Shown here piece by piece: positions 1 through 64,000 of a stretch of 64,000 bases of DNA (positions are counted from its first letter, which is position 1; each line of letters opens with the position of its first letter). The notes under the pieces were generated by a model. That model ran no database searches. It saw only the letters and a program-made list of their open reading frames with translations, and was not told where the DNA came from. The stretch covers positions 62,001-126,000 of the forward strand of contig NZ_CAJXYQ010000008.1 of assembly GCF_913063105.1 (NCBI RefSeq), in the 5' to 3' direction. The DNA is from an uncultured Draconibacterium sp. (GTDB taxonomy: Bacteria > Bacteroidota > Bacteroidia > Bacteroidales > Prolixibacteraceae). The position numbers were made by a program, and so were the translations under genes.

Positions 1-2
1 AC

Positions 3-1274
3 GGTGCTTTGCCAATTATCGACAAGTACATTGATAACACTGATACCGATTATTTATACGCTGCAAGAGGTCCGCGTAATGAAGTGGCTGATTTTATTTT
101 GGCTGATCTTGATATGGCTATATCGCTGTTGAAAACAAAAGGCGATTTAAGTGGCGAACCAAGGGTAAGTAAAGAAGTTGCTCAGTTATTTAAAGCACGG
201 GTTGCCCTGTTTGAAGGAACCTGGGAAAAATATCACGCAGGTACCGAATTTGGAGTTTCCGGTTCAGATGGATCAGCTTATTTGCAACAAGCTGCCGATG
301 CTTCAAAAGCAGTAATCGATGGAGGTGCTTTTTCTTTGCATGCTGATTATGGATCAATTTTTAATCAAACAGATTTAAGTGGTAACAAGGAAGTAATGTT
401 GTGGAGACAATACGATTATATTACCTATGGTCGTAGTTACGGAAACGATTCGCAATACTTTCCAAACAGAAGTGGATATACACGATTTGCAGTTCGCAGT
501 TATTTGTGTAAAGACGGACTACCTGTTTCTGTTAGTCCATTATACAAAGGCGACGAAATGTTGGATTCGTTAGAAATAAACAGAGACCCAAGGTTAGCCG
601 CTACCGTTATGGTTCCGGGTGATATTGAAATTATCAACTCAAATGGAGATACCGTATTTTTTAGCGTACCCGAGCTTTCTGGTAACGGCATGTGCCCAAC
701 AGCTTACGAAACGCAAAAATACCGCATCTTAAATGTTGATGAAGAACTGAATAATGTATCTAAAGACCTCGCAAAAATAAGTTTCAGGTATGCAGAAGCA
801 TTACTTATTTATGCCGAAGCAAAAGCTGAACTGGGCACTGTAAGTCAGGGAGACCTGGATGTGTCGATCAATAAACTTCGCGACCGTGTGGGGATGCCAC
901 ATTTAACAATGGCCTCAATTACAGCTGACCCTGAGTGGCCCGATTATGGCTATACTTTAACTGATGTTTTATACGAAATTAGAAGAGAAAGATCGGTAGA
1001 ATTATTAGGTGAAGGTTTTAGAAGCGATGATTTAAGACGTTGGAGAGCGCATAATTTGTTTGTAGGAAAAAGACCCCGTGGAGCCTTTTACGAGGATATC
1101 TTAAAAAATGCAAACAACAAGCTTACGAGCGATGAAGAAGGCTATCTTGATCCATACCAGGGGGCGATTCCGACAGGCTACGGTTTTAACCCATCAAGAG
1201 ACTACCTGAGCGCTTTACCTTCTGATGAACTTGTTTTAAACGAGAACCTTACCCAAAATCCGGGTTGGGAATAA
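3..1274 (+). CDS. SusD/RagB-family glycan-binding lipoprotein, 5' end cut off by the window
   Basis: This is the C-terminal ~424 residues of a SusD-like outer-membrane glycan-binding protein, which works with a SusC TonB-dependent transporter. The frame is open to the window edge; the TTG at 9 is not a real start. Family signs are the KARVALFEGTWEKY segment of the TPR-like helical part, AEALLIYAEAKAELG, IRRERSVELLGEGFR followed by DDLRRW, and the terminal NLTQNPGWE. The same landmarks occur in the complete SusD at 59753-61687, so the family call is firm. Its SusC partner should lie just left of the window. It is followed by a hairpin with a T-run and then the enzyme block, the usual order susC-susD-enzymes. 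Confidence 0.95.
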   Translation, partial: GALPIIDKYIDNTDTDYLYAARGPRNEVADFILADLDMAISLLKTKGDLSGEPRVSKEVAQLFKARVALFEGTWEKYHAGTEFGVSGSDGSAYLQQAADASKAVIDGGAFSLHADYGSIFNQTDLSGNKEVMLWRQYDYITYGRSYGNDSQYFPNRSGYTRFAVRSYLCKDGLPVSVSPLYKGDEMLDSLEINRDPRLAATVMVPGDIEIINSNGDTVFFSVPELSGNGMCPTAYETQKYRILNVDEELNNVSKDLAKISFRYAEALLIYAEAKAELGTVSQGDLDVSINKLRDRVGMPHLTMASITADPEWPDYGYTLTDVLYEIRRERSVELLGEGFRSDDLRRWRAHNLFVGKRPRGAFYEDILKNANNKLTSDEEGYLDPYQGAIPTGYGFNPSRDYLSALPSDELVLNENLTQNPGWE

Positions 1275-1288
1275 AATATAACCTTTCG

Positions 1289-1347
1289 CATAGGTTTAGT
1301 TTAGTTTGTTAAGTTAAACTAGGGGGAGCTTGTCTCCCCTTTTTTTT
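1289..1347 (+). terminator. Hairpin with T-run after susD, preceded by the CATAG/TTAG word
   Basis: A CATAGGTTTAGTTTAG word (1289-1304) leads into a ggggag/ctcccc stem (1323-1339) followed by eight T residues (1340-1347). This is a canonical intrinsic terminator. Sitting between susD and a long enzyme series, it may be a partial terminator that lowers enzyme expression relative to SusC/SusD (inference). Confidence 0.75.
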
Positions 1348-1390
1348 CAGAAAAAAGACCGCAAATAAATCGGTTTAAATAAAAAATGGA

Positions 1391-2893
1391 ATGAATATAA
1401 CCTTTTTAAAAAGCAAAATTCTCCTGCTTTGTTGTATTATTTCTTTTCTGGGAGCTTGTAAAGTGGCCAATAAAGAAAATACAAAACAACCCAATATTTT
1501 ATTTCTGTTCACCGATGACCAGCGCTACGGTACCATTGGCGAAATGCAACACGACCCGGTGCAAACACCCAACATCGATCGCCTGGTAAAAAGTGGTGTT
1601 ACATTTACCAACTCTTATATCTTAGGCGCACCACACGGAGCAGTATGTTCGCCGAGCCGCGCTATGCTTATGACCGGTCGTCATTATTTTAACCTGCCCG
1701 CCAACGTTTATGCCCAGTGGACAGTTCCCGCTAGCGAACGCGGAAAATGCGATTTTATAACCTTTCCGGAGCATTTTAAAAACAATGGCTACCAAACTTT
1801 TGCCACCGGAAAACAACACAATGGTACGCCATGGCTTGAGCGTGGATTTGACCACTGTAAATCGGTGTACCTTGGTGGAATGACCAAACATTTCGGTACA
1901 CTGGTGAAAGATTTTGAACCAGCTTCAGGTTGGTCGGAACCTTACTCTGACAAAGAAAAATTTTCGAGCGAAGTTTTTGCCGACGCAGCCATCGATTTTA
2001 TTCAGCACAGCACCGGCGAAAAACCATTTTTAATGTATGTGGCTTTTACCGCTCCACACGATCCGCGCACTGCACCTGAAGCGTTTCATAAAATGTATCC
2101 GGCAGAAGAAATGGAGCTTCCTGCTAACTTTAAGCCCGGACATCCTTTTCCTATTGCCGATATGCACATTCGCGATGAGAAACTGGCTGCCTTTCCTCGC
2201 ACTGCCGACGAAATAAAAAAGCATATCTCGGATTATTATGCCATGATTACTGCAACTGATGTCCAAATTGGAAGAATATTGGACGAGTTGGAAAAATCGG
2301 GTAAAGCAGAAAACACCATCATTGTATTTTCTGGCGATAATGGACTTGCTGTTGGGCAACATGGCCTGCTGGGCAAACAAAATTTATACGAACACAGCAT
2401 AAAAGTACCGCTGATTTTTTGTGGACCCGGTATTCCTGAGGATCAAAAACGCGAAGCTCTGGTATACCTGCACGATGTGTTTCCTACTTTATGTGCGCTC
2501 ACAAATCTGGAAATTCCGGAATCAATTCAAACCAAAGATATTAGTCCTGTTATTCATAACGAAAAAGAAAAAGTACACGATGCTTTGCAGTTTGCCTATA
2601 ATGCCTGGCCCGGTGATGTAAAACGTGAAAAAGAAGGTCAACCCTCGGATAGGGGAGCTAACCGCGCAGTGCGCAAAGGCGAATGGAAACTGATAATTAG
2701 CAGTAAAGAAGGGATAGAAACTCAACAGCTGTTTAACCTGAAAGACGATCCATGGGAGTTAAATAATTTGGTGAATGAAAAAGCATACACTGCAATAAAA
2801 GAAGAATTGATAGCAGAACTTCGAGAATTAATTTCAGAAACAGGAGATCCTGCAAATTTAGACAAAGATGAATTTGGTTTATATAACGAATAA
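1391..2893 (+). CDS. S1-family sulfatase lipoprotein (sulfatase 1)
   Basis: Formylglycine-dependent sulfatase of 500 residues, expected to hydrolyse a sulfate ester on a sugar. The lipobox LGAC places the lipidated Cys at residue 23. The metal-binding start is FLFTDDQ near residue 38. The active-site motif is CSPSR with Cys86, which must be oxidised to formylglycine by a maturase not in this window. The GDNGLAVGQHGLLGK segment supplies the later metal and substrate residues. Residues after the lipid Cys (KVANKEN) lack the acidic surface-export signal of Bacteroidota, so a periplasmic location is likely. It is the first enzyme after susD. Sulfate position and sugar cannot be read from sequence. 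Confidence 0.93.
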   Translation: MNITFLKSKILLLCCIISFLGACKVANKENTKQPNILFLFTDDQRYGTIGEMQHDPVQTPNIDRLVKSGVTFTNSYILGAPHGAVCSPSRAMLMTGRHYFNLPANVYAQWTVPASERGKCDFITFPEHFKNNGYQTFATGKQHNGTPWLERGFDHCKSVYLGGMTKHFGTLVKDFEPASGWSEPYSDKEKFSSEVFADAAIDFIQHSTGEKPFLMYVAFTAPHDPRTAPEAFHKMYPAEEMELPANFKPGHPFPIADMHIRDEKLAAFPRTADEIKKHISDYYAMITATDVQIGRILDELEKSGKAENTIIVFSGDNGLAVGQHGLLGKQNLYEHSIKVPLIFCGPGIPEDQKREALVYLHDVFPTLCALTNLEIPESIQTKDISPVIHNEKEKVHDALQFAYNAWPGDVKREKEGQPSDRGANRAVRKGEWKLIISSKEGIETQQLFNLKDDPWELNNLVNEKAYTAIKEELIAELRELISETGDPANLDKDEFGLYNE

Positions 2894-2956
2894 TTGATAC
2901 ATGAACCGGAAGAAAAGAGCTCTGAGCTTTCTGCTTCCTTCTTTTAACTTTTTAAA

Positions 2957-4591
2957 ATGAAACCAACTAAAAATAAATCAGCATTAAATAAGATATGTCT
3001 TTTTTTTCTGCCGGTATTAATGTTACTGGTTGCCGAAAAAATAAAAGCACAAGACAATCAGGAACTTACGTGGGATGAACTTGCAGGTAACTATGAATGC
3101 CCCGGGTGGTTCCGCGATGCCAAATTTGGTATCTGGTTCCACTGGGGGCCTCAGGCAGTTCCCGAGCAGGGAGGTGGCTGGTATGCCCGTCATATGTACA
3201 TGAAAGATGTAGGCCGTCAGAAATTTGGTAAAATGGCCCGACCTTACCACGAACAAACTTACGGACACCCCTCTGAATTTGGATTTAAAGATGTAATTAA
3301 CACCTGGAAAGCCGAAAATTTTAACGCCGAAGCATTGGTGAAATTTTCAAAAGAAAACGGTGCGAAATATATTGTCGCTTTGGCCAATCATCACGATCAT
3401 TTCGACCTTTGGAATTCAACCTATCATGAATGGAACTCGGTGAACGTAGGACCGAAAAAGGATATTATCGGCGAATTTGCAGCCGCAACCCGAAACGCCG
3501 GGCTTAAATTTGGTGTAACCAGTCACGACGACCGTTTTCTGAATTGGTGGCTACCGGCCTTTGGAGCCGATGAAACCGGAGAAAAAGCCGGTGTACCCTA
3601 CGATGGACGCTTGACAAAGGAAGATGGGAAAGGCCTTTGGTGGGAAGGACTCGACCCGGCCGATTTATATGGCCCCGCACCTGAAGACCGAACACCCGAA
3701 GTAATTAACGCTATTAAACAAAACTGGGAAAAGCGCCATAAACAATTGGTTGACGATTATAAACCAGATTTATTATACAACGATGGCCTTAATTTTTCGT
3801 ATGGACAGCACGGCAAAGAGGTGGTGCGGCGCTTGTATAACAATAGCCTGAAAGAGAATGGGAAAATTGATGCCGTAATGCTTCTTAAAAGATTGGAGCC
3901 CGGAACGGTAAATGAAGTGGAGTCGGGAGGAAGTAATACTTTGCGTGAATATCCCTGGCAATCGGAAATTACCTTTACCGATTGGTTCTACAAAAAAGAC
4001 CGCCATTTAACACACAATGCCACTACTATTCTGGAAATGTTAATTGATGCGGTGAGTAAAAACGGAAACTTGTTGCTAAGTATGGAATTAAATCCGGATG
4101 GCAGCATACCTTCGGAAATTAAAGAGGAAGTTCTAAAAGTTGGCGACTGGCTAAAAATTAACGGAGAAGCCATTTACGGATCACGCCCCTGGAAAGTATT
4201 TGGCGATGGGAAAGGTGTGCGTGGCGAATCAGTAGAAACCGTGGTTGGCGAACTTCGAAATGCCACAGAAAATCAGAAAAAGGGTGAGCATTTTAACCAG
4301 CGTACAACGGCCACACCGGCATTTGCCCACGACGAAGTGCGCTACACCACAAAAGGTACAGATTTTTACATTATAGTAATGAATCCTGCAGGCGGCAAAT
4401 TTGCCATCCCTTCGCTTGGAAAAAATAGTGAGGTTAATCCTGGCGAATTAATTGCCCTTACCCAATTGTACGATGGCCGGGAAATTACCTTCACACAAAA
4501 CTTTGCAAGTTTGGTAGTGAACATGCCTGCTGTAAACGGGAAAAGCTACCCTGTTGTACTAAAAGCAAAGTTTAAAGACGTGCAGTTTTAA
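2957..4591 (+). CDS. GH29 alpha-L-fucosidase (first of two)
   Basis: Retaining exo-alpha-L-fucosidase of 544 residues. A type I signal peptide (about residues 1-31, ending IKA-Q) sends it to the periplasm. The GH29 N-terminal barrel is clear: FRDAKFGIWFHWG (52-64), the NHHDHFDLW segment (144-152) and KPDLLYNDG, in which Asp276 matches the family nucleophile. A glycine/acid-rich insertion near residues 203-245 and a C-terminal beta-sandwich follow. The acid/base residue is not conserved in GH29 and I do not assign it. It differs strongly from the second GH29 at 25563, suggesting a different linkage. It lies 63 bases after sulfatase 1 and 19 bases before GH3, consistent with one transcript. Confidence 0.93.
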   Translation: MKPTKNKSALNKICLFFLPVLMLLVAEKIKAQDNQELTWDELAGNYECPGWFRDAKFGIWFHWGPQAVPEQGGGWYARHMYMKDVGRQKFGKMARPYHEQTYGHPSEFGFKDVINTWKAENFNAEALVKFSKENGAKYIVALANHHDHFDLWNSTYHEWNSVNVGPKKDIIGEFAAATRNAGLKFGVTSHDDRFLNWWLPAFGADETGEKAGVPYDGRLTKEDGKGLWWEGLDPADLYGPAPEDRTPEVINAIKQNWEKRHKQLVDDYKPDLLYNDGLNFSYGQHGKEVVRRLYNNSLKENGKIDAVMLLKRLEPGTVNEVESGGSNTLREYPWQSEITFTDWFYKKDRHLTHNATTILEMLIDAVSKNGNLLLSMELNPDGSIPSEIKEEVLKVGDWLKINGEAIYGSRPWKVFGDGKGVRGESVETVVGELRNATENQKKGEHFNQRTTATPAFAHDEVRYTTKGTDFYIIVMNPAGGKFAIPSLGKNSEVNPGELIALTQLYDGREITFTQNFASLVVNMPAVNGKSYPVVLKAKFKDVQF

Positions 4592-4610
4592 TCAGGAAAA
4601 TCAAGATAAA

Positions 4611-7214
4611 ATGTTGCTACAAAAATCATATTTTCGAAAGATTGTTGGACTTCTTTGTCTGGCTACAATTATTTTTTCAGGCAGTGCACAGGAAACTAAA
4701 CTTCCTTACCAAGACGAGTGCCTGAGTATTGAAGAGCGTGTTAACGACCTCATTTCGCGAATGACTTTAGAGGAAAAGGTTTCGCAAATGATGAATAAAG
4801 CACCGGGGATTCCGCGTTTAGATGTTCCTGAATACGAATGGTGGAACGAATGTTTACATGGTGTAGCCCGTGCCGGCGAAGCAACGGTTTTTCCACAGGC
4901 CATTGGTTTGGCGGCTACCTGGGATCCACAGCTCATTTACGAATCGGCAGTGGTTATTTCAGACGAAGCCCGTGCAAAACACCACGAAGCACAACGCAAC
5001 AATTCCTACAAAAGATACGAAGGTTTAACTTACTGGACTCCCAACGTAAATATTTTTCGCGATCCGCGTTGGGGCCGTGGACAGGAAACGTACGGAGAAG
5101 ACCCGTACCTGACTGCCCGCATGGGAGTTGCTTTTGTAAAAGGGCTTCAGGGCGACGATCCGGAATATTTAAAACTGGTAGCCACGCCAAAACACTTTGC
5201 CGTACATAGTGGCCCCGAGCCGGAAAGACATTTTTTTGATGCTGCCGTTAACGAACGCGATTTCTACGATACGTATTTGCCGGCTTTTGAGGCTTGTATC
5301 AAAGAAGCAAATGCCTACTCTGTAATGGGGGCTTACAACCGCACCAACGGAGTACCGTGTTGTGCCAGTCCGTATTTGCTTACCGAAATTCTACGCAACG
5401 ACTGGGGCTTTGAGGGGTACGTGGTTTCCGATTGTAACGCCATTCGCGATGTGCACGATTACCACAATTTTACCGACTCGGAAGAAGAGGCTGCGGCGGT
5501 GTCAGTTCTGGCAGGGTGCGATTTAAATTGCGGTTACCGCTATGCCTATCTTGAAGGGGCTGTTGAGCAGGGATTTATTACCGAAGATGAAATTGATGTA
5601 TCATTAAAAAGGCTTTTTGTAGCGCGTTTTAAACTGGGGATGTTTGATTCGCCCGAAAATGTGCCTTATGCCAAAATCCCTATGAGCGTGGTAAGCTCAG
5701 AAAAACACCGAAAACTGGCGCTTGAAACGGCTCGGAAATCAATGGTTTTGTTGAAAAACGAAAACGAAACATTGCCACTGAAAAAAGATATTAAATCGAT
5801 TGCTGTTATTGGTCCAAATGCCAATAACCTGGAAGTTTTGCTGGGCAACTACAACGGTTTTCCGGCAAAATACAGCACTCCGCTTGAAGGTATAAAAAGT
5901 AAGGTTTCAAAAGACACAAAAGTATATTTCGAAACAGGGTGCGAATTAATTGATACAGCATCTTCTGCATCGCTTATTCCGGCTGGATTTTTGAGTTTTA
6001 ACGGAAAGCAGGGATTACAAGCCAGCTATTTTAACAACCTCGATTTCTCGGGCAAAGCTCTTGAAACGCGTGTTGAAAAAGGCGTTAACACCAATTGGAA
6101 TGCTAATCCGGTTAAAGGATTAAACCTAAGCGAATTTGCAGTTAAATATGACGGTACAATTAAAGTAGCTGTTTCGGGAGAATATGAATTGGGTGTGCAT
6201 GCCAGCGGTGGTTTTCAATTCTCGGTAGATGGTAAAGTAGTAATTGACAATTTTGAAGCGCCCAAACGCAGGTTGTTACTCCAAAGCGTGTACCTTGAAA
6301 AGGGAAAAGAATACGCTATCAATATTGAATACAAGCACAAAGGCGTTCCTTCAAAATTAAAGCTGATGTGGAAAACACCGGGTAAATCATCTTACGAAAA
6401 AGCTATTGAAATTGCCGATAAATCGGATGTGGTTGTTTTTGTAGGTGGCATTTCACCCGGAGTTGAAGGCGAGCAAATGCGCGTTGATTGGGACGGCTTT
6501 GATGGTGGCGACAAAACAAATATTCAACTGCCAACCGTGCAGAAAGAATTAATTAAAAAACTGCACGCTACTGGAAAACCTGTGATTTTGGTTCTGTTAA
6601 ATGGTAGTGCATTGGCTATAAACTGGGAAAATGAAAACCTGCCAGCTATTCTGGAAGCCTGGTATCCCGGCGAATTGGGCGGAACCGCTATTGCCGATAT
6701 TCTTTTTGGCGATTACAATCCTTCGGGGCGCTTGCCGGTAACCTTTTACAAATCAGAAAAAGACTTGCCTCAGTTTGTTAATTATGCCATGAAAGGCAGA
6801 ACTTATCGTTACTTTAAGGGAGAGGCCTTGTATCCTTTTGGTTATGGCTTAAGCTTTACAAATTTCGAGTATAAAAATATTACCTTGTCGAAAGAGAAGA
6901 TGGCAGCAAATGATTCATTGCAGGTTACTGTTGAAGTAAGCAACAATGGTGATTATAAAGGCGATGAAGTTGTTCAGCTTTATGTTAGTGATGTTGAAAG
7001 TGATGAAGTTCGTCCGTTAAAAAGCTTAAGGGGAATTAAACGAATCTCACTTGAACCCGGAAAATCAACAATGGTTACTTTTTCCGTGAAATCAGAAGAC
7101 CTCGCGTTTTTTGATATTCAGCATGATAAAAAAGTAGTGGAGCCGGGTGTGTTCGAAATAGGAGTAGGGCCTTCTTCGGCTAAATTGACTAAGCGAAGTT
7201 TTGAAATTAAATAA
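4611..7214 (+). CDS. GH3 beta-glycosidase with inserted PA14 domain
   Basis: GH3 retaining exo-beta-glycosidase of 867 residues with an N-terminal signal peptide ending near SGSAQ. Domain order: GH3 N-terminal barrel (about 35-345) with KHFAVHS (194-200) and the nucleophile motif GYVVSDCN (Asp274); start of the GH3 C-terminal sandwich (about 375-455); inserted PA14 domain (about 465-590, GLQASYFNN onward); rest of the C-terminal domain; and a terminal fibronectin-III-like domain (about 775-865). PA14 insertions in GH3 usually shape the active-site entrance and exo-specificity. Glucosidase or xylosidase activity is typical, but the actual sugar is not determined. It belongs to the enzyme run, 19 bases after GH29 and 16 bases before sulfatase 2. 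Confidence 0.92.
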   Translation: MLLQKSYFRKIVGLLCLATIIFSGSAQETKLPYQDECLSIEERVNDLISRMTLEEKVSQMMNKAPGIPRLDVPEYEWWNECLHGVARAGEATVFPQAIGLAATWDPQLIYESAVVISDEARAKHHEAQRNNSYKRYEGLTYWTPNVNIFRDPRWGRGQETYGEDPYLTARMGVAFVKGLQGDDPEYLKLVATPKHFAVHSGPEPERHFFDAAVNERDFYDTYLPAFEACIKEANAYSVMGAYNRTNGVPCCASPYLLTEILRNDWGFEGYVVSDCNAIRDVHDYHNFTDSEEEAAAVSVLAGCDLNCGYRYAYLEGAVEQGFITEDEIDVSLKRLFVARFKLGMFDSPENVPYAKIPMSVVSSEKHRKLALETARKSMVLLKNENETLPLKKDIKSIAVIGPNANNLEVLLGNYNGFPAKYSTPLEGIKSKVSKDTKVYFETGCELIDTASSASLIPAGFLSFNGKQGLQASYFNNLDFSGKALETRVEKGVNTNWNANPVKGLNLSEFAVKYDGTIKVAVSGEYELGVHASGGFQFSVDGKVVIDNFEAPKRRLLLQSVYLEKGKEYAINIEYKHKGVPSKLKLMWKTPGKSSYEKAIEIADKSDVVVFVGGISPGVEGEQMRVDWDGFDGGDKTNIQLPTVQKELIKKLHATGKPVILVLLNGSALAINWENENLPAILEAWYPGELGGTAIADILFGDYNPSGRLPVTFYKSEKDLPQFVNYAMKGRTYRYFKGEALYPFGYGLSFTNFEYKNITLSKEKMAANDSLQVTVEVSNNGDYKGDEVVQLYVSDVESDEVRPLKSLRGIKRISLEPGKSTMVTFSVKSEDLAFFDIQHDKKVVEPGVFEIGVGPSSAKLTKRSFEIK

Positions 7215-7230
7215 CACAAAGGGAAATAAA

Positions 7231-8808
7231 ATGTTAGCAAAGTTAAAATCGTTGGTATTGGCGTTTGTTGCTGTTTCTGCCTTTACGGGGTGCAAAACCG
7301 AAAAAAGTGAGGCGCCTAAGCAACCCAATATCTTATACATAATGGCCGACGATCACACCGGGCAGGCATGGGGAATTTACGGCGGAATTTTAAAAGACTA
7401 TGTTTATGCGCCAAATATTAGTCGCCTGGCTGAGGAAGGTTGTGTGTTGGATAACTGTTTGGTGTCGAACTCCATTTGTACGCCAAGCCGTGGTACTATT
7501 TTAACCGGACAATACAGCCATATTAACGGAATTAAAACATTGAGTGGTTCGTTGTATCCCGAGCAAAATAACATTGCTAAAGTTTTAAAGGATGTAGGTT
7601 ATCAAACCTCGGTAATTGGAAAATGGCACTTGAAAAAAGAGCCATCCGGATTCGATTATTATTGTGTTCTTCCCGGGCAGGGGCGTTATTGGGATCCAAT
7701 TCTAAAAACCAAAGAAAACTGGGAAGATGCACATGAAGGAGGAACAGCTTATGAAGGTTTTAGTACCGATGTAATTACCGATAAAACTATTGAGTGGCTC
7801 GAAGGTATTGATAAAAACAAACCATTTATGGCGATGTGTCATTTTAAGGCAACACACGAGCCCTGGGATTATCCCGAGCGTTTCAGCCATTTGTATCGCG
7901 ATCAGGAGATTCCAATTCCAGGTTCGTTTTACGATCAGGGAGCTGACGATACCGGCCGTTCATTTAAAGGCCAATCGGTTGATAACCTGAAAAAACGTTA
8001 CCTGCAAGCCTCAGCTAATCCCGACGATACTCCTGGTTTCATGAAGTATCCTGAATTACCTTTTTCGGTTGATGGATTAACAAACAACGACGCACGTTAC
8101 AAAACCTACCAAAAATATGTGAAAGATTTTATGCGTTGTGGTGCCGCTATCGACGATAATATTGGAAAGCTATTGAATTATCTGGATGAAAAAGGTTTGG
8201 CAGAAAACACCATTGTAATTTATACCGCCGATCAAGGCTACTACCTTGGCGAACACGGTTGGTTCGATAAACGGATGATTAACGAAGAATCGGTACATAT
8301 GCCATTTGTTATTCGTTATCCCAAAGAAATTCCTGCAGGAACACGCAACAACGATATTATTGAAAATGTGGATTTCTCAGCTTTATTTGCCGATTATGCC
8401 GGAGCAGCTTATCCGGGCGCAATGCAAGGGCATAGCTTCCGCGAAAACCTGAAAGGAAACACGCCCGACGATTGGCGCAAATATGGTTATTATCGTTACT
8501 GGGAACACCAAACCATGCGGCCGGGACACTTCGGAATTCGTGGCGACCGCTACAAGTTAGCTTTCTTTTACGGAAATGGTTTTAAAGCGAATGAATTTGG
8601 CGAAGGCGAAGAAACCGGGCGTTACTGGGATTTTTACGATCTTGAAAAAGATCCAAAGGAATTACATAATGCTTACAATGAGCCCGAATATCAGGGTATT
8701 ATTGCTGAAATGAAAAAGGAAATTCTTCATCAACGGGAATTGCTTGGCGACACCGATGCCGATAATCCGGAGATTTTGGAGATAATTGCAGAACACTGGA
8801 ACGACTAA
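7231..8808 (+). CDS. S1-family sulfatase lipoprotein (sulfatase 2)
   Basis: Sulfatase of 525 residues. I choose ATG 7231 rather than the in-frame TTG 7201: it is preceded by a purine-rich gggaaa, avoids overlap with GH3 and gives a clean lipoprotein signal (FTGC, Cys21). Landmarks are NILYIMADDH at the metal site, the active-site motif CTPSR (Cys83), GKWHLKK, and ADQGYYLGEHGWFDK. The last motif is shared closely with sulfatase 9 (32950), marking the two as paralogues. A large acidic insertion (about residues 225-285) precedes the C-terminal half. Substrate is unassigned; the GEHGWFDK type is seen in iduronate/N-sulfoglucosamine-like sulfatases, which is only a loose guide. Confidence 0.92.
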   Translation: MLAKLKSLVLAFVAVSAFTGCKTEKSEAPKQPNILYIMADDHTGQAWGIYGGILKDYVYAPNISRLAEEGCVLDNCLVSNSICTPSRGTILTGQYSHINGIKTLSGSLYPEQNNIAKVLKDVGYQTSVIGKWHLKKEPSGFDYYCVLPGQGRYWDPILKTKENWEDAHEGGTAYEGFSTDVITDKTIEWLEGIDKNKPFMAMCHFKATHEPWDYPERFSHLYRDQEIPIPGSFYDQGADDTGRSFKGQSVDNLKKRYLQASANPDDTPGFMKYPELPFSVDGLTNNDARYKTYQKYVKDFMRCGAAIDDNIGKLLNYLDEKGLAENTIVIYTADQGYYLGEHGWFDKRMINEESVHMPFVIRYPKEIPAGTRNNDIIENVDFSALFADYAGAAYPGAMQGHSFRENLKGNTPDDWRKYGYYRYWEHQTMRPGHFGIRGDRYKLAFFYGNGFKANEFGEGEETGRYWDFYDLEKDPKELHNAYNEPEYQGIIAEMKKEILHQRELLGDTDADNPEILEIIAEHWND

Positions 8809-8812
8809 GAAT

Positions 8813-8886
8813 TTCGCGCAGATAACGCAAATAATCGCAGATGTATAATTCTTCATCTGTGTAAATTTGCAAAATCAGCGTGCAAA
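8813..8886. repeat. Imperfect dyad repeat of the cgcagat...atctgtg type
   Basis: The spacer between sulfatases 2 and 3 is nearly filled by an imperfect inverted repeat. The left arm carries gcgcagataacgc and aatcgcagatg; the right arm carries catctgtgtaaatttgc and aatcagcgtgc, around a short tataattctt centre. Words of this kind recur in intergenic DNA of many Bacteroidota and may act as REP-like or mRNA-stabilising elements (inference). Confidence 0.6.
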
Positions 8887-8895
8887 GGTTTAAAA

Positions 8896-10221
8896 ATGAA
8901 CAAATTAAAAAGCATATCAATTTGGGGCTTGATTTTATCGCTGGCATTCGCGTTTGCCTGTACAAAGGAAAACGTAGTTAGCAAACCCAATATCATTATC
9001 ATAATGGCAGATGATTTGGGCTATGCCGATTTATCGTGTTATGGCAGTAAAACCATAAATACACCCAACCTCGATAAACTGGCCGCTGAAGGAATCCGGT
9101 TTACCGATTTCCACTCCAACGGCCCGGTATGCAGTCCCACGCGGGCAGCACTGCTCACCGGAAAATACCAGCAACGAGTGGGTATTGATGGTGTTGTTAC
9201 CGCTAAGAGTCATCGTCACGTAGGTTTGGCTCCTGGTGAAAAAACGTTTGCCGAAACATTTAAAGATGCTGGCTATGCAACCGGAATGTTTGGGAAATGG
9301 CATGTAGGTTACGAAACAAAATTTAATCCCATCAATCAAGGCTTTGATGAATACATTGGTTTTGTTTCAGGCAATGTTGATTACCATTCGCACGTGGATC
9401 AGGAAGGGTACGAAGACTGGTGGACCGGCGATAAACTGGTAAAAGAAAAAGGCTACTCTACCGACTTGATTACAAAACATTCGGTCGGTTTTATCAAACG
9501 GCACAAAGACAAACCTTTTTTACTGTATATCCCGCACGAGGCGCCTCATGGCCCTTTTCAGGGAAGAAATACCGAAGCCCGCCGCCAAATAGGAGGAAAA
9601 GACGATCCGGGATTTAACAAACGCGACCCGAAAGAAATTGAGGAACCCATCTACAAAGAAATGATAGAAGTCATGGACGAAGGTATTGGTGCAGTAATTA
9701 ATACATTGAAAGAATTAGAGCTTGATAAAAATACATTCGTTTTCTTTTGTTCCGACAATGGTGGTATTTCACGTTTAGCCGATAATGGCCCACTGCGTGG
9801 TTTTAAAGCAAGCCTTTGGGAAGGTGGTCATCGCGTGTCGGCCATTGCCTGGTATCCCGGAGTAATTGCTCCTAATCAGATAAATGATGAAACGCTATTA
9901 ACCATGGATCTTTATCCAACTCTTGCTGAAATGATTGGGGCTGAAATCCCGCAAAATATTGATGGTGTAAGTTTTAAAAATCATTTGCTGAAAGGCGAGG
10001 AGATACCTGAAAGGGATTTGTTTTGGAGTTTCTCAGGAAAAACAGCTTTACGCTCTGGCGACTGGAAACTTATGCGCTTTAAAAGTGCTGAACCACAACT
10101 GTTTAATTTGAAAACTGACATTGGGGAAACAACTAACGTAGCTTCTGAGAATCCGGCATTAGTTGAAGAAATGTTAGAAAAAATACGATTGTGGGAAGAG
10201 GATGTATTCTTAACTCAATAA
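8896..10221 (+). CDS. S1-family sulfatase lipoprotein, GALNS-like (sulfatase 3)
   Basis: Sulfatase of 441 residues, near the minimal length for the family. The lipobox AFAC gives lipid Cys22. Metal-site start IIMADDLGYADLSCYG, active-site CSPTR (Cys79), GKWHVG, the HEAPHGPFQG segment and SDNGG are all present. The ADDLGYADL/CSPTRAALLTG pattern is the arylsulfatase/N-acetylgalactosamine-6-sulfatase-like branch, although branch membership does not fix the substrate. The residues after the lipid Cys are TKENVVS, without an acidic run, so periplasmic anchoring is expected. It is followed after 12 bases by sulfatase 4, suggesting translational proximity and stepwise desulfation by the two enzymes. 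Confidence 0.93.
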   Translation: MNKLKSISIWGLILSLAFAFACTKENVVSKPNIIIIMADDLGYADLSCYGSKTINTPNLDKLAAEGIRFTDFHSNGPVCSPTRAALLTGKYQQRVGIDGVVTAKSHRHVGLAPGEKTFAETFKDAGYATGMFGKWHVGYETKFNPINQGFDEYIGFVSGNVDYHSHVDQEGYEDWWTGDKLVKEKGYSTDLITKHSVGFIKRHKDKPFLLYIPHEAPHGPFQGRNTEARRQIGGKDDPGFNKRDPKEIEEPIYKEMIEVMDEGIGAVINTLKELELDKNTFVFFCSDNGGISRLADNGPLRGFKASLWEGGHRVSAIAWYPGVIAPNQINDETLLTMDLYPTLAEMIGAEIPQNIDGVSFKNHLLKGEEIPERDLFWSFSGKTALRSGDWKLMRFKSAEPQLFNLKTDIGETTNVASENPALVEEMLEKIRLWEEDVFLTQ

Positions 10222-10233
10222 GAAACAATATTA

Positions 10234-12036
10234 ATGAACAGACTAATTACGTATACAAGTATTGCCCTGATGATGTTCGTGCTTGGAAGCTGTACGCAAA
10301 AAACTTCTAAATCGAATACTTCACAGAGTGGAGTGGAAGGGAAACCCAATGTAATTTTAATAATGACCGACGATCAGGGATTTGGCGACCTGGGGTATTA
10401 TGGAAATCCGCACATAAAAACACCGGTGCTTGACAAATTTGCTGGCGAGAGTGTGCGTTTCGATGAGTTTTTGGTGTCGCCGGTTTGTGCCCCAACCCGC
10501 TCGGCCTTAATGACTGGCCGCTATACCTTGCGAACAGGCGTGCGCGACACGTACCAGGGGGGGGCAATGATGGCGGCTTCTGAAATAACCCTTGCCGAAA
10601 TATTAAAAGATGTGGGTTATAAAACCGGAATGATTGGTAAGTGGCATTTGGGCGATAACTATCCAATGCGCCCTGAAGATCAGGGCTTCGATTATACCTT
10701 GCGTCATTTGTCGGGAGGTATCGGGCAGTGGGGCGACTGGCCCAACCACCTAAAAGGCAACCGAAGCTATTTTGATCCTGCGCTTTTTGAAAACGGTAAA
10801 ATGGTCGAAAGCCGGGGCTATTGCAGCGATGTTTTTACCGATGCAGCTATCCAGTTTCTGGAAGAAAACCAAACCGATCCTTTCTTTTTATATCTGGCGT
10901 TTAACGCACCACACGATCCGCTACAGGTTCCGCAGGAATATTACGAAATGTACAAAGACATTGATCCGGCTTCAGGTTTCGAAAACGACAGCCGCCCTTT
11001 TCCCGAGATGAACGAAAACATGAAGGAGAAAGCCCGGAAAGTGTATGCGATGGTCACCAATATCGATGATAATATGGGGCGTTTGTTAACAAAAATGGAT
11101 GAGCTCAACTTAAGCGAAAACACTTTGGTGATATTTATGAGCGACAACGGACCAATTCCTTACCGGTATTTGGCCGGAATGCGCGGAAGAAAATCATCGG
11201 TTTACGAAGGTGGCATACAGGTACCCTGTTTTTGGCGCTATCCCAATGGATTTAAACCCGACCGGGATATTAAGGCTACCGCTTCGCATTTTGACATCTT
11301 TCCAACCATTGCCCAATTATGTGGCGCCACTATTCCAACCGACCGAAAAATTGACGGCATAAGTTTGTTGCCTTTGTTAACAGGAGAAGCTTCAGAACTG
11401 CCCAAACGTAATATTTGCCGTTACTGGTCACGCCGCGAACCCCGAAAATTCGATAATATGATGATTAGGAACAGCCGGTTTAAATTGGTTGGAAACTGTA
11501 GCGAGAATGCCACTATTGACGAATTTGAATTGTTTAGTCTCAACGATCCGTATGAACAACACAATATTGTTGAAGGCCACAAGGAAACGGCAACTGCCTT
11601 AAAAACCGACTTAAATAACTGGATTGATGAGCTGCTGGCCGAGCAAAATGCGCTGCATGCTCCGCGAATGATAATCGGAACAGAACATGAAAATCCAAGT
11701 ATGTTAAACTTAAACGATGTGCATTTTACACCGCACGAAAAAGCGGATAAAAATATTGTTTACTGGGCTACAAAAGCCGCGCAGAGTGGCAGGTATGAGA
11801 TTAAGCTGTTTTTTAAAAAGCCTATAGCTGCCAGTTGCGATGTTGAGCTATTTATAGGGGAAGAAAAACATACTTTTCATTTTAAAAATCCGGCGAGTGC
11901 AAAACTGTTGCTTGGTGAATTTTATATTCCGCAGGGCGAAATAGACCTAATTCCGGCAGTTTTTGTAAACGAAAACAACAAGGCGAATTATGTCATGCCC
12001 TTTTATGTTGAGGTAAATTTAATGGATACGAAATAG
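10234..12036 (+). CDS. S1-family sulfatase lipoprotein with C-terminal beta-rich extension (sulfatase 4)
   Basis: Sulfatase of 600 residues, about 130 longer than its neighbours. Lipobox LGSC (Cys20), metal-site IMTDDQGFGDLGYYG, active-site CAPTR (Cys85), GKWHLGD, NAPHDPLQ and MSDNGPIPYRY are present. From about residue 480 an extension follows with alternating hydrophobic strands (GRYEIKLFFKKP, CDVELFIGEEKHTF, NYVMPFYVEVNL), which looks like a beta-sandwich that could bind carbohydrate; I do not recognise the family. It lies 12 bases after sulfatase 3 and 5 bases before the GH95 fucosidase. That close coupling suggests it may unmask fucose for that enzyme (inference). Confidence 0.92.
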   Translation: MNRLITYTSIALMMFVLGSCTQKTSKSNTSQSGVEGKPNVILIMTDDQGFGDLGYYGNPHIKTPVLDKFAGESVRFDEFLVSPVCAPTRSALMTGRYTLRTGVRDTYQGGAMMAASEITLAEILKDVGYKTGMIGKWHLGDNYPMRPEDQGFDYTLRHLSGGIGQWGDWPNHLKGNRSYFDPALFENGKMVESRGYCSDVFTDAAIQFLEENQTDPFFLYLAFNAPHDPLQVPQEYYEMYKDIDPASGFENDSRPFPEMNENMKEKARKVYAMVTNIDDNMGRLLTKMDELNLSENTLVIFMSDNGPIPYRYLAGMRGRKSSVYEGGIQVPCFWRYPNGFKPDRDIKATASHFDIFPTIAQLCGATIPTDRKIDGISLLPLLTGEASELPKRNICRYWSRREPRKFDNMMIRNSRFKLVGNCSENATIDEFELFSLNDPYEQHNIVEGHKETATALKTDLNNWIDELLAEQNALHAPRMIIGTEHENPSMLNLNDVHFTPHEKADKNIVYWATKAAQSGRYEIKLFFKKPIAASCDVELFIGEEKHTFHFKNPASAKLLLGEFYIPQGEIDLIPAVFVNENNKANYVMPFYVEVNLMDTK

Positions 12037-12041
12037 CTAAA

Positions 12042-14339
12042 ATGATGAATAAAATACTGATAACGCTCTTGGTTTTAATGAGTTTGTTGGCGTGTGAAAA
12101 TGCAGAAAAACCATCCGGATTTCGCTTACTTTATACCAAACCCGCTGAAATTTGGACAGAAGCTCTGCCCATTGGTAACGGACGAATGGGAGCAATGGTT
12201 TACGGTGGCGTTCAGCAAGAACACATTCAGTTTAACGAGGAGACATTGTGGACGGGCGAACCACACGATTATTCGCACAAGGGAGCAAGCAACTACCTGG
12301 CAGAAATCAGGCAACTGTTAGCAGATGGCAAACAACGCGAGGCGCAAAACCTGGCTTCCGAAAAATTTATGAGTGTTCCGCTGCATCAGAAAGCGTATCA
12401 GCCCTTTGGCGATTTGTATCTCCAATTTCCGGGACATGAGAATTATACGGCTTATCAACGCGAGTTAGATATCGAAAAGGCCCTTGCAAAGACTTCCTAT
12501 ATAGTTGACGGTGTTCAATATAAGCGTGAAGTGTTTGCCTCCTTCCCCAACCAGGTTATAGCGGTAAACCTTAGTGCAGATAAAAAGAAGGCTCTGAATT
12601 TTGAGCTTGCTCTGGATGCTGTTCACGAACAAAAAGCTGTTTTTACCGAAGGAAATACAATGGAGCTGAAAGTAAACGTGAAAGATGGCGCATTGTATGG
12701 CGTGGCAACGCTGGTGGTAAAAACCGATGGCGCATTTGCTGCGGTAGATAACAACATTCAAATAAAGGACGCTTCGGAAGCAACCATCTACCTTTCAGCT
12801 GCAACAAATTATGTAAATTTTAACGACGTTAGTGCCGATGCAAAAAAGCTGGCCGGTGAAAAGTTAAAGCATCTGGAGGGTAAAAAATACAAGGAGTTAA
12901 AAGCCGATCATATTGCCGACTATCAGCAACTTTACAATCGTTTTAAAATTGATTTTGGCGATAACGGCCGTGCAGCCATGACCACTGAAAAGCGCATTGT
13001 TGAATTTGAACGTTTACCGGAAGATCCGCAGTTGCTGGCCTTGTATGTGCAATATGCCCGTTACCTAACCATTGCCGGTAGCCGCGAGGGTACGAGGCCA
13101 ACTACCTTACAGGGAATTTGGAACGATAAAATTCGCCCACCCTGGGAAAGTAAATATACCGTAAACATTAATACCGAAATGAACTACTGGCCGGTGGAAT
13201 TAACCAACCTGCCGGAGTGCCACGAGCCCTTGTTTACCATGCTTAAGGAGGTTGCTGAAACAGGAGCGATTGTGGCCAGAGAACACTACAATTGCGATGG
13301 TTGGGTTCTACATCATAACACAGATATTTGGAGAGGGGCAGCACCTATAAATGCGTCGAATCATGGAATATGGGTAACCGGTGGTGCGTGGTTGTCAACC
13401 CATTTCTGGGAACATTATTTATTTACTCAAGACAAAAAGTTTTTGGAGGAGAACTACGAGTTAATAAAGGGTTCGGCGCAGTTTTTTGCCCAATTTTTAT
13501 ACCGTGATCCCAATACCGGATACCTGATCAGTTCGCCATCCAACTCTCCCGAAATTGGTGGTCTGGTGGCTGGTCCAACCATGGATCATCAAATTATCCG
13601 CGCCTTATTTCGGATTTGCATTGAAGCTTCTGAAAAACTAAACAAAGACCATGCTTTTGCCGAAGAATTAAAAGCCCTGATTCCGCAGATAGCACCCAAC
13701 CAAATTGGGCAGTACGGGCAGTTGCAGGAGTGGTTGGAAGACAAAGATAATCCGGAAGTAAAACACCGCCATGTGTCGCACTTGTGGGCGGTTTATCCGG
13801 GAAGTGAGATTAATCCGGAAGAAACACCAGAGTTGATGAATGCCGCGCAGCAATCGCTCGAATTTCGTGGCGATGGTGGTACCGGATGGAGCCTGGCCTG
13901 GAAAATCAATTACTGGGCGCGTTTTCTCGATGGTAATCATGCTTACAAAATGATTCACCGCCTGCTGAGTCCGGCTATTACTCCCGATAACAAAGAAAGA
14001 GGGGGGTCGTATGTCAACCTTTTCGATGCCCATCCTCCATTTCAGATTGATGGGAATTTTGGCGGTGCCTCCGGAATCATTGAACTGTTGTTGCAAAGTC
14101 ATTTGGGTAAAATTGAGCTTTTGCCAGCCTTACCCAGCGCTCTGCCAAACGGAAACATTTCGGGTGTTTGTGCGCGGGGTGGGTTCGAACTGGCTTTTTC
14201 GTGGAAAGACGGGCAGCTTGAAAAAGTGGAAGTACTTTCAAAGGCCGGCAACACTTGTCACTTAAAATACAACGATACCTTGATTGAATTTGAAACAGAA
14301 AAAGGCAAGAATTATAGTTTTAATGGCGAACTAAAATAA
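12042..14339 (+). CDS. GH95 alpha-L-fucosidase lipoprotein
   Basis: Inverting alpha-L-fucosidase (classically alpha-1,2) of 765 residues. Lipobox LLAC (Cys18). The N-terminal beta domain begins PAEIWTEALPIGNGRMGAM with QFNEETLWTG, diagnostic of GH95. The (alpha/alpha)6 catalytic domain carries NINTEMNYWP (Asn375 and Asn377, the base-assisting pair of the family), a candidate acid Glu504 in NSPEIGG, and Asp670 in DGNFGGASGI. A short C-terminal beta domain closes the protein. It starts 5 bases after sulfatase 4 and ends 8 bases before sulfatase 5. ATG codons at 12042 and 12045 are both possible starts. GH95 also includes L-galactosidases, so the fucose assignment rests partly on the fucose genes downstream. 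Confidence 0.93.
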   Translation: MMNKILITLLVLMSLLACENAEKPSGFRLLYTKPAEIWTEALPIGNGRMGAMVYGGVQQEHIQFNEETLWTGEPHDYSHKGASNYLAEIRQLLADGKQREAQNLASEKFMSVPLHQKAYQPFGDLYLQFPGHENYTAYQRELDIEKALAKTSYIVDGVQYKREVFASFPNQVIAVNLSADKKKALNFELALDAVHEQKAVFTEGNTMELKVNVKDGALYGVATLVVKTDGAFAAVDNNIQIKDASEATIYLSAATNYVNFNDVSADAKKLAGEKLKHLEGKKYKELKADHIADYQQLYNRFKIDFGDNGRAAMTTEKRIVEFERLPEDPQLLALYVQYARYLTIAGSREGTRPTTLQGIWNDKIRPPWESKYTVNINTEMNYWPVELTNLPECHEPLFTMLKEVAETGAIVAREHYNCDGWVLHHNTDIWRGAAPINASNHGIWVTGGAWLSTHFWEHYLFTQDKKFLEENYELIKGSAQFFAQFLYRDPNTGYLISSPSNSPEIGGLVAGPTMDHQIIRALFRICIEASEKLNKDHAFAEELKALIPQIAPNQIGQYGQLQEWLEDKDNPEVKHRHVSHLWAVYPGSEINPEETPELMNAAQQSLEFRGDGGTGWSLAWKINYWARFLDGNHAYKMIHRLLSPAITPDNKERGGSYVNLFDAHPPFQIDGNFGGASGIIELLLQSHLGKIELLPALPSALPNGNISGVCARGGFELAFSWKDGQLEKVEVLSKAGNTCHLKYNDTLIEFETEKGKNYSFNGELK

Positions 14340-14347
14340 AAATTGCA

Positions 14348-15724
14348 ATGTTGAGTGCTTATCGAAAAATACAAACTTTTATTGTAGCAATTATCTGTTT
14401 CGGGATGGTACTGGGGGCTTGTACCAAAACGGAAACAAATAAAAAACCTAACGTCATCATCTTTTTCACCGACGACCAGGGCTATAACGACGTAGGGTGT
14501 TTTGGCTCACCGCTAATAAAAACACCTCATCTCGACCAGATGGCCAACGACGGAATTCGTTTCACCGACTTCTATTCGGCCTCGTCGGTTTGTTCGCCAT
14601 CGCGTGCGGCCTTGCTAACCGGGTGTTATCCGCTAAGGGTAGGCGTTCCGGTGGTTTTATGGCCTGCCAGCGAAACAGGCCTGGCCCAAAGCGAAGTAAC
14701 CATTGCCGATATGCTGAAAGAACAAGGGTATGCAACCGCCTGTATTGGTAAGTGGCATTTGGGCGATAAACCCGAGCTTTTGCCAACCAGCCAGGGCTTC
14801 GATCAATATTACGGAATCCCGTATAGCAACGACATGTCGATAAACCGCAGTTTTAAACTCGCTGAAAATATCGTGTACAACGAGGGCATGAACCTCGACA
14901 GCCTGAAGGAGGTAAAATGGCGGGGCGGTAAAGTGCCTTTAATGCGCCAGGACGAAGTGATTGAGTACCCGGTTGACCAAACAACTTTAACAAAACGATA
15001 CACCAACGAAGCAACAAAATTTATAAGGGAGAACAAGGACAGTAGTTTTTTCCTCTACATCGCACACACAATGCCTCATATTCCGCTATTTGCTTCACCT
15101 GAATTTAAGGGGAAGAGCGAACGGGGCTTGTATGGCGATGTTATTGAGGAGCTCGACTGGAGTATGGGCCAGATTCTGCAAACGCTTCAGGAACTTGAGC
15201 TGGATGAGAATACGCTCGTAGTTTTTACTTCGGATAATGGCCCGTGGAACCTGAAAAATGGTCATGGCGGCAGTGCATTCCCCTTGCGTGGTTTCAAATT
15301 CAGTACCTACGAGGGCGGCATGCGTATGCCAATGATTGCCCAATGGAAAGGTAAAATACCGGCAGGTGCCGAGTGCTCGGAAATTGCATCTACAATTGAT
15401 TTGCTGCCAACAATTGCCGGTTTAACTGGTGCCAAATTACCTGAACGAAAAATTGATGGAAAGAATATCTGGCCTTTACTCTCTGGTGATGAAACGGCTG
15501 CTTCACCGCACGAAGCATTCTTTTATTACCGCGACAGTACCCTGCAGGCAGTTCGTGTTGGCGAATGGAAACTCAGGGAAGAGGAAGGTGAAATTGAGCT
15601 TTTTAATTTGAATGAAGATATTTCAGAGAAGAACAACCTGGCTGATCAGTATACTGAAACAGTTGGGGAAATGAAAACGATAATGGCTGATTTTGATGAA
15701 AGTTTAAATAATAACCGCCATTAA
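14348..15724 (+). CDS. S1-family sulfatase lipoprotein (sulfatase 5)
   Basis: Sulfatase of 458 residues with lipobox LGAC (Cys25). The metal site reads IIFFTDDQGYNDVGCFG, the active-site motif is CSPSR (Cys82), and GKWHLGDKPELLP, HTMPHIPLF and SDNGPWNLKNGHGG follow. The DQGYNDVGCFG/HTMPHIP combination is the arylsulfatase A/GALNS-like branch, in which the target sugar varies. It is 8 bases downstream of GH95, so co-translation with it is likely. A 50-base AT-rich gap then separates it from sulfatase 6. Probably periplasmic, since the post-Cys residues TKTETNK show no acidic export signal. Confidence 0.93.
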   Translation: MLSAYRKIQTFIVAIICFGMVLGACTKTETNKKPNVIIFFTDDQGYNDVGCFGSPLIKTPHLDQMANDGIRFTDFYSASSVCSPSRAALLTGCYPLRVGVPVVLWPASETGLAQSEVTIADMLKEQGYATACIGKWHLGDKPELLPTSQGFDQYYGIPYSNDMSINRSFKLAENIVYNEGMNLDSLKEVKWRGGKVPLMRQDEVIEYPVDQTTLTKRYTNEATKFIRENKDSSFFLYIAHTMPHIPLFASPEFKGKSERGLYGDVIEELDWSMGQILQTLQELELDENTLVVFTSDNGPWNLKNGHGGSAFPLRGFKFSTYEGGMRMPMIAQWKGKIPAGAECSEIASTIDLLPTIAGLTGAKLPERKIDGKNIWPLLSGDETAASPHEAFFYYRDSTLQAVRVGEWKLREEEGEIELFNLNEDISEKNNLADQYTETVGEMKTIMADFDESLNNNRH

Positions 15725-15774
15725 ATATTTGATTTTAACAAAGTGAAGAGTTGATAGATAATTTTTAGTAAAAT

Positions 15775-17352
15775 ATGTTACGCGTATCATTAATAGTTTT
15801 GTTGGCGGTTATTGCATTTGCTTGTACTAAGCCCAAAGAGCGAGATATTAATAAACCTAATATCATTTACATTTTGGCAGATGACTTAGGTTATGGTGAT
15901 GTTTCCTCGTATAACAAAGAATCAAAAATACAAACACCCAACATCGATCATTTGGCTAAAAATGGGGTAATGTTTACTGATGCCCATACGAGTTCGTCGG
16001 TTTGTACACCAACCCGTTATGGTATATTAACAGGGCGTTATAACTGGAGAACTAGGTTAAAACAAGGGGTGTTAAGTGGCTATTCAAAGTCGCTTATAAA
16101 ACAAGAACGCACAACCGTTGCAGAACTCTTAAAAGACAATGGTTACAATACTGCCTTTATTGGGAAATGGCATTTAGGTTGGGATTGGGCTTTAAATAAT
16201 CCGGATTCGATAGACATCGATAAACTGAAATCAATTCCGGAAGTAGATTTTTCCCAGCCAGTTAAAAACGGGCCAAATACGCATGGTTTTGATTATAGTT
16301 TCGGTTTTTGTGGTTCACTGGATATGCCTCCGTATGTATGGGTTGAGAATGATGTGGCAACAATGGTTCCTGTAAAAATTACGGTTGGAAAAAGAGGACA
16401 AACTACCTGGCGTAAAGGCCCAACTTCTAATGATTTTGATCATGAACAAGTACTGCCTGAAATAACAAAAAGAACAGTCAGATATATTGATGAAAATGCA
16501 AATCAGGATAACCCATTTTTTGTATACATGCCACTTCCTGCTCCGCATACACCCATATTACCCACAAAAGAGTTTCAAGGGAAAAGTGGTTTGGAAAACC
16601 CTTATGGTGATTTTGTTTTAATGGTAGATTGGGTTGTTGGTGAGGTAACAAAAGCATTGGAAAAGAATGGCATTTCTGAAAAGACCTTAATTGTATTTAC
16701 CAGCGATAATGGATGCTCACCAACTGCAAACTTTAAACAATTAATAGGCAAAGGACACAATCCGAGTTATGTTTTCAGAGGAACAAAATCAGACATATTC
16801 GAAGGCGGTCATCGGGTACCTTATATTATGAGCTGGAAAGGGAATATTGATCCCAAAAAATCGAATCAACTGGTTTGTACAACCGACTTTTTTGCCACTG
16901 TTGCCGATTTAATAGGGGCAGAATATTCAGATGACGTTGCCGAAGATAGTTACAGTCATCTAGGAGCAACAAATTTCGAATCAAATTTACCGGTACGCCA
17001 AAGCATTGTTCATCATTCGGTTAATGGAGAGTTTTCTTATCGTAAGGGCGAATGGAAAGCCACTTTTTGTCCGGGATCCGGAGGTTGGAGTTTCCCAAAT
17101 GCCAGTAGAGACAAAGCTCTAATGGATAGTCTGCCTAAGGTTCAGCTTTACAATATTGGGCATGATGCAGCAGAGGAAATTAATCAGGTAGCTAAATATC
17201 CTGAGCTGATTAACGAATACCGCAACGAGTTATTGAAAGTGATCAATGACGGAAGAAGTACTCAAGGAAGAAAACTACAAAATGATAACGTTGCGGATTG
17301 GGAACAGTTGGAACATATAAGCGGACATAAAATAATAACAATTACAATGTAA
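15775..17352 (+). CDS. S1-family sulfatase lipoprotein (sulfatase 6)
   Basis: Sulfatase of 525 residues. Lipobox AFAC (Cys17), metal site ILADDLGYGDVSSY, active site CTPTR (Cys77) followed by YGILTGRYNWR and a GVLSGY segment, GKWHLGW, PAPHTPILP and SDNGCSPTAN. It is a clear paralogue of sulfatase 7 (21465): both share SSVCTPTRYG, TGRY-x-WR, SDNGCS, SDI[FW]EGGHRVP[YF]I and CPGSGGWS. This branch resembles what I recall as subfamily S1_15, unverified. By eye its third-codon positions look more AT-rich than those of its neighbours. It is followed after one base by GH30, indicating tight coupling. Confidence 0.92.
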   Translation: MLRVSLIVLLAVIAFACTKPKERDINKPNIIYILADDLGYGDVSSYNKESKIQTPNIDHLAKNGVMFTDAHTSSSVCTPTRYGILTGRYNWRTRLKQGVLSGYSKSLIKQERTTVAELLKDNGYNTAFIGKWHLGWDWALNNPDSIDIDKLKSIPEVDFSQPVKNGPNTHGFDYSFGFCGSLDMPPYVWVENDVATMVPVKITVGKRGQTTWRKGPTSNDFDHEQVLPEITKRTVRYIDENANQDNPFFVYMPLPAPHTPILPTKEFQGKSGLENPYGDFVLMVDWVVGEVTKALEKNGISEKTLIVFTSDNGCSPTANFKQLIGKGHNPSYVFRGTKSDIFEGGHRVPYIMSWKGNIDPKKSNQLVCTTDFFATVADLIGAEYSDDVAEDSYSHLGATNFESNLPVRQSIVHHSVNGEFSYRKGEWKATFCPGSGGWSFPNASRDKALMDSLPKVQLYNIGHDAAEEINQVAKYPELINEYRNELLKVINDGRSTQGRKLQNDNVADWEQLEHISGHKIITITM

Positions 17353-17353
17353 T

Positions 17354-18781
17354 ATGAATAAACTTCAACTAATTTTACTGGCATTAACTGCAATACTGGT
17401 ATCATGCACACAAAAAACCGATGTTACCTGGGTAAGCACAACTGATTCGAACCCTTGGGTTAAAAAAGAAATTGTTTCGGAACCAACAGCCGGACTTGCT
17501 GAATTCGCTATTAATATTGACACCAATAACCGCCAACAATCCATCTCAGGCTTTGGTGGATGTTTTAACGAATTGGGATGGGAGGCATTGAATATGGTAA
17601 CTCCCGGAGAGCAACAGCAAATTCTAAACGATTTATTCGACCCGGAAACAGGCTGTAAATTTACCATCTGCCGCATGCCGATCGGGGCCAACGATTATGC
17701 GGTTGATTGGTACAGCTATAACGAAACTGAAGGGGATTTTGAAATGGAAAATTTCTCCATCGACCGCGATAAAAAACGCCTGATTCCCTACATTCACGAA
17801 GCGCAAAAAATAAATCCGAATATCCAGGTTTGGGCTTCTCCCTGGTGTCCGCCATCGTGGATGAAACACAACAAACATTACGCGTGCCGTGCCGATGCAA
17901 AAGTAAACGACTTAGCACCTGAGTTGAGCTCTATGGAAGAACTGGTATCGCGTTTTATTACCGAACCTGAATATTTTCAGGCCTATGCGCTTTATTTCTC
18001 AAAGTTTGTTAAAGCCTACGAAAAAGAGGGGATCGAAATCTCAGCTGTTCATGTGCAAAATGAACCTAACTCGGCACAAAATTTTCCATCGTGTGTTTGG
18101 AAACCTCAGGATCTTGGAATCTTAATTGCCGATTATCTTGCTCCCCGGTTTGAAAAAGATGGAATTGATGCGGAAATCTGGTTGGGAACAATTGAACGCC
18201 CACAAATTGAGCGCGTTGACGATGTGCTTCAGTATAAAAATACGATGGATTACGTTAAAGGTGTTGGCTTTCAGTGGGCAGGTAAAGGTGCAATCCCTGA
18301 GGTTCATAAAAAATATCCGGCAATGCAGTTAATGCAAACCGAAACCGAATGTGGCGATGGCTCAAATGACTGGAAAGCAGCAGAATATACTTTCAGTTTG
18401 ATGAAGCATTATTTTGAGAATGGTGCCAATGCCTATATGTATTGGAATATGGTTTTAGATGAAACTGGTAAAAGTCAGTGGGGCTGGAAACAAAACTCGA
18501 TGATTTCGATTGACAGCAAAACAAAAGAAATTGTTTACAATCCTGAGTTTTACCTGATGAAACACCTTAGTGCATTTGTAAAGCCCGGTGATGTTAAACT
18601 GACCACCGATGGAAGTGATGAAAATACATTGGTGTTTTACGCGGAAACAGTCAACGAAGTAAAAATTCTGAACTACAACGAGGTAGATAAAAATCGTGTG
18701 TTGAAATTAAACATCAACGGTGAAGCGATAAACGTTGAGCTGGATGCCAAATCGTTTAATACGCTAGTTGTACAATTGTAA
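17354..18781 (+). CDS. GH30 glycosidase lipoprotein
   Basis: Retaining beta-glycosidase of 475 residues related to glucosylceramidase. Lipobox LVSC (Cys18). The GH30 fold shows as ISGFGGCFNELGWEAL, SPWCPPSWMK, the acid/base motif HVQNEPNS (Glu237) and the nucleophile region QTETECG (Glu330/Glu332, with Glu332 best placed), followed by a beta-sandwich built from N- and C-terminal strands. Known GH30 activities include beta-glucosidase, endo-beta-1,6-glucanase, beta-xylosidase and beta-fucosidase. In a sulfatase/fucosidase cluster, beta-fucosidase or beta-galactosidase-like use is conceivable but unproven. Its ATG lies one base after the sulfatase 6 stop, and a 54-base gap precedes the SGNH hydrolase. 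Confidence 0.92.
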   Translation: MNKLQLILLALTAILVSCTQKTDVTWVSTTDSNPWVKKEIVSEPTAGLAEFAINIDTNNRQQSISGFGGCFNELGWEALNMVTPGEQQQILNDLFDPETGCKFTICRMPIGANDYAVDWYSYNETEGDFEMENFSIDRDKKRLIPYIHEAQKINPNIQVWASPWCPPSWMKHNKHYACRADAKVNDLAPELSSMEELVSRFITEPEYFQAYALYFSKFVKAYEKEGIEISAVHVQNEPNSAQNFPSCVWKPQDLGILIADYLAPRFEKDGIDAEIWLGTIERPQIERVDDVLQYKNTMDYVKGVGFQWAGKGAIPEVHKKYPAMQLMQTETECGDGSNDWKAAEYTFSLMKHYFENGANAYMYWNMVLDETGKSQWGWKQNSMISIDSKTKEIVYNPEFYLMKHLSAFVKPGDVKLTTDGSDENTLVFYAETVNEVKILNYNEVDKNRVLKLNINGEAINVELDAKSFNTLVVQL

Positions 18782-18835
18782 TCAGGGGCTTTCCAGAAGT
18801 TTACTTTCATCAATTTAAGTCAGTTAAAATAAGCT

Positions 18836-19624
18836 ATGGAACGAAGAAAATTTATTAGAAATGCAGTCTTTGGGGTGGCGGCAATAAGTTTCTCCCCACT
18901 ATCCTTTGCCGGTTCACGAGGGAAAAAATGCAAAGAAGAAGTGTGCCGCGAAGCCTGGAATAATTTACGTCTGTTAACAGGTCCGGCTTTCGATTATGTG
19001 CACCCGCAAAAAGGAATCCCTAAGGTTTTACTTTACGGCGATTCCATATCTATTGGGTACACCCCAATTGTTCGTAATAGCTTGAAAGGCCGGGCTGATG
19101 TTTTCCGCACCTACAGAAACGGAGGCGCAAGTCAGCACCTTATTCCCGGAACCGAAGAGATGCAAAAAACGATGTTTCAGCCGCACTTGAAAAATGGTTG
19201 GGATTTTACATGGGATGTCATTCATTTTAATGTGGGCCTTCACGATTTAAAGTACCTGAACAATGGTAAGCTGGATAAGGAAAATGGCAAGCAGGTTTCA
19301 TCTGTTGAAGAATATAAAACCAAGCTAAACGCGGTTTGTAGCTACCTGCAAAAAGAATTTCCACAGGCAAAACTCATTTTTGCCACCACAACGCCGGTAC
19401 CTGAAGGGGCTGCCGGACGATACGCGGGCGATAGCGTACGATACAACAAAGCTGCCTTACAGGTTTTGGCAAATTACCCGGCCATTGCCATAAACGATTT
19501 GTATGCTTTTACAAAACCAAACCTCGAAGCGTGGGCAATTAAGCCCGGAGACGTACATTACAACGACTTGGGCAAAACAGAACAGGGCAAAGAAGTAGCC
19601 CGGATAATTGAACAAAATTTATAA
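18836..19624 (+). CDS. SGNH/GDSL-type hydrolase, exported, possible Tat substrate
   Basis: A 262-residue serine hydrolase of the SGNH superfamily, likely an esterase acting on acyl groups (for example acetate) of the glycan. Block I is LLYGDSISIGY with nucleophile Ser70; block V is GDVHYND with Asp239 and His241. The oxyanion residues are probably in the RNGGASQH and HFNVGLHD segments. The N-terminus MERRKFIRNAVFG is a twin-arginine-like signal, unlike the lipoprotein signals of most neighbours. The stop codon overlaps the GH20 start by one base (TAATG), implying translational coupling with the hexosaminidase. The leaving acyl group cannot be deduced. Confidence 0.85.
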   Translation: MERRKFIRNAVFGVAAISFSPLSFAGSRGKKCKEEVCREAWNNLRLLTGPAFDYVHPQKGIPKVLLYGDSISIGYTPIVRNSLKGRADVFRTYRNGGASQHLIPGTEEMQKTMFQPHLKNGWDFTWDVIHFNVGLHDLKYLNNGKLDKENGKQVSSVEEYKTKLNAVCSYLQKEFPQAKLIFATTTPVPEGAAGRYAGDSVRYNKAALQVLANYPAIAINDLYAFTKPNLEAWAIKPGDVHYNDLGKTEQGKEVARIIEQNL

Positions 19625-21462
19625 TGATGACCAGAATAATATTATTACTCACAATACTAATTGTTTCCTTATCGGTTAAAGCCACGGAAAAACAACCCGC
19701 TTTTATTCCACAACCTCAGTCGGTAATTTTAAGAGATGGGATTTTTACACTCTCTGCTGAAACGCGGGTGTATATCCCCAAACAAGTGGCAACCGATTTT
19801 GAAACCTACTTTTTGGAAAAAATAGCCGACGATACAGGCCTCCGGTTAGAAATAAAAACAGGAAAAAGAGTAGGGGTAAACGCTATCGTTTTTGAAATGG
19901 TAAATGATGAAACTATTGACGAAGAAGGGTACGTTTTAGACATTTCTACCAGTAAAATAACAGTACAGGCAAGAAGTTATGCCGGACTGTTTTACGGTTT
20001 TCAAACTTTACGTCAGGCGCTGGTTGTAAAAACCGGAAAAGCTGAGGCAAAATGTATGAAAATAAAAGACAATCCACGTTTTGCCTGGCGTGGAATGATG
20101 CTGGATGTATCGCGCCATTTTCAAACCAAAGAATTTGTAATGAAACAGATCGATGTGTTTGCATCCTACAAAATCAATAAATTCCACTGGCATTTAACCG
20201 ACGACCAGGGCTGGCGTATTGAAATAAAAAAATATCCGAACCTTACAGAAAAAGGTGCCTGGCGAGCCGACCGCACAGGAATTACCTGGTGGCAGCGTGA
20301 ACTGGCTACTCCCGATGAACCTAAAACCGTTGGTGGCTTTTATACGCAGGAAGATATTAAAGAGGTGATTGAATACGCCCGAATTCGTAATGTTGAAGTG
20401 ATTCCCGAAATTGATGTGCCGGGACACAGCAAAGCTTTAATTGCATCTTATCCTTTTTTATCTTGTGTTGATTCAGCCAACTTTGAAGTAGCAACCGGAG
20501 GAAAGGCACCTGATAATGCCGTTTGTGCCGGAAAAGAAACAAGCTACGAATTTTTAGACGATGTACTTACCGAAGTTGCTGCATTGTTTCCAACCCAATA
20601 CTTGCACATTGGTGGCGACGAATGTAATAAAACCAACTGGCGTAAGTGCGAACATTGCCAAAAGGTAGTGGAAGAAAATGGCTTAAAAGACATGGAAGAA
20701 CTGCAAAGCCATTTTATTCAACGTGTAAATAAATTGGTAAGCGCCAAAGGAAAAACAATGATTGGCTGGGACGAGATTCTGAGTGGGAAAGGCGCAAAGG
20801 GAGCAACTATAATGGCCTGGCGTCGCGGGAAATATACACCCGAAGTGGATGCCCCAAAAGGTGGCTATCCAACTATAATGACAGATTATACGCATTCGTA
20901 CATCAGCCAGGTGCAAGGACCGCAGGAGCTGGAGCCCGAGGGCCCGAAAGTGGTATTGCCTCTATCAAAAGTTTATGCTTACGAGCCTATCCCTGAAGAA
21001 TTAAGCACCAAAGAAGCTGCCTTTGTTTTGGGAACCGAAGCTTGCTTGTGGGGCGAATTTACCCCAACCGAAGAACATTGCGAATATATGCTGTACCCAC
21101 GCACCCTTGCCAATGCTGAAGTTGCCTGGCGTACACCCGAAGTTAAAGACTGGAACCGTTTTCAATCGGCAGTCGAAAATCATTTCGACAGGTTGGAACA
21201 AAAAGGAGTAAATGTTTCAACAAGCCTGTACAGTGTTTACGGCTCGTTTGCACTCGATAAATTGTCATACCAGGCAAAAGTATATTTAACCACCGAAACC
21301 GCTTACGACATATTTTATACTACCGATGGCAGCGAACCAACGGCTGAGGCAAAGCAATACACCGGTGTTTTTACCGTTGAGAACCGGAGCACCGTTAAAG
21401 CCGGACTGTTTGATAAGGACCGAAATTTGTTGGGAAAAATAACTGAACTAAAAATACGGTAA
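19624..21462 (+). CDS. GH20 beta-N-acetylhexosaminidase (first of two)
   Basis: Exo-beta-N-acetylhexosaminidase of 612 residues with a type I signal peptide (ending near VKA-T). The GH20b-like N-terminal domain (about 25-145) precedes the barrel, whose landmarks are RGMMLDVSRHFQ, HWHLTDDQGWRIEIKKYP, the EIDVPGHSKA segment and the catalytic pair in HIGGDECNK (Asp332 polarises the acetamido group, Glu333 is the acid/base). A C-terminal beta domain near 535-612 includes IFYTTDGSEPT, a chitobiase C-terminal-like motif. It presents terminal beta-GlcNAc or GalNAc as a target of the locus. It is coupled to the SGNH gene upstream by a one-base overlap, and sulfatase 7 starts two bases after its stop. 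Confidence 0.94.
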   Translation: MMTRIILLLTILIVSLSVKATEKQPAFIPQPQSVILRDGIFTLSAETRVYIPKQVATDFETYFLEKIADDTGLRLEIKTGKRVGVNAIVFEMVNDETIDEEGYVLDISTSKITVQARSYAGLFYGFQTLRQALVVKTGKAEAKCMKIKDNPRFAWRGMMLDVSRHFQTKEFVMKQIDVFASYKINKFHWHLTDDQGWRIEIKKYPNLTEKGAWRADRTGITWWQRELATPDEPKTVGGFYTQEDIKEVIEYARIRNVEVIPEIDVPGHSKALIASYPFLSCVDSANFEVATGGKAPDNAVCAGKETSYEFLDDVLTEVAALFPTQYLHIGGDECNKTNWRKCEHCQKVVEENGLKDMEELQSHFIQRVNKLVSAKGKTMIGWDEILSGKGAKGATIMAWRRGKYTPEVDAPKGGYPTIMTDYTHSYISQVQGPQELEPEGPKVVLPLSKVYAYEPIPEELSTKEAAFVLGTEACLWGEFTPTEEHCEYMLYPRTLANAEVAWRTPEVKDWNRFQSAVENHFDRLEQKGVNVSTSLYSVYGSFALDKLSYQAKVYLTTETAYDIFYTTDGSEPTAEAKQYTGVFTVENRSTVKAGLFDKDRNLLGKITELKIR

Positions 21463-21464
21463 GA

Positions 21465-22961
21465 ATGACTAAGATATTATTGCTAACCATAGTGGCTTTT
21501 GGATTTTGTGCTTGTTCGGGTACAAGAACTAAAAAAGCAACAAGAGCTGACAATCCAAATATCGTTTACATTATTTGCGATGATTTGGGGTATGGCGATG
21601 TGCAGTGCTTAAATCCCGAACGTGGAAAAATTTTAACACCGCAAATTGATAGGCTGGCAGCAGAGGCCATGGTATTTACCGATGCCCATTCAGGGTCTTC
21701 GGTTTGTACACCAACGCGTTATGGAGTTTTAACCGGACGTTACGCCTGGCGTTCGCGTTTGCAAAACGGCGTGCTAAGTGGTGGACAGGAGTTTGAGCCA
21801 TTAATCGCTGAAAATCAGTTAACAGTTCCGGCATTGCTTAAACAGGCCGGTTACACAACCGCAGCCATGGGGAAATGGCATTTGGGTTTTGCCCTTAACG
21901 ATTCGTTAGGCAACCCGGTTGATGTGTATCCAAACGGACAAAGAAGACCAAGTCCGGCTCCGGTAGGTTCAACTGTGCCAAACGGACCAACAACGCGTGG
22001 TTTCGATACCTATCTTGGTTTTCACCATTCCGCATCAATGGAAACAGTGATAAAAGATGGCAAGGTAATCGACAACATGCCAACCATAAAAATGCTGCAG
22101 TTTTTAGGCACTCATGCCAGTAGTTATATTGCTGAACAATCAAAAAGTGATGAGCCTTTCTTTTTGTATCTCGCCTTGAATTCGCCACACACGCCTATTG
22201 TGCCATCCGAAGCCTGGCAGGGTAAAAGTGGCATGTCGGCTTACTGCGATTTTGTGATGGAAACCGACGACGTGGTGGGGCAGGTACTTCGCGCCCTCGA
22301 CGATAACGGTATAGCCGAAAATACCCTTGTGTTTTTTACCAGCGACAATGGCTGTTCGTTTCCTGCTGCCCGTGGAAATCAACTTGAAAATGAGTTTGGA
22401 CACTACGCCAGCGCACAGTTTCGAGGCGGAAAATCAGATATTTGGGAAGGAGGACACAGGGTTCCGTTTATAGTAAAATGGCCCGGTAAAATTAAAGCTG
22501 GCTCTTTAAACAATCAGGTAATTTGTCTTACCAGTTTGTTGGCCACCTGCGCTGATATTATCGGAACTGATGTTCCTGAAAATGCCGGGGAAGATTCGTA
22601 CAGTATTCTAGCGTTGTTAAAAGATAGCACAGCACCAAGCCCTTATCCGGCAGTAATTCATCATTCCATTAGTGGCAAATTTTCTATTCGCAAAGGCCCC
22701 TGGAAACTGGAATTGTGCCCTGGCTCTGGAGGCTGGAGTAGTCCCGGTGATATTGCGGCACGCAAAAACGGTTTACCCGAAATTCAACTGTACAACATGG
22801 AAGCAGATGAAACGGAGCAAAACAATGTGTATGAAAAATATCCGGAAGTGGTTCAGGAGCTGAGCTCTGAATTAATGACGCTGGTTGAGCAAGGAAGAAC
22901 AACCGCAGGTGCAGCTGAACCAAATGATGTGGAAGTGGATATCTTTAAAACAGAAAAATAA
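21465..22961 (+). CDS. S1-family sulfatase lipoprotein (sulfatase 7)
   Basis: Sulfatase of 498 residues, the paralogue of sulfatase 6. Lipobox FCAC (Cys17), metal site IICDDLGYGDVQC, active site CTPTR (Cys81) in SSVCTPTRYGVLTGRYAWR, GKWHLGF, NSPHTPIVP, SDNGCSFPA and CPGSGGWSSPG. It is near the GH20 gene (2-base spacing), so a hexosamine sulfate is an attractive but unproven target. The protein ends in a short charged tail. The gene is followed by a ~100-base spacer with dyad repeats before GH92. Confidence 0.93.
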   Translation: MTKILLLTIVAFGFCACSGTRTKKATRADNPNIVYIICDDLGYGDVQCLNPERGKILTPQIDRLAAEAMVFTDAHSGSSVCTPTRYGVLTGRYAWRSRLQNGVLSGGQEFEPLIAENQLTVPALLKQAGYTTAAMGKWHLGFALNDSLGNPVDVYPNGQRRPSPAPVGSTVPNGPTTRGFDTYLGFHHSASMETVIKDGKVIDNMPTIKMLQFLGTHASSYIAEQSKSDEPFFLYLALNSPHTPIVPSEAWQGKSGMSAYCDFVMETDDVVGQVLRALDDNGIAENTLVFFTSDNGCSFPAARGNQLENEFGHYASAQFRGGKSDIWEGGHRVPFIVKWPGKIKAGSLNNQVICLTSLLATCADIIGTDVPENAGEDSYSILALLKDSTAPSPYPAVIHHSISGKFSIRKGPWKLELCPGSGGWSSPGDIAARKNGLPEIQLYNMEADETEQNNVYEKYPEVVQELSSELMTLVEQGRTTAGAAEPNDVEVDIFKTEK

Positions 22962-22979
22962 AATCGCAGCACGAAATTT

Positions 22980-23036
22980 CCTCCGGCTTGCGAAGCGAGA
23001 AGGAGGGGAATACACCACAGGTGTGGTGAGGTGGTG
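22980..23036. repeat. Short G/C-rich dyads in the sulfatase 7-GH92 spacer
   Basis: Two nested inverted repeats occur: cctcc (22980-22984) with ggagg (23002-23006), and caccac (23013-23018) with gtggtg (23023-23028). The composition differs from the surrounding coding DNA and resembles short intergenic repeats common in Bacteroidota. No function can be assigned; mRNA stem-loops are possible. Confidence 0.5.
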
Positions 23037-23061
23037 CATGAATATGCAATACGTATAAACC

Positions 23062-25368
23062 ATGCAAAAAGTAAAAAAAATAGCCGGATTAGTGTTGATT
23101 ACAGTGATGGGAATTACAGGATGTAAAACACACGAAAAAAAGCCTGTAGATTACATCAATCCTATTATTGGAGCAGTAACCTATGGAAAAAAAACTACCG
23201 ATTACCATGGTTTTGGAAAAACCTTTCCGGGAGCAGCAACACCGTTTGGTTTGGTGCAACTTAGCCCCGATACTTATACCGGTGGCGACAATGGGAGTGG
23301 TTATTCTTACGAACATCCAACCCTGGAAGGATTTAGTTTTACCCACATGAGCGGCGTGGGTTGGTTTGGCGATTTGGGTAACTTTTTGGTTACTCCAACT
23401 ACCGGAAAACTAATTACAAACCGCGGAGTGCCTGAAAAACCGGAGGGGGGATATCGTTCGCGTTTTTCACGCCAAACAGAAGAGACCAAGGCTGGATATT
23501 ATGCCGTTACGCTCGACGATTATAATGTGCGAACAGAATTGACAGCTGCACCGCGCGCCGGAATTATTCGCTTTACCTATCCCGAAAACGATAGCTCGCG
23601 TATTCAAATCGATTTATCGCGCAGGGTGGGTGGTACTTCAACCGAACAATACATTAAAATTGAAAATGAAAATACCATTTCCGGATGGATGAAATGCCCA
23701 CCTGAAGGTGGTGGCTGGGGAGCCGGAGCCGGAAATGCAGATTATACCGTGTATTTTTGGTGCCAGTTTAGCAAACCTTTGGAAGATTATGGAATCTGGA
23801 GTGCAGCTATTCCTGATGAAGGGAGAAAGATGCGCCACATCAGACAACCGGAATACCAGAATGCAGTAAAAAATGCAACACGCCATAAAAATGCAAAAGA
23901 AATGCAAGGGAAACACCTTGGGTTTTATACCAATTTCAGCACAAAAGAAGGGGAAGAGGTGCTACTTAAAAGCGGTATTTCTTTCGTTAGTGTGGACGGT
24001 GCACGGGAAAACCTGGAGCACGATATCGATCATTGGGATTTTGATAAAGTGCATAAACAGGCACGAGAATTATGGAGTAAGGCCATTGATAATGTAGAGG
24101 TGCAAGGAGGTACTGAAGATGAAAAAACAATTTTTTACACGGCACTTTACCATACAATGATTGATCCGCGTACCTTTTCCGATGTAAACGGAAATTACAT
24201 AGGTGCCGATAAAAAAATACATCAAACCAACAATTTTACCTACCGTACTATTTTTAGTGGTTGGGATGTTTTCCGTTCGCAATTTCCCTTGCAAACCATT
24301 ATTAACCCGGAGTTGGTGAATGATGAAGTAAATTCTTTGCTTCAAATGGCCGAATTGAGTGGCAGGGACTATTTGCCGCGTTGGGAGATGTTAAATTCTT
24401 ATTCGGGCTGTATGCTCGGCAATCCTGCTGTTTCGGTAATTGTTGATGCCTACGAAAAAGGAATTCGCAACTACGATATCGCAAAAGCATTTGACTATTG
24501 CAAAAACAGCGTGGATACCTTTAGTAACGAACCATTGGGATTCACCCCCCACAGTATTTCAAAAACACTGGAGTATGCCTATACCGACTGGTGCCTGGCG
24601 CGTTTTGCCGAATCGTTAGAGAATGAAACGGTTGCAAATGAATACTATTCAAAAAGTAAAAACTACAAAAATATTTGGAACAAGGACGTAAACTGGTTTC
24701 GGGCCCGCGATGCCGAAGGAAACTGGAAAGAATGGAAAGGAAAAACGGTGCACGGACAGGGTTGCATTGAAAGTAATCCTTTGCAGCAAGGTTGGTTTGT
24801 GCCGCACGATATTGATGGTTTAAAAGAATTGATGGGTGGAGAACAGCATTTTCGCGATTCATTAATATCGTTTTTTGAGAATACACCCGAAGACTTTCTC
24901 TGGAACAATTACTATAACCATCCTAACGAGCCCGTTCATCATGTGCCCTTCATGCTAAACGAGGCAGGTGTGCCACAACTTACACAAAAATGGACCCGAA
25001 AAATTTGTAGTGCAGCCTACGGAACAGATGCTTACGGATTGTGTGGTAACGAAGATGTGGGACAAATGTCGGCCTGGTATGTACTGTCGGCAATGGGAAT
25101 TCATCCGATTTGTCCGGGCGATAACAAGTATCAGATTACCAGTCCGGTTTTTAATAAAGTTGAATTGAGCCTAGATGAAAACTACTACAAGGGAAAGAAA
25201 TTTAAAATTATAGCAAATAATAATTCGCCGGAAAACATCTTCATCCAATCAATGACCTTAAACGGTACGCCGATGAAACGCTATTGGATAAGTCATGATG
25301 AAATTGTTTCGGGAGGTATTTTAGAAATGGAAATGGGCCCGGAACCGGTTGAGTTTTCGGTGAAATAA
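23062..25368 (+). CDS. GH92 alpha-mannosidase lipoprotein
   Basis: Calcium-dependent exo-alpha-mannosidase family enzyme of 768 residues. Lipobox ITGC (Cys21). The N-terminal beta-sandwich starts DYINPIIGAVTYG and contains FPGAATPFGLVQLSPDT and GFSFTHMSG. The (alpha/alpha)6 domain carries HTMIDPR, GWDVFRSQFPL and the conserved GNEDVGQMSAWYVLSAMG. GH92 enzymes trim alpha-1,2-, 1,3-, 1,4- or 1,6-mannose or mannose-phosphate, so the linkage here is open. Its presence with two GH20 enzymes argues that the target glycan, or one of several targets, is glycoprotein-like rather than a pure fucan. Dyad-rich spacers flank the gene on both sides. Confidence 0.94.
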   Translation: MQKVKKIAGLVLITVMGITGCKTHEKKPVDYINPIIGAVTYGKKTTDYHGFGKTFPGAATPFGLVQLSPDTYTGGDNGSGYSYEHPTLEGFSFTHMSGVGWFGDLGNFLVTPTTGKLITNRGVPEKPEGGYRSRFSRQTEETKAGYYAVTLDDYNVRTELTAAPRAGIIRFTYPENDSSRIQIDLSRRVGGTSTEQYIKIENENTISGWMKCPPEGGGWGAGAGNADYTVYFWCQFSKPLEDYGIWSAAIPDEGRKMRHIRQPEYQNAVKNATRHKNAKEMQGKHLGFYTNFSTKEGEEVLLKSGISFVSVDGARENLEHDIDHWDFDKVHKQARELWSKAIDNVEVQGGTEDEKTIFYTALYHTMIDPRTFSDVNGNYIGADKKIHQTNNFTYRTIFSGWDVFRSQFPLQTIINPELVNDEVNSLLQMAELSGRDYLPRWEMLNSYSGCMLGNPAVSVIVDAYEKGIRNYDIAKAFDYCKNSVDTFSNEPLGFTPHSISKTLEYAYTDWCLARFAESLENETVANEYYSKSKNYKNIWNKDVNWFRARDAEGNWKEWKGKTVHGQGCIESNPLQQGWFVPHDIDGLKELMGGEQHFRDSLISFFENTPEDFLWNNYYNHPNEPVHHVPFMLNEAGVPQLTQKWTRKICSAAYGTDAYGLCGNEDVGQMSAWYVLSAMGIHPICPGDNKYQITSPVFNKVELSLDENYYKGKKFKIIANNNSPENIFIQSMTLNGTPMKRYWISHDEIVSGGILEMEMGPEPVEFSVK

Positions 25369-25385
25369 AATATAAGAGAATTCTT

Positions 25386-25526
25386 TACCCTTTTGCCTGT
25401 AGGCATTTCCCCTCATAAAGGGGAAACGGTAAGATGTAAAGCCAGAGGCTTTGATGAAATGTAGGTCGTTATTTCAAAGCTGGCTCCCCTCATGAGGGGA
25501 GCTCCCGACAGGGTGAGGGGTAGAGT
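25386..25526. repeat. Intergenic repeat with cccctcat.aggggag dyads
   Basis: The 194-base spacer after GH92 holds tttcccctcataaaggggaaa (two short arms, about 25406-25426) and gctcccctcatgaggggagc (near 25483-25502), then the ctcccgacagggtgagggg word. Such phrases are typical interspersed repeats of Bacteroidota spacers. The first two units are strong hairpins and could punctuate or stabilise the transcript. No open frame of interest occurs here. Confidence 0.6.
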
Positions 25527-25562
25527 AAATGAAAATATCAAAACAAAGAAAAATAGAACATC

Positions 25563-26876
25563 ATGAAAAAAGTAATCTTAATCACATTATTCAGTTTAGG
25601 AATTTTGGCTGCAAATGCACAACAATATTCCTTTCCCATGCGCCAATACACCCCAACACCCGAAAACCTGGAAGCCCGCGAAGATTTTCGCGATATGCGT
25701 TTTGGAATGTTTATCCATTGGGGAATTTACAGTGTTCTTGGCGATGGCGAATGGGTGATGCACAACCAGCGCATTCCTTTTGATACCTACAAACGTCTGG
25801 CAGATTTTTTTAATCCACAGGAGTTTGATGCCAAAGAGTGGGTGCAAATTGCCAAGTCAGCCGGAATGAAATACATCACCATTACCACACGTCATCACGA
25901 TAGTTTTAGTATGTTCGATACCGACGCTTCAGATTACAACATTGTAGATGCCACGCCTTACGGGAAAGACCCGCTGAAAGAACTGGCAGAAGAATGTAAA
26001 AAAGAAGGCATTCAGCTGAACTTTTACTATTCGCTGCTCGACTGGGCACGCGACGATTATGCTTTCGGAAGTAAAATTGTGGATGGAAAACCGGTTGATG
26101 GCGACTGGGACAGCTACATCGGTTTTATGAAGAAACAATTGACGGAACTGTTGACCAACTACGGCGAAATTGGCTGCATTTGGTTTGATGGGCACTGGGA
26201 GCGCAAGACCGTTGACTGGCGGTACGATGAAATCTACAGTCTTATTCACGAGTTGAGCCCAACAACTTTAATTGCCAACAATCACCACATCCAGCCTATT
26301 CCGGGTGAAGATATTCAGACTTTTGAGCGCGATTTGCCGGGCGAAAATAAAGGTGGTTACAGCGCCGGAGTGAAAGTAAGCGACCTGCCACTGGAGTCGT
26401 GTGCTACCATGGCTAAGTTTTGGGGCTTTGGTTTAAACGACAAAAACTTTAAATCAACAAAACAGATTATCGATTTCCTGGTAAAAGCTGCCGGAAAAGA
26501 TGGTAACCTGTTGCTAAATGTGGGCCCGATGCCTAATGGTAAAATTCAGCCCGAGTTTATCGAAACCTTAAAAGAGGTTGGCGAATGGACAGCAAAATAT
26601 GGCGAAACCATTTATGGAACTCGTGGAAAAGTAATTGCTTCTCAAGATTGGGGAACCATTACAAAAAAAGGTAAAGAGTTGTTTGTGCATATTCTGAAAC
26701 CAAACAATAAGCCTTACATTTTTATCCCGCAGTTTAATCAGAAAATTACCTCGGCAAAAACCTTCGAGGGCGATGCAAAACTCAACTATAAACAACAGGA
26801 TGAGGGCGTATTTATTTACACCGGGGGATTGCCTGAAAACGAGATCGACCAGATAATCAGGCTGACGATTAAGTAG
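25563..26876 (+). CDS. GH29 alpha-L-fucosidase (second)
   Basis: Retaining alpha-L-fucosidase of 437 residues with a type I signal peptide (MKKVILITLF through ANAQ). The GH29 core shows as FRDMRFGMFIHWGIYSVLG, TRHHDSFSMFDT, NFYYSLLDWARDDY and IGCIWFDGHW, where Asp209 is the nucleophile. The NLLLNVGPMPNGKIQPE segment is the usual GH29 barrel end. It is compact, 107 residues shorter than the first GH29, and carries the canonical WFDG rather than YNDG at the nucleophile; the two probably differ in linkage or sulfate tolerance. It is 20 bases upstream of sulfatase 8. Confidence 0.95.
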   Translation: MKKVILITLFSLGILAANAQQYSFPMRQYTPTPENLEAREDFRDMRFGMFIHWGIYSVLGDGEWVMHNQRIPFDTYKRLADFFNPQEFDAKEWVQIAKSAGMKYITITTRHHDSFSMFDTDASDYNIVDATPYGKDPLKELAEECKKEGIQLNFYYSLLDWARDDYAFGSKIVDGKPVDGDWDSYIGFMKKQLTELLTNYGEIGCIWFDGHWERKTVDWRYDEIYSLIHELSPTTLIANNHHIQPIPGEDIQTFERDLPGENKGGYSAGVKVSDLPLESCATMAKFWGFGLNDKNFKSTKQIIDFLVKAAGKDGNLLLNVGPMPNGKIQPEFIETLKEVGEWTAKYGETIYGTRGKVIASQDWGTITKKGKELFVHILKPNNKPYIFIPQFNQKITSAKTFEGDAKLNYKQQDEGVFIYTGGLPENEIDQIIRLTIK

Positions 26877-26895
26877 AAGCATAAACGGGACGGCG

Positions 26896-28440
26896 ATGGT
26901 AGCTCAACAAAAAAAGAATACTATTTTAGCGGTAAAAGGAAATTGTTTTTCCTTCCTGAAAATGCATTGGTTTTTAGTTGTGTTGCTTTGTTTTTTATTG
27001 GGCAGTTGTACTTCTCCCTCAAAACCAAAGCAACCAAATTTTCTCATTATTTTAATCGATGATTTGGGAAAGGAGTGGATTTCAGCCTATGGTGCAAGCG
27101 AAATAAATACACCAAATATTGATTTGCTAGCAGCTTCAGGAATTAAATTTAACAGAGCCTACTCTATGCCACAGTGCACGCCTTCGCGTGTTGCTTTGGT
27201 TACCGGCCAGTACCCGTACACAAATGGCTGGATTAATCACTACGATGTTCCGAGGTGGGGCCATGGTGTAAATTTCGATACGCAAAAAAATCCGGCTTTT
27301 GCCAACGAACTAAAGAAAGCCGGATACAAAACCTGTGTAGCCGGGAAATGGCAAATTAACGATTTTAGAATTGAACCCGATGCCATGCAAAAAGCCGGTT
27401 TTGATGAATTTTGTATGTGGACCGGATACGAAAGTAGCAATCCAATTAGTGAAAGCCGTTATTGGGATCCCTATATTCACACAAAAGAGGGCAGCAAGAC
27501 TTATCACGGCCAGTTTGGGCCTGATATTTTCTCTGATTTTATAATCGACTTTTTACGCGAAAATAAAGAACACCCCATGTGTGTTTATTATCCGATGGTT
27601 TTAACGCACACCCCTTTTGTGCATACTCCTTTTGAACCCGGTGTTACTACAATATTTGAGAAGCACCGGGCAATGGTAAGATACACTGACCATATTATTG
27701 GTAAAATTGTTGAAGCTTTGGAGGAGATGGATATTATGGATAATACTTACCTTATTCTTACTACCGACAACGGAACAACAAGTTCGATTATTGGAAAAAG
27801 AGATACCGCTTACGTAAGAGGAGGAAAGACCTTTTTAAGCGAAAATGGAATAAACGCACCATTTATTGCTCGTACTCCCAATGGAAAAACAGGCGAAACA
27901 GAAGCCCTTGTTGATTTTACTGATATTTATCCAACCTTGCTGGATTTGGCGAATATCGAAAATCGCAACTTATTGAATATCGATGGTGTTTCATTTGCCG
28001 ATGTGCTACGTGGTAATTTAAACAATGGCAAAAGAGAGTGGGCGCTGTCAATGGGCGGATTACCGGCTGTCCTTTCTGCTGATACCTTATTGCAAAACCG
28101 CTTTGTTTTTAGAGATCGGGTCATTTGTAGTCAGCACTACAAAGCCTACGTAGATACTTTAAAGCAGGTGGTACGTATTTTTGATATGCAGGAAGATCCA
28201 TATGAAACAAATAACCTGATTGATGAAGCTAATGTGAAAGACGAGCTTGCCCGGTTTAATACGATTTTAGAACTTATTCCTGAACGAGATAATAACCCGG
28301 TTTATACCAGAATCCAGAATTCGGGAGGAGATATCCCACTCACTCAGCTACAGAACCTTGTTCGAAGAAGAGACAGAAGCAATCTGCTTCCATTGGCTAA
28401 CGAAGAGGCATTTTTGAAACTGAAGAATAGTAATAAATAA
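26896..28440 (+). CDS. S1-family sulfatase lipoprotein (sulfatase 8)
   Basis: Sulfatase of 514 residues, the most divergent of the nine at the metal site (ILIDDLGKEWISAYG) and after the active-site motif CTPSR (Cys94 in MPQCTPSRVALVTGQYP). The lipobox LGSC places Cys38. With start ATG 26896 the N-region is unusually long (about 22 residues before the hydrophobic core); an internal ATG at 26962 would give a short signal without basic residues, so I keep the longer form. GKWQINDF replaces the usual GKWHLG: Gln stands where His is usual, so a substrate-site residue differs from its paralogues. TTDNGTTSSI supplies the second metal segment. It follows the GH29 by 19 bases. Confidence 0.9.
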   Translation: MVAQQKKNTILAVKGNCFSFLKMHWFLVVLLCFLLGSCTSPSKPKQPNFLIILIDDLGKEWISAYGASEINTPNIDLLAASGIKFNRAYSMPQCTPSRVALVTGQYPYTNGWINHYDVPRWGHGVNFDTQKNPAFANELKKAGYKTCVAGKWQINDFRIEPDAMQKAGFDEFCMWTGYESSNPISESRYWDPYIHTKEGSKTYHGQFGPDIFSDFIIDFLRENKEHPMCVYYPMVLTHTPFVHTPFEPGVTTIFEKHRAMVRYTDHIIGKIVEALEEMDIMDNTYLILTTDNGTTSSIIGKRDTAYVRGGKTFLSENGINAPFIARTPNGKTGETEALVDFTDIYPTLLDLANIENRNLLNIDGVSFADVLRGNLNNGKREWALSMGGLPAVLSADTLLQNRFVFRDRVICSQHYKAYVDTLKQVVRIFDMQEDPYETNNLIDEANVKDELARFNTILELIPERDNNPVYTRIQNSGGDIPLTQLQNLVRRRDRSNLLPLANEEAFLKLKNSNK

Positions 28441-28443
28441 GGT

Positions 28444-28479
28444 GATAATCATACTTTCTTTTCAGAAGAAAGAATTATC
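28444..28479 (+). terminator. Hairpin downstream of sulfatase 8
   Basis: gataat (28444-28449) pairs with attatc (28474-28479), with an inner ctttctt/aagaaag helix. There is no following T-run, so it is more likely an mRNA-stabilising or processing structure than a full terminator. The rest of the 124-base spacer is featureless. Confidence 0.4.
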
Positions 28480-28564
28480 AAACGTTGTAGCAGAAACAAG
28501 GCAAATACACAGCACCATATTCGCTGTAAGAAATAGCTAAAAGAAACAAACAATATTAAAACGA

Positions 28565-30859
28565 ATGAAAACAAGTGCTTTAATCCTATTTTGGGTTGCC
28601 CTAATCTTGGCATCCTGTTCAAATCCGGGTTTTAAAACCGATGATATTTCTGTTGTTCCGCAACCTAAAAGTCTAATATTAAAAGACGGAGCTTTTAAAT
28701 TTTCTTCAAAAACAAAACTTTCAGTTCAGGATGAGCGGGCAAAAAAAGCGGCTACTTTCCTTTCGGACTTATTTGAAAAAGCTGCCGGTTTTTCATTGGC
28801 AGAAACCCAAAGCACAACCAGCAACGGCATCCTTTTTCAAGGCATTGAAGGTTTGTCTCATGAGGCTTATATTTTGCAGGTTAGTCCGAAACAAATAACC
28901 ATTCAGGCCTCGTCTGAAGCCGGTTTTTTCTATGGTGTACAAACCATTCGGCAGTTGTTGCCACATGAAATTGAAAGGAAAGAGGTGACGAAAGCCAACT
29001 GGCTGGTGCCTTGCGTGGAGGTGGAAGACGAACCCCGTTTTACTTGGCGCGGAATGCATATGGATTTTAGCCGTCACTTTTTTAATATTGATGAGGTAAA
29101 AGAATTTATTGATTACCTGGCCTTATATAAACTGAACACCTACCACATGCACCTTACCGATGACCAGGGCTGGCGTATTGAGATTAAAAAGTATCCTTTG
29201 CTTACCGAGAAAGGAGCCTGGCGCATTGAAAACAATCAGGATAGTATTTGTAACGAACGTGCCATTGAAAACGAGTTATATAAAATTGACGAAAGCAATT
29301 ACCACGAAATTGACGGACAACGCATGTATGGTGGCTTTTTTACCCAGGAACAAATAAAAGAAATTGTAGCTTATGCCGATGAACGTTGCATCACTGTTTT
29401 GCCCGAAATTGATATGCCCGGCCATTTTAAATCGGCCATTGACAATTATCCGTATCTATCGTGCAACGAAGAGTCGGGTTGGGCAACTGTGTTTACCTAC
29501 CCGGCGTGTTTGGGCAAAGAAACCACCTACGAGTTTATGGAACACATATTGGCTGAAGTGGTTGAGCTTTTCCCCAGTGAATACATTCACATTGGTGGCG
29601 ATGAAGTAAACATTGAATCGTGGGAGGAGTGCGAACATTGTCAGAGTGAAATTCATAAACATAAGTTGAAGGACGAACATGAATTGCAATCTTATTTTAA
29701 CCGCCGTATTGAAAAATTCCTGCAAAGTAAAGGTAAGCAGCTGATGGGCTGGGATGAGATTGTGAAAGGAGGCCTTACCGAAGATGCCAGTGTAATGTGG
29801 TGGCGTAACTGGGTGCCCGATGCCCCAAAAACAGCTGCAAGAAACGGAAACAAGGTGGTGGTTACGCCAACTGCAGCTTACTATTACGATTATTTAAACG
29901 ATCATAATTCAATGGAGAAGGTGTACAATTACGAGCCTGTTCCAGACGATTTTACACCGGATGAAGCCAACAATGTTTTGGGCATTCAGGCCAATTTGTG
30001 GTCGGAGTGGATACCCAGTTTTAAGCGTCTGCAATACCAGGCATTTCCGCGTTTACAAGCCATGGCCGAAACAGCCTGGACTATGAAAGAAAATAAGGAT
30101 TTTGAGAATTTCTTTAACCGTATGGAAGGCCAGTTTGCACGAATGGATGCACTGGATATTTACTATTACATACCGGCAGTGAACGACCATGGTAAAAATA
30201 TTGCTTTTGTTGACAGTGTTTTGGTAAACCTGGATTTAGCTTACGCACAAGCCGGAGTTGAAATTTTCTATACGCTCGATGGCTCAGTACCCACGCGAAA
30301 TTCATTAAAATATACAGCCCCGTTCAAAGTAAAAAATGAAGGAGAAATAAAGGTGCGTAGCTTTTTAGGCGAACAGTTTAATGATATTACGAACATTAAG
30401 TTGGTAAAAATGGATTATCGCGAGGCAGTTGAAATTGCACCTGAACAGGGGAGACTGCAACTTTGGAAGGCTTCCGGGAAATTTAAATCGGCAAAAGAAA
30501 TAGAATTGCCGGCTGCTGCCGAATTTCAAGAAGTACCAAAAATCGATTTGGGGGAAAATGTTCAGCCCCATGAAGCCCGCATTTATAAAGGCTACTTATA
30601 TGCTGCGGAAAATGGGGTTTACGAATTTGAACTAAAATCGGATGGCGAAAGCTTGTTCTACTTTGGCGATGATGTAATTATTGATAAGGCAAAAAATTGG
30701 AATCCGTTTCGAAAAACAGAAAAAGTAGCCTTGAAAAAAGGCTGGCATGCATTTTTGTTGGTGTACAAAGCAAGTGAAAAACCTCGTGCAATAGAACTTG
30801 CATTTGGCGTACAGGGGCACGAAAAAGTGGTGATTGATAAGGCTGTTTTTGGAAAATAA
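28565..30859 (+). CDS. GH20 beta-N-acetylhexosaminidase with long C-terminal extension (second)
   Basis: GH20 lipoprotein of 764 residues. Lipobox LASC (Cys18). N-terminal GH20b-like domain, then RGMHMDFSRHF, the HLTDDQGWRIEIKKYP segment, EIDMPGHFKSA and the catalytic pair in HIGGDEVNI (Asp346, Glu347). After the barrel (to about 525) comes a chitobiase-like IFYTLDGSVPT domain. A further ~150 residues with YKGYLYAAENGVYEFELKSDG and KKGWHAFLLVYKASEKP resemble a PA14/F5-type beta domain for carbohydrate binding. It is a paralogue of the first GH20 but lipidated and larger, so the two may act on different linkages or locations. It is followed by a glycosidase remnant. Confidence 0.93.
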   Translation: MKTSALILFWVALILASCSNPGFKTDDISVVPQPKSLILKDGAFKFSSKTKLSVQDERAKKAATFLSDLFEKAAGFSLAETQSTTSNGILFQGIEGLSHEAYILQVSPKQITIQASSEAGFFYGVQTIRQLLPHEIERKEVTKANWLVPCVEVEDEPRFTWRGMHMDFSRHFFNIDEVKEFIDYLALYKLNTYHMHLTDDQGWRIEIKKYPLLTEKGAWRIENNQDSICNERAIENELYKIDESNYHEIDGQRMYGGFFTQEQIKEIVAYADERCITVLPEIDMPGHFKSAIDNYPYLSCNEESGWATVFTYPACLGKETTYEFMEHILAEVVELFPSEYIHIGGDEVNIESWEECEHCQSEIHKHKLKDEHELQSYFNRRIEKFLQSKGKQLMGWDEIVKGGLTEDASVMWWRNWVPDAPKTAARNGNKVVVTPTAAYYYDYLNDHNSMEKVYNYEPVPDDFTPDEANNVLGIQANLWSEWIPSFKRLQYQAFPRLQAMAETAWTMKENKDFENFFNRMEGQFARMDALDIYYYIPAVNDHGKNIAFVDSVLVNLDLAYAQAGVEIFYTLDGSVPTRNSLKYTAPFKVKNEGEIKVRSFLGEQFNDITNIKLVKMDYREAVEIAPEQGRLQLWKASGKFKSAKEIELPAAAEFQEVPKIDLGENVQPHEARIYKGYLYAAENGVYEFELKSDGESLFYFGDDVIIDKAKNWNPFRKTEKVALKKGWHAFLLVYKASEKPRAIELAFGVQGHEKVVIDKAVFGK

Positions 30860-30893
30860 CAATGGATAACTGCCGGGCAAATGAAGAGTATAA

Positions 30894-31055
30894 AAATATT
30901 ATCCGCATTTTGTTGATTGGCCGGAATGGTTTATTGACGGTGAAAATAGCCCAACCGGAAGAGTTACTTTTACCACGGCCCGGCATTATCAGAAAGATAG
31001 TCCGCTGGTCCCATCAGGATTACTGGGCCCCGTTAAAATAATAACTGGTGAATAA
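30894..31055 (+). pseudogene. C-terminal remnant of an alpha-L-rhamnosidase-like (GH106/GH78-type) enzyme
   Basis: The spacer between GH20 and the GH78-like gene contains a short frame that has no start and ends at TAA 31053-31055. It reads DWPEWFIDGENSPTGRV then TFTTARHYQKDSPL and PSGLLGPVKII. The FTT-x-x-H-Y-x-KDSPL-x-PSGLLGPV tail is characteristic of the C-terminus of large Bacteroidota rhamnosidase-type glycosidases (from family memory; GH106 fits best). An in-frame stop lies at 30891-30893, so about 53 codons remain. The body of the gene appears to have been deleted, bringing the GH20 and GH78-like genes together. A functional mini-gene is very unlikely. Confidence 0.75.
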
Positions 31056-31077
31056 TTAATGAAATAACAAATAAGTT

Positions 31078-32937
31078 ATGGTAAAAAAGAGAAGTAGAAT
31101 AAGTCGGATGATAATCATTTTTATGCTGGTAACAAGCGCGTTTTATAACAAGTCTTATTCTCAAAATAGTAAGTTTGAATTTGAATTAGATTTTATTCAA
31201 CCCGAAAAAATTACCAAAGTCGGAGAGGGGCATTATCTTATTGATTTTGGTAAAGCCTTTTTCGGAACGGTGGTACTTGAAACTAAACACGAACAGGACG
31301 ATAGCCTGATTCTTCATATAGGAGAAAAAGTGGCTGAAAATAGCCTGGTTGACAAACAGCCTGGCGGAACCATTCGTTACCAGGAAGTTGTGTTAAATAT
31401 GTTACAACCCGGAAAAACAGTAGTTCAGTTAAAGGCTGATAAACGAAATACGGGCCCTAATGCCATTGCTTTACCCGATTCGTTTGGCGTAATTATGCCT
31501 TTTCGTTATTGCGAGCTTAAAAACCTGAAAATCCCTATTCGTGAGATTGATGTTTTACAAAAAGCTTTTTATTGCAAATTTGACGATGAAGCTAGTTTGT
31601 TTACTTCGTCGGATACGGTGCTAAACGCCGTGTGGGAGTTGTGTAAACATACCATAAAAGCCACCACCTTTACAGGGTATTATGTTGATGGCGACCGTGA
31701 GCGGATTCCATACGAAGCCGATGCCTACATTAATCAGTTAAGTCATTATTGTTTGGATAAGGAGTATGCTGTTGCCCGCAGAACCAACCAATATTTTCTG
31801 AAACACCCTACCTGGCCAACCGAGTGGCTTTTGCACACGGTAATGTTGTTTTATCAGGATTATATGTATACCGGCGATTTACAGGTACTGCAAGAAAACT
31901 ACGAAACATTAAAAACCAGAACCTTAATGGAACTGGTGCGTGAGGATGGGCTAATTAGCACAAAAACAGAAAAGCTTACACCTGAATATAAACAAAAACT
32001 CGGCTTTAAAAATCCAAAAACCAATGTACGCGATATCGTTGACTGGCCTCCGGGCCAAAAAGATACGGGATGGAAACTGGCAACCGAAGCCGGAGAACGC
32101 GATGGCTACGAAATGGTAGCGATTAATACCGTAGTTAATGCCTTTTACTATCATAACATGAAGCTTATGGCAGAAATAGCTAATTTCATTGGGAAATATG
32201 ATGATGCAAAATGCTTTCAGGAAAAAGCGGCCAAAACCAAAGAGGCCATTAACCAAAAGCTATTTGATAAAGAACGTGGGGTTTATGTAGATGGCGAGCA
32301 CTCAAACCATGCCTCTTTGCATGCCAATATGTTTCCATTGGCTTTTGATTTGGTGCCTGAAGAATATCAGAAATCGGTGGTTGAGCATATTAAAACCAGA
32401 GGGATGGCTTGCAGTGTTTACGGTGCTCAATATTTGTTAGAGGGATTGTTTAAAGCCAGGGCACCCGAGTATGCAATGCACTTAATTACCGATACCACAC
32501 ATGATCGTACCTGGTGGAATATGATTAAAATAGGATCGACCATGACGCTTGAAGCCTGGGACATGAAATACAAACCAAATGCCGATTGGAACCATGCCTG
32601 GGGAACAGCCCCAACCAATATTGTTACCAGGTACATGTGGGGAATAACACCTCGGGAGCCCGGTTTTAAAAGCGTTACAATAAAACCTCAGATTGTAGGC
32701 TTAACGCATTGCAAGTTGAGTGTGCCTACCAAAGTTGGCCAGATTTTAGCAAGCTTTGAGACCATGCCAAACGGAAAAGAGAAATATACGCTGGTCCTTC
32801 CTGATACGATGCGTGGCGAATTTTATGTCCCAAATTCTACTGAAATGTTACTTTTTAATGGTTTAGAACAAAAAAAATGGCCAAAGGTGGTGGAGCTTAA
32901 GCCCGGAGAAAATATATTTGTTCTTAAAAAAATTTAA
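31078..32937 (+). CDS. GH78-like alpha-L-rhamnosidase family protein
   Basis: A 619-residue exported six-hairpin glycosidase with a signal sequence MVKKRSRISRM then a hydrophobic core (about 11-28). An N-terminal beta region (YLIDFGKAFFGTVVLE) precedes the (alpha/alpha)6 domain with YYVDGDRERIPYEADAYINQ, WPTEWLLH and the EAWDMKYKPNADWNHAWG segment near the C-terminus, which is typical of GH78 and relatives. A terminal beta domain starts TPREPGFKSVTIKP. It is short for GH78 (often 700-1000), lacking extra N-terminal modules, so the exact family is moderately certain. It would release alpha-L-rhamnose or a similar deoxy sugar. Sulfatase 9 follows after 12 bases. Confidence 0.8.
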   Translation: MVKKRSRISRMIIIFMLVTSAFYNKSYSQNSKFEFELDFIQPEKITKVGEGHYLIDFGKAFFGTVVLETKHEQDDSLILHIGEKVAENSLVDKQPGGTIRYQEVVLNMLQPGKTVVQLKADKRNTGPNAIALPDSFGVIMPFRYCELKNLKIPIREIDVLQKAFYCKFDDEASLFTSSDTVLNAVWELCKHTIKATTFTGYYVDGDRERIPYEADAYINQLSHYCLDKEYAVARRTNQYFLKHPTWPTEWLLHTVMLFYQDYMYTGDLQVLQENYETLKTRTLMELVREDGLISTKTEKLTPEYKQKLGFKNPKTNVRDIVDWPPGQKDTGWKLATEAGERDGYEMVAINTVVNAFYYHNMKLMAEIANFIGKYDDAKCFQEKAAKTKEAINQKLFDKERGVYVDGEHSNHASLHANMFPLAFDLVPEEYQKSVVEHIKTRGMACSVYGAQYLLEGLFKARAPEYAMHLITDTTHDRTWWNMIKIGSTMTLEAWDMKYKPNADWNHAWGTAPTNIVTRYMWGITPREPGFKSVTIKPQIVGLTHCKLSVPTKVGQILASFETMPNGKEKYTLVLPDTMRGEFYVPNSTEMLLFNGLEQKKWPKVVELKPGENIFVLKKI

Positions 32938-32949
32938 AAGTAGATTCTG

Positions 32950-34533
32950 ATGAGTAAAAAAAATCGCATAGTTGAGTTGTGCTGTTTTGCTGTTTTGGCT
33001 ATAATTTGTTCGTGCAATACTGCCAACAAAGAGCAAGTACGGCCCAATATTGTATTTATAATGAGCGACGACCATGCCTATCAGGCCATTAGTGCATATG
33101 GCCATGGTTTAAACCATACACCCAATATCGATCGCATTGCAGAGGAAGGGGCAATTTTTACCAAAGGGTATGTTACCAACTCGATTTGTGCACCCAGCCG
33201 TGCGGTGATGCTTACCGGCAAACACAGTTTTGTTAACGGGAAAGTGGATAACCAGCAGGCTTTTGACTGGAGCCAGGATAACGTAGCCAAACAGCTGCAA
33301 AAAGCAGGTTACCAAACAGCTATGATTGGCAAAATACATATCGATGGTTTGCCGCAGGGATTTGATTATTCAAACGTTCTGCCGGGGCAGGGGCAATACT
33401 ACAACCCCGATTTTATTGAAAACGGCGTTAAAAAGCAGTACCACGGTTATTGTACGCAAATTACCACCGATATTGCATTAGACTGGTTAAAAAACAAACG
33501 CGATAAAAGCAAGCCATTTCTGATGCTATATCACCAGAAGGCGCCACACCGGACCTGGATGCCCGAGAAAAAGTACCTCGATTTATTTGAGGACTCGACA
33601 TTTACACCGCCCGCCAATTTTTTTGATAATTTTGAAAACCGCCCCGTAGCTGCTGAACATGAAATGGGGATTTGGGAACATATGGATTTGGTGTACGATT
33701 TAAAAATGCTCGATGACGAAGGAGAATTTCAAACCCGTTACCGCCCCAATGCTCAAAATATATACAACCGCATGGACGAAGAACAGCGGGCTGCCTGGGA
33801 TGCTCATTATAAGCCAATTATTGAGGAGTTTAAAGAACTAAAGCCTGAAGGAAAAGAGCTGGCCTTATGGAAATTCAATCGTTACATGAAAGATTACCTT
33901 GCCACCATTCAATCGGTTGACGATGGTGTTGGGCAAGTGCTAGACTATCTTGATGAGGAAGGCCTGGCCGAAAACACCATTGTAATTTATACCTCCGATC
34001 AGGGATTTTACCTGGGCGAACACGGTTGGTTTGATAAACGTTTTATGTACGAAGAGTCGTTTCGTACACCTATTTTAATGCGCTTCCCAAAAGAAATAAA
34101 ACCCGGAACTGTTGTGGATGGACTGGTTCAGAACCTTGATTTTGCTCCAACATTTCTGGATTATGCAGAAACAGCAATTCCTGAAGATATTCAGGGCGAA
34201 TCATTCAGGAGCTTGTCAGAAGGAAAGACCGAAAACTGGCGCGATGCCATTTATTATACTTATTACGAATATCCGGGCGAACACCATGTGCAACGCCATT
34301 ACGGAGTGCGTACCGACCGCTATAAACTCATTCATTTTTATTACGATTCGGATACCTGGGAATTGTACGATCTGGAAGAGGATCCTACAGAGATGACTAA
34401 TTTATACAATAACCCGGAGTACGCTGAAGTACAAAAACAAATGCACGCCAGGCTTATTGAAATTCGAAAAAAATATGGCGATAGCGATGAGTTGAACCGG
34501 TTTCATTTAAATCGTTTTCTGAATAACAGGTGA
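32950..34533 (+). CDS. S1-family sulfatase lipoprotein (sulfatase 9)
   Basis: Sulfatase of 527 residues with lipobox ICSC (Cys22). Metal site FIMSDDHAYQAISAYG, active site CAPSR (Cys80), GKIHIDGLPQGFDY in place of GKWHLG, then HQKAPHRTWMP and SDQGFYLGEHGWFDKR. The last motif ties it to sulfatase 2. The HAYQAISAYG/NHTPNIDRIAEEGA style is common in Bacteroidota sulfatases annotated as iduronate- or mucin-desulfating types, but that is no proof of substrate. It is the last sulfatase of the run, 101 bases before the PhoD-like gene. Confidence 0.92.
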   Translation: MSKKNRIVELCCFAVLAIICSCNTANKEQVRPNIVFIMSDDHAYQAISAYGHGLNHTPNIDRIAEEGAIFTKGYVTNSICAPSRAVMLTGKHSFVNGKVDNQQAFDWSQDNVAKQLQKAGYQTAMIGKIHIDGLPQGFDYSNVLPGQGQYYNPDFIENGVKKQYHGYCTQITTDIALDWLKNKRDKSKPFLMLYHQKAPHRTWMPEKKYLDLFEDSTFTPPANFFDNFENRPVAAEHEMGIWEHMDLVYDLKMLDDEGEFQTRYRPNAQNIYNRMDEEQRAAWDAHYKPIIEEFKELKPEGKELALWKFNRYMKDYLATIQSVDDGVGQVLDYLDEEGLAENTIVIYTSDQGFYLGEHGWFDKRFMYEESFRTPILMRFPKEIKPGTVVDGLVQNLDFAPTFLDYAETAIPEDIQGESFRSLSEGKTENWRDAIYYTYYEYPGEHHVQRHYGVRTDRYKLIHFYYDSDTWELYDLEEDPTEMTNLYNNPEYAEVQKQMHARLIEIRKKYGDSDELNRFHLNRFLNNR

Positions 34534-34634
34534 ATCACTCAAAAATATCGGTGTAAAAGTTTATTTTAGCAAAAAAGTACCAATATAGCCTGTTTAAACA
34601 TCCGGCATGGGCTTAAACCTAAAATTTATCATCA

Positions 34635-36140
34635 ATGAAAAGTTCTAACAAGTATAAAATATTAACTATTGTTATAGTGTTTATATTTAGTTGTTTAGGA
34701 GTGAGTGCCCAGCTTGATGAGATAAAGCAACCCAAACATAAAGTTACTTTAAAAGAAGCACATGTTGGCAATCAATCAATTGATGAAAAGTTGCAGGATA
34801 GCTATTTGGGTGCATCAAAAAAGGAAAAAGAATTTTTTCTTACGGCTCGTTCGGTATTTGCTGCCTGCAGTACTGCTGATTTTACCAACGAGGAGATACT
34901 GGCAGCGGCTAAAAAGAACAATATAAAATTATTAGGGGGCCCAATGCTGGGAAAACTCACAAGCCAAAGTGTTGAATTTTGGTTGCGTCCGGCACAGGAA
35001 CTTCCACTCAGTATTGTTGTAAGCAAAAAAGAAGATGGTACCCCAAATGAGGTGCGGCTGGAAAAAACAAGCCCCGGTGTGGTGCAAAAGATTGAAGTAG
35101 AAAACCTTTTTCCCAATACCGAATATCAGTATACAATCGTGATTGAAAATAATGAAGTAGCCAACGGTTCATTTACAACCGCTCCCTCAGAAGATGCGAA
35201 AACTGTTTTTAAACTCGCCTTTGGCTCGTGTTTTCATAAAATAGGAATCCATAACCCTAACCTTGTTAACCAAATAATGGCCCGAAAACCACAAGCTATG
35301 CTTTTACTTGGCGACATTGCGGTTGACGACAGGGAAAATAACTTTGCCATGCACCGTTCAGACTACCTTTTGAGGGATTTATCGACTCCATGGCAGCAAT
35401 TGGTAGCTCAAATTCCGGTGTATACTGCCTGGGACGATCACGACTATTTAAATAACGATTTAAGCGGCATTCCTGAAGGTTTTTCAACCAACGACAGAGA
35501 TGCTCTCCGGAATATATGGAAGGAGAACTGGAATAACCCTGAAAATGTTGAAGATGGCATTTACTTTTCTACCCGTTTGGGGCCTGTTGAAATTATAATG
35601 CTTGATACCCGGTCGTGCAGAACCATTGAAAAACGTGGAGAATATGCTTCGTTTTTGGGCGAACAGCAACAAGACTGGTTAAAAAATACCCTCAAAAATT
35701 CTACTGCTCCATTTAAAGTTATTTCCAGTGGTACCATGTGGAGCGATGATGTTTCAAATGGAAAAGACTCATGGGGTACCTGGGATACTGCCGGTAGGGA
35801 GGAATTATTCTCGTTTATTGAAAAAAATCATATTTCTGGTGTTGTCTTTTTAAGTGGAGACCGTCATGGAGCAAGGGCATTCCGTATTCCGCGTGAAAAC
35901 AACAACAGGTTTTACGAGTTTCAGGTAGCATCACTCGGCGGGGTACCCGGACCGGATGCAATGGCTCCCAACCCGCAAAACCAGTTATTTGGCTACCATG
36001 GTGAAGGGTTTGTGGCTTTCGGCGAATTAAGCTTTGATACCACGGAGGAACTGCCAATACTTCAATTCAGTTTAACTGGTGAGAATGGAGCGGTTTTAGA
36101 GCAAATAAAATTAACATACGATAAACTTACTCCACAATAA
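34635..36140 (+). CDS. PhoD-like metallophosphoesterase, exported
   Basis: A 501-residue exported phosphoesterase (signal peptide ends near SCLGVSA-Q). An N-terminal helical segment (about 30-95) and a fibronectin/PhoD_N-like beta domain (about 100-190, VEFWLRPAQELP to NGSFTTAP) precede the PhoD core. The core has FGSCFHK, LLLGDIAVDD, YTAWDDHDY and FLSGDRHGARAF, the usual metal ligands. PhoD enzymes cleave phosphodiesters or monoesters using Ca/Fe. Within a sulfatase-rich locus it could remove phosphate from a glycan, or act on sulfate or teichoic-type diesters; this is inference. It is the last gene before a 495-base spacer and probably ends the PUL. Confidence 0.85.
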   Translation: MKSSNKYKILTIVIVFIFSCLGVSAQLDEIKQPKHKVTLKEAHVGNQSIDEKLQDSYLGASKKEKEFFLTARSVFAACSTADFTNEEILAAAKKNNIKLLGGPMLGKLTSQSVEFWLRPAQELPLSIVVSKKEDGTPNEVRLEKTSPGVVQKIEVENLFPNTEYQYTIVIENNEVANGSFTTAPSEDAKTVFKLAFGSCFHKIGIHNPNLVNQIMARKPQAMLLLGDIAVDDRENNFAMHRSDYLLRDLSTPWQQLVAQIPVYTAWDDHDYLNNDLSGIPEGFSTNDRDALRNIWKENWNNPENVEDGIYFSTRLGPVEIIMLDTRSCRTIEKRGEYASFLGEQQQDWLKNTLKNSTAPFKVISSGTMWSDDVSNGKDSWGTWDTAGREELFSFIEKNHISGVVFLSGDRHGARAFRIPRENNNRFYEFQVASLGGVPGPDAMAPNPQNQLFGYHGEGFVAFGELSFDTTEELPILQFSLTGENGAVLEQIKLTYDKLTPQ

Positions 36141-36635
36141 ATACATCTCCCCCCGTGTCGCTATGCACTCTTAAAACCGGTTTTTAGGAGGGCTATGTTT
36201 CAAATAGATATAAAATTAATAAAATCGGTCATTTTGTGCAGTATACCTTTTTTTCATCTTTGCGCTAAACAAAATTAAGGTTTACAAAACCAAAAATCAA
36301 ACAAGAATGAGTAACTATAAATAGTATTCGTTCTTTTTAAATTATAGTGGTTGAGATTTTTATGATTTACCCGGGGCTTTGCTTACTACGCATCCGATGG
36401 GTGTAGCCGGCTTTTAAGCCGGGTGGTAGCTGGTTTACTGCCAAGCTCTTCAAAAAGATTGAAATAAATGAAGAAATGTGCCTGCTGTACATCTTGGAGG
36501 TGAAGTTGAGGATAGGGCAATTTTTCATATTTAGCGTAGATGAAAGTGTAGCTTCATGGGGCGAATCAATTGAAGTTTTCTGTATTAGTGTTTAAAATGA
36601 ATTAAACTGAAATAAATCAATCAAATTTTTACTTT
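36141..36635 (+). other. 495-base spacer between the PUL and the fucose genes
   Basis: No credible gene is present. The spacer holds a candidate promoter (36233-36262) and a short stem (gccggctt/aagccggg near 36407-36424). A 41-codon open stretch from ATG 36475 is not convincing. If the promoter is used, the fucU transcript would have a leader of roughly 365 bases, long enough for regulatory RNA structure. Confidence 0.6.
36233..36262 (+). promoter_or_regulatory. Candidate Bacteroidota promoter upstream of fucU
   Basis: TTTG at 36233-36236 and CATCTTTG at 36255-36262 match the -33 (TTTG) and -7 (TAnnTTTG) boxes of the Bacteroidota housekeeping sigma factor, with 18 bases between them and one mismatch in the -7 box. 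The initiation point would be near 36269. Confidence 0.4.
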
Positions 36636-37070
36636 ATGCTGAAAGGAATATCACCTTTATTAAGCCCCGAATTACTTGCATTACTTTGCCGTATGGGCCA
36701 TGGCGACGAAATTGTTTTAGCAGATGCCCACTTCCCGGCTGAAAGTTTTAATAACAATGTACTGCGCGCTGATGGATTAAAAATCCCTGAATTACTGGCT
36801 GCAATCCTACCGCTCTTCGAGCTTGATCAATACACCGACCATCCGCTGATGATGATGAGCGCGGTGGAGGGCGACACCCTTGACCCACAGGTAGAAGACA
36901 GTTATTTGGAGAGTATTCGAAAAACCAATCCAGAAGTTAAGCCGGTTTTACGTATTGAACGCTTTGATTTTTACGAACGAACAAAATCAGCTTTTGCAGT
37001 TGTGGTTACAGGTGAGCTGGCCAAATACGGTAATATAATTCTTAAAAAAGGGGTTACACCCGTAGAGTAG
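36636..37070 (+). CDS. fucU: L-fucose mutarotase (FucU/RbsD family)
   Basis: A 144-residue cytoplasmic mutarotase that interconverts alpha- and beta-L-fucose. [35 protein letters not shown] matches the FucU N-terminus (divided here: [15 protein letters not shown] is the active-site region). [29 protein letters not shown] and the [10 protein letters not shown] end are all FucU-like. Length equals that of the family. It opens the fucose uptake and catabolism set with fucP and an aldolase, and so identifies L-fucose as a major product of the upstream PUL. Confidence 0.94.
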
Positions 37071-37203
37071 AAAACTTATAAAAACATCCATAAATTTTGG
37101 TATTTAAAACAACTTGAGCGGTAATAATGAAGCTTGCCTGTTGTTATTGAATGCCGGTATCCTGTAAAAAGGGAAATACCATTTAGAACAAAAACTAAAA
37201 CAA

Positions 37204-38505
37204 ATGAAACCAACAAAAACTAAGGTAGTAGAGAAAAAATACCTGTTTCCGTTTATTGTAATAACCAGCTTGTTTGCGTTATGGGGCTTCGCCAACGATA
37301 TTACCAATCCCATGGTTGCAGCATTTAAAACCGTAATGGAAATATCAAATGCAAAAGCCTCGCTGGTGCAGTTTGCTTTTTATGGCGGTTATGCTACTAT
37401 GGCTATTCCTGCTGCTTTATTTGTACAAAAATTCAGTTATAAAAAGGGTATACTTTTAGGTTTAGCATTGTATGCCACGGGAGCCTTGCTTTTTTGGCCT
37501 GCCGCTCAATTTCAGGCTTTCGGATTCTTTCTGGTTTCGCTGTATATTTTAACCTTTGGCCTGGCTTTTCTCGAAACAACGGCTAATCCGTTTATCCTAT
37601 CCCTGGGTGCTGAAGAAACCGCAACACGCCGCTTAAACCTTGCACAGGCTTTTAACCCAATGGGATCGCTGCTAGGCATGTTTGTCGCTTCGCGCATTGT
37701 TTTGGCGGCTTTAGAGTCGGATAAAAGAAATGCAGCGGGCGAACTTATCTTCCCCATGCTTGATGAGGCAACAAAAGCTGCTATTCGAACCAACGATCTG
37801 ATGATTATACGGAACCCATACGTAATTTTAGGTCTGGTGGTAATCGCCATGTTTGTGGTTATTGTACTCACTAAAATGCCGCAAACCGGGCATGCCAACG
37901 AAATTCATCCCATGCAATCGTTTAAACGCCTGATAAGTAACCGTGTTTACCGCGAAGGTGTTCTGGCTCAGGTGTTTTACGTAGCTGCTCAAATTATGTG
38001 CTGGACATTTATAATTCAATATGCTGATAACCTGGGGATTGATAAGGCCACCGCACAAATGTACAATATTGTTGCAATGGGCATTTTTCTGGGAAGCCGC
38101 TTTATAAGCACCTTACTGATGAAATATGTAAATTCGAGGCGATTACTATTGTTTTTTGCCATTGGAGGTATGTGCACCATTACCGGAACCATTTTTATTG
38201 AAGGCATGGCAGGCTTGTATTGTCTGGTGGCAACTTCTGCATTTATGTCACTGATGTTTCCAACAATTTATGGAATTGCTCTTGAAGGTATTGGACAGGA
38301 TGCCACCCTGGGTGCCGCAGGTTTGGTTATGGCAATTGTTGGAGGTGCTTTAATGCCACCTCTGCAGGGTACTATTATCGATATGGGACAAATTGGAAAT
38401 ATGCCTGCAGTTAATGTATCCTTTGTTTTGCCGCTAATAAGCTTTGTGGTAATTGCCACGTATGGCTACAGAACCTATAAATTTTATAAGCAAGACTCAA
38501 ACTAG
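37204..38505 (+). CDS. fucP: L-fucose:H+ symporter, MFS (FucP family)
   Basis: A 433-residue inner-membrane permease with about 12 hydrophobic helices. It begins FPFIVITSLFALWGFANDITNP, split by the conserved ND pair at residues 31-32, then VQFAFYGGYATMAIPAAL, YATGALLFWPAA and the FLETTANPF motif with Glu124, matching the essential Glu135 of Escherichia coli FucP as I recall it. In an ungapped comparison the other E. coli proton-coupling residue, Asp46, falls on Asn35, while an Asp occurs three residues earlier (Asp32). This ANDITNPM form is, to my memory, usual in Bacteroidota FucP proteins. It is 133 bases after fucU and 103 bases before the aldolase. Confidence 0.93.
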   Translation: MKPTKTKVVEKKYLFPFIVITSLFALWGFANDITNPMVAAFKTVMEISNAKASLVQFAFYGGYATMAIPAALFVQKFSYKKGILLGLALYATGALLFWPAAQFQAFGFFLVSLYILTFGLAFLETTANPFILSLGAEETATRRLNLAQAFNPMGSLLGMFVASRIVLAALESDKRNAAGELIFPMLDEATKAAIRTNDLMIIRNPYVILGLVVIAMFVVIVLTKMPQTGHANEIHPMQSFKRLISNRVYREGVLAQVFYVAAQIMCWTFIIQYADNLGIDKATAQMYNIVAMGIFLGSRFISTLLMKYVNSRRLLLFFAIGGMCTITGTIFIEGMAGLYCLVATSAFMSLMFPTIYGIALEGIGQDATLGAAGLVMAIVGGALMPPLQGTIIDMGQIGNMPAVNVSFVLPLISFVVIATYGYRTYKFYKQDSN

Positions 38506-38608
38506 TATAGCTTGCGTGAAAATTCTTTAGTGATGATTATAAATAGGTTGGATTAACCTGAGCATAATTCTTTTGCTATGACTATTAACTAAATAAATAC
38601 AGAATGAA

Positions 38609-39904
38609 ATGAGAAAACTGAATACAAAATGGATGCATCCCCGCGATCAGATTATCATGATTATTGATAAGATCTACAAAGGAGGACTAACCACAACCTC
38701 CGGCGGAAACATCTCAATAATTGATGACAATGGCGATGTTTGGGTAACCCCATCAGCTATCGACAAGGGAACTTTGCGTGCTTCTGATATTGTTTGTGTG
38801 CGAAACGATGGAACCATTGAAGGAAGACACAAACCTTCATCCGAGTATCCGTTCCATATTGCAATTTACAAATGCCGGCCCGAAATAAAGGCCGTTATAC
38901 ATGCACATCCTCCGGCATTGGTTTCGTTTAGTATCGTTCGCCAAATACCCGACCCGAACGTATTGCCACAGGCTAAGAATGTAATTGGCCCAATTGGCTA
39001 TGCACCTTATGCTTTGCCCGGTAGCAACGAGTTGGGCGATGTTATTGCCGAAGAATTTAAAAAAGGCGTAAATGCTGTTATTATGGAAAACCACGGTACT
39101 GTGGTTGGCGGTGTAAACCTTAGCGATGCTTATCAGCGTTTTGAAACCATGGAATTTAGTGCACGCACACTTATTAACGGGAGTACCATTGGAAAGCCCA
39201 ATTACCTGAGTGATGCGCAAATAGATGAATTTGAAAACCAAGTGCCAAAGCTTTTGCCCGAGATGGAAGAGGTGAGTTATCCCTCGGATGAACGGGCAAT
39301 ACGCGAGCAAATACAGCGAATTGTATTGCGTGCCTGCGAGCAGGGCTTAATGATTAGCTCGTACGGAACGGTGTCGGTTAGGTGGAAAGAAAATGATTTT
39401 TTGATTACGCCTACTAATGTGGCGCGTTGGGATATTCAACTAAAAGATATTGTGCAGATTAAGGATGGAAAGCGTGAGCCGGGAAAAGTTCCAAGTCGTT
39501 CAACATGGTTACACCAGGAAATATACAAGCGCAATCCGCACATTAATTCCATTATTTTAACTCAAACGCCATATTTGATGGGGTATAGTGTTACCGGCGA
39601 AAAAATTGATGTACGAACAATTCCTGAAAGTTGGATATTTCTTCAGGATATACCAAATATGCCTTTTGGTTCGCATTTCGCAGGCGAAGAAGCAATTTTA
39701 AATACCATTTCGGAAAATACGCCAGCGGTAATTATTAATAACGATTCGGTATTGGTAACCGGAGATAAATTACTGGGAACTTTCGACCGCCTTGAGGTTG
39801 CCGAGTTTAGTGCAAAATCATTAACAATGGGGGCTTCGCTGGGTAAGCTAATTCCTATAAACGACGAGCAGGTGGAAGATTTAAGAAAGAAATTTCTGAG
39901 TTAA
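38609..39904 (+). CDS. Double-domain class II aldolase (L-fuculose-phosphate aldolase-like), second domain degenerate
   Basis: A 431-residue protein made of two class II aldolase/adducin domains (about 1-205 and 225-431), where a single-domain FucA has about 215 residues. Domain 1 keeps all catalytic features: SSEYPFH with Glu79, HAHPP with His98 and His100, and ENHGT with His162 as zinc ligand. Domain 2 aligns well (SRSTWLHQEIYK against SSEYPFHIAIYK) but the equivalents are Ser298, Thr318, Thr320 and Asp379, so it cannot bind zinc or catalyse in the usual way. It likely cleaves fuculose-1-phosphate to DHAP and lactaldehyde using domain 1, with domain 2 structural or regulatory. The gene ends at a bidirectional terminator. 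Confidence 0.88.
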   Translation: MRKLNTKWMHPRDQIIMIIDKIYKGGLTTTSGGNISIIDDNGDVWVTPSAIDKGTLRASDIVCVRNDGTIEGRHKPSSEYPFHIAIYKCRPEIKAVIHAHPPALVSFSIVRQIPDPNVLPQAKNVIGPIGYAPYALPGSNELGDVIAEEFKKGVNAVIMENHGTVVGGVNLSDAYQRFETMEFSARTLINGSTIGKPNYLSDAQIDEFENQVPKLLPEMEEVSYPSDERAIREQIQRIVLRACEQGLMISSYGTVSVRWKENDFLITPTNVARWDIQLKDIVQIKDGKREPGKVPSRSTWLHQEIYKRNPHINSIILTQTPYLMGYSVTGEKIDVRTIPESWIFLQDIPNMPFGSHFAGEEAILNTISENTPAVIINNDSVLVTGDKLLGTFDRLEVAEFSAKSLTMGASLGKLIPINDEQVEDLRKKFLS

Positions 39905-39924
39905 CAACAGCAGTTGTAACAAAT

Positions 39925-39971
39925 AAAAAAAGAGATGATTGAATTTTATGATTCGATTATCTCTTTTTTTT
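39925..39971. terminator. Bidirectional terminator between the aldolase and response-regulator genes
   Basis: The A-rich arm aaaaaaagagatgattgaat (39925-39944) pairs with gattcgattatctctttt (from 39950), ending in a T-run at 39971. A-rich on one side and T-rich on the other, it can end both the rightward fucose operon and the leftward LytTR/kinase operon. Confidence 0.85.
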
Positions 39972-39978
39972 GCAGCAA

Positions 39979-40692
39979 TTATTTTAGAAAGCGGGTATCC
40001 AAAAATTCCTGAAAAAGCTCTTTATACTGTTCGCTTATGGGAATGTAGTCTTTACCAAAAATAATGCGGTTACGCTCGATAGTTGAAATTTTATTGAGGT
40101 TAACAATAAACGAGCGATGTACACGCATAAAATCTGACTTAGGTAAAAAGTCTTCCATTTTCTTCATGCCCATTAATGCCATTATCGGCTTCTGGTTGTC
40201 GAGGTGAATTCGCACATAGTCACGCATACTTTCAATATAGGTAATGTCGTTAAAATCAATGCGTACAATTTTATATTCCGATTTTATAAACAGGTATCGG
40301 TCGTTTTTTTCAACAGTTTCAGTCACTTCTTTTTTTGAGAAGAAACGTTCTTTTGTTTTGGTAACAGCCTTTAAAAAATCGGGGTAGCCAATGGGTTTTA
40401 CCAGGTAATCGGCAGCATCCAGCTGAAAGCCCTCGTAGCCATATTCGCGATAGGCAGTGGTAAAAATAACCTTGGCCGACGTTGATATCGATTTTACAAA
40501 ATCTAGCCCGGTAAGGTCGGGCATATTAATATCAACAAACATCAAATCAACCTCGTTGTCGTTCAGGTAATCCATAGCTTTTAAGGCACTGTTAAAGCTC
40601 TTTTCCAGTTGCAAAAATGGTGTTTTATCAATATAGCCTGTTATTTGTCGTAAAGCTAAAGGCTCGTCATCAATTGCAATACAGCGTATCAT
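39979..40692 (-). CDS. LytTR-family response regulator
   Basis: A 237-residue cytoplasmic response regulator. The receiver domain (1-120) shows IAIDDEPLAL with the acidic pocket, the phospho-acceptor Asp54 in MFVDINMPDLTG, FTTAYREYGYEGFQLDAADYLVKPI. The LytTR DNA-binding domain (about 140-237) shows YLFIKSEYKIVRID, DITYIESMRDYVRIHL and MRVHRSFIVNLNKI. The gene overlaps the kinase gene by four bases (ATGA), so the two are translationally coupled and form a pair. Its regulon is unknown; the DUF1566 lipoprotein upstream on the same strand is the nearest candidate partner or target. Confidence 0.95.
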   Translation of the reverse strand: MIRCIAIDDEPLALRQITGYIDKTPFLQLEKSFNSALKAMDYLNDNEVDLMFVDINMPDLTGLDFVKSISTSAKVIFTTAYREYGYEGFQLDAADYLVKPIGYPDFLKAVTKTKERFFSKKEVTETVEKNDRYLFIKSEYKIVRIDFNDITYIESMRDYVRIHLDNQKPIMALMGMKKMEDFLPKSDFMRVHRSFIVNLNKISTIERNRIIFGKDYIPISEQYKELFQEFLDTRFLK

Positions 40693-41774
40693 AGCGGAAT
40701 ATTTAATTTAATGGTAAATTCTTTGTCGGTTTTCGAACTCATTTTTAAACTGTAGTTGTTTTTAAATAATAAGTCGAGACGTTTTTGCGCATTTTGCAGA
40801 CCTATTCCCGAGTTCGTGCTATTGTTTTGTTTGGCGTGGTTACTGTTTTTTAACTCAAAGCCTAACTGCTTATCGGTAAATGTATAGGCCAGGTGTATAA
40901 ACGATGGCGACTCGTAACTTATGCCATGTTTAAAGGCATTCTCGATATACGAAATGGTAAGTAGGGGAGGAACACTGATTTCGGGTAGTTTCTCCGGAAT
41001 TTCCAATTTTATTTCAACTTCTTCGGAGAAACGTAATTTCATTAATTCCACATAACTTTTTATAAAATTAATTTCTTTTTGAATGCTGATTTTTTCGGTT
41101 TGCGATTCATACAGCATGTAGGCCATCATATTCGATAGACGGATAATTGCCTCTTTTGCCTCTTCTGTATCAATATCAACCAGGGCATGAATATTATTCA
41201 AAGTGTTCATGAAAAAATGAGGGCTTACCTGGTTTTGCAGAAAAGCCATTTTGTTTTCCACATTTTCTTTTTCCAGTATAATTTTGTTTTGCTCGGCCTG
41301 TAACCATTTGCCCGCAAACGAGAGCCCTGCATCAAATCCAATCATTAAGATACTAATTATTAAAAGGTTTCCAGATGGGGGAATAAATTCTCTGGGGCCT
41401 TTCCCATGAGGTGGAGGTCCGAGTGGACCTTCGCCAGGAGGCCTCATTGGCTGCATGGCATCGGCTGGCGGAGCGTCGGTGTTTCCAAAAAAATAAGATA
41501 CCAATACAAGTAGCACCAGTATGCAAAAGACAGAAACAAAATATAGTATTCGTCTTCCTTTTAGAAATTGAGGAAATAAAAGGAAATGGTTTATCAGAAA
41601 AACAACAAAAACAAATCCGTATTCTATCCAAATTCTTGTAATATGCGACCAGGCTATCCCGTTGGAGGTATCGCCAGCTAACAAAGGAATGGCAAATATT
41701 AGCAGCCAGATAAAAAGTATTATCTGAAATTGTACTCTGCTAAAATTAGTATTGGGTTTTATGGTAGTTTTCAT
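40689..41774 (-). CDS. LytS-like membrane histidine kinase (His_kinase family)
   Basis: A 361-residue sensor kinase of the PF06580 type. Four transmembrane helices are visible (about 15-32, 47-68, 75-96 and 135-156). Between helices 3 and 4 lies a proline/glycine-rich extracytoplasmic loop (about 101-134, with RPPGEGPLGPPPHGKGP). The phospho-acceptor His186 is in NQVSPHFFMNTLNNIHAL. The ATPase part has PPLLTISYIENAFKHGIS (N box) and NSGIGLQNAQKRLDLLF (G box). There is no recognised sensor domain, so the Pro-rich loop or membrane bundle should sense the signal. It is co-encoded with the LytTR regulator. Confidence 0.93.
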   Translation of the reverse strand: MKTTIKPNTNFSRVQFQIILFIWLLIFAIPLLAGDTSNGIAWSHITRIWIEYGFVFVVFLINHFLLFPQFLKGRRILYFVSVFCILVLLVLVSYFFGNTDAPPADAMQPMRPPGEGPLGPPPHGKGPREFIPPSGNLLIISILMIGFDAGLSFAGKWLQAEQNKIILEKENVENKMAFLQNQVSPHFFMNTLNNIHALVDIDTEEAKEAIIRLSNMMAYMLYESQTEKISIQKEINFIKSYVELMKLRFSEEVEIKLEIPEKLPEISVPPLLTISYIENAFKHGISYESPSFIHLAYTFTDKQLGFELKNSNHAKQNNSTNSGIGLQNAQKRLDLLFKNNYSLKMSSKTDKEFTIKLNIPL

Positions 41775-41839
41775 ATTGTTGTAAATGTAAAGTTTTTCTA
41801 TATGCTATCAATTTTAATTAGTGAATTTATGCTGAATTT

Positions 41840-41882
41840 GCCGAACACCAGGGCAAGAAATATCCTGCCCCGGGTATCCGGC
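41840..41882 (-). terminator. Hairpin after the DUF1566 gene
   Basis: ccagggca (41848-41855) pairs with tgccccgg (41866-41873) with one G-T wobble, extended by outer gccga/tccggc arms. It lacks a T-run, so termination is uncertain; it may act as a 3' stabilising stem for the lipoprotein mRNA before the kinase gene. Confidence 0.4.
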
Positions 41883-41919
41883 ATTTCAAAGCCTGAAAAC
41901 AAAATCTTATTCTATCGTT

Positions 41920-43236
41920 TTATTCAACATTTCGAACCAGTCGAACGTAGTTGTAATAGCGTTCTGCATCTTCTCCTGCCGGGCCATCAATGTCTTTTGT
42001 GTCAAACCGAACGGCACCTGCTCCGTGAAAGTCTTCGCCCTGGTCGTTAACAGCTCTACCTAGCGAAATATACCAGGCGTAATAATAGGGTTGTCCTTTT
42101 GAAAAATTTGCCGATGTGCTTGTCCAGTAATAAGCGTAGTCGTCGTAACCTGCTTCGCTGGTAATTTGTGTACAATTAAATATGGGGTCTATGGCCGGGC
42201 CAACTTTATCGGGGTCGGTTGCTGTTGGCGAATAAGCATAATCAACAATAGCCTGGTGTTCTTTTACATTGGGCAGTCTCCAATCGTCGTATCCGGCAAA
42301 GGTCGAGTTTTCGGCAAACGAAAGAGCATCTTCCCAAACCATGCCTTCGCCACTGTCGTCTTGTGTCCACATCAGACCGGTTGATTTGTCGGTTATTGTT
42401 CCGTCGCCGTTATCAACATAATCGTTGGCACCATACTCGTCGCCACGAACCGCACGAATGTATTTTGCCAAAGGACTGCCCATTGTTCCCGTTCCTTCTC
42501 CCGGAGGTGGAGGAGTGCCTGTACCGGTGCTGTCGCTTGGTGCGGTTCCTGTACCAGTTGGTGCTCCGTCAGTTGGAGGTGCACCGGAATCGTCTCCTTC
42601 CATTTCAGAGCCGGCAGCGTAAGCTTTTATATGTCCGGTAACGTGGTTAACTCCAAAGGCGGCATTATCCTGCCCTTCAACTGTGGTTCCAACATAGCGG
42701 TTGCCCGACCAAAATTGTTCTGATTTGTCGACAATGCCCGAAGCCAGTTTGAAATAAGTGGTGTCGAGATATGGCCACCCTTTACCAAAATCGCTAATCG
42801 AGAATAATTCTTTCAGACTCGGGGCACGCCAGTCATCGTAACCGGCCAGTTCAAGATTTTCGCAATATTCAATTGCTTCGTCGTAGGTCATTTTTTCGGG
42901 TAGGGGAATGGTTTGCCACATTAACCCGGTGTTTATGTCAGATGTGGTTCCATCGCCATTGTCAACATACGACATGGTAGCCCCTTTAAGATAATTTCCA
43001 TCTTGCCCAAAAAAAGCATCGCCTTCACTTAGGTTGTATAGTTCTGCACCATCGGCATCGTAAATAGAAGTTTGCCCCGAGGCTACCAGGGTATAATCGT
43101 AAGTTATTATTACATCCAGCTCTTCCGATGTTATGTCGCCATCGTCGTTTTGGCAGCCAATAAGCAAACCAACTGGGATTAGTAAGGCAAACAATCTAAC
43201 AAATAATTTTCTGTGTTCTGTTTTCGAATTTCCCAT
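41920..43236 (-). CDS. Surface-type lipoprotein with two DUF1566 domains
   Basis: A 438-residue lipoprotein (lipobox LIGC, Cys28). The residues after the Cys are QNDDGDITSEE, an acidic run that fits the Bacteroidota surface-export signal, so it is probably displayed outside. Two DUF1566 (Lcl-like) repeats are clear: YVDNGDGTTSDINTGLMWQ to YDDWRAPSLKELFSI (about 90-155) and YVDNGDGTITDKSTGLMWT to YDDWRLPNVKEHQAIVDYA (about 275-340). A low-complexity Gly/Thr/Pro linker (about 220-260) separates them. Function is unknown; DUF1566 proteins resemble C-type-lectin-like adhesins or FimH/Lcl-type surface proteins. It neighbours the kinase/regulator pair, which has a Pro/Gly-rich external loop. Confidence 0.85.
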   Translation of the reverse strand: MGNSKTEHRKLFVRLFALLIPVGLLIGCQNDDGDITSEELDVIITYDYTLVASGQTSIYDADGAELYNLSEGDAFFGQDGNYLKGATMSYVDNGDGTTSDINTGLMWQTIPLPEKMTYDEAIEYCENLELAGYDDWRAPSLKELFSISDFGKGWPYLDTTYFKLASGIVDKSEQFWSGNRYVGTTVEGQDNAAFGVNHVTGHIKAYAAGSEMEGDDSGAPPTDGAPTGTGTAPSDSTGTGTPPPPGEGTGTMGSPLAKYIRAVRGDEYGANDYVDNGDGTITDKSTGLMWTQDDSGEGMVWEDALSFAENSTFAGYDDWRLPNVKEHQAIVDYAYSPTATDPDKVGPAIDPIFNCTQITSEAGYDDYAYYWTSTSANFSKGQPYYYAWYISLGRAVNDQGEDFHGAGAVRFDTKDIDGPAGEDAERYYNYVRLVRNVE

Positions 43237-43444
43237 TGCTCTTTTCTTTCGTTTTTTAATTGAATTTTGATTGGTTCAAAGGAACTTAATGGGAAATCTT
43301 TTATGAAATGGACTCGACGGATTTGATTTTTTCATCGACAAATTTGCAGAACTACGATTCGGGAAAAACTCAGCTTATCAGGATTTGTAAAAAATGAGAT
43401 ATAGGTTCAGGAATAGCCTTATATCAAACCATTTAGGTTGACAG

Positions 43445-43622
43445 CAAAAACAGGGAGACCTCTGCCTCCCTGTTTTATGAACTCTAACTAATCTAACCAA
43501 ACCTAATCTATGAAAAATAATTGTTTCTGCTTTCTGTTGTGTTTTTGTTTTCATTTCAAAGTAAGCGATAATTGGTGTGCCCGGCATAACTGAATCGATG
43601 AAATGAGTTATTTTGTCGATAG
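43445..43622 (-). repeat. Copy A of a duplicated intergenic block ending in a hairpin (possible small RNA)
   Basis: This block matches 50533-50694 with only scattered differences and a ~10-base gap. Read on the minus strand it goes from about 43622, through an identical stretch ending tactttgaaatgaaaac, the CATAGATTAGGTTTGG word (43512 down to 43484) and an 11-bp perfect hairpin with 8-base loop (43476-43447) followed by T residues, a good intrinsic terminator. TTACTTTG (43564-43557) and TAGGTTTG (43505-43498) resemble -7 boxes, but no -33 box is clear. It could be a ~120-nt small RNA or a shared 3' end. A 69-codon minus ORF across it is not conserved in frame in copy B. Confidence 0.7.
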
Positions 43623-43734
43623 AATGATTGAATGTTTGTTTAAAGTGATTTGGAGTGTTTGTGTGCTGTGTGCCAGTATGTTAATGGATGTTAAAAAGTG
43701 TTTGTGTTTTTATCGCTGGCTGACGTGGAAGGGC

Positions 43735-43762
43735 AAAAAAAGGGAAGCTGTTGGCTCCCCGT
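43735..43762 (-). terminator. Intrinsic terminator after the fructokinase gene
   Basis: On the minus strand ggggagcc-aaca-gcttccc (43761-43742) is followed by a run of T residues (43741-43735), with one bulge in the stem. It lies 56 bases past the fructokinase stop and would end the leftward polyol operon. Confidence 0.65.
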
Positions 43763-43817
43763 ATTTAATTTTATCTTTATAATATCATCGTTGTCTGATA
43801 ATAATCTAATACAATTG

Positions 43818-44699
43818 TTACTTCTGCATTACTTCTTCTATATCATCAGTTGAAACTACCGGATTTGCACCGTTTTTAGATGCCACAATTGCACCAATTG
43901 CACAGGCCCTGTCTATTGCCTCTTGCGGACTTGAGCCGTTTAGTAGTTTGCTTACAATGGTGGCTAGGAACGAATCTCCGGCGCCAACCGTGTCGGCAAC
44001 AGTAATTTTATATCCTTTATTGTAAATAAATTCATTGTCGGTAAAAAGAACAGCACCCTTCTCTCCCAGTGTAACGCAAATTTGAGCAGTGTTTGTGCTG
44101 TTTGCAATGAACCTGATACATTCTTCCAGTGGCTTATTTAACTGGCCCATGTTTGCACAGATTTCAACAATTTCGTCGTCGTTAAATTTTATAAAATCCG
44201 CAGGCTTCATTAAACTGTTTAGGGTTTCAAGAGAAAAATGAGGAGGACGCAGGTTTACATCGAAAACATTGAATTTTGATTCTGCCAGCAAATCAAATAA
44301 GGTTTTGCGTGAAGTGCTGCTGCGTGCAACCAGGCTGCCGTAAATAAATGCATCCGAGTTTTTTACAACTTCAATATCTTTTTCTAACAGTTGAATGTCG
44401 TCCCAGGCGCAGGGCATTTTTATTTCATATGATGCAGAGCCTTTGTTGTTTAAATGTACCAAAACAACACTGGTGCCGAAATTCTTGCTCACCTGAATAT
44501 GGTTAAGGTTGGCAGAATGTGCTTTCATTTTATCAATAATTTCGTTACCAATCTCGTCATTTCCTATGGCGCTAATTACTTTTGTGTTGTTACCAAGCGA
44601 CTGTGCTCGCAGTGCCACGTTTAAAGGTGCGCCTCCCAGCTTCTTACCTGTGGGTAACATGTCCCATAATACTTCTCCGTAACAAACTATGTTTTTCAT
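43818..44699 (-). CDS. PfkB-family fructokinase
   Basis: A 293-residue cytoplasmic sugar kinase. The N-terminus VCYGEVLWDMLPTGKKLGGAPLNVA, split at the conserved GGAPLNVA substrate motif, is typical of bacterial fructokinases. NLRPPHFS lines the fructose pocket. The C-terminal signature DTVGAGDSF carries the catalytic Asp242 and the anion hole. It would convert fructose plus ATP to fructose-6-phosphate. Next upstream on the same strand is a mannitol 2-dehydrogenase-type gene, whose product is fructose, so the pair forms a complete mannitol-to-F6P route. A 431-base spacer lies between them, so a separate or processed transcript is possible. Confidence 0.9.
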   Translation of the reverse strand: MKNIVCYGEVLWDMLPTGKKLGGAPLNVALRAQSLGNNTKVISAIGNDEIGNEIIDKMKAHSANLNHIQVSKNFGTSVVLVHLNNKGSASYEIKMPCAWDDIQLLEKDIEVVKNSDAFIYGSLVARSSTSRKTLFDLLAESKFNVFDVNLRPPHFSLETLNSLMKPADFIKFNDDEIVEICANMGQLNKPLEECIRFIANSTNTAQICVTLGEKGAVLFTDNEFIYNKGYKITVADTVGAGDSFLATIVSKLLNGSSPQEAIDRACAIGAIVASKNGANPVVSTDDIEEVMQK

Positions 44700-45130
44700 C
44701 CGTTTAAAATTTTCAAGTTGTTAATATTTTACTTTAAAATTTGAGAACGGATGGAACCGCTCCGCTCTCACATAAACTTTTTTAATCATCCTTATTTGTG
44801 TAATTATCAGGGCAATCGCATTCAACTTTTCAAGTTATATGGCTTTGCCATATAAATTTAGTTTTACCACGAAAGGCACAAAATACGTGAAATATGCACA
44901 CGTCTATGACGTGTTAAAAATTGCTTTACAATTTTGTTTTCGTGTTTTTCGCGCTTTTTGCGGTTAAGCTTTTTAAATGCAATTGCCCTGGTGTAGTTAT
45001 GATTAAATAAGTTCATGTTCGTTTCATTTTGTATTTATTTTATGATGAAAGTCTGAAGTTGGAAGACCGGAGTCCTGCAATAAAATTTTAAATGTTTTTT
45101 TACTTCCGGCTTCGGTCTTCCTGCTTCTTC
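44700..45130. repeat. 431-base spacer with two dyad repeat families
   Basis: No gene is seen. Near 44866-44970 an imperfect dyad pairs ccacgaaaggcacaaaat with gttttcgtgtttttcgcgctttttgcgg. At 45048-45122, gaagttggaagaccggag faces cttccggcttcggtcttcc across a ~30-base AT-rich loop. Both are spacer repeats of types common in Bacteroidota. Potential roles are mRNA end stabilisation or REP-like elements. Confidence 0.55.
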
Positions 45131-46621
45131 TTATGCTAAAACGCCATTCATCTCCTGCACACACGCTTTCACTTTTTTGCTTCTCAGCATTTTCAACGAT
45201 TTAAGGAAAGCATCAACAAAAGTCTTGTTAGCTTTCAGATTGCCAAAAACCGTATCGATTTCCAAAAAGCGGATAGGTTCCTGGTGCGAAAGTGCTGCTG
45301 CGCGAATTAGTTCGTTGCTAATGGCATCTTCAATGGTGTAGGTATTTCCGTTTTCATCCACTCCATCGTTATATTTACACCAGGCCGCAACCACAAAAGC
45401 TGCACGTCCAAAATTACCGCCATTTTCCAATTGTGCTTTTACTGTTGGCAGCAAAAAAATCGGAAACTTAGCCGAACTTTCTAAACAAATCCTCGAAATA
45501 AGGTCTTTAATGTAAATGTTTTGGAAGCGTTCAATTAAACTGTCTTTGTATTTTTCAAGGTCGATACCGCCCAGGTCGCCAAGTGTAGGGCTGGCTTCTT
45601 CATCCATAAAAGCACGCAGAAAAACTTTAAAATCTTCGTCGCGGGCAGCCTCGTCAATTGTATTGTACCCGTGCAAAGCTCCCAGCATTCCCAGTACACT
45701 GTGTCCGGCATTTAATAAACGCAGTTTCATATTTTCAAACGGAACGACATTCTCTACAAACTGAGCTCCAACTTTTTCCCAGGCAGGTCGTCCGGCAGCA
45801 AACTTATCTTCAATTACCCATTGAATAAATGGTTCGCAAACCACGGGCCATTGGTCGTCAATTAAAAATTCTTCCTGCAATTTTGTAATATCTGTTGCAA
45901 CGGTTACAGGTGTAATTCGGTCTACCATGGCATTCGGGAACGAAACATTTTCTTCAATCCATTCTACCAATTCCGGTTCTGCTTTTTCAACATAGTTGAG
46001 CAACGATTTTTTTGCCACATTGCCATTGCCCTGAATGTTATCGCACGATTGAATGGTACATCCCGGGAAACCCCGCTGCATACGTAATTTCATGGCTTGT
46101 GCCAAATAGCCAAATACCGTTTTTGGCGACATCGGATTTTTCATGTCTTCAACAATTACCGGGTTGCTAAAATCGAATTCACCGGTAGCTTCGTTTAGGT
46201 TGTAACCACCTTCGGTAATGGTCAGCGAAATAATTTTAATGTCAGGGTTCGCCATTTTTTCGATAACGGCAATCGGGTTTTCCGGAGCGAACAGAAATTC
46301 CACAATCGAACCAATTACTTTTGCACTTAACGAGCCGTCCAATTCTTTGGTAACTAAAGTATAAAGGCCATCCTGGTCTTTTAAAATGTTGTAAATCCGG
46401 CGGTCGTAATCTAATAAACCCACACCACAAATTCCACAATCTAAAACACCATATCGCTCCATTAATTCGTTGGTGTAATAGGCTTCGTGCGAGCGGTGGA
46501 AATTACCAACGCCAATGTGTACTATGCTTGTTTTTACTTTGTCTCTGTTGTATGATGGTTTGGAAACATTAGGTGGCATTATTGCCAGATTCTCTTGATT
46601 TAATGCTATTGAAGTTTTCAT
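45131..46621 (-). CDS. Mannitol 2-dehydrogenase / fructuronate-reductase family polyol dehydrogenase
   Basis: A 496-residue NAD(P)-dependent polyol dehydrogenase. I start at ATG 46621 (MKTSIALNQ); the in-frame ATG 46675 would add residues encoded by a repeat-like G/C-rich segment. The Rossmann start is VHIGVGNFHRSHEAYY. The catalytic signature K-x4-N-x2-H appears as KLRLLNAGH (Lys299, Asn304, His307), equal in spacing to the Lys/Asn/His set of Pseudomonas mannitol 2-dehydrogenase. The family also includes fructuronate and tagaturonate reductases; the adjacent fructokinase favours mannitol to fructose. It lies about 96 bases downstream of an NCS1-type permease gene. Confidence 0.88.
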   Translation of the reverse strand: MKTSIALNQENLAIMPPNVSKPSYNRDKVKTSIVHIGVGNFHRSHEAYYTNELMERYGVLDCGICGVGLLDYDRRIYNILKDQDGLYTLVTKELDGSLSAKVIGSIVEFLFAPENPIAVIEKMANPDIKIISLTITEGGYNLNEATGEFDFSNPVIVEDMKNPMSPKTVFGYLAQAMKLRMQRGFPGCTIQSCDNIQGNGNVAKKSLLNYVEKAEPELVEWIEENVSFPNAMVDRITPVTVATDITKLQEEFLIDDQWPVVCEPFIQWVIEDKFAAGRPAWEKVGAQFVENVVPFENMKLRLLNAGHSVLGMLGALHGYNTIDEAARDEDFKVFLRAFMDEEASPTLGDLGGIDLEKYKDSLIERFQNIYIKDLISRICLESSAKFPIFLLPTVKAQLENGGNFGRAAFVVAAWCKYNDGVDENGNTYTIEDAISNELIRAAALSHQEPIRFLEIDTVFGNLKANKTFVDAFLKSLKMLRSKKVKACVQEMNGVLA

Positions 46622-46633
46622 CTTGTTTATTTT

Positions 46634-46700
46634 TTTGCATGGAGCAGGGCGCATAGGGCAGAGCGCAAAAGGCAAAGCGCGGTGCAGTCTTGCTCCAGGT
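46634..46700. repeat. G/C-rich repeat-like spacer between permease and dehydrogenase genes
   Basis: A run of related words (gggcgcat, gggcagagcgc, aaggcaaagcgcgg) is bounded by ggagca (46640-46645) and tgctcc (46693-46698). It contrasts with the AT-rich surroundings and would fold in mRNA between the two genes. It is a further intergenic repeat type in this window. Confidence 0.5.
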
Positions 46701-46717
46701 GTTATACTTTGTTTTTA

Positions 46718-48520
46718 TTATTTATTGGTTGCCATTACGGGTTCTGTGGCAACTTCGGCGTTTGCCGAGTTAAACGATTCTTGTTTGGTGTTCGCTTTTT
46801 CGAAAGCAGCTTTGCTAAGTGCCTTTTTGCGAAGCAGGTTCCAATAGGCAAAGGTGAAATAGCCAATGGTGCAGAAGAATGCGTACTTATGGAAAATATC
46901 TTTGTTCAGGTTGTAGGCTTCCAGGTCGGCGCTTCCGAACATAGTTACAGATGCTAAAGTTATAATAACCAACAAACATGCAATTGAGGCATAACTTAGT
47001 ACCCGTGAGAAAACAGAGGAGTCTTTAACTTCCACTTTTTCGTATTTTGCCTTATCTTCCTGGTAGGCTAAAATATTGGCTTGCAACTGTTGTTCTTCCT
47101 TAATTTCTTCCGTGTAGTCTTTTGTAGCTCCATTGTATCTTGCTAAAATAGTATACAATAGCAGTGTAAAAAACCATGCCGGAATAAACAGGTAGTAAAA
47201 CGACATTATATCTAAAGCGTTTAGTCCAAAGCCTAAAACAAGCCCCGCAATCCACGAAATAATGGCAGGCTTGCTGGTAATCATTTTTTTGTAGTAAGCC
47301 CAATACCTGGTTAAACCGATTTTTGGAAAAAGGAAATGTTCAGCAAAAACAATGGCTCCAACCGGAACAACCAATAAGCCGGCGTAGGTTAGCATTGGCA
47401 ACATTTTTCCAAATACAAAGGGGAAACAGGCAATAATTACAGTAAATACACCAACTATTAGAGTAGTTTTACGGCGTGAGTGATTCGAAAAGATTGCTTG
47501 AGCAGCCAGTCCTGCACGGTAAAGATTAGCGTTGGCAGTTGTCCATCCGGCAACAATTACAATCACAAACCCCGAAGCACCAAGAGCGTAATAAGCCACA
47601 TCGCCGGGGTCTAAAGCAACCACCGGTTGGTTAAGTAAAACACCCGCACCTGCTCCCATAATTCCGGCAGCAATCCAGGCAATGTAGTGCCCGAAAAGCA
47701 TTCCAAAGCTGGAATAAAGGCCATAGCTGGCTTTTTTTGCGTAACGGAAAATTGCCATATCAATTAATCCAACGTGGGTGATGGTGTTGGCAGCCCAGGC
47801 AAAACCAATAACCTCAAGCAAACCAATTCCCGACTCTCCCGTGTTGGTTACTCCTTTCCAAATAGAAACATCGCCAATTCGAACAAATTCGCTAAAACTC
47901 GAAATAGAAGTAGAGCCGATTACGGAATGCGCCAATGCGGGAAGCAGGGCCAATGCACCGGCAACAAAAAGGGTAAATAGCCAGGGAGCGCAAATACTCG
48001 AAAAATCGGCAACGGTATTAAAGCCGTAAATGGCAACAAAAACAACAACAATTCCAACAGCTACTACAATTAATAAGAACCATACATTTGTTGAATACCA
48101 ATTTAATTGTGCTGGAATTCCGAACAGAAACCTTACAGCTGAGGAGGAAACGGTTATCATTGCCGCAGAAATTACGGTAAAAATTATCACGTTTGCCCAG
48201 TTGTAGAGTTTGGTCATCGAATCGCCTGCAATTTTATTCAGGTAAGTGTACAAACTCAATCGGGTTTGAACCGCAATAGGAGAGGTAAGGAAAGTCCAGC
48301 TTAGCACAGCCAGGATATTTCCGATAAGTAGTCCGAAAAGAATGTCGCGCGTGCTTGCTCCAAGCGAAACAAAGGTAGCGCCAATAACAAATTCAGTTGC
48401 TGCAACATGTTCTCCGGCGTAAAGACCGGCAAAGTGTTTCCCTCCATGAAGTTTATGCCGTGCTATGGGCAGCTGTTCTTCATCCAGGTGGTCGAAGTTT
48501 TGTTTTGATTCGTTTTTCAT
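46718..48520 (-). CDS. NCS1-type (purine-cytosine permease-like) transporter, candidate polyol uptake system
   Basis: A 600-residue inner-membrane transporter with about 12 hydrophobic helices. The N-terminal GGKHFAGLYAGEHVAATEFVIGA, cut here at the family-like AGEHVAATEF, and LSLYTYLNKIAGDSMTKLYNW resemble NCS1 permeases of the LeuT fold, which normally carry nucleobases, allantoin or thiamine. It is longer than most, with a charged cytoplasmic stretch (about 455-500, KDYTEEIKEEQQLQ) before two more helices. Its location between a porin-like gene and mannitol dehydrogenase plus fructokinase genes, with no nucleobase enzyme nearby, suggests a sugar alcohol as substrate. That would be unusual for NCS1; a nucleobase function remains possible. 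Confidence 0.78.
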   Translation of the reverse strand: MKNESKQNFDHLDEEQLPIARHKLHGGKHFAGLYAGEHVAATEFVIGATFVSLGASTRDILFGLLIGNILAVLSWTFLTSPIAVQTRLSLYTYLNKIAGDSMTKLYNWANVIIFTVISAAMITVSSSAVRFLFGIPAQLNWYSTNVWFLLIVVAVGIVVVFVAIYGFNTVADFSSICAPWLFTLFVAGALALLPALAHSVIGSTSISSFSEFVRIGDVSIWKGVTNTGESGIGLLEVIGFAWAANTITHVGLIDMAIFRYAKKASYGLYSSFGMLFGHYIAWIAAGIMGAGAGVLLNQPVVALDPGDVAYYALGASGFVIVIVAGWTTANANLYRAGLAAQAIFSNHSRRKTTLIVGVFTVIIACFPFVFGKMLPMLTYAGLLVVPVGAIVFAEHFLFPKIGLTRYWAYYKKMITSKPAIISWIAGLVLGFGLNALDIMSFYYLFIPAWFFTLLLYTILARYNGATKDYTEEIKEEQQLQANILAYQEDKAKYEKVEVKDSSVFSRVLSYASIACLLVIITLASVTMFGSADLEAYNLNKDIFHKYAFFCTIGYFTFAYWNLLRKKALSKAAFEKANTKQESFNSANAEVATEPVMATNK

Positions 48521-48565
48521 GATTATTATGCTTTTGAAGTTATATTAAAAAATTGAATTGTTGAA

Positions 48566-49378
48566 TTAAAAAATGGCAATCGCCAATTGAAGTGCACCTT
48601 TCCCAGATTCAGGATTCCAGAATGCCGTACCCGTTACGGGAAACTTTTTTGATAGAAATTCCACGTCGTGACTAACAGTCAGGCCCAGGTTTACAATATT
48701 CGTACTTTCGCTGTAAAATGTTTTCTCGGTGGTAAACGAGAATGCACCACCAGCAAATAAGGTAATACTGGTTTCATTTTGAGGGAATAACTTGTAGCGC
48801 ATTTCAACATAATTGGAGTAAGAATTGGTGTCCGAGCCATCGTCTTCCACTTCAAAATCGGCACCGTTGCCAAATAAAATGGTACTCCAGTAAAAGGTTA
48901 ATGGAATATTTTCCGATACGGTGTATTCAAAAACCACATCAACAAAGTTTGGAGAGGTGTACTTGTTGTAGCTAAAAATGTCGTAGTTCTCGTAATTGCT
49001 GTAATTATTGTGGCTTATAAGACTTGCGTTAAAATTGTTGGTGAAATTGTATTTGGTGTAATACGAAAATTCTTTGTATTCGCCACTGTAACTTGCGCCA
49101 CCCCAAAGTCCTGCAATAAACTTTTTATTGTTCGAAACATATTCAATGCTCGATGCCATCATTATACCCGGAGTAACCACAAAGCCATGCCACAGGTGCA
49201 TGTTTTTAAGTTCAAGATTTACGCTAAAATTATCGGCAATTGAAGTTTCGTCTTGTGCATTTGCCATGTATGCACCTAAAAGAATAAGTATTAACAAGTG
49301 TGCTGATGACAAACATGATTTTTTAAAGCGTAATAATTGGGTTTTAACTTTTTGGGTTTTTGTTACCTGTAAGTTCAT
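48566..49378 (-). CDS. Putative outer-membrane beta-barrel (TorF-like porin)
   Basis: A 270-residue exported protein. A long basic N-region leads to a hydrophobic core and a cleavage site near YMANA-Q (about residue 42). The mature part is made of alternating aromatic/hydrophobic strands (FIAGLWGGASYSG, FSYYTKYNF, FVDVVFEYTV, PLTFYWSTILFG, YVEMRYKLF, TSITLFAGGAFSF) and ends in AIAIF with the terminal Phe typical of outer-membrane barrels. It resembles putative porins of the TorF/Gcw_chp type. It is the first gene of the leftward operon, 45 bases before the NCS1 permease, so it probably admits the same solute. Confidence 0.75.
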   Translation of the reverse strand: MNLQVTKTQKVKTQLLRFKKSCLSSAHLLILILLGAYMANAQDETSIADNFSVNLELKNMHLWHGFVVTPGIMMASSIEYVSNNKKFIAGLWGGASYSGEYKEFSYYTKYNFTNNFNASLISHNNYSNYENYDIFSYNKYTSPNFVDVVFEYTVSENIPLTFYWSTILFGNGADFEVEDDGSDTNSYSNYVEMRYKLFPQNETSITLFAGGAFSFTTEKTFYSESTNIVNLGLTVSHDVEFLSKKFPVTGTAFWNPESGKGALQLAIAIF

Positions 49379-49441
49379 AATCCTATGGTTTAAATGTTTT
49401 ATGTGATAATTTTATAAAGCGTTAAAAGTACGTTAGTTCAG

Positions 49442-49474
49442 CAAATGTATGAAAATATTTTTCTCATATCCAAA
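49442..49474 (-). promoter_or_regulatory. Promoter of the porin-permease-dehydrogenase operon
   Basis: On the minus strand TTTG (49474-49471) and TACATTTG (49449-49442) are exact matches to the Bacteroidota -33 and -7 boxes with a 21-base spacer. Initiation would fall near 49435, 57 bases before the start codon of the porin-like gene. Confidence 0.7.
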
Positions 49475-49538
49475 ATAAATCGAAATAATATTTCTTTTGA
49501 GTTTGAATAAGTCCCATATATAAAGGGTTTTGTGTGGT

Positions 49539-49552
49539 ATGTTTTATAACAT
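49539..49552. promoter_or_regulatory. Palindrome ATGTT-n4-AACAT, candidate operator of the Nudix regulator
   Basis: A perfect 5-4-5 inverted repeat lies between the two divergent promoters, 65 bases upstream of the leftward -33 box. Its place in the regulator/operon spacer makes it a reasonable binding site for the adjacent Nudix-winged-helix protein, but AT-rich DNA yields such dyads by chance. Confidence 0.35.
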
Positions 49553-49655
49553 GTGTTCTTGTCGGTGTTAATTGGTTATGTGTTTATGTTTAATTTCTAA
49601 ATGTTGGAAATAGTTAAATATACGTTTAATAATAAAAGTGCTTGTTTAGAAAAAA

Positions 49656-49687
49656 TTGGAACTTAATGAGTTTAGTTTATATATTTG
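49656..49687 (+). promoter_or_regulatory. Promoter of the Nudix-type regulator gene
   Basis: TTGG (49656-49659) and TATATTTG (49680-49687, an exact TAnnTTTG) are separated by 20 bases. Initiation near 49694 would lie downstream of the first in-frame ATG (49642) and upstream of ATG 49729, which decides the start of the regulator gene. Confidence 0.6.
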
Positions 49688-49728
49688 TGTTAGTTTTAAG
49701 TAGGGGTAAAAACGTTAAAAAAACGCTT

Positions 49729-50457
49729 ATGGATTTTCGTAAAATTCCAAATATTTCGGTTGACTGTGTTGTTTTTGGTTTTGCAAACGATGGGATTAGT
49801 ATTCTTTTATCGAAACGGATGTTGCACATGCACGATGATAAGTATCCGGTTATTGACGATTGGGTGTTAACAGGCGATCATGTGCTAAAAAGTGAACGGC
49901 TCGACGAATCGGCAGAGCGTATTTTTAGTGAGCTTGCAGGGCTGGGCAATATTTATAAAAAACAGTTCCGCACTTTTGGAAATCCTGAGCGTATTAAAAA
50001 CGAAAAAGATTTGCTGTGGTTAAAAAGTCGCGGTGTAAACCCACGTGTTATGTCGGTAGCCTATTATTTTTTGTTGCCTCTTTCAAAAATTCGGATGAAC
50101 CATGAAAGTGTAAAATGGTATCCTCTGAATAAATTACCACAGCTGGGATTCGACCATCAGGAAATTATTGAGCGGGCATTTGTCGATTTAAAACAAAGGG
50201 TAATGACCGAGCCTGTTATTTTTGAGTTTTTAGACGATAAATTCACTCTGAATGAATTGCAGCTTGCCTACGAATCGGTATTTGGTATCGAAATAGATAA
50301 CCGCAACTTTCGTAAAAAAGCAATTAGTAAAACCTACATTGTGCCGCTTGACGAAAAGCGGGTAGTTGGCGGTTCAAAAAAACCATCGAATTTGTATATG
50401 TTTAGCCGCGATATATACGATAAAACGGGGAATAAGAATTATATTATAAATATTTGA
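49729..50457 (+). CDS. Nudix-winged-helix transcription factor (NrtR/AraR-like)
   Basis: A 242-residue regulator starting at ATG 49729 (MDFRKIPNISVDCVVFGF); the longer frame from 49642 overlaps the promoter and adds an unlikely hydrophobic leader. The N-terminal Nudix-like domain (about 1-145) begins ISVDCVVFGFANDGISILLSKR and contains DWVLTGDHV and ESAERIFSELAGL. That last segment lacks the full GX5EX7REUXEEXGU catalytic set, so it is a sensor rather than a hydrolase. The winged helix (about 160-230) has FTLNELQLAYESVFG and NRNFRKKAIS. Nudix-type regulators control sugar genes in Bacteroidota (AraR of Bacteroides thetaiotaomicron), so control of the divergent polyol operon is likely. Confidence 0.88.
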   Translation: MDFRKIPNISVDCVVFGFANDGISILLSKRMLHMHDDKYPVIDDWVLTGDHVLKSERLDESAERIFSELAGLGNIYKKQFRTFGNPERIKNEKDLLWLKSRGVNPRVMSVAYYFLLPLSKIRMNHESVKWYPLNKLPQLGFDHQEIIERAFVDLKQRVMTEPVIFEFLDDKFTLNELQLAYESVFGIEIDNRNFRKKAISKTYIVPLDEKRVVGGSKKPSNLYMFSRDIYDKTGNKNYIINI

Positions 50458-50482
50458 CGCAATATATCTGCTTATTATATTG

Positions 50483-50526
50483 AAAGCCCCGCCTGGAAAA
50501 TCCTTACCAAGCGGGGCTTTTTTTTT
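50483..50526 (+). terminator. Intrinsic terminator of the Nudix regulator gene
   Basis: A perfect 10-bp stem aaagccccgc (50483-50492) / gcggggcttt (50511-50520) is followed by six more T residues. It lies 26 bases past the stop codon. Confidence 0.9.
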
Positions 50527-50532
50527 GTGCAA

Positions 50533-50694
50533 TAAAAAAGGGAGACCTCTGCCTCCCTGTTTTCTGAACTAACTAAACCTAATCTATGAAAAAAAATTGT
50601 TTCTGCTTTCTGTTGTTTTTTGTTTTCATTTCAAAGTAAGCGATAATTGGTGTGCCCGGCATAACTGAATCGATGAAATGAGCTATTTTATCGG
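50533..50694 (-). repeat. Copy B of the duplicated intergenic block, directly after the HTCS gene
   Basis: Near-identical to 43445-43622 over about 130 bases (see that entry), differing by a ~10-base deletion inside the CTAACTAATCTAACC region and single-base changes. On the minus strand it begins 15 bases after the HTCS stop, passes CATAGATTAGGTTTAG (50588-50573) and ends in a gggag/ctccc hairpin (50557-50540) followed by six T residues, so it can terminate the HTCS mRNA. The two copies follow unrelated genes. Confidence 0.75.
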
Positions 50695-50708
50695 TGGAAC
50701 AGGTAATT

Positions 50709-53700
50709 TTACAATCCCTTTAAATACTCTTTTGGGGTTTTTCCGTGGATTTTTTTAAAACACTTGCTAAAATAAGAATGGCTGTTGAATCCAACTTTAA
50801 ACGCCACTTCATCAACATTAAAGTTTTGCGATGCCAGTAAAGCAGTAGCTTTTTTTATCCGTACCATATTTACATATTCTGATGCCGAATGGTTGGAAAT
50901 TTGTTTCAATTTCCGGTGCAACTGGCTGCGGCTTAGGCCCATTTCTGAAGCTAATATATCTACAGTGAAGTTTTCGTTTACAAGATTTTCTTCAATAATG
51001 GCATTAATTTTATTCAGGAAATAGTTGTCGAGGCTACCCACATCAATGGACTGCTTGCTTATAAATCGTTTGGCGTAGCTTTCCTGAAGCCGTTTGCGTT
51101 GATTGAGCAGGTTGCTTATCCGGGCTAAAAGTACTTGTTCTTCAAAGGGTTTTGAGATATAGGCATCGGCACCTTTATCGAGCCCAATGGAGGTATTTTC
51201 TGCCGATGATAATGCGGTTAACAGAATAACCGGTATATGGCTGGTTTCAATCTGAGATTTTAGGGTTTGGCAAAACTCAAAGCCATCCATTTTGGGCATC
51301 ATTACATCTGAAATAACCAGGTCGATGTTATTCGATTTCAGCATTGCCAGACCATCTTGCCCGTTTTCGGCAAAAAGTACCTTGTAAAAATTAGTTAACA
51401 GGCCAACAATGTATTCGCGTAAGTCTTTGTTGTCTTCCACCACCAAAACAGTAGTGTTGCTGTTGGCTTCAGGTACTTGCTGTGCAGTGTTCTCGTTAGC
51501 CTCCCACGATTCAATATTCTTAACTTCCTCGTGACTTTGGTACATAATTTTTTGGGCCTTTTGTTTGGTGGGCAATTTTACCGCAAAACGAGTGCCTTTT
51601 CCAACCGTGCTTTGAACAATTATAGTACCGCGGTGCATCAGGGTAAAATCTTTACAAAGGTTTAATCCAATTCCGGTGCTGTTTTCTTTCGAGCTATTAT
51701 TTTTTCCGTGTTCAAAACGTTCAAATACTTTAGGTAAATCATCTCCACTAATGCCTTGTCCGCTGTCCAGAACGGCAATTTCAACAAAATCTTCTTTTTC
51801 CAACTCACCAAAACTCAGTTGGTTTGAAAAGAAACTCTGCCGGTCTGATGAATTTGTGGCAAGACTCACCGTTATATTTCCGTTGGTTGGCGTGTATTTA
51901 AATGCATTAGATAGCAGGTTGAATATTATTTTATCCAGCTTTTCTTCGTCCACTTCAATTATTTGGGAGCTGGTGGAATAGTTAAACGAAAATGTAATAT
52001 TTTTTGCGCGTGCCTCTTCCGAAAAATTCAAGACCCGATCGTTAATGAATTGAACCAGATTAGTTTGACTGATGCTGAGTTTTTCCAAACCCTTTTCGGC
52101 TTTGCGTAAATCCATTATTTGGTTGATGAGCTGCAACAGCCGGTTGGTATTTCGTTTAACGGTATCAAGTTGTTTGTGCTGTACATCGGTTAAATTGGAT
52201 GCAGTTAACAGTTGTTTAACCGGACCGTTAATTAAGGTAAGCGGAGTTCTGAATTCATGCGAAATATTGGTGAAGAATTTCAGCTTCATTTCGTTTAACT
52301 GCTCTTCTTGCTCGTGTTCCATCTTTTCAATCAGCAAGTCCTTTTTCAATTTCGATCGCTCTCTGAAAAAGCGGATAATAAGCACAATAATAACCAGTGT
52401 AACCAGTAAATAAAAGCTTAGGGCATATTTTGATTTGTACCAAAATTCCTGAATAACAATGGTAATGCTGGCTGGTTCTTCATTCCATATTCCATCGTTG
52501 TTGCTGGCTTTAACTTCAAAACGATATTCGCCAGCCGGAAGATTAACAAAACTGGCCGTGCCTTTATTGTTGTTTTGCACCCAGTTATTAATGTAATTGC
52601 TTAGCCGGTAGGTAAATTCATTTTTATCGGGCAACAGGTAATTGTCGGCTGAAAAAGTAAAACTCAGGTTCGTTTCTTCGGGGGCTAAAATAATTCTTTC
52701 GTACTGGTTAACAACGGTTTGCATCGGAACAATGCTACGGTTATTTACAATAATTTTTGTTAGCAGCACATTGGGGGGGCGTTGGTTAGTTTGTATGGGT
52801 TTCGGCTCAAGCTGGCTAAAACCATTGGTTCCGCCAAAATAAAGATTACCCTGGCGGTCTTTAAAAATAGCATTGGGATTAAACAAGTTGCCCTGGATAC
52901 CATCGTTTAGCACAAACCTTCGCGACGAATTATTTTCGGTATTGTACAGGATCAAACCATCGTTACTCGTTATCCAGATGTTGCTAAACGAGTCTTCAAT
53001 AATACCATAAACATCTTTATTTTTCAGCAAATCGTTGGCGGTAAAAATATGTACCGAATCCAATTGCGGATCGTAAATGTTTACACCATTTCCTCCGGTA
53101 CCCATCCAGATTTTACCATCGCTAAGTTCGGTGATAAAATAAAAACTCTGGCTGCTGGTTTTATGTTTGCTGTTTTGGTGAATATTGAAGAGAGTGCTTT
53201 TGCCGCTAGGCAGATGAATGCGGGTAACTCCTTCAAGCGTACCCACCCATAAATTTTTGTTTGAATCTTCGGTCAGGGCTCTGCAGTTGTTGTTAAGCAA
53301 TTGTGCAAAGGGCTCTTTTTCGGAAGAGAAACTGATTTCTCCGGTGCTGAAATGATAAAAATTAATACCGCCCAGATTGGTGCCTATCCAAACTCCGGAG
53401 TCCGATTCACAAAGCGAGTAAACTTCGGGCGATGCCACATGTTTGCCATCGTTGGCACCTGCAGGAAAATGAAAAAAGCTTGCCTGGTCTGCAGGGCGGT
53501 AAAACAAGCCGTTAAAAGCCGAGCCTATCCATAGTCCTCCATACCTGTCAACCAGCATAGTTTTAATATCAATAATTCCTTTTTGCTTCCGTATCTGGAT
53601 AGGGGAGAACGTTGATGTTTCCGAATCAAATAAATTTAATCCAAAAAGTTCGGTTCCCACAAAAAGTCTCCCATCGGTGCTTTGGGCAAAAGAGCTAACC

Positions 53701-54749
53701 ATATTGTCAGAAATTGAGCCCGGTTCGTTCGAATGGCGGTAGTTGTTAAATTTATTATCAGAGTGGTGCATGTATGCTACTCCTCCCGACCATGTTCCTA
53801 TCCAAATACCTCCCTGTTGATCTTCGTAAATATCAAAAATAGAATTGTGCGGAAGTCCGTCGTATTTATTATGATCATAGTGTACCAATTCTTTACCTAT
53901 ACTTTTAAACAGTCCCAGGTACGAGCCAATCCACACCTGGCCTTTGGTATCGCGCCATATTTTCCGTATACTGGCATCGCTGATATTGTATTCCGGATTT
54001 TTTGTATAGGAGTAGTGGTGTTCCAGTTTACCGTTAAAGTTATACATGCGGGCACCGTGCTCCTGGTAGCCTACCCAAATATTTTCGGTACTTGTGCTTA
54101 TGGTACGCACTGTTGAGCCCGGCCCGGCAATCAATTTTTCTACCTTTTCTTCTTCGCTGTTAACCTGGTATACGGAACCATCCAGCGTACCAAGCCACAA
54201 ACGGTTTGTTTCGTCGTTGTAAATAATTCGCGGAATATTCTCTAAACCCGTAGTAATTCGAATCATTTTGTTGCTCGCCTGGTTGAGGTAGCCTAAAAAG
54301 TGCTCGTCAACAATCCACAACCTACCTTGCCCGTCAAACTGAATGGAATAAAGGTGTGTGTTGGTTTGCGAACCGTTTTCGTAGGAGTAGTGAATCTGCT
54401 CAAATTCCTGGGTAACGTGATTGAATTTACAAAGGCCTTTTGAGGTACTTGCCCAAATATTGTTGTTTTTATCAATGGCAATTTCGGTAACGGTATTGCT
54501 GGGGAGGCCATCTGAAGCCTCCGGATGATAGGTGTAGCGTACAATCTCCTTCGAGTCGTAACGTAATACTCCGTCAAAACCCCCCATCCAAATGTAACCG
54601 TATTTATCCTGGTTAAACGAGTGTATGGCCTGAAAACTAAAACCACCCGGAGGTGATACGCGACGAAATCGGAGGTCGTCGGTGTTTTGCGAAAAAGCGA
54701 TATGCTGGAGGAGAACAAATACAATGCTTATTATAAATTTATCTTTCAT
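50709..54749 (-). CDS. Hybrid two-component system sensor/regulator (HTCS) of the second PUL
   Basis: A 1346-residue one-protein signalling system. Order: signal peptide (1-20); two-bladed periplasmic propeller of Reg_prop repeats (about 30-660, with many IWMGG, IWIGS and IWIGT strands); Y_Y_Y domain (about 695-765); transmembrane helix (773-795); HisKA with His831 in ISHEFRTPLTL; HATPase (about 930-1060, NLLSNAFKYTP and DSGQGISGDD); receiver with Asp1148 in VISDVMMPKMDG; AraC-type helix-turn-helix (about 1245-1346, ending KTPKEYLKGL). HTCS proteins bind a specific oligosaccharide in the periplasm and activate the adjacent PUL. It is divergent from GH88-SusC-SusD, its likely target. Confidence 0.96.
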   Translation of the reverse strand: MKDKFIISIVFVLLQHIAFSQNTDDLRFRRVSPPGGFSFQAIHSFNQDKYGYIWMGGFDGVLRYDSKEIVRYTYHPEASDGLPSNTVTEIAIDKNNNIWASTSKGLCKFNHVTQEFEQIHYSYENGSQTNTHLYSIQFDGQGRLWIVDEHFLGYLNQASNKMIRITTGLENIPRIIYNDETNRLWLGTLDGSVYQVNSEEEKVEKLIAGPGSTVRTISTSTENIWVGYQEHGARMYNFNGKLEHHYSYTKNPEYNISDASIRKIWRDTKGQVWIGSYLGLFKSIGKELVHYDHNKYDGLPHNSIFDIYEDQQGGIWIGTWSGGVAYMHHSDNKFNNYRHSNEPGSISDNMVSSFAQSTDGRLFVGTELFGLNLFDSETSTFSPIQIRKQKGIIDIKTMLVDRYGGLWIGSAFNGLFYRPADQASFFHFPAGANDGKHVASPEVYSLCESDSGVWIGTNLGGINFYHFSTGEISFSSEKEPFAQLLNNNCRALTEDSNKNLWVGTLEGVTRIHLPSGKSTLFNIHQNSKHKTSSQSFYFITELSDGKIWMGTGGNGVNIYDPQLDSVHIFTANDLLKNKDVYGIIEDSFSNIWITSNDGLILYNTENNSSRRFVLNDGIQGNLFNPNAIFKDRQGNLYFGGTNGFSQLEPKPIQTNQRPPNVLLTKIIVNNRSIVPMQTVVNQYERIILAPEETNLSFTFSADNYLLPDKNEFTYRLSNYINNWVQNNNKGTASFVNLPAGEYRFEVKASNNDGIWNEEPASITIVIQEFWYKSKYALSFYLLVTLVIIVLIIRFFRERSKLKKDLLIEKMEHEQEEQLNEMKLKFFTNISHEFRTPLTLINGPVKQLLTASNLTDVQHKQLDTVKRNTNRLLQLINQIMDLRKAEKGLEKLSISQTNLVQFINDRVLNFSEEARAKNITFSFNYSTSSQIIEVDEEKLDKIIFNLLSNAFKYTPTNGNITVSLATNSSDRQSFFSNQLSFGELEKEDFVEIAVLDSGQGISGDDLPKVFERFEHGKNNSSKENSTGIGLNLCKDFTLMHRGTIIVQSTVGKGTRFAVKLPTKQKAQKIMYQSHEEVKNIESWEANENTAQQVPEANSNTTVLVVEDNKDLREYIVGLLTNFYKVLFAENGQDGLAMLKSNNIDLVISDVMMPKMDGFEFCQTLKSQIETSHIPVILLTALSSAENTSIGLDKGADAYISKPFEEQVLLARISNLLNQRKRLQESYAKRFISKQSIDVGSLDNYFLNKINAIIEENLVNENFTVDILASEMGLSRSQLHRKLKQISNHSASEYVNMVRIKKATALLASQNFNVDEVAFKVGFNSHSYFSKCFKKIHGKTPKEYLKGL

Positions 54750-54944
54750 GCTAACGCTCTAAAACATTTTTGTAAGAATTACTTTTCCGGGTATTTTATT
54801 TGCCTTGCTCTCGTCAATCTACAAAAAACAGCTATGCTTTGTAAACTACAAAAACAGCATTAATTTTTATCAAAGCTTCTTTATGGTGAATGCTCCTTCA
54901 ATTACGATTCAAAAATAAGAAAGGCTTTCAATTTTAACTAGTAC

Positions 54945-54968
54945 GCATGTTGCATGCTTGCAACATGC
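54945..54968. promoter_or_regulatory. Perfect 9-bp inverted repeat in the HTCS/PUL spacer
   Basis: GCATGTTGC (54945-54953) and GCAACATGC (54960-54968) are perfect inverted arms with a 6-base spacer. It is the strongest dyad in the 516-base divergent spacer between the HTCS gene and the operon, a place where an AraC-type regulator could bind. The arms are GC-richer than their surroundings, which makes chance less likely. Confidence 0.45.
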
Positions 54969-55146
54969 TTTCAAGTAGGAGACAAAAATACCAGAAAATG
55001 CAACAATAGCACTAATTCTGCAGCATCCTGTGCCGCTATTTTTGAAAAACAATTTTGAAAACAAATTACGGGTATTAAAAACAATATCCACATTAAAAGT
55101 TAAAACTGAATCAATAAAAAATGAATAGCAAGGTTTTTATACAATG

Positions 55147-55218
55147 CATAATTTGGTTAGATAGTTAGTTAGTTTAGTTGTGTTAGGCTCCTTCTTCTGA
55201 GAATTGAAGAAGGAGCCT
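55147..55218 (+). promoter_or_regulatory. 5' leader of the second PUL: CATA/TTAG word and perfect 13-bp hairpin
   Basis: CATAATTTGG then a GTTAGATAGTTAGTTAGTTT run (55147-55177) is followed by aggctccttcttc (55185-55197) and its exact complement gaagaaggagcct (55206-55218) with an 8-base loop. No T-run follows, so it is more likely a leader structure (attenuator or stability element) than a terminator. TAATTTG at 55149-55155 is one base short of a -7 box. The remainder of the spacer (54750-55265) is AT-rich without genes. Confidence 0.5.
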
Positions 55219-55265
55219 TCAAGTTAAAATCCTTGCTTTTCAAATAAGAATAACAAACCTTTTTT

Positions 55266-56471
55266 ATGAAAAAAATTATTACAATCAGTCTATGTTTTAT
55301 TCTTTTTGCGTGCAGCAATCAACATCCCGAAACAATCGACGATATTGTTAAACATTCGGAGAAACAGTTTGAATATGCCTTGAAAAAAATTAAACCCCTG
55401 CAAACCGAGGAGAAAATTTTTCCGCGTACGCTTGAGGATCAGGAAATAAAACTGGTGGCAACCAAAGACTGGACCAGTGGCTTTTTCCCCGGAACGCTTT
55501 GGATGATGTATGAGCTTACCGGAAAAGATAAATGGAAAGCGCACGCACTGGATTATACCTTACCCCTTGAGGTAGAGCAATGGAATGCCAACGACCACGA
55601 CATTGGTTTTAAAATGTATTGCAGTTATGGCTGGGCTATAAAATACCTCGACAATCCCGAATTCAAAGAAATTCTGATTCAATCGGCAAAAACACTTTCA
55701 ACCCGCTATAACCCGGTTGTTGGGTGCATTCGCTCGTGGAACAGCAACCCCAAAACAGCCCATTGGAAATACCCGGTTATTATAGATAATATGATGAACC
55801 TGGAATTGTTGATGTGGGCGGCTAAAGAAACCGGTAACGAAAGTTTTAAAGAAATAGCAGTAAAACACGCTCAAACCACAGCGGCCAATCATTTCAGAGA
55901 TGATTATTCGTGTTACCATGTTATTGACTACGATCCGGAAACCGGAGAGGTAATTAATAAAAATACCCACCAGGGAGCTGCCGACGACAGCGACTGGTCG
56001 CGTGGACAGGCCTGGGCGGTTTACGGATTTACCATGATGTACCGCGAAACCGGAATGGAAGAATTTCTTACACAGGCAAAACATGTTGCCGACTACCTGC
56101 TTACCGTCGACGGTTTAAAAGATGGTAAAATTCCGTACTGGGATTTTAAAGCGCCAAATATTCCCAACGAACCTTACGATGCATCGGCCGCGGCTGTTAT
56201 TTCATCTGCTTTGTTCGAATTGTACGAATTTACCAGTAACGAAATTTATCTGAGCACAGCTCAAAAGCTTCTGGAAACATTAGGAACACCCCAGTTTTTG
56301 GCTCAGACCGGCGAAAACGGAGGTTTTCTGCTTACGCACTCTACGGGCTCAAAACCCTATAAGTCGGAAATTGATGTGCCACTTAATTACGCCGACTATT
56401 ATTTCCTCGAATCAATTATTAAAAGCAAGAGATATGAAGAGAATCAAAATTTAGCTCTCAGCAAAGAATAG
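55266..56471 (+). CDS. GH88 unsaturated glucuronyl hydrolase lipoprotein
   Basis: A 401-residue (alpha/alpha)6 hydrolase, lipobox LFAC (Cys16). It should remove the 4,5-unsaturated uronic acid that polysaccharide lyases leave at the non-reducing end, by vinyl-ether hydration. The two key aspartates are visible: Asp112 in NDHDIGFKMY and Asp174 in VIIDNMMNLELL, 62 residues apart, as with the Asp88/Asp149 pair of the Bacillus enzyme. HQGAADDSDWSRGQAWAVYG is the conserved substrate-lining segment. As first gene of the HTCS-linked operon, 49 bases before susC, it points to a uronate-containing substrate for this PUL. Confidence 0.9.
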   Translation: MKKIITISLCFILFACSNQHPETIDDIVKHSEKQFEYALKKIKPLQTEEKIFPRTLEDQEIKLVATKDWTSGFFPGTLWMMYELTGKDKWKAHALDYTLPLEVEQWNANDHDIGFKMYCSYGWAIKYLDNPEFKEILIQSAKTLSTRYNPVVGCIRSWNSNPKTAHWKYPVIIDNMMNLELLMWAAKETGNESFKEIAVKHAQTTAANHFRDDYSCYHVIDYDPETGEVINKNTHQGAADDSDWSRGQAWAVYGFTMMYRETGMEEFLTQAKHVADYLLTVDGLKDGKIPYWDFKAPNIPNEPYDASAAAVISSALFELYEFTSNEIYLSTAQKLLETLGTPQFLAQTGENGGFLLTHSTGSKPYKSEIDVPLNYADYYFLESIIKSKRYEENQNLALSKE

Positions 56472-56520
56472 TGTGAATCAATAAAGTAATTCTCTAAATT
56501 TTTAACAAAAACTAATTTTT

Positions 56521-59500
56521 ATGAAAAACAAAAAAAGTATTCAAAAGGCTTTTAGCTTTTTAATGTTTTGTCTCTTTTTTGTTGCGGTTAGTGCCAGTGC
56601 ATTTGCACAGCAAAAAGCAGTTTCAGGAAAGGTTGTTGACGACAATGGTGAAGCCCTTCCGGGTGTAACCGTGGTTGTTAAGGGAACTTCAACGGGAACC
56701 GTTACCGATATCGATGGTAACTTTTCTCTATCAAATGTAACAAGCGAAAGCGTATTAACTATTTCGTTTGTGGGTATGTTAACACAAGAAATTGCAGTTG
56801 GCAGCCAAACTTCAATCGATGTAACCTTAAAAACCGATGCCGTTGGTTTGGAAGAGGTTGTAGTTGTAGGTTACGGTACCCAATCAAAAGCTACCCTTAC
56901 CGGTGCGGTTGTACAGGTAAAAGGTGAAGAAATGATTAAAGGCAAGGGTACATCTAGTGTTGCCCTTGCAATGCAAGGTGAAATACCTGGATTGGTAGTA
57001 ACTCGTTCCTCATCTCGTCCGGGTAATGAAGGGCTAGATATTAAAATTCGTGGTGATTATTCAGTGAACGGAATCTCTCCTCTAGTTTTAATTGATGGAG
57101 TGGAAGCACCAGAATGGATGCTTAGTACAATTAATTCAAGCGATATCGAAAGCTTATCAGTGTTAAAAGATGGTGCTGCAGCTATTTATGGATCGAAAGC
57201 TGCCGGTGGTGTAATTTTGGTTACCACCAAGAAAGGTCAAAAAGGTAAAATAAAAGTTGAATATAGAGGCGATGTACAATTTAACTATGCTTACAAAATG
57301 CCTTTGGCAAATTTTAAAGAACTAGCTGATATTTGGTTGCAAGGTGGACGTAACGACATGATTGATTATGTTGACACTGATGGAAATCCGCAAACTGCGG
57401 CTTTTACAGGTCGTTTCTTCAGTGAAGATTATTGGCAGCAAATTTCAGACGGAACATTCCCATTGGCTCCTGAAACGGTATTTCTATTTGGTTCAGACCA
57501 TCGTTTTGCTGATGAAAGTTACTACGACTATGTTTTCGGTACTACAATGTCACATCGTCACAATGTATCTTTTTCTGGTGGTAACGAAAACGCCACTTAT
57601 CGTACATCTTTAGGTTATGCAAATGATCGTTCGCCTATGGAATTGGTTTACGATGGTGCTAAAAAGTATAACTTCCGGACCAACCTTTCTTATAAGGTTA
57701 ACGACATGATTCAAACAGATTTCATGATATCGTATGATAACAGAATTATTGACGCTCCTACGCATGGTGTAGGTGAAGGTCTTCAAAATCCACAATTCTA
57801 CCCTATTAAGAACCCACAAGGACAATATTATACCCTTTGGGCCGACCATGTTCCTCTTGAGTTGGAAGAGGGAGGAAGAACGGTTGAGGATGTTGATATA
57901 ATTAGACTTAGTGGTGCTCTAAATTTGAACATGGATAAGTATTTGCAAGGATTATCATTTATGTATAAAGGAGATGTTACCAAAAGAAACCATGAGAAAA
58001 CGGCTCGTACAAAAATGGTAACAAAATACGATTGGGATGGTAACCCAAGTACATATGCTCCTGCCAGAAGAGCAGTTAGCCAGGTTGATGTTTATATTGA
58101 TAACATATTTTTCCAAAACCATTTGTTACAAGGTAATTACAAGCGTTCGTTTGGCGAGCACAATGTTTCGGCAATGCTTGGTATTACTTGGGAAGAGCAA
58201 GAAGCTACGGGTTATGACATGCAACGTAAATATTTACTTTCAGACGAACTTGATGCCTTAAATACTGGAGATGCGTCAACCATGACAAATGCAGGTACTG
58301 CATGGCACGAATCTTTATTTTCATATATCTCCAGGTTAAATTACGATTACAATGGCATATATTTAGCAGAATTTGCTGCTCGTCGTGATGGATCTTCTCG
58401 TTTCCACCCTGATTACCGTTGGAAAAATTTTTATTATGGTTCTGCCGGTATAAGACTATCAGAATTAGGGTTCCTAAAAGATGGTTTTTTCCAGAACTTA
58501 AAGTTGCGTGCTTCTTATGGAGAAACAGGTTCGAGAGTTGGTATTGGTAGATATGACTACATCTCAACAATGTCTTCAGGAGAAACCTATTTTGGCACAA
58601 CTCCGGCAATTTATAATACCTATCGTATTTCTAGTATGACTTCAACCGAACGTACCTGGGAGCGTGTGGCAAAAACCGACATTGGTGTTGATTTTGCAGT
58701 ACTCGATAGCCGCCTGAGTGGTAGTATGGACTACTTTATTCATAATAACGACGACATGTTGGTGAGTATAACTTATCCTGAAATTTTGGGTGCCAGTGCG
58801 CCAAAAACCAACAGCGGTGCATTTGAAAGTAAAGGTTGGGAAATAAGCCTTAACTGGAGAGATAAAATTGGCGAACTATCATACCAGGTAGGTGCTGCCC
58901 TATGGGACAGCAAAGGTGAGGTAACCCATATGGAAGGTGCAGAAACAATTGGCAGAGGATTGAATACAAGTCCAATTGAAGGCTACCCATTAAATTCGAT
59001 TTGGGTATATAAAACCGATGGTATTTTCGATAATGAAGCAGATATTTTAGCCTATTACGAGAAATATGGTTTTGATGGTGGTGATCAAACAACAACAAAA
59101 CCTGGTTCTATTCTTCCTGCTTACCGCAGTGCAAACCGCTTGGTGCCGGGTACTGTTAATCGTGTTGATGTATCTGACGACGGTTTAATTAACCAGGATG
59201 ACTTGGTATTCCATGGCGATGCAAACCCACATTATGCGTTTAGTTTTAATTTTGGCTTGCAATATAAAGGATTCGACTTTTCAGCTTTCTTCCAGGGAGT
59301 TGGTCAGCAATATATTCAGCGTAACGGAACATTGGCTTATCCTTTCAGAAGCTGGTGGATGAACCAGAACAGTGTTTATGCCAGTGGCGACCTCACATGG
59401 TCTCCGGAAAATACAGGTGCCGAACTTCCAATGATATTTTATAACGGAAGCCGTAAAAACTGGAACTATGGTCATCCCAATGATTTAAATATCATTAACG

Positions 59501-59727
59501 CTCGTTATATACGTGCAAAAGTGATTTCTTTAGGATATACCATTCCCCAAACGATAACAACAAAAGCAGGTATGGACAGAGTTCGCGTATCTGTTACAGG
59601 AAATGATTTATTTACCATATCAAACGTAAAAGATGGTCTGGATCCGGAACATGGACGAAATGCTCATAATGGAAATCAATATCCTTATAATTCTGCCTTA
59701 ATGTTCAGTTTAGAACTTACATTTTAA
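56521..59727 (+). CDS. SusC-type TonB-dependent glycan transporter
   Basis: A 1068-residue outer-membrane TonB-dependent transporter. Signal peptide to about residue 29 (AFAQ). A carboxypeptidase-D-regulatory-like domain (about 33-112) has SGKVVDDNGEALPGVTVVVKG and the IDGNFSLS segment. A LEEVVVVGYGTQ hinge precedes the plug (about 125-235, SIDVTLK upstream and IRGDYSVNGISPLVLIDGV, PLVLIDG being the family mark). The 22-strand barrel fills the rest and ends ALMFSLELTF with a terminal Phe. It imports oligosaccharides as a lidded complex with the SusD encoded 25 bases downstream. Substrate cannot be read from the barrel; GH88 and the beta-helix neighbour suggest an acidic glycan. Confidence 0.97.
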   Translation: MKNKKSIQKAFSFLMFCLFFVAVSASAFAQQKAVSGKVVDDNGEALPGVTVVVKGTSTGTVTDIDGNFSLSNVTSESVLTISFVGMLTQEIAVGSQTSIDVTLKTDAVGLEEVVVVGYGTQSKATLTGAVVQVKGEEMIKGKGTSSVALAMQGEIPGLVVTRSSSRPGNEGLDIKIRGDYSVNGISPLVLIDGVEAPEWMLSTINSSDIESLSVLKDGAAAIYGSKAAGGVILVTTKKGQKGKIKVEYRGDVQFNYAYKMPLANFKELADIWLQGGRNDMIDYVDTDGNPQTAAFTGRFFSEDYWQQISDGTFPLAPETVFLFGSDHRFADESYYDYVFGTTMSHRHNVSFSGGNENATYRTSLGYANDRSPMELVYDGAKKYNFRTNLSYKVNDMIQTDFMISYDNRIIDAPTHGVGEGLQNPQFYPIKNPQGQYYTLWADHVPLELEEGGRTVEDVDIIRLSGALNLNMDKYLQGLSFMYKGDVTKRNHEKTARTKMVTKYDWDGNPSTYAPARRAVSQVDVYIDNIFFQNHLLQGNYKRSFGEHNVSAMLGITWEEQEATGYDMQRKYLLSDELDALNTGDASTMTNAGTAWHESLFSYISRLNYDYNGIYLAEFAARRDGSSRFHPDYRWKNFYYGSAGIRLSELGFLKDGFFQNLKLRASYGETGSRVGIGRYDYISTMSSGETYFGTTPAIYNTYRISSMTSTERTWERVAKTDIGVDFAVLDSRLSGSMDYFIHNNDDMLVSITYPEILGASAPKTNSGAFESKGWEISLNWRDKIGELSYQVGAALWDSKGEVTHMEGAETIGRGLNTSPIEGYPLNSIWVYKTDGIFDNEADILAYYEKYGFDGGDQTTTKPGSILPAYRSANRLVPGTVNRVDVSDDGLINQDDLVFHGDANPHYAFSFNFGLQYKGFDFSAFFQGVGQQYIQRNGTLAYPFRSWWMNQNSVYASGDLTWSPENTGAELPMIFYNGSRKNWNYGHPNDLNIINARYIRAKVISLGYTIPQTITTKAGMDRVRVSVTGNDLFTISNVKDGLDPEHGRNAHNGNQYPYNSALMFSLELTF

Positions 59728-59752
59728 TCGTAAATTTTAAAAGAATACAAAA

Positions 59753-61687
59753 ATGAAAAAGAAAAATAGATATGTTAAGGTGTTCAGCCTAACGCTAATT
59801 TTTGCAACATTGATTCTTAGTAGTTGCCAGGAAGATTTCCTTGATCGCTCACCTCTGGATCAATTATCAGAAGCCATTTATTTTAAAACACCAGCCGATT
59901 TTGAAACGGCATCGAACTACTTTTATACCCGCTTTGGATTTGAAGATGGGGACGAGACTTCCGATTTGTCCAATAATATTGGGTATGGAACTGATATAGT
60001 TTATGGTAACGGTTATACAGTTGCCCCTGTATCAGATAGCGAATGGAATAATAATTACGACCGAATGCGTGCACCCAATCAGTTGCTCGAGAAAGCAGCT
60101 GAATACGAAGGAGACCAGTCTGAAATTGCTGAATATGTTGGTATTGCTTACTTTTTTAGAGCCTGGCACCATTGGAAGCTTTTAAAACGTTTTGGCGGAG
60201 TTCCTATTGTAACAAAAGCTTTAGATGTTGCAGACGAAGAATTGTACGCTCCTCGTAATAGTCGTTACGAAGTAGCAGCGCAAATTGTTGCTGATTTAGA
60301 TGCAGCACTGGCTACTGGTGGTTTACGTTCGCAAAACGATATTGGAGATGGTGAGCAAGGACGATTGTCGCTTGAAGCAGTAAAAGCATTTAAAGCACGT
60401 GTTTTATTATACGAAGCCACCTGGGAAAAATACGCACCAAATGCGTATCTTGATGCCGCTACTGGAGATGCAAAACCTGCTGGTTACCCCAGCATAAACG
60501 ATATGCTTTCTGAAGCCAAAGCTGAAGCATTGGCTGTAATGAATAGCGGTGCATTTGAATTATGGGATATGCGCGATGAAATGAAGGCTGTTGAAGTTCT
60601 AGAAACAGACAATTACGCTGAAAGACATCTTTATTACATGTTTACTTTGGAAGATGGTAGTAATCCTGCAGGATTAACAAAAGCTGATAATAAGGAATAC
60701 ATCCTTCAAACGGTATATGATTACAATTACCGTAAAATCGGTCAAAATATTTCACATGCCAAGCCTTGGGGACCAACACGTAAGTTGATGGATATGTATT
60801 TGTGTGCAGATGGTCTTCCTGTTCAGCATTCAAGTGTTTTTAATGGATATGCAAACATGATGGATGAATTTGAAAACCGCGATCTTCGTTTGAAAGGTCT
60901 GGTTTACAATCCATTCGTACAGTATTGGGGCTACGGAACCAGCACGAGTGTTGGTGGTGGAGCTCAATATGGTGTAGCTTTCGAAGATGGTGTGAGTACG
61001 TACAATTACACATACACTCCGGCTTTGCAAACCGAAACAAATGGTCGTAATATTGGTTATATGGGGCATAAATTTGTGACAGAACACATTGGTCGTGAAA
61101 CAACAACCGAATCTTTCAATTACCCACTTATTCGTTTGGCCGAAGTAATGTTGATTTATGCCGAAGCTACATGCGAATTGGGCGGAGGTCAAATTTCTGA
61201 TGCCGACTTGAACATTTCAATTAATAAAATCAGAGAACGCTCTGGTGTCGCTCCTTTAACCAATGCTTTAATTGCTCCATTTAGTGACTTAACCATGTTA
61301 GGTGAAATTCGTCGGGAGCGTTCAATCGAATTATTTGGAGAAAATTTCCGTTTTGACGATTTAAAACGTTGGGGTATTGCTGTTGAGGAGTTGAAACCAG
61401 CTATGGCGACGACTTATATTCAATACGATGGTGTAGAGACAGAATATGCAACCGTTGACAATCCAAAATCAGATGGAAAACTATATAATCCTGACGGATT
61501 TTCGTTTGGTTTAACAACATCGGAATACAGTCCTTCAACCTATGCCGGTATTGCAACTACAAAACCAGGAGCTTTAATTCTTGTAATTTCAGCTGATAGA
61601 CTGTTCTCCGAAATGAACTATTTAGATCCAATTCCAACCTTGCAAATAGAGCACAATCCTGCTTTAACGCAAAATCCAGGATGGTAA
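59753..61687 (+). CDS. SusD/RagB-family glycan-binding lipoprotein
   Basis: A complete 644-residue SusD-like protein, partner of the SusC upstream. Lipobox SSC gives Cys25, followed by QEDFLDRSPLDQ: the acidic residues fit the Bacteroidota surface-export signal, and FLDRSPLDQ is the usual SusD start. TPR-like helices include AYFFRAWHHWKLLKRFGGVP and KAFKARVLLYEATWEKY (each a landmark). RLAEVMLIYAEATCELGG, IRRERSIELFGENFRFDDLKRW (shortened here to its landmark IELFGENFRF) and the end ALTQNPGW match the partial SusD at the left edge. It forms the lid of the importer. Confidence 0.96.
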   Translation: MKKKNRYVKVFSLTLIFATLILSSCQEDFLDRSPLDQLSEAIYFKTPADFETASNYFYTRFGFEDGDETSDLSNNIGYGTDIVYGNGYTVAPVSDSEWNNNYDRMRAPNQLLEKAAEYEGDQSEIAEYVGIAYFFRAWHHWKLLKRFGGVPIVTKALDVADEELYAPRNSRYEVAAQIVADLDAALATGGLRSQNDIGDGEQGRLSLEAVKAFKARVLLYEATWEKYAPNAYLDAATGDAKPAGYPSINDMLSEAKAEALAVMNSGAFELWDMRDEMKAVEVLETDNYAERHLYYMFTLEDGSNPAGLTKADNKEYILQTVYDYNYRKIGQNISHAKPWGPTRKLMDMYLCADGLPVQHSSVFNGYANMMDEFENRDLRLKGLVYNPFVQYWGYGTSTSVGGGAQYGVAFEDGVSTYNYTYTPALQTETNGRNIGYMGHKFVTEHIGRETTTESFNYPLIRLAEVMLIYAEATCELGGGQISDADLNISINKIRERSGVAPLTNALIAPFSDLTMLGEIRRERSIELFGENFRFDDLKRWGIAVEELKPAMATTYIQYDGVETEYATVDNPKSDGKLYNPDGFSFGLTTSEYSPSTYAGIATTKPGALILVISADRLFSEMNYLDPIPTLQIEHNPALTQNPGW

Positions 61688-61705
61688 CAAAATTATTTTT
61701 TCTTA

Positions 61706-61760
61706 CATAGATTAGTTTAATAGGTAAAAAGCCGGCAGTGAATTCTTTTCGCTGCCGGCT
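61706..61760 (+). promoter_or_regulatory. CATAG/TTAG word and hairpin between susD and the beta-helix gene
   Basis: CATAGATTAGTTTA (61706-61719) is followed by agccggcag (61730-61738) paired with ctgccggct (61752-61760), extended by G-C and a wobble pair. No T-run follows. Its place just after susD equals that of the hairpin at 1289-1347, so it may tune expression of the downstream enzymes. Confidence 0.5.
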
Positions 61761-61816
61761 GTTACTAAAAAATAATTTCTTCTTTTGCCATGAAATAACC
61801 GAAAACTGAATTCAAA

Positions 61817-64000
61817 ATGACTGCTAAAATCCAACTTTACCTGTTTCTTATCTTTATTTCTTTCTCAGCTTGTAACCCAAAAACCATTGAAATAACGGTT
61901 AGCCCCAATGCCGAACAAACACAAGAGCTTACCTTTAAAACCCTCAACCAGGCCATTCAAAAAGCACTTCAGCTTAAATCCGAAAACGACAAAACCCAAA
62001 TTCAAATCAATATCCTTCCCGGAGGATACCATTTATCAGCTCCAATAACCATTGGTTCGCCTCTAAACGGACTGAAAATTATTGGCGCCGGTAAATCGGA
62101 AGTTACCATTAAAGGTTCTGTGCCTTTAAATCTTAACTGGGAGAAATTTAATAATGACATTTACATAGCCAATCTTGATGCTGTAGGCCAAAAGTCCTCC
62201 TTGCGGGATTTAGGGGTAGAGCAGCTAATCATAAACGGCAAACCCCAAACGCTGGCCCGTTACCCCAACTACAACGAAGATGGCGGTTTCTGGCAGGGTT
62301 ACGCTGCCGATGCAATCTCGAAAGAAAGAGTGGCAAGTTGGGCAAAGCCCGAAGGTGCCATTTTTCATGCCATGCACCGGGGCAAATGGGGCGGTATGCA
62401 CTTTAAAATTACCGGTGTTGATGAAAACGGTGAAGCCATTCTCGAAGGTGGATTCCAAAATAACCGGCCTTCAGGCCCGCACCCCGAGTTTCGTATGGTG
62501 GAAAATGTGTTGGAAGAGCTCGACAGCCCCGGCGAATTCTATTTCGATAAAGAAGAGAACAAACTGTATTTTTGGCCTGTTGCCGGTACCAATCTCGAAA
62601 CCGCAAGCTGCGAAGCCGTGGTTTTAAAAAGCCTGATTGAAATAAAAGGCGATGAAGCACCGGTGAAAGACATTCACATTGAAGGTGTAAAATTTGAACA
62701 CACCCGACGCACACTTTTTGAAATATATGAACCTTTGTTGCGTAGCGACTGGACGATGTATCGTGGTGCAGCTCTTTTTATCGAAGGGGCCGAAAACTGC
62801 TCGGTTAAAAACTGCGAGTTCACCAACCTGGGTGGAAATGTAATTTTTGTAAGCAGCTACAACCGCAATGTCGAAATTTCGGGCAACCATATTCACGATT
62901 GTGGCGCCAGTGCCATCAGTTTTGTGGGCGAGGCTTCTGCCGTGCGTTCACCGGCTTTTCAGTACGGAAAATTTGTTGAGCTGGCAGAAATGGATACTGT
63001 GGCCGGACCAAAAAACGAATTGTATCCGAAAAATTGTGTGGCCCATAATAACCTGATTCACCGCATTGGCCGGGTTGAAAAACAGGTGGCAGGAGTACAA
63101 ATTGCAATGGCAATGGATATTACCGTTAGCCACAACAGCATTTACGATGTGCCACGTGCCGGAATAAACATTGGCGACGGAACCTGGGGCGGCCATATTT
63201 TGGAATACAACGATGTGTTTAACACCGTTTTGGAAACCGGCGACCATGGCTCGTTTAACTCATGGGGCCGCGACCGTTTCTGGACGCCCAAACGCGATAA
63301 AATGGACGAAATGACCATGGCTAATCCGCAAATGCCTTTGTGGGATGCCATTCATACCACCATCATCCGCAACAACCGTTTTCGTTGCGACCACGGCTGG
63401 GATATCGACCTCGACGACGGCTCAACGAACTACCATATTTACAACAACCTGTGTTTAAACGGCGGCATAAAACTGCGCGAAGGATTTTACCGCGTGGTAG
63501 AAAACAACATCATGGTAAATAACTCATTTCATCCGCACGTTTGGTTTGCCAATTGCGATGATGTGTTTCGCCGCAATATCGTTACCGATAGTTACAAAGA
63601 TGTGCGCCTGCTAAGCTGGGGAAAAGAAATGGACTACAACCTTTTTCCCGATGAAGAATCGATGCTAAAAGCCCAGTTGTATAACATTGATGCCAACAGT
63701 GCCTTTGGCGACCCCTTGTTTACAAATCCTGCAGAACTTGATTTTAGCGTTGCCGAAAACTCACCGGCGTTAAAACTGGGTTTCAAAAACTTTCCGATGG
63801 ATGAGTTTGGTGTGTTAAGCCCTGATTTGAAAAAAATGGCGAAAACACCTGAAGTTCCGGTAATAAAAACTACCGGGGAGTTGTCAGGGAAAAGCAGTGC
63901 AACGGTTTCGTGGCTTCGCAACGAGATTAAAGGAGTCGATTCAATGGAAGAGCAATCGGCCTACGGTTTAAATGAAGCGGAAGGCGTTATTATTCTGAAA
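61817..64000 (+). CDS. Right-handed beta-helix carbohydrate-active protein with C-terminal PDZ start, truncated by the window
   Basis: The frame from ATG 61817 stays open for 728 codons to the window edge. Lipobox FSAC (Cys19). The N-terminus has FKTLNQAIQKALQL and INILPGGYHLSAPITI, the usual opening of secreted beta-helix enzymes. The central part contains helix turns such as CSVKNCEFTNLGGN, VEISGNHIHDCGASAI, CVAHNNLIHRIG and ITVSHNSIYDVPRAGI. HGSFNSWGRDRFW and DHGWDIDLDDGSTNY are likely active-site loops. The last ~30 residues (VDSMEEQSAYGLNEAEGVIIL) look like the start of a PDZ domain. Candidate roles are a polysaccharide lyase or a GH141-type glycosidase; I cannot decide. GH88 in the operon would suit a lyase. 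Confidence 0.8.
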   Translation, partial: MTAKIQLYLFLIFISFSACNPKTIEITVSPNAEQTQELTFKTLNQAIQKALQLKSENDKTQIQINILPGGYHLSAPITIGSPLNGLKIIGAGKSEVTIKGSVPLNLNWEKFNNDIYIANLDAVGQKSSLRDLGVEQLIINGKPQTLARYPNYNEDGGFWQGYAADAISKERVASWAKPEGAIFHAMHRGKWGGMHFKITGVDENGEAILEGGFQNNRPSGPHPEFRMVENVLEELDSPGEFYFDKEENKLYFWPVAGTNLETASCEAVVLKSLIEIKGDEAPVKDIHIEGVKFEHTRRTLFEIYEPLLRSDWTMYRGAALFIEGAENCSVKNCEFTNLGGNVIFVSSYNRNVEISGNHIHDCGASAISFVGEASAVRSPAFQYGKFVELAEMDTVAGPKNELYPKNCVAHNNLIHRIGRVEKQVAGVQIAMAMDITVSHNSIYDVPRAGINIGDGTWGGHILEYNDVFNTVLETGDHGSFNSWGRDRFWTPKRDKMDEMTMANPQMPLWDAIHTTIIRNNRFRCDHGWDIDLDDGSTNYHIYNNLCLNGGIKLREGFYRVVENNIMVNNSFHPHVWFANCDDVFRRNIVTDSYKDVRLLSWGKEMDYNLFPDEESMLKAQLYNIDANSAFGDPLFTNPAELDFSVAENSPALKLGFKNFPMDEFGVLSPDLKKMAKTPEVPVIKTTGELSGKSSATVSWLRNEIKGVDSMEEQSAYGLNEAEGVIILK

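Follow-up and report, generated by a model that had tools for sequence, protein, structure and literature searches.

What does the second half of a double aldolase do once its own catalytic residues are gone? The question is raised by ALD2, a gene that comes after fucU and fucP in a stretch of DNA from an uncultured Draconibacterium sp. (the window, that is, the whole 64,000 nucleotides analysed; Table 1). The original prediction described its product as two class II aldolase domains end to end, of which the second would be catalytically dead and could either supply half of a subunit interface or sense a metabolite. Three papers bear on these options: the class II aldolase fold has its active site in a cleft with the adjacent subunit (PMC11841055), FucA has four active sites, each between two adjacent subunits (PMC11274987), and Tyr113' of FucA and Glu171' of RhaD, each contributed by the adjacent monomer, are central to protonation (PMC6202814).

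Table 1 Features of the window that bear on the double aldolase, with positions counted from its first letter.
Feature	Position	Strand	Remark
ALD2, double-domain class II aldolase	38609..39904	+	ATG start, 431 aa + stop
Domain 1 (D1), residues 1-222, zinc/base half-site	38609..39274	+	fold match FucA/RhaD
Domain 2 (D2), residues 223-431, without zinc triad, putative donor of trans loop	39275..39901	+	fold match FucA/RhaD
Glu79 codon (column of RhaD Glu117 / FucA Glu73)	38843..38845	+	D1 80/80
His98-Ala99-His100 codons, zinc ligands 1 and 2	38900..38908	+	D1 80/80
His162 codon, zinc ligand 3	39092..39094	+	D1 80/80
Gln121 codon in D1, trans Glu apparently lost	38969..38971	+	Q 78, R 1, K 1 (n = 80)
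Glu340 codon in D2, column of RhaD Glu171'	39626..39628	+	80/80, then 13/13 and 9/9
Putative donor loop of D2, RTIPESWIFLQD (336-347)	39614..39649	+	invariant in 77 rows (entropy 0); first among 420 12-mers
fucU, L-fucose mutarotase	36636..37070	+	NF011949, 206 bits (cut-off 141)
fucP, L-fucose:H+ symporter	37204..38505	+	TIGR00885, 586 bits (cut-off 280)
Sulfatases	1391-2893 and 32950-34533	+	Pfam
GH29 alpha-L-fucosidase	2957-4591	+	Pfam
GH95 alpha-L-fucosidase	12042-14339	+	Pfam

Both halves of ALD2 keep the aldolase fold

Pfam finds Aldolase_II (PF00596) twice in ALD2 and nothing else (234 bits in total, cut-off 22.2), and in the genome search each domain alone scores above the cut-off (161.1 and 77.7 bits). 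The full-length AlphaFold2 model, computed from a 40-row alignment, reaches a pLDDT of 91.8 and a pTM of 0.89. Inside this model, D1 has E. coli FucA among its best structural matches (Z 24-25) and matches RhaD with a Z of about 19, and D2 modelled alone from 22 rows (pLDDT 81.7) matches FucA with a Z of up to 23.8 and RhaD with up to 19.7. The fold is therefore kept in D1 and in D2, as originally proposed for both the end-to-end arrangement and the scaffold of the second domain.

Sequence sets

Residue counts rest on the following sets. From 80 loci of close relatives, taken as Bacteroidota, we built a 77-row alignment that holds 75 of these loci, the window copy and a paralog from the same genome (L082); five loci (L025, L049, L077, L079 and L080) have no full-length open frame and were left out. 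Counts over 80 rows add L104, L105 and L143. Two further sets of double proteins, one of 13 (10 new, 3 common to the 80) and one of 9 (4 new, 5 letter-identical to earlier rows), bring the total to 94 sequences, whose distinctness was confirmed. Some copies are broken: a stop separates D1 from D2 in L025 (5992-7290) and another lies inside D2 in L160, and towards the end of D1 the frame changes in L080 (6001-7295) and apparently also in G396 (C1:2366940-2368108), which may be either real decay or assembly error. The open frame of L160 stops too early for its third zinc column to be read. To pair the columns of D1 and D2, we aligned the two domains from many relatives to E. coli FucA, RhaD and AraD as well as to single-domain relatives.

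The two domains lack residues of opposite half-sites

The zinc triad and the acidic base are present in D1 of 80/80 double proteins and in D2 of 0/80. In the window copy, Glu79, His98, His100 and His162 of D1 face Ser298, Leu317, Gln319 and Asp379 of D2, so the four D1 residues named beforehand, as well as Ser298 and Asp379, were placed correctly, and Thr318 and Thr320 result from a slip of one residue. Over the 80 rows, the D2 column opposite Glu79 holds Ser (46), Ala (32), Val (1) and Met (1); that opposite His98 holds Leu (36), Met (22), Ile (7), Cys (6), Thr (5), Ser (2), Phe (1) and Val (1); that opposite His100 is Gln throughout (80); and that opposite His162 is Asp (74) or Asn (6). Among the 94 distinct doubles, 2 (L101 and L102) keep a relic His at the first ligand position of D2 and 7 (L158-L164) keep one at the second ligand position; two relics in the same D2 occur in none. 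Loss of the triad and the Glu is thus fixed across the family and therefore not due to chance, and D2 is a real pseudo-domain with relics in some lineages, which agrees with the expectation that all its zinc ligands and its catalytic Glu have been replaced.

The reverse holds at the column of RhaD Glu171, where D2 has Glu in 94/94 distinct doubles and D1 in 0/94, the latter carrying Gln, Lys or Arg instead. This extends to the 10 new divergent doubles, in which Glu in D2 is accompanied by Lys (7) or Gln (3) in D1, and to the 4 further new ones, where D1 has Gln. The combination of a zinc half in D1 and a trans acid column filled in D2 is found in 94/94 sequences, and a reversed or both-in-both arrangement in 0/94. 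Residue 121 of D1 and residue 379 of D2 do not covary visibly, by eye, in the divergent doubles.

Across 44 single-domain proteins, the Glu171 column holds Glu (28), His (11), Leu (3) or Gln (2); all 25 that score more than 100 bits with the D1 model, the nearest among the 44, have Glu, and the 16 that lack it are more distant types. Because most of these rows had come from the D2 profile, we made a control set with the D1 profile, and the zinc triad, the base and the Glu are all present in 26/26 of its single-domain matches that were read, namely the best-scoring ones with a locus given (14 of them common to the 44, and about as many weaker matches lying beyond them). With Glu present in relatives fetched by D1 itself, it is most simply seen as the ancestral state, lost in D1.

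Two other candidates for a trans residue or marker were considered and rejected. FucA-like chemistry with a trans Tyr fails at the FucA Tyr113 column, which, in an alignment with gaps in this loop, has no Tyr in either domain (Ile, Val, Leu or Phe in D1; Ile in 80/80 in D2). At the FucA Phe206 column, Phe429 of D2 is fixed and D1 is mixed, but we do not count the C-terminal tail as a further reciprocal marker because most single-domain relatives differ at this column.

The Glu340 loop is the most conserved segment

When all 12-mers of the protein are ranked, the D2 loop that bears Glu340 comes first, ahead of the zinc motif, with an entropy of 0 compared to a mean of 0.868 for its D1 counterpart. 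In the most divergent doubles this D2 loop reads RTIPES or RTIPEC and then varies. Against the paralog in the same genome, which is 88% identical, dN is 0.087 in D1 and 0.070 in D2 with dS saturated (a D1 figure for L024 was left out, as it crosses an indel). We therefore reject D2 as a decaying remnant: its dN is as low as that of D1 and its loop is invariant.

In blocks of ten residues, the loop region has a pLDDT of 66, 48, 76 and 78 when D2 is modelled alone and of about 96, 85, 84 and 91 in the full chain, and the last three blocks of D2 have 62, 58 and 56 compared to 92, 88 and 81; two other blocks drop by about 12, and the remainder by less. The drop fits a loop that would need D1 as its partner, in a comparison confounded by the different alignments of the two runs (22 and 40 rows).

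Distribution and origin of the double form

Double proteins occur in 6 of 395 sampled Bacteroidota genomes, including that of the window (D2 profile, more than 200 bits, among the candidates scored), and below them, near 108 bits or less, come single-domain frames or D1 halves. In two orders that were searched further, 8 of 164 genomes in one and 4 of 98 in the other have the double form; in the genus, 21 of 37 do. One genome of the same species (G640, 99% complete) has no ALD2 at an E value of 1e-60; the genome of the window has two. In a tree of 53 chosen sequences, D1 forms one clade (support 99/97) and D2 another (100/100), so that one fusion is enough to account for the family. Support for a sister relation of the two clades is low (59/8), and D1 lies nearest to two RhaD-type rows (91/82) on long branches; the family may equally well have arisen by fusing two different aldolases or by duplicating one.

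Gene context points to rhamnose and, in the window, fucose

Upstream of fucU, positions 1-36140 of the window hold a long series of forward-strand genes for sulfatase-like proteins and glycoside hydrolases, which, besides the fucosidases and sulfatases of Table 1, includes GH30, GH92 and a rhamnosidase-like protein by Pfam. This series resembles a utilisation locus for sulfated fucan or glycan that would feed fucU-fucP-ALD2. The Lcl_C-domain protein encoded at 41920-43236 on the reverse strand starts like a lipoprotein and contains a Gly/Thr/Pro linker of low complexity.

In the same genome, the paralog is the last gene of the rhamnose operon on contig 14 (rhaT, rhaM, rhaA and an FGGY kinase, preceded by a gene that is AraC-like by eye), and contig 14 has no PF00596 match besides it. 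Fucose isomerase and fuculokinase are on contig 5 (L090:10007-14125), where fucI and fucK adjoin a RhaD-type aldolase of 265 residues that passes the PRK03634 cut-off for rhamnulose-1-phosphate aldolase. The aldolase types thus look swapped relative to E. coli, with the RhaD type among fucose genes and ALD2 in the rhamnose operon.

Among the 80 loci of relatives, 46 have at least two rhamnose genes of the reference set and 47 a rhamnose isomerase, compared to 3 with at least two fucose genes (L048, L057 and L074) and 26 without any rha or fuc gene of that set; gene identities are NCBIfam matches of representatives, and a kinase counted as rhaB is an FGGY kinase by Pfam only. A RhaEW-type aldolase is also present in 24 of the 46 rhamnose loci, and the other 22 have neither a RhaEW- nor a RhaD-type gene in the stretch examined. 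One of the fucose loci, L057, runs fucI, FGGY kinase, fucU, fucP, ALD2, fucO. Some divergent doubles are near rhamnose genes (L172 with rhaT and rhaM, L169 with rhaA), and others have at most a distant kinase match from the reference set nearby.

ALD2 also recurs in other settings. In L063, L066-L071 and L073-L076 it follows a run, complete or partial, of a protein without a family match (c14), a RhaEW-like aldolase/dehydrogenase (c2) and an alcohol-dehydrogenase-like protein (c11), a run that by eye is found without ALD2 on contig 5 of the window's genome. In L006, L007 and L008 it adjoins 5'-nucleotidase-like genes and lnt, outside a sugar cluster.

Based on these neighbours, L-rhamnulose-1-phosphate is the expected main substrate of the family, and L-fuculose-1-phosphate, alone or in addition, that of the window copy. 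The label fuculose-phosphate-aldolase-like in the original prediction suits the fold of D1 and the neighbours in the window, but the family is mainly found beside rhamnose genes, its trans acid column is of the RhaD kind (Glu) rather than the FucA kind (Tyr113'), and ALD2 reaches the cut-off of none of the 25 NCBIfam models listed. At four positions (P116, I126, S184 and G325) the window copy departs from a residue shared by at least 90% of the other 76 aligned proteins, with Ile at position 126 where 76/76 others have Cys; perhaps these changes reflect a changed specificity.

A proposed composite active site shared by two domains

We propose, with a probability of roughly 0.7, that ALD2 of these marine Bacteroidota is a composite-site aldolase. 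Two chains would assemble into a D1-D2-D1-D2 ring with pseudo-fourfold symmetry, where single-domain class II aldolases form a homotetramer. D1 would give the zinc site (His98, His100 and His162), the base Glu79 and the phosphate-binding loop, and the neighbouring D2 the trans acid Glu340, as Glu171' does in RhaD, with the catalytic roles of Glu and Tyr carried over by analogy from other enzymes. The dimer would then have two composite sites instead of four, and would cleave L-rhamnulose-1-phosphate and/or L-fuculose-1-phosphate to DHAP and L-lactaldehyde as a 6-deoxyketohexose-1-phosphate aldolase. Its other two interfaces, between the zinc-less D2 pocket and the Gln121 loop of D1, would be dead from both sides, each domain having lost after fusion the half for which there was no further use. 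In such a ring, D1 sites always meet D2 loops and D2 pockets always meet D1 loops, an arrangement that predicts the losses observed; as each domain has lost a different half, neither D1 with D1 nor D2 with D2 should make a proper site.

The distribution of Glu between the domains, together with its place in the most conserved loop, suggests that D2 is not a passive or sensory pseudo-domain but probably supplies the trans half of the D1 site. As far as sequence goes, this favours the earlier idea that D2 provides half of an interface and makes it more specific, since only D2 retains the trans Glu that D1 appears to have lost. The term pseudo-enzyme is apt in that D2 has neither triad nor base, but 'dead' is misleading for a domain that most likely provides a catalytic residue.

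The D2 pocket itself is less easily accommodated. M248, G253, S296 and Q319 have an entropy of 0 and R297 of 0.1, more than a wholly dead pocket would need, which counts against the composite-site model as it stands. It may be that the opposite half-sites were lost as proposed and that the interface between these four residues and Gln, Lys or Arg121 of D1 was remodelled into a regulatory or specificity site, allowing one family to act on both rhamnulose-1-phosphate and fuculose-1-phosphate, an elaboration that we regard as unlikely. The same invariance despite loss of the zinc site could also speak for a regulatory pseudo-enzyme domain, whose altered pocket binds a metabolite such as a sugar phosphate and tunes D1. 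This is improbable, as the 12 pocket positions have a mean entropy of 0.488 in D2 compared to 0.023 in D1, L317, S298 and T269 vary widely, conservation is strongest in the donor loop and not in the pocket, and the loss of the trans Glu from D1 is left without explanation. We therefore reject metabolite sensing as the main role of D2, an idea for which, those invariant residues aside, there is little support.

D2 could instead merely stabilise D1, with Glu340 and its loop structural and D1 using an acid of its own. The C-terminal helix of D2 and Phe429 (Phe in 80/80) are strongly conserved, as for packing, but D1 lacks both the Glu of RhaD and the Tyr of FucA at the trans columns as aligned (Gln, Lys or Arg and Ile, Val, Leu or Phe, respectively), and Glu340, fixed in all 94 distinct proteins, aligns with a residue known to act as a catalytic acid in trans, so we give a pure scaffold little credence. 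That D2 has a different activity of its own, with another metal site or none, is very improbable: the low dN and the conserved polar replacements of two zinc ligands (Q319 and D379) would be compatible with it, but the near-invariant residues of D2 contain no alternative His/Cys cluster (the only His is H302, which aligns with H83 of D1, and the only Cys C243), and the phosphate-site Asn is replaced by Thr, Val or Ile.

If the composite-site model is true, ALD2 is a clean natural case of a symmetric homo-oligomer turned into an obligate asymmetric one, in which each copy, after fusion, loses what the other supplies, and the order of loss could be tested in those lineages that retain a relic His in D2. 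The model also predicts the rhamnulose-1-phosphate aldolase for those Bacteroidota rhamnose loci that have no RhaEW- or RhaD-type gene in the stretch examined (22/46), and probably an aldolase for some fucose loci too.

Comparison with known aldolases

None of the 25 NCBIfam models listed for ALD2, those of FucA and RhaD included, reaches its cut-off. By this measure, ALD2 is not a FucA (TIGR01086, 122 of 400 bits) and not a RhaD (65.9 of 170 and 41.9 of 401 bits). A search of the full-text literature, on the level of titles and the starts of abstracts and with most subscription papers outside its coverage, returned no description of a double PF00596 protein.

The closest single-domain sequences by HMM score are Bacteroidota PF00596 proteins such as L106 and L108 (115-149 bits with the D1 model), which differ from ALD2 in that the zinc triad, base and Glu are in one chain (26/26). 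One of these relatives (L106:1480-2253) has a C-terminal extension, the last stretch of which is reminiscent of a microcompartment encapsulation peptide.

RhaEW, like ALD2, is a two-domain PF00596 protein of rhamnose clusters, but its second domain is a short-chain dehydrogenase instead of a second aldolase fold (PMC3870299, available passages). We rejected ALD2 as a RhaEW, as Pfam finds only Aldolase_II, twice. Rodionova et al. describe RhaD in Bacteroidales and RhaEW in Bacteroidetes, and the passages available from that paper name no double aldolase (PMC3870299).

FucA is among the nearest solved folds for both ALD2 domains, and the window copy has fucU and fucP as neighbours, but FucA is a single-domain homotetramer and its trans Tyr113' is absent from both ALD2 domains as aligned. 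The likeness to E. coli RhaD is closer in residues: the columns of the zinc triad and Glu117 are kept in D1, that of Glu171 is kept in D2, and the family is mostly found beside rhamnose genes. ALD2 differs from RhaD in being two fused domains of FucA size without the larger insertions of RhaD, and in having its half-sites split between two different domains. As we read it, ALD2 would work like a RhaD whose two half-sites have been divided between two fused domains.
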